From positions 1 to 23,038 of IMG/VR virus record IMGVR_UViG_3300032265_000518: a stretch of DNA of 23,038 nt. One strand, 5' to 3'. The notes under the pieces were generated by a model. It did no database searches, was not told where the DNA came from, and worked only from the letters and a program-made list of their open reading frames with translations. Position numbers and translations under genes: made by a program. Below, piece after piece: positions 1 to 23,038 of this stretch. The stretch comes from a virus. Numbering within the stretch: position 1 is the stretch's first letter; each line of letters opens with the position of its first letter.

Positions 1-225
1 CGGCAGGACGGAACCATTGCGGCTGCTGGGCGCGGTAAGGATGACCGTGTGATTGCCTCTGCTTTGGCGGCGGCGGCGTATGCTGAGCAGTTGCAGCCGC
101 GGTTGATAGCCATGAACCTGACCAAGCTTCGCAATCGGGCAATGGATGAGTTGGATGCGGAGGAGCGTGGCCGGGAGCGCACGGTGGTGAGCAAGTACCT
201 CAAGAACATTGGGCTTGGTATGTGA
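1..225 (+). CDS. terL: Terminase large subunit, C-terminal fragment
   Basis: The frame is open from base 1 and ends at TGA 223-225, giving about 74 residues of a longer protein whose start lies outside the window. Near the beginning is the motif KDDRVIASALA, followed by a helical tail rich in Arg, Glu and Leu. A conserved Asp pair followed by R-V-I-A-x-A-L-A is typical of the last part of the RNase H-like nuclease domain of phage large terminases, which cut and translocate DNA into the prohead. The position upstream of the portal gene agrees with this. The ATPase domain is not visible, so the call rests on the short motif and on gene order. The stop codon overlaps the ATG of the next gene (TGATG), suggesting translational coupling. 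Confidence 0.75.
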   Translation, partial: RQDGTIAAAGRGKDDRVIASALAAAAYAEQLQPRLIAMNLTKLRNRAMDELDAEERGRERTVVSKYLKNIGLGM

Positions 226-614
226 TGTTTGCGCTGCGGCCAAAGAAAGAGCTGATAGAGTGGTTCCGCCGCTTTTGGGCGGATAAGGACCGCGGCATCG
301 GCATGGAATTGCTGGTGGAGTTTACCGGCGTTTCAAAGAAGACGTTGGAAGAGGTGGCAAGGCGCGGCAATCGCCCGATGCAAGATTGGGTGCAGTCCGC
401 GTTGAGCAAGTTTGCGCATGAGTGGGAAGCGGGGCTGATCGAGGTTTACCAGCGCCCTAATCGCACCAAGGCAATTAGGTACAGGCGGGAGCCTCAGTTG
501 GACATGAGGCCGAGCGTTGGGCTGCAAGTTGTGGACGGGCAAATCCGTTTGAATGTGGGAATGAAAAACCGGGCAAACTACATGACGCCCACGCTGAAGG
601 AACAGTTGAAATGA
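225..614 (+). CDS. Hypothetical protein with possible helix-turn-helix
   Basis: This is a 129-residue protein. I chose the ATG at 225, which overlaps the terminase stop; a GTG at 222 in the same frame is also possible. The N-terminal half (about residues 5-70) is helical and charged. The stretch from about 27 to 55 (GMELLVEFTGVSKKTLEEVA and onward) reads like a helix-turn-helix, with the turn at GVSKK. The C-terminal half is shorter, polar and likely beta or extended. It sits between terL and portal, where small terminase subunits or other packaging factors often lie, but I see no diagnostic small-terminase feature. The end overlaps the next gene by four bases (ATGA). I do not recognise the family; a DNA-binding or packaging accessory role is inference. 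Confidence 0.7.
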   Translation: MFALRPKKELIEWFRRFWADKDRGIGMELLVEFTGVSKKTLEEVARRGNRPMQDWVQSALSKFAHEWEAGLIEVYQRPNRTKAIRYRREPQLDMRPSVGLQVVDGQIRLNVGMKNRANYMTPTLKEQLK

Positions 615-1069
615 TTAAGCGCCACTACAAGTGCCCCAAGCATGGGTTCTTTGAGTCATGGGAGGCTGTCTGCACGCATGGTTGCTTGGACGGCATTAAG
701 GTGGCTTTTCTGAAGGCTCCCGCATACCTGTCTGACAAAACCAAGCGCAACGATGCCAACCTGAAGGGGCTGGCGAAGGAGTTTAACATGACCAACCTGA
801 AAAGCACGCGCGAGGGCGAGCATCAGGATGGTTACCTGACCCGCAACAACGCGCCGCCTGTAGAGCAGCCCCCCGAGCCTCCCCGCGGCTCTGGCGTAAT
901 CTGGGGCGGCGGTGCGGGGCATAGCATGCAGTCAGTTATGGGCGGCGCTATCAAGTCTGTGCGTGGTGAGAGCGTGGGCTTCAATCCAAGGGATGCGGGC
1001 GAATTGCGTGGACCCCGGACGGCAAGTTATGTAGGGGATCATGAGAATCTTGCCATCAAGAGGGATTAA
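611..1069 (+). CDS. Hypothetical protein with N-terminal Cys/His cluster
   Basis: This 152-residue protein starts at ATG 611 inside an ATGA overlap, with AAGGA at 597-601 as ribosome binding site. The N-terminus carries Cys8, His11, Cys21, His23 and Cys25, within CPKHGFFESWEAVCTHGC, a spacing that could form a small zinc-binding knuckle. Residues 30-75 are basic and helical. Then follow a Pro/Glu-rich linker (PPVEQPPEPPRGSG) and a Gly-rich, apparently disordered C-terminus. The gene ends three bases before the portal start, so it belongs to the packaging block. The product is unknown. Metal binding is inferred from residue spacing only, and the protein could equally be a small virion or packaging accessory protein. 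Confidence 0.7.
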   Translation: MIKRHYKCPKHGFFESWEAVCTHGCLDGIKVAFLKAPAYLSDKTKRNDANLKGLAKEFNMTNLKSTREGEHQDGYLTRNNAPPVEQPPEPPRGSGVIWGGGAGHSMQSVMGGAIKSVRGESVGFNPRDAGELRGPRTASYVGDHENLAIKRD

Positions 1070-1072
1070 GCC

Positions 1073-2686
1073 GTGATAATTCCAAAAGACCCTATTGAGC
1101 GCGAAACCCTGTATCTTGATTTGATCCAGAAGTGTTTGGTGTCTCGGGAAGAGCGTAAGGCGGATTACAGCAGTTTGCGCTCTTGGTATCTGTTTGGTGC
1201 CGGCCCGGAGGAAAGCCCAGCGCACTACAACAAGATTTACCCGCACATTGACCAAGTGACGGCGTTTTTGTTTAGCGCGGATACCACGCGCTTTAGCATT
1301 AACCTTGGCGCGTCGGTGCCGGAGAACGAGCACACTAAGGTGCCGGTGCTGACCGCGGCGTTGAACGACAAGTGGCAGGATTCTAACGGCGACCAAGTGT
1401 TTGCAATGGCGATGACGTGGGCGCTTTGCTACGCCTCCACGTTTATCAAGCTGGTTGTGCGCAATGGGTCCATCCACCCCTACATGGTGGAGCCTGGCAG
1501 CGTAGGCGTGCTGCGCGAAGATACGCCCTACACTGACCGCCAAGAGGCGATGGTCCAGACCTACTACATTACCAAGTCTGACCTGGCGCGGCGGCTGTAC
1601 GGACATCCTAAGCGCAAGTCGATTATGGATCGTATTAGCGCGGCGCAGCATCAGGTAAGCCATGTGCCCGAGGGCCTTGACCGCATTGTGATGAGCCAGA
1701 CCAACCCGACCATCTATGGTACGGTCAACTTGGACCTGTACGGCTACAACCGCATGAAGGCTCAGGTGGCCGAGGATACGGTTGAAATGCGGGAGTTGTA
1801 TCTCTGGAACGATGAGATTGACGACTATCAGGTGGTGACGATTGCCGAGCCCGATGTGATTATCTATGACCGCCCCGGCGAGCAGCTTTTTATGAAGGGC
1901 GAACTGCCGTTTATCCAGATTACGCCCAACCCGCAGTATGACTACTACTGGGGGCAATCTGAGGTGCAGAAGCTGATTTTCCTTCAGCAGATGCGCAACA
2001 AACGCATGACTGAGATTCTGGACCTGTTGAGCAAGCAGGTGAACCCGCCCACGGCGTTGATGGGCTTCACGGGCATTCTGGATGAGAAGAACTTTGCGTT
2101 AAACCGCGCTGGCGGCTTGCTGTCCAATGACATGGCGCAGGGCAAGGTTGAGCGGCTGGCCCCGGAAATGCCGGCTGACTTGTTCCGTGAGATTGACGCG
2201 ATTGACGCCATGTTTAGCGAGGCGTCGGGCATATCATCAGTGCTGTCAGGCCGCGGCGAGTCTGGGGTAAGGTCACAAGGGCATGCGTCTCAGTTGGCGC
2301 GGCTGGGTTCCTCGCGCATCAAGAAGCGGGCGCTGGTGATTGAAGACGCGCTGGAAAAGATGGCTACGTTGTATCTTAAACTGATGCAACAGTATGACCG
2401 CACGCATTTTCCTGATGTCCACGGTCATAAATTTATTGCCGAGCAGTTTACTAAGGACTTTATGGTCAAGGTTGACGCGCACTCCAACAGCCCGATTTTT
2501 ATGGAGGATATGCGGACGTTGGCGTTCAACTTGTTCAAGGCGCAGGCGATTGACAAAGAAAGCTTGATTGATCTGCTCGATCCGCCTATGAAGCAATTGT
2601 TGAAAGACAAGCTGAAGAAGCAGGCCGCTGAACACAAGGCGAACCCACCTCCCGAGGGTAAGCCTAAAGGCAAGCAGGGTGGATAA
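1073..2686 (+). CDS. Portal protein (head-tail connector)
   Basis: This 537-residue protein starts at GTG 1073, three bases after the previous stop; no in-frame ATG gives a better start. The length is usual for a podovirus portal. Portals form the dodecameric ring at one capsid vertex through which DNA enters and leaves. Supporting segments are NKIYPHIDQVTAFLFSAD at about 53-70, the PNPQYDYYWGQSEVQKLIF region at about 285-303 followed by a long helix, and the SGISSVLSGRGESGVRSQG segment near 385-403, which matches the loop and C-terminal helices of portals that keep an S/G-rich turn before a long basic helix. The C-terminus is lysine- and proline-rich. The location between terminase and scaffold/capsid genes is canonical. 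The stop TAA overlaps a downstream ATG (TAATG). Confidence 0.9.
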   Translation: MIIPKDPIERETLYLDLIQKCLVSREERKADYSSLRSWYLFGAGPEESPAHYNKIYPHIDQVTAFLFSADTTRFSINLGASVPENEHTKVPVLTAALNDKWQDSNGDQVFAMAMTWALCYASTFIKLVVRNGSIHPYMVEPGSVGVLREDTPYTDRQEAMVQTYYITKSDLARRLYGHPKRKSIMDRISAAQHQVSHVPEGLDRIVMSQTNPTIYGTVNLDLYGYNRMKAQVAEDTVEMRELYLWNDEIDDYQVVTIAEPDVIIYDRPGEQLFMKGELPFIQITPNPQYDYYWGQSEVQKLIFLQQMRNKRMTEILDLLSKQVNPPTALMGFTGILDEKNFALNRAGGLLSNDMAQGKVERLAPEMPADLFREIDAIDAMFSEASGISSVLSGRGESGVRSQGHASQLARLGSSRIKKRALVIEDALEKMATLYLKLMQQYDRTHFPDVHGHKFIAEQFTKDFMVKVDAHSNSPIFMEDMRTLAFNLFKAQAIDKESLIDLLDPPMKQLLKDKLKKQAAEHKANPPPEGKPKGKQGG

Positions 2687-2847
2687 TGGCGCAGGATTTT
2701 AAGATCAAATCCGACCAACCCAGAGCGCAGGCTAAGGACGTAGCGCGCGGTAATGCTTCGCCCACCATGGAATACAGGGTATCCTCCATACGCACCCTAG
2801 GTAATAGGGCAGCGCCACGCGCTAATGCGCGTTCGGAAAGGAGGTGA
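2686..2847 (+). CDS. Small basic ORF, 53 codons (doubtful)
   Basis: An ATG shares its A with the portal stop codon (TAATG) and opens a 53-codon frame ending at TGA 2845-2847. The product would be polar and basic (many Arg, Ala and Asn) with no hydrophobic core. Its last codons, AGG AGG TGA, are the Shine-Dalgarno sequence of the next micro-ORF. The coupled start argues for translation. Against it, the 3' half contains two perfect short inverted repeats and the composition is unlike the neighbouring structural genes. It may be a real small gene or an untranslated leader that happens to stay open. No function is proposed. Confidence 0.4.
   Translation: MAQDFKIKSDQPRAQAKDVARGNASPTMEYRVSSIRTLGNRAAPRANARSERR
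2795..2832 (+). promoter_or_regulatory. Two perfect short inverted repeats upstream of the micro-ORFs
   Basis: Two hairpins can be drawn by eye. CCCTA at 2795-2799 pairs with TAGGG at 2805-2809 around the loop GGTAA. ACGCGC at 2817-2822 pairs with GCGCGT at 2827-2832 around a TAAT tetraloop. Neither is followed by a T-run, so they are not simple terminators. They end a few bases before the strong Shine-Dalgarno sequence of the 13-codon micro-ORF. They could act as an mRNA processing or stability element or a translational control structure. The function is inference and no folding energy was calculated. Confidence 0.4.
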
Positions 2848-2851
2848 TACC

Positions 2852-2893
2852 ATGTACAAATCCGTCAAGCGCGGTCGCCGTCGTGGCCGTTAA
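2852..2893 (+). CDS. Arg-rich micropeptide, 13 residues
   Basis: The frame ATG 2852 to TAA 2893 encodes MYKSVKRGRRRGR: 13 residues with five Arg and two Lys. Eight of the 13 residues, the last eight in order, are only Lys, Arg or Gly. Upstream, AAAGGAGGTGAT at 2838-2849 is a full 12-base complement of the usual 16S rRNA 3' end, the strongest ribosome binding site in the window, though it ends only two bases before the ATG. The Arg codons are all CGC or CGT, the forms favoured in highly expressed proteobacterial genes. A second basic micro-ORF with its own strong site follows 39 bases later. I do not recognise the peptide. Roles to consider are charge neutralisation of packaged DNA, as for the much longer microvirus J protein, or a leader peptide. 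Confidence 0.6.
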   Translation: MYKSVKRGRRRGR

Positions 2894-2932
2894 TGCGGTG
2901 TGTTTAACTCTAGCAATGAAAGGAGGTTTCCC

Positions 2933-2965
2933 ATGCGTCGCAAGGGTCGTAAGGCTCGCCGGTAA
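2933..2965 (+). CDS. Arg/Lys-rich micropeptide, 10 residues
   Basis: The frame ATG 2933 to TAA 2965 encodes MRRKGRKARR: seven of ten residues are Arg or Lys, and the remainder are Met, Gly and Ala. It is preceded by AAAGGAGG at 2919-2926, an optimal Shine-Dalgarno core with six bases before the ATG. The arrangement repeats that of the 13-codon micro-ORF just upstream. Two independent strong ribosome binding sites, each in front of a short basic frame with proper stops, make chance less likely than for one alone. The length is far below normal gene-calling limits, so it would be missed by standard annotation. The function is unknown. A DNA-condensing or scaffold-binding peptide is a hypothesis only. 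Confidence 0.6.
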   Translation: MRRKGRKARR

Positions 2966-3090
2966 CTAACGCGCTGCCTTGAGCAGCCGTTAATCCGCGA
3001 CTTCCGCGCGGGACCGGAAGATAAAAATAGTCCCGCTTGACTTTTGCGTAATGTGGGTGTTACGCCCGCAATTGTTAATTGGAGCATCAA
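2966..3090 (+). promoter_or_regulatory. Non-coding interval with several inverted repeats
   Basis: I see no gene here. GCTGC at 2973-2977 pairs with GCAGC at 2983-2987, with outer TAAC/GTTA pairs at 2967-2970 and 2989-2992. CTTCCG at 3001-3006 pairs with CGGAAG at 3015-3020. The competing pair GCGGGAC at 3008-3014 with GTCCCGC at 3030-3036 is followed by TTGACTTTT and could be a weak terminator. GCGTAA at 3046-3051 pairs with TTACGC at 3060-3065. The run of alternatives suggests a structured RNA, an attenuator or a processing site between the micro-ORFs and the next gene. A ribosome binding site (GGAG 3081-3084) closes the interval. All pairings are by eye. Confidence 0.4.
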
Positions 3091-3654
3091 GTGTCCGAAA
3101 GCGTTATGCGGCTGCTGCAAAACCAGCGCCCAAAAGAAGCACCGGAACTGACTGCGCCCCCGCCGGGCGAAGGGGCTTCTGCTGTCCCGCCGATGGCGTC
3201 GCCTATGAGTACGCCGGAACCTAAGATGGGTTCGCGCGAAGCCGCGTTGATTAACGTGGGCATGGCAATGGACTTGATTGAGCAGTCTCTGCCGGCAATT
3301 GGTAGTGAGACTGGCGAAGGGCAGAAGCTGGTAGCAGCTTTGCGTTCGCTGACAGGAGCGATGGGGCCGCGCCGGCAGAAGGTTGGCGAGCTTCAGAATG
3401 CCGAGATTCTTCAGTTGTTGCAGAACTTGCCGCAAGCTGGCGGTGCAACGCCTGAAATGAAAGCTATGGCCGGTATGCCGGCTATTCCTGGCATGGCTGG
3501 TGCTGGTGGGCCTCCGGGTGCGCCGCCGCCGCCGATGCCGGGTGGTATGCCTGGTGGTCCCCCTCCGGGCGGTATGCCGATGCCGGGTGGCCCGCCGCTT
3601 GGTGCTCCCCCAATGCCGGGTGCGGGTGGTCCGCCTCCGGGAATGCCCCGATAG
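3091..3654 (+). CDS. Hypothetical virion-assembly protein with Pro/Gly/Met-rich tail
   Basis: I chose GTG 3091 because GGAG at 3081-3084 lies six bases upstream. An upstream TTG at 3079 keeps the frame open but would overlap that site. The product is 187 residues. Residues 1-45 are Pro-rich and disordered. Residues 47-116 are predominantly helical (INVGMAMDLIEQSLPAIGS and onward). Residues 118-187 consist almost wholly of Pro, Gly, Met and Ala in PGM/GGPP-type repeats, ending GMPR. The gene lies between portal and scaffold/capsid genes in the head block. The low-complexity tail is probably unstructured or forms polyproline-like helices. I do not recognise the family; a scaffold accessory or minor head protein is inferred from position. 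Confidence 0.75.
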   Translation: MSESVMRLLQNQRPKEAPELTAPPPGEGASAVPPMASPMSTPEPKMGSREAALINVGMAMDLIEQSLPAIGSETGEGQKLVAALRSLTGAMGPRRQKVGELQNAEILQLLQNLPQAGGATPEMKAMAGMPAIPGMAGAGGPPGAPPPPMPGGMPGGPPPGGMPMPGGPPLGAPPMPGAGGPPPGMPR

Positions 3655-3663
3655 GAGTTTGAA

Positions 3664-3849
3664 ATGGACCTTTTTAAGCCACGCGGGGCCTCTAATCCCC
3701 GCCGCCCGACCGATAACAACCAGCAGAACGGTCAAGTCATCAACACGCCGCGCTATGCGGAGTTTGGTGGCCTGAAAAACGCAACTGCTACGGGTTCTAA
3801 GAACCGCATGGGCATCAAGCCGCCCGGCGACGGTAAGAAGGTAATCTAA
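3664..3849 (+). CDS. Small polar hypothetical protein
   Basis: This 61-residue protein starts at ATG 3664, with AGGAG at 3653-3657 overlapping the previous stop. It is rich in Asn, Gln, Pro, Lys and Gly, has no hydrophobic segment and is likely disordered. It ends KPPGDGKKVI. It sits directly before the scaffold gene, one base separating the stop from the next ATG. Its size and composition suit a minor head protein or assembly cofactor, but nothing in the sequence identifies it. The strong ribosome binding site and tight packing support it as a real gene. Confidence 0.65.
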   Translation: MDLFKPRGASNPRRPTDNNQQNGQVINTPRYAEFGGLKNATATGSKNRMGIKPPGDGKKVI

Positions 3850-3850
3850 T

Positions 3851-4393
3851 ATGGCTTCTCTTGAAGATTTGAGCTTTGAAACGCGCGATGAGCTTGCTCG
3901 CTTGGCGCGTACCCTTGCTGAAAACCCGGACACTCGCAAGGATTTCCTGCGTTTGACCAAGAAGGCCCAGCCTGGCCTTAATATCCCTGAGTTGGAGATC
4001 GAAGAGTCGGTGGCGCGTTCCACCTCGGCTTCTGAGGCTCGCATTCAGATGCTGGAAGCCAAACTTCAAGAGAAAGATGCTCTTGCTGAGCTTGACCGCC
4101 GCCGTCAGTCGTTGATGAAGCAGGGCAAGATTCGCAGCGAAGATGAAATTCAGGAAGTGGAGAAGGTTATGCTCGAACGGGGCATTACCAACCACGAAAC
4201 AGCGGCGGATTACCATCGCTGGATGAAGGAAGCGGCGGCCCCCACGGCTTCCTCCTTCAACATGAATGTGCTGGACGGCAAAGCGCGCGATACTCTCCAA
4301 GCGTATTGGAAGAATCCGCAGCGTGCAGCGCGTGACGAGGCGTTCAAGGCTCTTGCGGAAATGCGCAACCCGCGCCGTCCCATCGGTCTCTGA
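3851..4393 (+). CDS. Probable scaffolding protein
   Basis: This 180-residue protein is almost entirely helical and highly charged, and lies immediately upstream of the major capsid gene. Residues about 55-110 form a likely coiled coil (EARIQMLEAKLQEKDALAEL and onward). The C-terminus from about 145 is helical and ends in a basic MRNPRRPIGL. Scaffolding proteins of podoviruses such as P22 are helical, weakly conserved, coded next to the capsid gene, and bind the capsid through a basic C-terminal helix, which fits here. There is no protease motif, so capsid maturation by a scaffold-fused protease is not suggested. The call depends on position and helical character, not on sequence identity to a known family. 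Confidence 0.65.
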   Translation: MASLEDLSFETRDELARLARTLAENPDTRKDFLRLTKKAQPGLNIPELEIEESVARSTSASEARIQMLEAKLQEKDALAELDRRRQSLMKQGKIRSEDEIQEVEKVMLERGITNHETAADYHRWMKEAAAPTASSFNMNVLDGKARDTLQAYWKNPQRAARDEAFKALAEMRNPRRPIGL

Positions 4394-4423
4394 TGCGGTA
4401 TCAACAATAGTTAGGAGAAAGTC

Positions 4424-5440
4424 ATGCCAATTGGTGGTGGTATTCTCCCCGCATCGGGGAGCACGCAGTACACAGAACTGACCTACCTTACTCGTAGGGC
4501 GTTTATTCCGAAGCTGGTTGTCCAGATTTACAACAGCACTCCGCTTATGGCGGCGCTGATTGCAAATAGCCAGCAGGCCACGGGCGGTGTTTCGTCTGTG
4601 ACTGTGCCGGTGCAGGGCAGCCAGTTTATCAATGCTCAGTGGTCGGATTACTCTGGTTCGTTCACTCAGCCCGCGGTGCAGCAAGGCGCGTATAACGCCG
4701 AGTTTAACCTGAAGCTGATGATTGCTCCGGTGCCGTTCCTGGGTATGGAAGGCGCTGTGCAGCAGGATCACGCGGTTATCCCGCTGATTGAAGCCCGCAT
4801 GAATGACGCGACCAACGTCATGATGGATGCGATGGCGACGGCGCTGTACAACAACACCACGAACACTCAGCAGTTTATTGGTCTGCCGGGCGCTGTGGAT
4901 GACGGCACCACGCTGGGCACCTACGGCAACATTGCCCGCTCTACCACGGTCAATACCTGGTGGCGCTCCAAGGTGTACGCGGCTGGTTCGGTCAACCCGA
5001 CCCGTCAGAACGTCCTTCAGTACATCAGCGGCACGGTCAAAAACGGCGCGGAAGTACCAACCTTTGGTGTGTGCGGCTTTGGTACGTGGACCTTGCTCGC
5101 GCAGGACTACGTTGGTCAGGAGCAGTACGTTATCACGCCGGGTTCCGGCTTTGACGGCGATGCAAATGGCCCGCAGGCTGCGTTCCGTGCGCTCATGGTT
5201 GCCGGCGTGCCGATCTATCCCGATCCGTACTGCCCCGAAGGCACCATGTACTTCCTGAACACCAACTACCTGTCGCTGTACATCCACGATCAGGGTTCGT
5301 TTGTGTTCACGGGCTTTGAATCCACCCTGCCTAACTGGCAGATTGGTTATGTCGGTGCCGTGCTCATGATTGCGGAGTTGGTGAATACCAAGCCTCGCGC
5401 CATGACCAAGGTCACTGGTTATAACAACCTAACGATCTAA
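4424..5440 (+). CDS. Major capsid protein (HK97-type)
   Basis: This 338-residue protein starts at ATG 4424 with AGGAGA at 4413-4418. It has the pattern of HK97-fold capsid proteins. An N-terminal segment (TELTYLTRRAFIPKLVVQIY) precedes a region like the E-loop and spine (VTVPVQGSQFINAQWSDYSG). There follows a long helix (IPLIEARMNDATNVMMDAMA, about 125-144) and an A-domain near the C-terminus ending in a beta-rich LMIAELVNTKPRAMTKVTGY. The protein contains several Trp and aromatic residues, few Cys, and has codon use consistent with strong expression. Its position after the scaffold and before small head proteins is standard. It would assemble the icosahedral shell. Confidence 0.85.
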   Translation: MPIGGGILPASGSTQYTELTYLTRRAFIPKLVVQIYNSTPLMAALIANSQQATGGVSSVTVPVQGSQFINAQWSDYSGSFTQPAVQQGAYNAEFNLKLMIAPVPFLGMEGAVQQDHAVIPLIEARMNDATNVMMDAMATALYNNTTNTQQFIGLPGAVDDGTTLGTYGNIARSTTVNTWWRSKVYAAGSVNPTRQNVLQYISGTVKNGAEVPTFGVCGFGTWTLLAQDYVGQEQYVITPGSGFDGDANGPQAAFRALMVAGVPIYPDPYCPEGTMYFLNTNYLSLYIHDQGSFVFTGFESTLPNWQIGYVGAVLMIAELVNTKPRAMTKVTGYNNLTI

Positions 5441-5452
5441 GGAGGCAGAACA

Positions 5453-5815
5453 ATGGCTCTCGGTCTAAACAAGATCATCATTGCGAACGCCTCGGCCAAC
5501 ACGCCGGGCGCGTATTTGCAGCCTGTGAGTGTTGCCAACGTGGGCGCGGGTAACTCCACCGCCATGTTGAACTCGCAGTTTATCCCGGCTGGCACCTACC
5601 TGATGCTGCCCGCGGCCAACGTCACGGTGGAAGTCAACAACTACACGGGGACGGCAAATAGCTGGTCCACGCTGTTGGCTAACAACGTCGGCGGTGTGCT
5701 GATTTCGGACGGCTTCAACGTGCGCGCCAACGCAACCACGGGTACGCAGACTGTTACGCTGCTGACCGTGAACGGCGGCGGCAACGTGTCCAGCGGCTCC
5801 GGCACGGCTTGGTAA
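5453..5815 (+). CDS. Small beta-rich head protein (possible decoration protein)
   Basis: This 120-residue protein is preceded by AAGGAGG at 5439-5445, a strong ribosome binding site overlapping the capsid stop. It is rich in Ala, Asn, Thr, Val and Gly, with alternating hydrophobic strands (GTYLMLPAANVTVEVNNYTG; TQTVTLLTVNGGG) and no Cys or long helix, as expected of a small beta-sandwich or jelly-roll. Position right after the capsid gene and strong translation signals suggest a capsid decoration protein made in large amounts. No family is recognised, so this is inference. A minor tail-vertex protein is an alternative. Confidence 0.7.
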   Translation: MALGLNKIIIANASANTPGAYLQPVSVANVGAGNSTAMLNSQFIPAGTYLMLPAANVTVEVNNYTGTANSWSTLLANNVGGVLISDGFNVRANATTGTQTVTLLTVNGGGNVSSGSGTAW

Positions 5816-5827
5816 GGGAGGTTAACC

Positions 5828-6292
5828 ATGGCTAATCCTGATGCAGTAGCCCAAAATACGCAGGACTTTTTTGGTTCTTACCGAATTGCTTTTGCGTCCG
5901 GGCAGTCGCTTGCCAGCACGGGCAACGCCGTGGTTACTCTGCCTGTCCTTAGCGGCGGCATCGGCAGCCCTTACGGCAACGGCTCGTACATCATCCGGCG
6001 TATTACGGTGACCAACCCGTCTAACAGCGCGGGTGGTTCGGTGCCGAATATTGCGACCGCTAACGTGGTGGTGTTTACCTCTAACGATGGTAACACCTCC
6101 AACGCGGTCACAACGTCCGGTGGTCAGACGCTGGGTAACGTGACTGGCGCTTACACCTGGCAAGATTTGACCCTTGCCTCTGGTGCGGCCACCACGGCTT
6201 ACAGCGCGTCCACTTTGTTTGTGAAGGTGGGCACGGCGGTTGCTAACTCCGCGGTGAACTTTACCGTTTGGGGCGATATTGTCTCGCTATGA
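5828..6292 (+). CDS. Beta-rich structural protein
   Basis: This 154-residue protein starts at ATG 5828 with GGGAGGT at 5816-5822. It is dominated by Ser, Thr, Asn, Gly, Ala and Val in a beta-strand pattern (SYIIRRITVTNPSNSAGGSV; TLFVKVGTAVANSAVNFTVW). The type is common among virion surface proteins such as head fibres or decoration proteins. It follows the 120-residue head protein and shares its composition without obvious sequence relation. Its stop overlaps the next start as ATGA. The exact role is unknown. Confidence 0.7.
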   Translation: MANPDAVAQNTQDFFGSYRIAFASGQSLASTGNAVVTLPVLSGGIGSPYGNGSYIIRRITVTNPSNSAGGSVPNIATANVVVFTSNDGNTSNAVTTSGGQTLGNVTGAYTWQDLTLASGAATTAYSASTLFVKVGTAVANSAVNFTVWGDIVSL

Positions 6293-6573
6293 GCGACGTG
6301 TGGGTTACCAACACTACTAAAGAGCACTTTGAGGATATGTGGCATGGGGACACGTATGCGTTCCCGCCCGGAAAGGCCGCCATGGTGCCTTTGGAGGTTG
6401 CGCGGCACATCTTTGGGTACGGAATGGATAATCGCGTACCCGTGCTTGCCCGGCTAGGCTGGGCGGTTACGTCTAATGACGTGGCAAACGGCTTAAAGCG
6501 CCTAGATCGGTTTGTTATTTCCGATGAGAAGCCGGAGGAAGAGCGTCCGAAGGTTGTTGCACTCGTATCATGA
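6289..6573 (+). CDS. Conserved phage head-module hypothetical protein
   Basis: The start is the ATG in the ATGA overlap with the upstream stop (6289); an in-frame upstream start at 6268 would overlap the previous gene by 25 bases. The product is 94 residues. It has a pattern often seen in small proteins of phage head-completion modules: V-x-N near the start, YAFPPGKAAMVPLEVARHIFGYG at about 25-47, then VLARLGW near 59. The C-terminus is charged and disordered. I recognise the general family pattern but know no function for it. Head completion or vertex accessory is the best guess from context, just before the connector gene. Confidence 0.7.
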   Translation: MSDVWVTNTTKEHFEDMWHGDTYAFPPGKAAMVPLEVARHIFGYGMDNRVPVLARLGWAVTSNDVANGLKRLDRFVISDEKPEEERPKVVALVS

Positions 6574-6585
6574 GTTGGAGAGTAA

Positions 6586-7221
6586 ATGGCTACCCTTCAA
6601 ACTTACATTACGCAGTGTCGAAGGCTTTTGCATGACGCAAACGCCAACTTTTGGTCTGACTCTGAGCTAACCGACTACATTAACGCCGCGCGTGAGCGGT
6701 TGGTGCGCGATACGGGTTGTCTGCGCACCATTCAGACCGTCAACACGGTTACTAACCAAGAAGTCTATCAGTTTAGCGCGCTTCCGAGCGGCATTCAAAC
6801 GATGGACATCCTTAACATCAATTTGTACTGGGGCAACACGCGCATTCCGTTGCGCTACCTGCCTTGGACCCAGTTTAACGCCGAATTGCGGTTTTGGCAG
6901 AACTACATTGGCCGGCCAATTGCGTTTACGGTGTATGGGCAGCAAGCGTTCTACCTAGCGCCCGTGCCGGACCAGGTTTACGCGATGGAACTGGATACGA
7001 TCATTTTGCCAACGGCTTTGGTGAACGCAACCGATGTGGACCCCATCATCAGCCCATGGACTGACCCGGTGGCGTATTACGCTTGCCACACGGCCAAGTT
7101 TAAGGAGCAGTCGTATGGTGAGGCTGAGATATTCCTAAACCAGTACAAGGCTAAGGCCATGTCGGTGATTAACACTTCGTTTACTCGCCGGATGCCTGAC
7201 CCTTACAGCACGCCGTACTAG
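6586..7221 (+). CDS. Head-tail connector / tail adaptor protein (gp6/gp4-like)
   Basis: This 211-residue protein starts at ATG 6586 with GGAG at 6577-6580. The N-terminal part LLHDANANFWSDSELTDYIN followed by ARERLVRDTG is the characteristic helical start of phage adaptor proteins that bind under the portal (P22 gp4-like, HK97 gp6-like). There follow a beta-rich middle with aromatic residues (about 55-130) and a helical C-terminal part (WTDPVAYYACHTAKFKEQSY). These adaptors extend the portal ring and create the tail attachment site. The gene lies between the head genes and the large tail hub. The order head proteins, adaptor, hub, fibre is that of short-tailed phages. Confidence 0.75.
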   Translation: MATLQTYITQCRRLLHDANANFWSDSELTDYINAARERLVRDTGCLRTIQTVNTVTNQEVYQFSALPSGIQTMDILNINLYWGNTRIPLRYLPWTQFNAELRFWQNYIGRPIAFTVYGQQAFYLAPVPDQVYAMELDTIILPTALVNATDVDPIISPWTDPVAYYACHTAKFKEQSYGEAEIFLNQYKAKAMSVINTSFTRRMPDPYSTPY

Positions 7222-7222
7222 C

Positions 7223-9160
7223 ATGCCCGCCGCAGAGCAGAAGAAATCATATCAGGTCGTAAAGAACTTCAAGGGTGTGAACACCCAAGCTAACCGCACG
7301 GCCATTGATACCGATCAATTTGCTTGGCTTGAGAATGTGCAGCCCATCGGGTTTGGCAACCTCAAGACGCTAGGTGCGCCGAGTGCCAGCTTGTTTACGT
7401 GGTCGGGCACGCCGTCCGCGTTCTATAGCTGCAACATCAAAAACATTGATTATGTGATAGCGTTCTTTGCGGATGGCGGCGCGCAGTATTACCGGGTGGA
7501 TACCGCGGCTACGGGCACGATTGCCTCGGCGGGTAAGTTTTCGGCTTCTGGCGTGCGCATAGCGCAGTGGAAGACCGACCGCATTCTTATCATTGATACC
7601 GTCAAAGGGCTGTTTAATTGGGACGGCACCAACGTGGTGTCTATCGGCTCCATTTCCGCTTACGGCATGGTAAGCCGCGGCTCTGGTTATACCTCCGCGC
7701 CATCGGTGGCTATCAGCGCGCCCAATGAGACTGGCGGCATTCAGGCCGTGGCTCAGGCGGTCATGACGGCCAACGGCGTAAGCGGGCTATTGTTTACTGA
7801 GGCTGGTACGGGTTACACGTCGCCTCCCACGGTTACGTTTACTGGTGGTGGCGGTACTGGCGCTAACGCCGTGGTTAGCACGCTGAGCTTCGCACAGGGC
7901 ACTGTAGGCGGTTATGTGCTCAGTGGTGGCACTGGTTATTCAAGCCCGCCCACGGTCACCATAACGGGCGGTGGAGGGTCTAACGCTGCGGCCACGGCTA
8001 TTGTGTCTGGCAACGCGGTTGTGGGCCTTATTTTTAGCAACAACGGCACGGGCTATACCTCGCCGCCTACCATTGCGTTTAGCACGGGCGCTGCAATTGC
8101 CACGGCCGTGGCTACCACCGATCTTAGCGTGGATGTCAGCACCTTCTCTGGCCGCGTGTGGGTGGCGCAGGGGCGTACCGTGTATTACTCGGCGGCGGGC
8201 AGCTACAACGACTTTGTGAGCGTGAGCGCGGGCAACATCAACATCCAAGATGAGACGCTGCACAACAACATTACGGCGCTGCTGTCGGCCAACAACTTCC
8301 TGTACGTGTTTGGCGACGACAGCATCAACGTGTTTTCAGACGTTCGTGTACAAACGACCGGCACCACAATCTTTACCAACACCAACGTCACGGCGTCGGT
8401 GGGCACCAAGCGCATCAGCACGATCTTCCCGTATTTCCGGTCGGTGCTGTTCCTTAACGATTATGGTGTGTATGCGCTGGTGGGTAGCACCACCACCAAG
8501 CTGAGCAACGAGCTTGATGCGGTGTTTCCGCTGATTGACTTCACGCAGCCGGTGACGGGCGGCCAGGTGCTGATTAACAACATCCTGTGCGCCGCTTGGT
8601 CGTTTACGTACAACGATCCGCTGTCCAGCCCGCGGCAGGTGCAGGCGGTGTTTTTTGACAAGCGGTGGTTTTTTACGTCGCAAGGCGCGTTGAATTACGT
8701 GACCAGCGTGCCGGCAAGCGGGGTTATCAGCTTGTACGGCACAAGCAGCACAGACCTATACAAACTCTATAACAGCAGCACCTTGGGTGGTAACGTGACC
8801 ATCCGTAGCGCGCTGTGGCCGATGAATGACCCAATTAGGGACAAGCAGGCTCTGAAAGCGGCTATCGAGGTCACAACCTCAACGATTGGCACGTTTGGCG
8901 TCACGATTGACAGTGAGATAAAATCCAGTGCTACCGGCATCGGCATTTCGTATGTTAGCTGGGCCAACAACGCTGGCAATATCATTTCGTGGACAAACAA
9001 CAGCAACGCCACTATAAGCTGGTTCAACAACGGGTACACGCTTTACAAAAGCGATGCCCAACAGTACGGCAAGTACCTAGGTTTGACGGTTACGGCGTCT
9101 AATGCCTTGTTTACGTTAAACACTCTTGAGCTTGAATATGAATTGAGAGCGAGGTTCTAA
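7223..9160 (+). CDS. Tail hub / tail stabilisation protein with inserted repeats
   Basis: This 645-residue protein starts two bases after the connector stop with no good ribosome binding site, so translation is probably coupled. The N-terminus (KNFKGVNTQANRTAIDTDQF; ENVQPIGFGNLKTL) is typical of podovirus proteins resembling P22 gp10, which plug or stabilise the tail and have a beta-propeller-like fold. The body is beta-rich, with NFLYVFGDDSINVFSDV, RSVLFLNDYGVYALVG and FFDKRWFFTSQGALNYV as successive blades. A block of four similar units (about residues 151-295) is inserted near the N-terminal third. The C-terminus (about 560-645) has Trp-containing WANN/WTNN/WFNN motifs and ends LELEYELRARF. 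Its stop overlaps the fibre start. Tail assignment is good; the exact subunit is less certain. Confidence 0.75.
   Translation: MPAAEQKKSYQVVKNFKGVNTQANRTAIDTDQFAWLENVQPIGFGNLKTLGAPSASLFTWSGTPSAFYSCNIKNIDYVIAFFADGGAQYYRVDTAATGTIASAGKFSASGVRIAQWKTDRILIIDTVKGLFNWDGTNVVSIGSISAYGMVSRGSGYTSAPSVAISAPNETGGIQAVAQAVMTANGVSGLLFTEAGTGYTSPPTVTFTGGGGTGANAVVSTLSFAQGTVGGYVLSGGTGYSSPPTVTITGGGGSNAAATAIVSGNAVVGLIFSNNGTGYTSPPTIAFSTGAAIATAVATTDLSVDVSTFSGRVWVAQGRTVYYSAAGSYNDFVSVSAGNINIQDETLHNNITALLSANNFLYVFGDDSINVFSDVRVQTTGTTIFTNTNVTASVGTKRISTIFPYFRSVLFLNDYGVYALVGSTTTKLSNELDAVFPLIDFTQPVTGGQVLINNILCAAWSFTYNDPLSSPRQVQAVFFDKRWFFTSQGALNYVTSVPASGVISLYGTSSTDLYKLYNSSTLGGNVTIRSALWPMNDPIRDKQALKAAIEVTTSTIGTFGVTIDSEIKSSATGIGISYVSWANNAGNIISWTNNSNATISWFNNGYTLYKSDAQQYGKYLGLTVTASNALFTLNTLELEYELRARF
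7679..8110 (+). repeat. Four tandem GxGYTSPP repeat units inside the tail hub gene
   Basis: The motif G-[ST]-G-Y-[TS]-S-[AP]-P recurs at residues 153, 195, 236 and 275 of the hub protein, encoded from about 7679, 7805, 7928 and 8045. The spacing is 42, 41 and 39 residues. The motif is followed by a V-x-[IF] strand and, in units two and three, by a GGGG loop. Each unit also has a weakly conserved strand before the motif. The nucleotide copies have diverged, so this is an old protein-level repeat rather than a recent DNA duplication. Such units are common in phage and bacterial surface proteins and probably form a beta-solenoid or small beta domains. Confidence 0.85.
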
Positions 9161-10359
9161 TGGCACTTCCTGTTACAATCCCAAACACGTTTGCCGGTGC
9201 CACATCGGCTATTCCGTTGTCGCAGTTGGACAACAACTTTACGACCGTGGTGAACGGCATCAACGGCATTGGCAATGGCACTAACAGCCTAGCCAACGTG
9301 TCAATTACGGGCGGCAACATTACAACCCTTACAACCGCGTTGACGGTGCCTAATGGCGGCACTGGTTTGACCACCATCACCTCTAACAATGTGGTGTTGG
9401 GTAACGGAACGGGATCGGTGCAGGTTGTAGCGCCCGGCACTAGCGGCAATGTTTTGTCTAGCAATGGAACAACTTGGTTGAGTGTTGCGGCTTCTGCCGG
9501 CGCTGCTGCTAACGTCCAGACATTCACATCTTCCGGCACATGGACCAAGCCCAGCACCGCGACGTTTGTTTTGGTTGAGGCTTGGGGTGGTGGTGCCGGA
9601 GGCGGTAGCGGTTCGCGCCAAGCCTCCGGAGTGACTTCAGCTGGCGGTGCTGGCGCTGGCGGCGGCGCTTATGCGTTTAGACATTTTTTAGCAAGTGATT
9701 TAACATCAACAGTAACAGTAACTATTGGTGCTGGCGGCACTGGTAGGACCGCTATAACAGTAGACGATACATCTGGACTTTCACCAACCGCAGGTGGCGA
9801 TAGTACGTTTGGGTCTTATTTGACTGCTTATGGAGGCCCAAGTGCAACGGGCGGCGGTGTTTTAAGCAGTGGCCAACCTATTGCTTATTCCACTGGTAGT
9901 TCTGGCGCTGGACAGTTTGGAGGCGGCACATCTCCAACTAGCAGTTCCGGTTTACCTAGTGGATTTGGTGGTGGTGCTGGCACTCAGGGTAATGGTTTGG
10001 CAAGTATTAACGGCGGAAGTTCATATCAAGGCGGCGCTGGGGGAGGGTGTGGAGGGTCAATTAGTGACACCAGCACTAATTTGGCCGCTGGTGCTGGTGG
10101 GTCTTATATTAATGCCTCTGGTGGTGGCGGCACAGCGGGGGCGGCTGGAGCCGTTGGTGGCGCTGGGGCGGCTGGCATTGGTCATGGCGGTCAAGGCGGC
10201 GGTGGCGGCGGCGCTTCTAGTAGTGCCGTTGGTGGGGCTGGTGGCGCTGGTGCCGTTCCTGGCGGTGGTGGTGGCGGTGGCGGCGGTTCTAGAAATGGCT
10301 TTAATTCCGGCGCAGGCGGCAATGGCGGCAATGGCACCATCCGCGTGTATAGCTGGTAA
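9160..10359 (+). CDS. Tail fibre / receptor-binding protein with glycine-rich tip
   Basis: This 399-residue protein starts at ATG 9160 overlapping the hub stop. Residues 1-50 (PVTIPNTFAGATSAIPLSQL) are the common virion-anchoring N-terminus of phage fibres. NGGTGLTTI at about 65-73 and GTSGNVLSSNGTTW at about 93-106 are stock fibre motifs. From 122, SSGTWTKPSTATFVLVEAWG starts a GTWT-type domain, and from about 141 to 395 the protein is very Gly-rich with runs of up to nine Gly. Glycine-rich tips of this kind fold as layered polyglycine helices in adhesins such as S16 gp38, with the loops contacting the receptor. The downstream assembly chaperone supports the call. From about 9667 the codons become more AT-ending (ACA, TCA, AGT, GGA), suggesting a transferred tip. 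Confidence 0.8.
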   Translation: MALPVTIPNTFAGATSAIPLSQLDNNFTTVVNGINGIGNGTNSLANVSITGGNITTLTTALTVPNGGTGLTTITSNNVVLGNGTGSVQVVAPGTSGNVLSSNGTTWLSVAASAGAAANVQTFTSSGTWTKPSTATFVLVEAWGGGAGGGSGSRQASGVTSAGGAGAGGGAYAFRHFLASDLTSTVTVTIGAGGTGRTAITVDDTSGLSPTAGGDSTFGSYLTAYGGPSATGGGVLSSGQPIAYSTGSSGAGQFGGGTSPTSSSGLPSGFGGGAGTQGNGLASINGGSSYQGGAGGGCGGSISDTSTNLAAGAGGSYINASGGGGTAGAAGAVGGAGAAGIGHGGQGGGGGGASSSAVGGAGGAGAVPGGGGGGGGGSRNGFNSGAGGNGGNGTIRVYSW

Positions 10360-10371
10360 GGAGGCGCACCC

Positions 10372-10704
10372 ATGAAATACGCAATCATTGAAAACGGCAA
10401 GGTAGCCAACATTGCACTAGCTGATTTTCCAATTGAACCCAATTGGGTATTGGACAATGGCGCAAACATTGGCGATTTGTACCAAGATGGGCAATTTTTG
10501 CCGGCGCCGCCCGACACTGAGGCGGAAGCGGCAGTAGCGCGTGCGCGCAGAAACCAAGAATTGGCGGCTAGTGATTGGACGCAGCTTCCTGATGTGTCAG
10601 TGGACAAAGCTGCGTGGGTTGCCTATCGCCAAGATTTGCGCGACATCACAAAACAGCTGGGCTTTCCTGTAACCATCATTTGGCCGACGCAGCCAGCGGG
10701 ATAA
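10372..10704 (+). CDS. Tail fibre assembly chaperone (Phage_tail_APC-like)
   Basis: This 110-residue protein starts at ATG 10372 with AAGGAGG at 10358-10364. The C-terminal half shows the signature of the phage tail assembly chaperone family: RNQELAASDWTQLPD (60-74), AWVAYRQDLRDI (81-92) and FPVTIIWPTQP (98-108). The N-terminal half (MKYAIIENGKVANI) is a small beta domain often fused to this family. Such proteins are coded directly after tail fibre genes and help the fibre fold or trimerise. The gene order here matches, and this supports the upstream product as the receptor-binding fibre. Confidence 0.85.
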   Translation: MKYAIIENGKVANIALADFPIEPNWVLDNGANIGDLYQDGQFLPAPPDTEAEAAVARARRNQELAASDWTQLPDVSVDKAAWVAYRQDLRDITKQLGFPVTIIWPTQPAG

Positions 10705-10705
10705 C

Positions 10706-10936
10706 ATGGACCAGAACCTCTACAACATAGCCATAGCGGCAACAGGAGCGGCCATTGGCTGGGTTGTGAAGGTCATCTGGGATGCCGTGCGGGCGCTAGA
10801 GCAAGACATTCGGGACATGGAACGTGATTTGCACGTCAACTATGTCTCCAAGGACGACTATCGCCAAGACATCCTTGAGATAAAGGATATGGTGAAGCAG
10901 ATTTTTGATAAACTAGACCGTAAAGCAGACAAATAG
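10706..10936 (+). CDS. Membrane-anchored coiled-coil protein
   Basis: This 76-residue protein starts one base after the chaperone stop. Residues about 5-26 (LYNIAIAATGAAIGWVVKVI) form one transmembrane segment. The rest is a charged helix with heptad-like spacing (ALEQDIRDMERDLH; DILEIKDMVKQIFDKLDRKA). One N-terminal membrane span plus a coiled coil is the plan of inner-membrane spanins and of some small phage membrane proteins next to holins. The holin-like gene follows directly, so a lysis function is plausible. No lipoprotein outer spanin was found beside it. Function is inferred from topology and position only. Confidence 0.7.
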   Translation: MDQNLYNIAIAATGAAIGWVVKVIWDAVRALEQDIRDMERDLHVNYVSKDDYRQDILEIKDMVKQIFDKLDRKADK

Positions 10937-10945
10937 GAGAACGAC

Positions 10946-11113
10946 ATGAACAACGACATTTGGCTTGGCCTTTTTCGTCATATTCTTACTATGGCTGGCG
11001 GCATTTTTGTTGCTAAGGGCTACGTTGACGCTGATACCCTTAACACTGCCATTGGCGCTACTACCACGCTAGCGGGTGTGGCATGGTCTATTGCAGATAA
11101 GAAGGGTCGGTAA
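10946..11113 (+). CDS. Putative holin (Pam3-gp28-like)
   Basis: This 55-residue ORF starts at ATG 10946 with AGGAGA at 10935-10940 and ends at TAA 11113, touching the next ATG. The sequence RHILTMAGGIFVAKGYVD (11-28), then TLNTAIGATTTLAGVAWSIA (31-50) and a basic DKKGR tail match the pattern of the Pam3-gp28 family of small phage holins: LRH-x-L-T...GG...AKGY, then a second hydrophobic helix ending W-S. Holins form inner-membrane holes at the end of infection. The gene is short enough to be missed by length-filtered gene calling. The assignment comes from pattern memory, not a search. Confidence 0.75.
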   Translation: MNNDIWLGLFRHILTMAGGIFVAKGYVDADTLNTAIGATTTLAGVAWSIADKKGR

Positions 11114-11443
11114 ATGGGCGTTCAGGCTTTCACCAAGCTGGGTAACACGGTTGTGTTTACTGCTGCTGCCACGGCACCTACGCCCGTGCAGGCGGTGAGC
11201 ACCACGCTTGGTGGAAACCAGTATCGCATCATCAACAGCGGCAACGTAGTGGTGTTTCTGGGCTATGGCGTTGCCAGCACTGATGCGGCTAATACCGCGG
11301 TGGTGGTATCGGCTTCTCAGCCAGCTTTGCCGTTGCTGCCGGGCACTGATGAGATTTTGACGTTTGTGCCTAACGCCTATTTTACGGGAATCACGAGTAC
11401 CGGCACTGCGGCGGTGTATGTAACCCCTGGGGACGGGATGTGA
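11114..11443 (+). CDS. Small beta-rich virion protein, paralogue A
   Basis: This 109-residue protein starts directly after the holin-like gene. It is rich in Val, Thr, Ala and Gly in a beta pattern and ends AAVYVTPGDGM. The same plan, with start AFxxxGxTV, a middle [QY]-x-RI-x-N, and end VYVTPGxG, recurs in the protein at 20857-21201, which ends GIVYVTPGEGF. The two are therefore probably paralogues with roughly 25-30 percent identity judged by eye. A small beta-sandwich capsid or fibre accessory is likely. It is followed three bases later by a fibre-like protein. Confidence 0.65.
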   Translation: MGVQAFTKLGNTVVFTAAATAPTPVQAVSTTLGGNQYRIINSGNVVVFLGYGVASTDAANTAVVVSASQPALPLLPGTDEILTFVPNAYFTGITSTGTAAVYVTPGDGM

Positions 11444-11446
11444 TGT

Positions 11447-12181
11447 ATGCTCAAAACGGTAGCCATTACCAGCGGCGGCGGGTCCAACGGTACAGTCACT
11501 AACGTAGCCACGGGGACTGGCTTAACGGGCGGTCCTATCACCACCACGGGCACGATTAGCCTAGCGAACACGGCTGTCACGGCTGGTTCTTATGGTAATG
11601 CCACTACCGTTGGCTCTTTTACCGTTGATGCGCAGGGGCGTATTACGGCGGCTAGCAATGTGACCATTTCGGGTGGTTCTAGCGGCACGGTTACTAGCAT
11701 TACGGCTGGTTCTGGTTTGAGTGGTGGCACAATCACCACATCTGGCACAATTAGCTTAACAAACAATTCGGCCACGCTGGGCAATGCCACAATTACTCTT
11801 GGCAGCACTACAACCAGCGTTGGCAACCTCACTGTGACCAATGTGACCATCACAGGCGCGGCGTTTGCCTACGTTGCTAAGACTGCGGGGTACACGGTTA
11901 CGGCCACGGATTACACGGTGGCGGCAAATGCCAGCACGGGCGCTTTGTCTATCACGCTGCCTACCTCTGTGGGGATTGCGGGCAAGGTGTATGTGGTTAA
12001 GAAGATGGACAGCACGGCCAATGTGGTCACTGTGGCTACGACAGCTTCTCAAACCATTGATGGTGCCACGACGCGAGCGCTGAGTTTGCAATATGATGCT
12101 ATATCGGTGCAGGCAGATGGTGCTAATTGGATTGTGATTGGCAACACGTTTGGGCGAAACGGTACAGCCGGGAGCTTCTAG
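11447..12181 (+). CDS. Fibre-like structural protein with internal repeat
   Basis: This 244-residue protein starts at ATG 11447. An internal repeat links residues 15-41 and 80-106: both read GTVT...G.GL.GG.I.T.GTISL.N. Between them lies VGSFTVDAQGRITAASNVTI, a motif common in phage fibre shafts. The C-terminal part from about 149 (YTVTATDYTVAANAS; GKVYVVKKMDSTANVVTV; ADGANWIVIGNTFG) is a beta-sandwich module widespread at the end of phage tail or head fibres. Composition is mostly Thr, Gly, Ala, Ser, Val and Asn. It may be a second fibre, a head fibre or part of the receptor-binding assembly. The stop overlaps a GTG start by one base. Confidence 0.7.
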   Translation: MLKTVAITSGGGSNGTVTNVATGTGLTGGPITTTGTISLANTAVTAGSYGNATTVGSFTVDAQGRITAASNVTISGGSSGTVTSITAGSGLSGGTITTSGTISLTNNSATLGNATITLGSTTTSVGNLTVTNVTITGAAFAYVAKTAGYTVTATDYTVAANASTGALSITLPTSVGIAGKVYVVKKMDSTANVVTVATTASQTIDGATTRALSLQYDAISVQADGANWIVIGNTFGRNGTAGSF

Positions 12182-12522
12182 TGGATTTTAGCACGCTGAG
12201 CATTGTCAAATTTGGGGACAAGGACAGCTTAGGCGAGTTCTTGTTCGTAAATGCTGCCCAGCACCAGACTTTCCGCGATACATTCTTCGATCAGGGCATT
12301 CAGGTGCCCGCATACCCGCTTGGTGACGCTGATATTGAGAATTTGGACGATTGGTTGCAGGCTCACCAGGTTGAGCACCAGCAATTTGCGAGCCTTTTGG
12401 GCCTCCAAAACCCCTTTAATATGCTGGATGCGGACTGGAATAACGAAGAATCGTTCTATGATTGGCTTGCTACGCACCTCACAATTCATGAGCAGATAGC
12501 GGCTGCGTTGGGGCTGAGCTAA
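12181..12522 (+). CDS. Hypothetical protein with three His-containing repeats
   Basis: I chose GTG 12181 because GGGAG at 12170-12174 sits six bases upstream and the codon overlaps the previous stop; an upstream in-frame start at 12127 would overlap the fibre-like gene by 55 bases. The product is 113 residues and acidic. Three segments look alike: about 17-36 (LGEFLFVNAAQHQTFRDTF), 54-75 (LDDWLQAHQVEHQQFASLLG) and 91-112 (FYDWLATHLTIHEQIAAALG). They share a W/F-L, a pair of His and an aliphatic C-terminal helix, spaced about 37 residues. His28, His62, His66, His99 and His103 could form a metal site or simply pack helices. The function is unknown; a structural role is inferred from its neighbours. 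Confidence 0.65.
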   Translation: MDFSTLSIVKFGDKDSLGEFLFVNAAQHQTFRDTFFDQGIQVPAYPLGDADIENLDDWLQAHQVEHQQFASLLGLQNPFNMLDADWNNEESFYDWLATHLTIHEQIAAALGLS

Positions 12523-12968
12523 TGCCGTCACAAGAGCAAACCACGAGCCAGATTTTGCGGGGCGGCCTAAACGCGGAAACAGGCTCCCCAAAAGAAACCG
12601 AAAAGGCATTAATTCACATCGGGGCTTTGGTGAAGGCTAAGGTATTAACCTTGTCTCGAATTGGGAACACGGTATTTACGAGTACGCGCATTACATCGGA
12701 TGGGCGTTGGCTGCCTAAGACGGAATCGGAAATCCATATGTACACTGCGGAGGGCATGCAGGAGGTTATGCAGCGCCTGGCAGTGTTGCCTAACACGCTG
12801 CGTGCTATGGGCATCCAGAAGGCGTACACCTATGCGATGCAGCCCGCGGTAATGCGCGTAATTCAGTCTGGGTTACAGAAGGCGGGTTTGCAGCCTAACG
12901 TGACCACGCAGATGAAGTACGTGAACGGCCAGATGGTGCCTGCCTACATCTTGGAGGTGGCGCTGTAA
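12522..12968 (+). CDS. Hypothetical protein, possible internal virion protein A analogue
   Basis: This 148-residue protein starts at ATG 12522 overlapping the previous stop. It is alpha/beta with KAKVLTLSRIGNTVFTSTRI as a possible beta pair, a helix MQEVMQRLAVLPNTLRAMGI, and near the end YTYAMQPAVMRVIQSGLQKAG. In some podoviruses a protein of this size before the ejection proteins resembles a degenerate GNAT acetyltransferase fold, and the last segment faintly recalls that pattern. I see no acetyl-CoA binding loop, so enzymatic activity is not claimed. The end overlaps the next ATG, and GGAGGT at 12953-12958 gives the next gene a good ribosome binding site. Confidence 0.6.
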   Translation: MPSQEQTTSQILRGGLNAETGSPKETEKALIHIGALVKAKVLTLSRIGNTVFTSTRITSDGRWLPKTESEIHMYTAEGMQEVMQRLAVLPNTLRAMGIQKAYTYAMQPAVMRVIQSGLQKAGLQPNVTTQMKYVNGQMVPAYILEVAL

Positions 12969-14419
12969 TGTCGGAATACGGCGCTCAGTATGATGCTTAC
13001 ACTGCGGCGGGCGGGGGGTTTGGCCCTGATAGCGCGCAGTACAGCCAGTATTTAGCTGACCAAAGAGCGGCGCAGGATTTGGCATACGAGAGAAGCCCCG
13101 AGGGGCAGCGTATGCAGGAGTATCACCAGCAACGGGCGCTGGCGCGTAAGAGCGACAAGGGCACGTTTAACATCATCGCGGGCATCTTTGCTGCGGTGGC
13201 TGCGGTGTTTACCGCGGGTGCTTCGTTAGGGTTGTTGGGGCTTGGTGGGGCGGGGGCTGCTGCTGGCGGATTGGAGGGCGCAATTGCTGCGGGGGTGGCA
13301 GAGGGCGCTATTGAAGCTCCGGTAGCTGCGGCGGCTGTGGCGGAAGCTGCTCCTGCTGTAGCGGCAGTTGAAACGGGTGTGGTAGGCGGGGTTGAAGCTG
13401 TTGGCGGCGCGGCCGGCGCTGGTGTTGCGGAGACTGCTGCGCCATCTGTGTTTTCGCAGATTATTGATGGCGCGACATCGGTTTATAACGCGGTTAGCGG
13501 CGCTGTTGAGAGCGTTGGCAATCTGACTGACATTAGCGGCCCGCTTGGTAAAGCAATAACGGCAGAGACGGGTATTAACCCAACGGTTGCCGATCTTGCC
13601 GCTAAGACTGTGGTGGGCGCTGGCCGTGGTTCGCTAACTTCTGCGTTGACCGGCAGTGATCCGGGCCTAGGGGCTTTGGGTGGCGCTGTTGGTGGATTTG
13701 TTGGTGCTGGCACAAAAGAGTTGCTAGGCGCTGCGGGCTTGGGCAGCACTGGCTTTGAGGGTGGTATCAAGGGCACCCTCTCTAGCGCGCTTGGAGGAGG
13801 TGCCAGCGGCGCGGCTAGAGCGGCGGTAGGTGGCGGCGATGTTGGTCAGGCAGCCTTGCGTGGCCTTGCTACAGGCGGCGCTAGCGGTGCTGCTAACTAC
13901 CTATTGAGCGATGCGCTGGGCTTGGGTAGTGCTGCCGGTTCGCTTGGTGGTTCTTTGGCTAGTTCGTTGGTGGGCAATGCGCTTGCGCCTGACCCGTCAA
14001 CTTCGGCAGTTAACTCTGGTGGCGTAATTAGGGTGCCGCGGCCAGTCACGCCAAGGCCAACAACGCCAGGTCCAAGTACGCCAGGCCCGAGCACACCGGG
14101 ACCAACGGATGGTGGGCCGTTAAGCCCTACTGCGTTGGGCGGTTTGCTGACTGTAGGTGATAGCGGAGGTTCCGGCTTTGCGGGCGGCGGCGTAACGGGC
14201 TTTTACGGCACTAGCGGCGGAAGCGGGGCTGGTGTTGCCACGTCTGGCACGCCCACCACGATCAGCACCTCGGCGCTTGCTAGTTTGCTTTCATCGCCAA
14301 GTGATCCGGGTTATAGTTCGCCGCTTTCTGATAATACTGAACCCAATTCCTCTCAACCGTCTCCTTGGAATAGGTCTTCGCTAAGGACGACAGACCCATT
14401 AGGATCATCCTATGGCTAG
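12968..14419 (+). CDS. Putative ejection (internal virion) protein 1, Gly/Ala-rich
   Basis: This 483-residue protein starts at ATG 12968. The N-terminal 60 residues are polar and Gln/Tyr-rich. From about 66 to 125 is a strongly hydrophobic Ala/Gly/Val stretch (FNIIAGIFAAVAAVFTAGAS), which could insert in a membrane. The middle is a long Gly/Ala/Ser/Val-rich region. Around 358-384 is a Pro/Thr repeat (TPGPSTPGPSTPGP). The C-terminus is Ser-rich and disordered. Podovirus ejection proteins are large, low-complexity and able to interact with membranes, and they sit after the tail genes, as here. No enzymatic motif is visible. It overlaps the following gene by eight bases. Confidence 0.6.
   Translation: MSEYGAQYDAYTAAGGGFGPDSAQYSQYLADQRAAQDLAYERSPEGQRMQEYHQQRALARKSDKGTFNIIAGIFAAVAAVFTAGASLGLLGLGGAGAAAGGLEGAIAAGVAEGAIEAPVAAAAVAEAAPAVAAVETGVVGGVEAVGGAAGAGVAETAAPSVFSQIIDGATSVYNAVSGAVESVGNLTDISGPLGKAITAETGINPTVADLAAKTVVGAGRGSLTSALTGSDPGLGALGGAVGGFVGAGTKELLGAAGLGSTGFEGGIKGTLSSALGGGASGAARAAVGGGDVGQAALRGLATGGASGAANYLLSDALGLGSAAGSLGGSLASSLVGNALAPDPSTSAVNSGGVIRVPRPVTPRPTTPGPSTPGPSTPGPTDGGPLSPTALGGLLTVGDSGGSGFAGGGVTGFYGTSGGSGAGVATSGTPTTISTSALASLLSSPSDPGYSSPLSDNTEPNSSQPSPWNRSSLRTTDPLGSSYG
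14400..14412 (+). promoter_or_regulatory. Inverted repeat covering the ribosome binding site and start of the next gene
   Basis: TAGGA at 14400-14404 and TCCTA at 14408-14412 are perfect inverted copies around TCA. The left arm contains the AGGA that serves as ribosome binding site for the gene starting at 14412, and the right arm includes the A of that start codon. The upstream gene reads through this place to its stop at 14417-14419, so its ribosomes would open the hairpin. This would couple translation of the two genes. The stem is only five pairs and the idea is inference. Confidence 0.35.
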
Positions 14420-16187
14420 ATTGGCTCGCGCTTTGAATATTGATGCCTTGGCCGATGTTGATCTTCGGCAGTTGGCGAAGAAGGTGCGCGCTCAAGGGCG
14501 TGGCCGCGACACTGTGTTGGCGCACATCACGCCAAAAGAGGCAAAGCTGCTGAAAGCGCGCGGTGGGCGTGGCAGCATTAACCCAAAGACTGGGTTGCCC
14601 GAGTTTGATGACGGAGAGTTTGACTTTGGCGGTGATTTTGGCGGCGGCGGGGGCGATTCCTACTCCACGCCTACAATTGAATACTACGACGCCCCACAGC
14701 AAGACGCGACAGGCACTTATGAAAATGCTGCGCCCCAGTCGGACGCGGTGGGGGCGTATGAGTTTCCTGTAGAAAATGTGCCTGGCAGTGGCCCAGCGGC
14801 GGCCCAAGACCCTAATGTGCAACTTTTGTCGGCTCAGACCGACGCCCAACCAACATCAGGACAACAGCCAACACCATTTGTTTTAGACGATTCTCTCAAA
14901 GATGCTGACGGAAATGCCATCTTGCCGCCCGATCCAAGCGGTGCGGACGCGGCGACGGCAAGGCAGGCGTTTGACGTTAAATATCCCGATGTTGCAAGAA
15001 TAGCTGGTTTGGGGGCCAACGACCCCGAGCGGATGCGGTTTGAAGCGGACGTTGCAACTAGGGCCACTCAAGAACCCGATTTGTTATCTAGGTTAGCGAG
15101 CGGGCTTGGTTTGGGCGGCGGCGGTTTGTCGCGTCTATTAGGCAACACCTCCAACGCCGATCTGGCAAGGTTGTTGGCGGCTGGTGGCGCTACTGCTGCT
15201 GGGCTGCGCGCAGGCAATCAAGCCCAAAACCAAGCTAACGATGCCGCCAACCAAATCCGCAATATCGCGCAAGACCCGATTGCAGCGGGCAATGTTGCTC
15301 AAAACCAATTAAACTTACTTGCTGATAATACGCGGCAAGCAGGCAACGTTGCTCAAACCGGCATTGCAAATCTGGCTGCCGATCAGCAGAAGCGCGTGGA
15401 TACCGCAGTTGGTCAAATTCAGCAGCTTGCGGACACAGCCAACCTACGCGCGGTGGACATACAACAAGGTTTGGCGGCCATTGCGGCTAACACCGGGCTG
15501 CGTGCTGCGGACATACAGGCTCAGTACAACAAGATTGCCAGCCCGTATCAGACCCAGGGCGCAGAAATGGCGCAGATGGGGCTTAGCGGCGGTCTGACGC
15601 CGGCCATGGCGCAGGCTTTCCAAGCCGCAGAGGCACGCCTAGCGCAGCAGGGTATCGGGCGTGGTGGTGTGGCTGCGGCGCAGTCTGCAAACCAGCTTGA
15701 GGCGCTTCGTGCGCAGCTTCTGGGCGATGAATACAAGCAGGGCTTGGCTACGAAGCAGATTGGTGACCAGTACGCGGCGCAGGGTATTAACGCGAGCACG
15801 CAGCAAGCCAACCTTGCTGACCAGCTTAACAACCAGGCTTTGATGGCTGGGCTTAACCAGTACAATTACGCCAACACGCTGGGATCAAGCGCCGTAACAA
15901 CCGGATTGGCTGGCAGTGCAGCGGCTAACGCGCTTGCGCAATCTGGCATTCAGACTGGTTTGACAAGCCAGAATAACGCTAATGCGTTGGCGCAATCAGG
16001 CATCAATTCGGCGCTGCAAGCGGCGGGTATCAGGGACCAGTATCTGTTGCAAGCGTTGCAAACTCAGTTGCAGGGTAATCAGCAGGCGCGCACGGCCATG
16101 CAAAACCTGTTTACGCAGATTGGTGGTTTCCTGGGCGGCGGCACGGGCGGCGGGAACACGGCCACTACCACGGCAAGGAGTGCGTAA
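14412..16187 (+). CDS. Putative ejection (internal virion) protein 2, Ala/Gln/Asn-rich
   Basis: This 591-residue protein starts at ATG 14412, eight bases inside the previous gene. Residues 31-65 (DTVLAHITPKEAKLLKARGG, then SINPKTGLPEF) match a motif I recall from the N-terminus of other phage virion proteins. It is followed by an acidic Gly-rich segment and a long disordered stretch. From about 260 the protein is helical and rich in Ala, Gln and Asn, with loosely repeated units such as GNVAQNQLNLLADN / GNVAQTGIANLAAD and NALAQSGI twice near 504 and 524. This pattern fits the long helical proteins ejected with phage DNA. No lytic transglycosylase or protease motif was seen. Confidence 0.65.
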   Translation: MARLARALNIDALADVDLRQLAKKVRAQGRGRDTVLAHITPKEAKLLKARGGRGSINPKTGLPEFDDGEFDFGGDFGGGGGDSYSTPTIEYYDAPQQDATGTYENAAPQSDAVGAYEFPVENVPGSGPAAAQDPNVQLLSAQTDAQPTSGQQPTPFVLDDSLKDADGNAILPPDPSGADAATARQAFDVKYPDVARIAGLGANDPERMRFEADVATRATQEPDLLSRLASGLGLGGGGLSRLLGNTSNADLARLLAAGGATAAGLRAGNQAQNQANDAANQIRNIAQDPIAAGNVAQNQLNLLADNTRQAGNVAQTGIANLAADQQKRVDTAVGQIQQLADTANLRAVDIQQGLAAIAANTGLRAADIQAQYNKIASPYQTQGAEMAQMGLSGGLTPAMAQAFQAAEARLAQQGIGRGGVAAAQSANQLEALRAQLLGDEYKQGLATKQIGDQYAAQGINASTQQANLADQLNNQALMAGLNQYNYANTLGSSAVTTGLAGSAAANALAQSGIQTGLTSQNNANALAQSGINSALQAAGIRDQYLLQALQTQLQGNQQARTAMQNLFTQIGGFLGGGTGGGNTATTTARSA

Positions 16188-18065
16188 ATGTCAGACGATA
16201 TTGCCAGGTACGGGCGCAACGCTCCTTTGTTGGCAGAGCGTGATGCCATTTTGGCATTGCCCCCGGAGGAACAAGGGCCGGCTCTAATAGCTTGGAGTCA
16301 GCGGCGGTCTGGTATGCCGTCATTGCCTGGCGGTTTCCGTGAGCCTGGGCCGGACAGTGAAGGCGGGGCATGGACAGAAGGGTTGCCCCCGGCCTCGGGC
16401 GTTTATGCGGACACCACCAGAATTTTCCCGGTGCAGCGTTCAACTAGGGTTGACGGCGTTTCCGAAAAGCAAGGTGCGCCTGCTTCAACTGCGGCTTTGC
16501 CTGACGTTCTAGATGGTTTGTCGCCCGGTATGCGGGGCATTTTGACTCAACAACGAAGCCTAGCCAGAGAGCAAGGCGAAGTTGCAGAAGGCATTGCGGG
16601 CGTACAACAGCGACAAAGGCAACGCATAGCGGAAGGCGAGCGTGATGCGTCTAGGTCTTATGCAGCCGAGCAACGGAGGCTAACGCAAGATTTAGAACGC
16701 CGCCAGCAGCCCATTCCTGAGTTTGTGCCCACCCGTGAGACGGCCAGAGACATTGGTTCGCTTGCAAGCCTGTTGATGGTGGCCGGCGCTGCGCTGGGCG
16801 GCAAGGGTAAGCAGGGCGCGCTTATGGCCGTGCAGTCTATGACCGGCATGTTGGCAGGCTACCGCCAAGGCCGCATGGACCTGTATCAGCGCGAACGGCA
16901 GAATTTTGAAACTGGGCTGCGCCAAGTGCAGGCTCAGAACCAGCAGTTGCAGCAAGCGTTTGAGCGTTCAATGCGTACCGCGCAGACTGACCTTGAGGCG
17001 GCACGCGCTGAATTTCAAGTTGCGGCTACAGCCCTTGGCGCTGAGTTGCCTAGGCTTGTGGGGCGACAGACTGGCATTCAGGGCGAAATGCAATTTATGC
17101 AGCACATTTCAACCGCTGTGGGGCAAGTTGAAGCGCGGAAAGCGGCGATTGAACAAGCCGCGGCGGTTCGGCGGGAAACGCAGCAAAACGAGTTGCAGCG
17201 AGAGCAAAGGCGGCAGCAAGCACAGATTGACGCAGAGGGCCGTAGGCAGCAAGATCAAATAGCCGATGAGCGCCGCCGCAATTTGCAACAAGCTGGTATT
17301 CGCGCACAATATATTATCGAAAATCAGCCAGAAGATAGAAGGGCGCGCACTGTTGAAGTGTTGAGCAGGGCTGCCAGCGGACCTCAAGTAGCTAAAAGCA
17401 TTAACGACAATTATACTATTTTTGAATCGTCTGAGGCGGCTGCTAGGTTGGTAGCGCAATATCGTGATGCTGTTGGTCCGTTGGGCGCTGCGCTGAATGC
17501 AGTTAGAGCCGATCCGGCCTCTAGCGCACTGCGTTCCATCACCGGTTGGTTTACGGGCCAAGAAGGCGATAACGTGCGCGGCGAAGCGGCAATGAACCAA
17601 GCCATTGATCGTGCTGTTGAAACGGGCCAACTCTCGCAAGATATGGCCGCGCGAGCCAAAATTCTTTCTAAAACATTGTTTAGCCTTGCTTTGGCGGATG
17701 CGCAGGCAACTGGTAGGCCAACGGTGTTTTTGGAAAGGGCGTTGAACGCTTTCTATTCGCAATCGTTGCGCGATACGACGCTGCTTGAAATTATCCATGG
17801 CCGTGCAGAAGAGGCTACGCGCCGGTTGCCTGACCCGTCTTTGCGGCCTAACACGCTCCGCAATTACAACGATGACTTCTCCATCCTCTCAACGATGAGA
17901 GATAATCGTTTTGATCCCAACTCTTTCCTTGATCGTTATCCGCAAGTGGGGAGTGGGGGCACCGCGCCGCGCAGACCTAATCTTAGAGATTTTGCGCCGG
18001 GTACAACAACAACACCTTCAACCGGTGGTTGGAGTATTCGCCCCGTAACGCCCGAGGCTAGGTGA
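16188..18065 (+). CDS. Putative ejection (internal virion) protein 3, coiled-coil
   Basis: This 625-residue protein starts at ATG 16188 with AAGGAG at 16175-16180. Residues about 115-185 are Arg/Gln/Glu-rich coiled coil. About 187-225 is a semi-hydrophobic stretch (IGSLASLLMVAGAALGG). Further coiled coils cover about 235-275 and 320-375 (QNELQREQRRQQAQIDAEGR and onward). The C-terminal third is a globular helical domain, ending with a Pro/Thr-rich tail. Large helical proteins of this kind, coded together, form the ejected channel in T7-like and P22-like phages. The sequence does not show which subunit it matches. The stop is separated from the next ATG by one base. Confidence 0.65.
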   Translation: MSDDIARYGRNAPLLAERDAILALPPEEQGPALIAWSQRRSGMPSLPGGFREPGPDSEGGAWTEGLPPASGVYADTTRIFPVQRSTRVDGVSEKQGAPASTAALPDVLDGLSPGMRGILTQQRSLAREQGEVAEGIAGVQQRQRQRIAEGERDASRSYAAEQRRLTQDLERRQQPIPEFVPTRETARDIGSLASLLMVAGAALGGKGKQGALMAVQSMTGMLAGYRQGRMDLYQRERQNFETGLRQVQAQNQQLQQAFERSMRTAQTDLEAARAEFQVAATALGAELPRLVGRQTGIQGEMQFMQHISTAVGQVEARKAAIEQAAAVRRETQQNELQREQRRQQAQIDAEGRRQQDQIADERRRNLQQAGIRAQYIIENQPEDRRARTVEVLSRAASGPQVAKSINDNYTIFESSEAAARLVAQYRDAVGPLGAALNAVRADPASSALRSITGWFTGQEGDNVRGEAAMNQAIDRAVETGQLSQDMAARAKILSKTLFSLALADAQATGRPTVFLERALNAFYSQSLRDTTLLEIIHGRAEEATRRLPDPSLRPNTLRNYNDDFSILSTMRDNRFDPNSFLDRYPQVGSGGTAPRRPNLRDFAPGTTTTPSTGGWSIRPVTPEAR

Positions 18066-18066
18066 T

Positions 18067-20175
18067 ATGCCGGAATTTGAGATTACCTCGCCCACAGGCC
18101 AACAATTCCGTATCACCGCGCCGGAAGGAGCCTCGCAAGAGGAGGTTTTGCGTTACGCGCAAGAGAATATGCCGCGAGACGCCACGCCCGGTGCTGCGCC
18201 ACAAGCGCCCCGTCAGCGTAGTGGGCCGCTCCAATCGCCTATGGAACGTGCTGCAACAGGCACTGTAATGGGTTTTGCCGCGCCGGAAGCTATGGCTGCG
18301 TTGGGGCGGGGCTTGATGTATGTCCCCCCCGTTGGGCCGCTTGCCGTTGCCAGGCCCATTGGCCTTGGTTTGCAAGCCGCCGCGCCTTTGGTTGGTGTGG
18401 GTGGTCGGTTTTTGGGCGCTGCTGGTGGGGCAGCCGGTGGTTTGGCTGGCGGCGCAGTGGAATCAGCAACCAGGAGCGCGGGCGTTGATCCATCAGTCGC
18501 GTCTTCGTTTGGTGATATTACGGAAATTGTAACAGGTTTGCCTGCGGCCGTTAGGGGTATGGCAAGGGCTGGACGTGCGGCAACAGCGCCGCGGGAATAT
18601 CCGGCAGCAACGCCCGAGCAATTGCGTGCGTCTATTGGTGGTGCCGCTGAAGACGCATCATCTGCGGCAACAAGGCAAGAAACCGACCTTCAGCGCAATC
18701 AGCTTCGCCGCGAAATGGCTACGCGCCGCCTCGCTAACGCCCCGGAACGGCAGCCAAGCAATCCTAACGATATGCAACAAAACGCACGGCAAGGAACGCA
18801 ATTGCCTGGGCCTGTCAGTCAGCAACAAATTGAAGCGGGCCAAGACGTGGATAGCCAGCTTCGTCGCCTTGGTAATACGCAATTGCAAGCGGCTGAAACA
18901 TTGCAAAGCACGCAAGGTGGCGCTGCGTTTGCAAACTACCGTGACGTTGCGGAAAGCCTGCAAGCTGAAAGGCCATTTGCTCAAAGCGCGCAAGGCCGGC
19001 AGCTTGAGGCGCAATTGGATGATATTATCAGCGGTGGCGAAGGCCCCCTGCGCACTTCCACTGAGCAACAGGTTAGGATTGCGCGGGATATTAAAAATGA
19101 GTTATTTCCGTCCCGCGCTGCGCCTCAAGCGGCAGATGCCAACAGCCTTGACCCTGATTTAGCTGCCAGCCCTTTGCCGTTGCAAGCGCGGATAAGGGCG
19201 CAGCAAACCAGAAACGCAGCGCGCGCCGCTGAAGCGCCGGAACAGCGGCCTGTTGATTTTAATGTGGTGGACGTAAAGCTGCGCGAACTGCGGCAGTTGG
19301 AAGCCAACAAGGACTTTACGGGTTATACGGGAGTCCAGCGCCAGAATTATGGGTCTGCGGCGTCGTTGATTGATGACGCTCTCAGCAATTGGGTAGGCGC
19401 TGCAAACTACCCGCGTGCTGCATATGCAGAGGCGTCTCAGCCTCGCAACTTATTCAGAACGCGCTTGGGTGAGGCTCTAACAACCCGCGAACAAATTCCA
19501 TACGCGACAGGCGAAACAACCCCTGGCATGTTTGAAACGCCTCAAAGCCGTTTGCGCGGCGTGGTGTTTAATGATGCCGATTCTGTGCGGTTTGCCTCTG
19601 AGCTTTTGGGCGAACAGAATGTGCATAGGCTGGGCGCTCAGCACGCTTCGGACATGCTAAAGGGCAAGACTGCCGAGCAAGTAACACAATGGCTTGATAG
19701 CCCCGCCAATGCGTTTGTGGACGCTATTCCTGGCCTGCGTGGGCGGTTGAACCAATATGCTCAGCGTCTTGGTGCTGAAGAATCGCGTTCGGCGGGTATG
19801 ACTAGGCTACAAGGCCAATTGCGGACTGGCACTCAAACATCCGCCGCAACCACTCGGGAATCTCGGGAGGCGTTGCAGGGCGCAAGGAGCACCATTGAAA
19901 ATGCTGTTCGCGCGCTTGAGGCAGCAACGCCAAATCAAATGTCAAGCGTTTGGTCCCGCAATAGGCAAAAGTTGCAGGAGACGGGTCTTTTCAACGATGC
20001 AGATTTGCAAAATCTTGATCGCATGATTGCTAGGTCAGCTGCTTCTACTAGCAGAGAAGAGACGACTAGTATTGCTAGAGAAGTTGGCAATGAATTGGGA
20101 CGGCGTCTTGTTAAACGCGGTGGCGGTACTCTAGCTTCGTTTGAAGCGTTGCGTCGTATTTTTGGGGGCTTCTAA
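18067..20175 (+). CDS. Putative ejection (internal virion) protein 4
   Basis: This 702-residue protein starts at ATG 18067. Its first 35 residues (EFEITSPTGQQFRITAPEGA, SQEEVLRYAQ) match a short N-terminal module I recall from many phage virion proteins. About 60-140 is Gly/Ala/Val-rich and hydrophobic (APLVGVGGRFLGAAGGAAGG), able to associate with membranes. The rest is helical and rich in Gln, Arg, Ala and Glu, with a helical C-terminus ending RRIFGGF. I looked for a transglycosylase or peptidase signature and found none. It is the last and longest of four consecutive candidate ejection proteins. Its stop overlaps the next start. Confidence 0.65.
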   Translation: MPEFEITSPTGQQFRITAPEGASQEEVLRYAQENMPRDATPGAAPQAPRQRSGPLQSPMERAATGTVMGFAAPEAMAALGRGLMYVPPVGPLAVARPIGLGLQAAAPLVGVGGRFLGAAGGAAGGLAGGAVESATRSAGVDPSVASSFGDITEIVTGLPAAVRGMARAGRAATAPREYPAATPEQLRASIGGAAEDASSAATRQETDLQRNQLRREMATRRLANAPERQPSNPNDMQQNARQGTQLPGPVSQQQIEAGQDVDSQLRRLGNTQLQAAETLQSTQGGAAFANYRDVAESLQAERPFAQSAQGRQLEAQLDDIISGGEGPLRTSTEQQVRIARDIKNELFPSRAAPQAADANSLDPDLAASPLPLQARIRAQQTRNAARAAEAPEQRPVDFNVVDVKLRELRQLEANKDFTGYTGVQRQNYGSAASLIDDALSNWVGAANYPRAAYAEASQPRNLFRTRLGEALTTREQIPYATGETTPGMFETPQSRLRGVVFNDADSVRFASELLGEQNVHRLGAQHASDMLKGKTAEQVTQWLDSPANAFVDAIPGLRGRLNQYAQRLGAEESRSAGMTRLQGQLRTGTQTSAATTRESREALQGARSTIENAVRALEAATPNQMSSVWSRNRQKLQETGLFNDADLQNLDRMIARSAASTSREETTSIAREVGNELGRRLVKRGGGTLASFEALRRIFGGF

Positions 20176-20384
20176 TGGCTAAGCAGAGCGTTAAGGGCAT
20201 CAACCCCGATCTAGAGGCTACCATTAGCAAGCTGCTGAAAGAGGTTATGAGCAACCCGGAAGCCAGCCTGATCGACAAGATGCGCGTGATTGACCGCGCG
20301 CTCAACCTTGAGAAAATCAAGCAGAAGGTGACGGACGACGCCTACGGCACGGGTTTCTTGACCGATGATGCGGACGAAGAGTAA
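20175..20384 (+). CDS. Small helical hypothetical protein
   Basis: This 69-residue protein starts at ATG 20175 in a TAATG overlap. It is soluble, charged and predicted helical (LEATISKLLKEVMSNPEASL; KMRVIDRALNLEKIKQKVTD), with an acidic C-terminus ending DDADEE. Small helical proteins of this type are frequent at the end of phage structural modules. The N-terminal MAKQSVKGINPDLEA is polar. No known domain is recognised. Coupled start and codon use like its neighbours support a real gene. Confidence 0.65.
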   Translation: MAKQSVKGINPDLEATISKLLKEVMSNPEASLIDKMRVIDRALNLEKIKQKVTDDAYGTGFLTDDADEE

Positions 20385-20415
20385 AGGATGTATCATGTCA
20401 CAAGGAGATACAGGC

Positions 20416-20628
20416 ATGGACGCCGTTCGGGTTATCCGCATTTCGCTTCAGGTACTTGGGGAGCGGGCCTTTTCCCTGCTCGCAATGCTAATGACTTTCT
20501 CGCTTTTTTGCTGGGCCATGCTAGAACCGAGCTACGAACGTCTGGCTCTTGTGGCATTCTTCGCCCTTGCCGTGTACATCCCGAGTTTGAAAGGCCAAAG
20601 GAAATCTTATGCTGAAGCCCAGGATTAG
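20416..20628 (+). CDS. Small membrane protein with two hydrophobic segments
   Basis: I chose ATG 20416 because AAGGAG at 20402-20407 precedes it. ATG 20395, with the weaker AAAGGA at 20383-20388, would add seven residues. The product is about 70 residues with two likely membrane spans: FSLLAMLMTFSLFCWAML and LALVAFFALAVYIPSL, joined by a short EPSYER loop, and a charged C-terminus. Two spans and small size resemble holins or other small phage membrane proteins. It lies far from the Pam3-gp28-like holin and no lysis enzyme is nearby, so a second holin or antiholin is possible but not shown. It overlaps the next gene by 20 bases. Confidence 0.65.
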   Translation: MDAVRVIRISLQVLGERAFSLLAMLMTFSLFCWAMLEPSYERLALVAFFALAVYIPSLKGQRKSYAEAQD

Positions 20629-20857
20629 TAAGCAGGCTGGTCAATCAACCCAGTTCAAGCATTCCGAGTCTGACCAACAGGAGCAGGCGCAGGCGGTGCG
20701 TCCGCAATTGCCGCGGGATTATACTGGCGGCGGCGCTCCCATCTACAACTCTGGCACCATGCCTAAGGGCGGCTTTCAAAGCATTTGGGGCTTCGGTGAT
20801 GACCGGATGAACACCAAGGACAGCCCGACCACCAAGCCGGGGAAGAAGATTTACTAA
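20609..20857 (+). CDS. Small polar hypothetical protein
   Basis: This 82-residue protein starts at ATG 20609 inside the end of the membrane protein gene, with AAAGGAAA just upstream. It is rich in Gln, Ser, Lys, Pro and Gly and likely disordered up to about residue 40. A short aromatic part (GGFQSIWGFGDDRM) and a tail TTKPGKKIY follow. The end, K-x-PG-GKK plus hydrophobics, resembles the end of the 61-residue protein at 3664-3849, though the similarity is too short to call homology. The stop overlaps the next ATG. The function is unknown. Confidence 0.6.
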   Translation: MLKPRISKQAGQSTQFKHSESDQQEQAQAVRPQLPRDYTGGGAPIYNSGTMPKGGFQSIWGFGDDRMNTKDSPTTKPGKKIY

Positions 20858-21201
20858 TGGCAAACAACATCGCCTTCCAAGAGATGGGTAAGACCGTCAG
20901 GATCAACGTGAGCACCACGGCGAACACGGTGGCGGTGGTTGCTGACAGCCCTTGCAGCCAGTTGCGCATTCACAACGGCACGGCCCAAGAGGTGTTTATT
21001 CGTTGTGGCACCACGTCAACGTCTGATGCGGTGATTCCGGTGGCGGGTACGCCTAGCTACGGCATAGTGCTGCACAACAACACCAGCATCATCGTCACTG
21101 CGCCGCGTGTGCCTGGTAACGCTACGCCGCAGTTTTATGTGTCTGTTATCACGGCCACGCTGACTGGTATTGTGTATGTGACCCCCGGCGAGGGCTTCTA
21201 G
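20857..21201 (+). CDS. Small beta-rich virion protein, paralogue B
   Basis: This 114-residue protein starts at ATG 20857 overlapping the previous stop. It is beta-rich with few charged residues. Alignment by eye with the protein at 11114-11443 shows the shared plan AF-x-x-x-G-x-TV near the start, [QY]-x-RI-x-N in the middle and VYVTPGxG at the end (here GIVYVTPGEGF). This suggests a duplicated gene or a family of small head or tail ornaments, now 10 kb apart in the same operon. It also contains two Cys (SPCSQLRI, IRCGTT) that the other copy lacks. A structural role is inferred. Confidence 0.65.
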   Translation: MANNIAFQEMGKTVRINVSTTANTVAVVADSPCSQLRIHNGTAQEVFIRCGTTSTSDAVIPVAGTPSYGIVLHNNTSIIVTAPRVPGNATPQFYVSVITATLTGIVYVTPGEGF

Positions 21202-21202
21202 G

Positions 21203-21460
21203 ATGGCCTCAGACAGCCTTAGCGTAGGCCGCGGTGAGAAGCTGCCGGCAAGCCGCGGGGCGGGTCTCACGGCCAAGGGTAGGGCGCGCTACAACAAGGC
21301 TACCGGCAGCCGTTTGAAGGCTCCTGCGCCATCGCCCAAGAACAAGCGCGAGAAGGGGCGTAAGTCTTCCTTCTGTGCGCGTATGAAGGGCGTGGTGCGC
21401 AAGGCTAAAGGGCCTGCCACTAGGGCTAGGGCTTCTCTCAGAAGGTGGAAATGCCGATGA
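21203..21460 (+). CDS. Small basic phage protein (DUF6321-like)
   Basis: This 85-residue protein starts at ATG 21203, one base after the previous stop. It is strongly basic. The N-terminus SVGRGEKLPASRGAGLTAKG and the following ARYNKATGSRLKAP, together with SFCARMKGV (Cys58) and a C-terminal RRWKCR (Cys84), match a small conserved phage family that I associate with DUF6321. The two Cys are conserved in what I remember of the family. The function is not known to me; the charge suggests nucleic-acid binding. It is coupled to the next gene by ATGA, and the two genes often occur together in related phages as far as I recall. Confidence 0.7.
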   Translation: MASDSLSVGRGEKLPASRGAGLTAKGRARYNKATGSRLKAPAPSPKNKREKGRKSSFCARMKGVVRKAKGPATRARASLRRWKCR

Positions 21461-21600
21461 AGCCGGGATTGTATTCAAACATTCACGCAAAAAGGCGGCG
21501 AATTGCGCAAGGTAGCGGCGAACGCATGAGAAAGCCGGGAAGCAAGGGTGCTCCTACGGCAAAGGCGTTTAGGAAGAGCAAACGCACCGCGCGACGTTAG
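21457..21600 (+). CDS. Small basic conserved phage protein, 47 residues
   Basis: ATG 21457 sits in an ATGA overlap with the DUF6321-like gene and the frame ends at TAG 21600. The product has 17 Arg/Lys in 47 residues. It contains YSNIHAKRRRIAQGSGERMR and KPGSKGAPTAKAFRKSKRTA, a pattern I recall from short conserved phage proteins coded near structural genes. It is likely disordered or nucleic-acid binding. It is below usual length cut-offs, so it is easily missed. The next gene, with a strong ribosome binding site (GGAGGT 21608-21613), follows after 16 bases. Confidence 0.65.
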   Translation: MKPGLYSNIHAKRRRIAQGSGERMRKPGSKGAPTAKAFRKSKRTARR

Positions 21601-21616
21601 GCGCTTTGGAGGTAAA

Positions 21617-22624
21617 ATGGCTCAAGCCCGGTACAAATGGGAAGATGTTGAGCCTGTTTACAATTTAGTAGCGATACACGGCACTGTTGCCGCCGCTGCC
21701 AGGTCGTTCATACCGCCGATGGCGATTGGTACAGCGCAAAATCAGTATGAAGCGGCTGTTTTGAAGTTTAAGAAGGTTGATGTACGCAAACTGCATAAAG
21801 ACGCGATTGCGTATGATCCCGAAAACCCGCCAAAGTCAGATTTAACCGAGAGCATCACGCATCCCAACGCGGTTGTGGTGGCTTTTAGCGATGCGCATTG
21901 GACCAGCCTGAATCAGCCGCGCAGTTTGGCGCATGAGGCGTTGCTAAAGGTAATACCGCTGGTCAAGCCTGACATCTTGCTCAGTGTGGGTGACCTTTTG
22001 GACATGGGTGAGCCTAGCCGCCACGATCCGCTGGGCTGGCACAAGCGCATTAAGGTGGCCGATGAGATTGAGGCTGCTAAGAAGCACTTGGATGACATTA
22101 TGGGTCTAGCGCCGCGGGCTGCTAGGTGGTGGGTGCGGGGCAACCATGACGATAGGTTTGATAAGTACCTAGCCTTGCACAGTGCAATGTTTGAGGGCGT
22201 GGACGGGTTTGATTTTGCGGGCCACTTCTCGGATTGGCGGATGTGCCACCGTCTAGACCTTAATGACGTGGTTGTGATGCACAGGTATCATGGCGGTATC
22301 CACGCGGGGTGGAATAACGCGCTCAAGTCTGGCGTGTCTTTTATAAGTGGCGATACGCATAGCCTTGAGTATAAACCAATGGTTGACATGCGCGGCAGGC
22401 GTTACGGCGTGCAGACAGGCATGCTAGGTGACCCTAACTGGCCTTGTTTTGCATACATGCAGGGTAACACCCGGTTGTGGAATCCGGGGTTTGCCGTGTT
22501 GACGTTTAGGAATGGGATGCTGATGCCGCCAGAGCTTTGTGAGGTTATCAGCGGTGTGGCTTGGTGGCGCGGCCAAGAGATAGCCGGGAAACCGCGCGTG
22601 AGGGTGCAGGCGGGCCGCTCATAG
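21617..22624 (+). CDS. Calcineurin-like metallophosphoesterase
   Basis: I chose ATG 21617, with GGAGGT at 21608-21613; an open frame upstream to 21548 runs over the previous gene. The product is 335 residues. The metallophosphoesterase motifs are complete: FSDAHW (Asp92, His94), VGDLLDM (Asp126, Asp129), RGNHDDR (Asn176, His177, Asp178), VMHRYHGG (His222) and SGDTHS (Asp246, His248). These bind two metals and hydrolyse phosphoesters. Residues 1-60 are separate: YNLVAIHGTVAAAARSF at about 15-31 looks like a helix-turn-helix, so a DNA-binding domain may guide the enzyme. The substrate is unknown; DNA or nucleotide processing fits phage biology but is inferred. It lies outside the virion genes and may act early or in DNA metabolism. 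Confidence 0.85.
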   Translation: MAQARYKWEDVEPVYNLVAIHGTVAAAARSFIPPMAIGTAQNQYEAAVLKFKKVDVRKLHKDAIAYDPENPPKSDLTESITHPNAVVVAFSDAHWTSLNQPRSLAHEALLKVIPLVKPDILLSVGDLLDMGEPSRHDPLGWHKRIKVADEIEAAKKHLDDIMGLAPRAARWWVRGNHDDRFDKYLALHSAMFEGVDGFDFAGHFSDWRMCHRLDLNDVVVMHRYHGGIHAGWNNALKSGVSFISGDTHSLEYKPMVDMRGRRYGVQTGMLGDPNWPCFAYMQGNTRLWNPGFAVLTFRNGMLMPPELCEVISGVAWWRGQEIAGKPRVRVQAGRS

Positions 22625-22836
22625 TGAAGGTGCCTACCATAGACCCCGATGATGCGAAGCTGGCACAGCACGCTAGGGACGCATTGGAAGAGGTGCTGGC
22701 GCGTGATCCTGTGTGCGTGCTGATCGTGTACGAGACACACAAGCAGTTTGGCTATGCGAGCATACCGGCATCTGCGGCCATGGTGCATGGTTTGTATATG
22801 CACTTGGGTGGACTGCTCATGCCACCGGGGGAATGA
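22624..22836 (+). CDS. Hypothetical protein
   Basis: GTG 22624 overlaps the previous stop TAG and opens a 70-residue frame; another GTG at 22630 is a possible start. No strong ribosome binding site is seen, so coupling is likely. The protein has a helical start (DAKLAQHARDALEEVLARDP), a beta strand (VCVLIVYETH) and a helical, partly hydrophobic end (AAMVHGLYMHLGGLLMPPGE). No known motif is recognised. It is the last gene of the + strand operon, and a GC-rich inverted repeat surrounds its stop codon. Confidence 0.6.
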   Translation: MKVPTIDPDDAKLAQHARDALEEVLARDPVCVLIVYETHKQFGYASIPASAAMVHGLYMHLGGLLMPPGE

Positions 22837-22850
22837 AAAACCCTCCCCCG
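22826..22850 (+). other. GC-rich inverted repeat at operon end
   Basis: CGGGGG at 22826-22831 and CCCCCG at 22845-22850 are perfect inverted copies around a 13-base loop that includes the stop codon of the last + strand gene. No T-run follows on the + strand, so it is not a classical intrinsic terminator. It could slow RNA polymerase or protect the 3' end of the late transcript. This is read by eye and is weak evidence for a function. Confidence 0.4.
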
Positions 22851-22854
22851 CCAC

Positions 22855-22877
22855 AAGAAAAATCCGTTTTCCGGATT
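22855..22877 (-). terminator. Probable intrinsic terminator of the minus-strand gene
   Basis: Read on the minus strand, AATCCG, loop GAAAA and CGGATT form a perfect six-pair stem at 22877-22861, followed by TTTCTT (with the stem's last TT, a run ATTTTTCTT). It overlaps the stop codon of the methyltransferase-like gene, so it would end its transcript just after translation. The stem is short and only half GC, so termination may be partial. On the + strand there is no T-run, so it is not expected to stop the late operon. Confidence 0.5.
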
Positions 22878-23038
22878 ACAACTTCTTAATACCTATCTGG
22901 TAGCCTGCCATGACTATCTCTAGCTGTTCACGGTAGCAGGCGATGAAGGCATCCACGGCCATTTTAGGCGTGTGGGTGGGCGCTTCGTTTACGCCCCATA
23001 GGTAGTCGTCAAACACCATAATGCCGCCCTTCCTGAGC
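22876..23038 (-). CDS. Class I SAM-dependent methyltransferase, C-terminal fragment
   Basis: The minus-strand frame runs from the window edge to TAA (22878-22876) and encodes 53 visible residues. Its sequence has the typical end of small-molecule or sugar methyltransferases of the Methyltransf_24/TylF type: LRKGGIMVFDDYLWG, then PKMAVDAFIACYREQLEIV and GYQIGIKKL. The G-G-x-M-V-F-D-D-Y strand and loop are diagnostic. The start and SAM-binding motif are outside the window. It faces the late operon and may be an auxiliary or surface-modifying gene. The substrate cannot be judged. Confidence 0.75.
   Translation of the reverse strand, partial: LRKGGIMVFDDYLWGVNEAPTHTPKMAVDAFIACYREQLEIVMAGYQIGIKKL

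Follow-up and report, generated by a model that had tools for sequence, protein, structure and literature searches.

The Microviridae proteins J and VP8 are rich in arginine and lysine and are important for DNA packaging; in SpV4, VP8 has 38 residues and a C-terminal anchor (Phe38) that is buried in the capsid (PMC11281519). Adenovirus Mu (protein X) is an Arg-rich peptide of 19 residues, present at 100–300 copies per virion, which binds dsDNA and helps to condense it (PMC7998265). A pseudoknot can also stand in the leader of the gene for a nucleic-acid-binding phage protein, as in the T4/RB69 gene 32 operator, where a pseudoknot of ~28 nt at the 5′ terminus precedes >40 nt of less structured sequence (PMC535899). 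Like J (phiX174, G4, alpha3) and VP8 (gokushoviruses, SpV4), the two peptides described here, micropeptide 1 (MP1) and micropeptide 2 (MP2), are tiny and highly basic, and each has its own gene near capsid genes.

The window, i.e., the whole stretch of DNA analysed, is IMG/VR virus record IMGVR_UViG_3300032265_000518, and its 23,038 b are the whole of its assembly. An initial annotation of this DNA had proposed two closed frames, of 13 and 10 codons, between portal and scaffold genes. Both frames are present, in the following setting:

1073–2686, + strand: portal protein gene, 537 aa (PHROG 1216, E=1.4e-10; Pfam SU10_portal, E=5.8e-9)
2686–2847, + strand: small gene of 53 aa between the portal gene and MP1, conserved in most relatives
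2837–2848, + strand: MP1 Shine-Dalgarno (SD) site, AAAGGAGGTGAT, its GGAGG core 7 nt from the ATG
2852–2893, + strand: MP1, MYKSVKRGRRRGR, 13 aa with 7 K+R, stop TAA; read as an open frame
2919–2926, + strand: MP2 SD site, AAAGGAGG, its GGAGG 6 nt from the ATG
2933–2965, + strand: MP2, MRRKGRKARR, 10 aa with 7 K+R, stop TAA; read as an open frame
2973–2987, + strand: hairpin GCTGC-CTTGA-GCAGC immediately 3′ of MP2, read from the sequence (no score in the terminator scan)
3037–3065, + strand: weak promoter-like TTGACT-N17-TTACGC ahead of the next operon, read from the sequence (no score in the consensus scan)
3094–3654, + strand: next gene, a Pro/Gly/Met-rich protein without a PHROG or Pfam match
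3851–4393, + strand: putative scaffold protein, 180 aa, proposed from position and composition; no database match
4424–5440, + strand: major capsid protein gene (PHROG 9953, E=5.1e-37)

The database matches bear out the portal gene upstream. The scaffold assignment fared less well, since the gene at 3094–3654 matches no PHROG or Pfam family, and the frame at 3851–4393, just ahead of the major capsid gene, is an equally good scaffold candidate. The GGAGG-to-ATG distances, 7 nt for MP1 and 6 nt for MP2, are near-ideal. Six bases had been given correctly for MP2, but the full SD complement of MP1, said to lie two bases from its ATG, is separated from it by three (ACC). The ATG of the 53-aa gene overlaps the portal stop codon (TAATG) and its TGA stop falls within the MP1 SD site. 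This gene, which has no PHROG or Pfam match, is absent from the deepest branches of the family; its product has a basic C-terminus and, in relatives, a conserved "DQPR" stretch. Another small Lys/Arg-rich protein of the window phage is a basic DUF6321 protein of 85 aa (Pfam PF19846, several PHROGs of unknown function), encoded at 21203–21460.

Relatives were gathered from IMG/VR by the portal protein alone, so that the choice of loci was independent of the micropeptides. The 144 loci with at least 450 b 3′ of the portal gene were searched, within 450 b, for ATG frames of 7–20 codons with a K+R content of at least 45% and an SD match of at least 4 bases. At least one SD-led basic micropeptide of this kind was found in 143/144 loci, two in 113/144 and three in 11/144, the sole exception (L048) having ATA in place of the ATG of its near relatives. 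Elsewhere on the same contigs, 7 of 1943 segments of the + strand were positive (one being a displaced copy of the same gene) and 1 of 2224 of the − strand, as were 67 of 14,400 first-order Markov simulations; on the + strand of the window, MP1 and MP2 are the only two SD-led basic micro-frames. Because the control segments and simulations fall so far below 143/144, chance frames were rejected, as the initial annotation had anticipated in calling them hard to explain by chance.

Codons and peptides were compared in 92 non-redundant regions of relatives, of which 80 contain MP1 and all 92 contain MP2. The family consensus is MYKxxKRGRKTRR for MP1, with Tyr at position 2 conserved in many members, and M(A)RKxRKGRK[AGS]RK for MP2, in which a small residue, Arg and Lys recur with period 3, and with R at −5 and K at −4 each in 90/92 regions. 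Lys and Arg make up about half or more of the residues, acidic residues are almost absent, and the C-terminus is R or K in nearly all micropeptides. Lengths are 9–17 aa in the window's relatives, mostly 10–14, and reach ~25 in one clade.

Conservation acts on the peptides while the DNA diverges freely, third codon positions being the most variable: pairwise differences at codon positions 1/2/3 were 0.175/0.163/0.448 for MP2 and 0.40/0.31/0.61 for MP1. The synonymous share of codon changes was 0.56 in MP2, compared with 0.31 for randomly placed changes, and 0.41 in MP1, compared with 0.17; an identical peptide, MYKKMKRGRKTRR, is encoded by 8 different DNA sequences in 8 loci. The micropeptide Arg codons are mainly CGT/CGC, as had been pointed out, amounting to 618/687 (90%) against 149/260 (57%) in large genes of the window. 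An SD-type site (at least 4 matching bases) precedes every micropeptide gene counted in the relatives. With start codon, SD site, frame and stop conserved and change biased towards synonymous codons, as expected of translated micropeptide genes, these patterns make it almost certain that MP1 and MP2 are real protein-coding genes. A conserved RNA structure does lie nearby in relatives, as it might if this were an untranslated DNA or RNA element with incidental short frames. That explanation is exceedingly improbable, given the third-position pattern, the excess of synonymous change, the retention of ATG, SD and stop, and the identical peptides made from divergent DNA; conserved RNA without translation was rejected by the codon-position and synonymous tests. 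Both comparisons proposed in the initial annotation thus came out on the side of the genes, the basic frames being conserved in related genomes and synonymous change being in excess.

The comparison shows that a large family of phages, tailed and uncultured, keeps the MP1-MP2 tandem module as the 3′-terminal part of its portal operon. Besides the portal protein and a tailed-phage major head protein, relatives have terminase genes; two MAG contigs of relatives point to different phyla, giving no host assignment. In a blind IMG/VR scan with a degenerate MP2 core, the 120 stretches listed contained 118 matches, of which 116 were in this family, membership being judged by the family portal, capsid or neighbouring genes on the contig. 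A wide spread in unrelated phages was rejected, since the matches listed came from essentially this family only. No counterpart was found in nine loci of distant capsid relatives (23–30% identity), among them Mx9, BUCT555, TM7 phage, Mwe-JY13 and ppBjS10J-1.

The divergent loci L186, L262 and L269 lack the 53-aa gene and continue with an unrelated gene, but they keep both MP1 and MP2. When the two most divergent portals (L186 and L262) served as queries, at least one micropeptide was present in 22/22 loci read, several of them near-copies, and micropeptides persist at ~50% portal identity, where the following gene differs. Universality within the family was nevertheless rejected by the divergent-portal tests, which uncovered two clades, L289-like and L466-L506-like, with no micropeptide anywhere in the 5–7 kb read, the stretch behind the portal gene included; these clades came up with queries from two MAG-derived relatives. 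Because they belong to the same family, the function is dispensable or replaceable. Pooling all portal-derived loci gave micropeptides in 197/278, which is no estimate of prevalence because the two peptide-free clades had been targeted deliberately. On a FastTree portal tree rooted at the midpoint, presence and absence require four changes, with L288 scored as absent by the K+R threshold although it carries a longer form; since the deepest branches carry both genes, this is most simply read as two clades having lost them.

L288 and the related L453-L464 have Pro/Met/Lys forms of 18–25 aa at the MP1 position (e.g., MYGKPPMKKNPMRTGKRK), and this MP1 relative is both longer and less basic; such a form is possibly another state in the history of the micropeptides. 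In the L289 clade and its neighbours (L289, L403, L411), the gene that comes next behind this position encodes a protein whose N-terminal part is strikingly acidic (EEEVETEE...), a feature seen both where the micropeptide is absent and in an MP1-only sister group.

Most relatives have an H-type RNA pseudoknot between MP1 and MP2 (examples are L083, with MP1 ATG at 4758 and MP2 ATG at 4878, and L150), and in L186, L533 and L534 it lies before the first micropeptide. It consists of a 4-bp stem (such as AGGG/CCCT) in which the loop strand GGCTGNNT pairs with ANNTGGCC further on. In 64 distinct sequences, 92.8% of cells pair and changes on both sides occur in 8 of the 12 pairs. Compensatory cells number 76, compared with 19.9 (sd 3.2) in shuffled versions, which do not remove relatedness, and at most 14 in slid versions, which keep it. 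Whole stems are swapped in deep or divergent members (GAAG/CTTC in L533; TTCTGCTC/GAGTAGAA in L063), and in one subclade the second stem contains a C-A mismatch that is conserved. Covariation alone was used as evidence because a generic pseudoknot finder proved too loose, calling 64/276 shuffled sequences positive. A candidate micro-ORF, "MAAFPLK", in the MP1–MP2 spacer of relatives was dropped once its sequence was explained by the pseudoknot with its covarying stems; likewise, a "boxB-like" GNRA hairpin ahead of the pseudoknot was rejected, a GNRA tetraloop occurring in only 13/70 best stems.

The second stem ends 19–24 nt from the MP2 ATG in 70/75 loci, ~22 nt being typical. A scan with the pseudoknot core gave at least 134 matches, all of those listed being in this family, and a micropeptide follows in 129/129 of the matches listed with enough downstream sequence. 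Rfam gave no match at E<=1 in six loci from relatives carrying the pseudoknot, and no family in the window at gathering thresholds. The pseudoknot is absent from the window's own subclade. SD matches are mostly 4–6 in 72 regions with the pseudoknot and 5–8 in 20 regions without it, a contrast of p ~1e-6, uncorrected for descent. The simplest inference from these sequences is that the pseudoknot may set MP2 initiation, the window's subclade using a full SD site instead; linked to the micropeptides in this way, it would be a new regulatory RNA.

Many relatives have a hairpin or intrinsic-terminator-like stem 3′ of the last micropeptide and a TTGACA-type promoter ahead of the next gene; this places the micropeptides at the end of the portal operon and not at the head of the next. 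The equivalent sites in the window are weak and received no score in the consensus scan. Directly ahead of MP1 in L262/L269 is a promoter-like TTGACA...TATATT/ATAAT. In L534, two micropeptides, MARRGRRVKRGKK and MRKSHRAKRKSRR, lie ~84–240 b after the portal stop with a GC-rich stretch and T run, resembling an intrinsic terminator, between them, so that the two may be on separate transcripts there. From the SD sites, the CGT/CGC Arg codons and the promoter-like sequence of L262/L269, we infer that MP1 and MP2 are highly translatable.

We propose that MP1 and MP2 would be translated late and with high efficiency, each by way of a separate strong ribosome-binding site, yielding many copies of free peptides of 10–14 residues with ~7–8 positive charges. 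Their target would be nucleic acid, most probably the genomic DNA during head assembly and filling, where they would partly neutralise charge or serve as guides, much as Microvirus J/VP8 and adenovirus Mu do. In most relatives the pseudoknot ~22 nt 5′ of the MP2 start may additionally control MP2 translation, its place being taken in the window's subclade by the full-length SD site. For the proposal as a whole, late and efficiently translated free basic peptides acting on nucleic acid in head assembly or packaging, we judge the chances to be even. Nucleic-acid binding of some kind is probable from the sequences. A function in the virion or in packaging, suggested by composition, by position in the portal-to-capsid gene block and by analogy with VP8/J and Mu, is a tentative reading to which we give slightly less than an even chance. 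By our estimate, the charge on a few hundred copies would offset no more than a few per cent of a ~35-kb genome, and a specific partner is indicated because the fixed R/K places in MP2 exceed the needs of pure charge neutralisation. The lack of micropeptides in two clades likewise speaks against a role that is electrostatic and nothing more.

A packaging role has two main rivals, RNA binding and an assembly function with a protein partner. Small arginine-rich regulators that bind RNA are exemplified by lambda N, which binds boxB, and the peptides may likewise bind RNA instead of packaged DNA, as they would in repressing the mRNA that encodes them, or a neighbouring one, via a leader hairpin or pseudoknot. 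The covarying pseudoknot at a near-fixed distance from MP2 in most relatives, the micropeptide that follows it in every listed match with enough downstream sequence, and the residue-specific conservation of K and R all fit such a regulator, as does the precedent of T4 gp32, which represses its own mRNA through a pseudoknot (PMC535899). However, subclades that lack the pseudoknot, the window's included, still have the peptides, so that the pseudoknot depends on the gene and not the peptide on the pseudoknot; we regard RNA regulation as unlikely. That the peptides are assembly cofactors, binding portal, scaffold or capsid through a short linear basic motif and not nucleic acid, would agree with their location between the portal and capsid genes, with the fixed period-3 pattern of R, K and small residues, and with the Tyr at position 2 of many MP1 sequences. 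Yet capsid and portal are still recognisable in the peptide-free clades, and this role seems to us quite unlikely.

The initial annotation had mentioned leader or ribosome-stalling peptides, which would control the downstream operon by attenuation and whose product would itself be irrelevant. Polybasic nascent chains can slow ribosomes, the frames are very short, SD-led and 5′ of a structural operon, and hairpins follow MP2. Against this stand the dominance of the common and efficient Arg codons CGT/CGC, conservation at the level of residues with synonymous freedom, and the two to three tandem copies. Moreover, many relatives have hairpins or terminators followed by a separate TTGACA-type promoter for the downstream gene; deep branches have another gene in that place yet retain the peptides, and L262/L269 carry a promoter-like sequence that belongs to the peptides themselves. 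This alternative is accordingly disfavoured, and we hold it to be very unlikely. Highly improbable is a role as host-directed polycations that, late in infection, disturb the nucleoid, RNA or membranes of the cell: the translation signals are strong and free polycations of this kind generally bind nucleic acids and membranes, but the genes adjoin head genes in every locus read and no amphipathic pattern is visible. The reading of the initial annotation is, overall, partly supported.

As genes in their own right for free peptides of 9–14 residues, MP1 and MP2 are far under the length limits of ordinary gene finders. In the public relatives MW202825 and MW202753 the micropeptide genes are unannotated; hypothetical proteins are placed over them on the opposite strand (5779–6039 (−) in L082; 4740–4877 and 4874–5038 (−) in L083), and from the sequences these opposite-strand frames look like false genes. 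A small-ORF catalogue for phage genomes was reportedly produced by Fremin et al. in 2022. We found no description of this micropeptide family in the papers searched, and small-ORF catalogues may already include it; ORF prediction in GMSC starts at 30 nt (PMC11364881), so that frames of this size may be present in catalogues without having been recognised. Conserved ten-codon phage genes do exist, and they are recognisable by synteny combined with codon evidence.

Among the known systems, several peptides of ~11 aa are encoded in series on one transcript in Drosophila tarsal-less/pri. The likeness to MP1 and MP2 is in architecture only, since tarsal-less/pri is a eukaryotic developmental signal with a different sequence motif. 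In contrast to the gene 32 operator, the MP2 pseudoknot lies ~22 nt before the start codon and between two cistrons, and autoregulation is hypothetical here. A combined reading, in which the peptides are tandem protamine-like organisers of virion DNA, their output is set by a new class of H-type pseudoknot and they bind this pseudoknot themselves as a feedback switch, is decidedly unlikely; if the protamine-like reading were true, these Arg/Lys peptides of 9–14 residues would be among the smallest conserved protein-coding genes known.

The initial annotation had likened the micropeptides to J and VP8. The analogy is reasonable in that they are basic, have their own genes and lie in a morphogenesis region; in length, anchor and virus type it breaks down. 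Whereas J and VP8 have ~25–40 aa and a C-terminal hydrophobic or aromatic anchor, the phage peptides have mostly 9–14 aa and no hydrophobic anchor; their genes stand in tandem, two or three together, and the virus is a tailed phage with dsDNA. J and VP8 belong to the Microviridae, with an F/VP1-type capsid and ssDNA, whereas genes for a portal and a tailed-phage major head protein are found here. Since length, C-terminal anchor and virus type fail, the micropeptides are, on their sequences, not shown to be members of the J/VP8 group. The phage peptides fit adenovirus Mu in Arg/Lys-rich composition and in size (at most ~20 aa), and they may also share its binding of viral dsDNA in the virion; Mu is cut from a precursor of ~79 aa by the viral protease, whereas the phage peptides would be translated directly at 9–14 aa. 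If they act on packaged DNA, MP1 and MP2 would represent an equivalent of J/VP8 and Mu in tailed phages and would offer a minimal system in which to study the effects of short polycations on genome packing.
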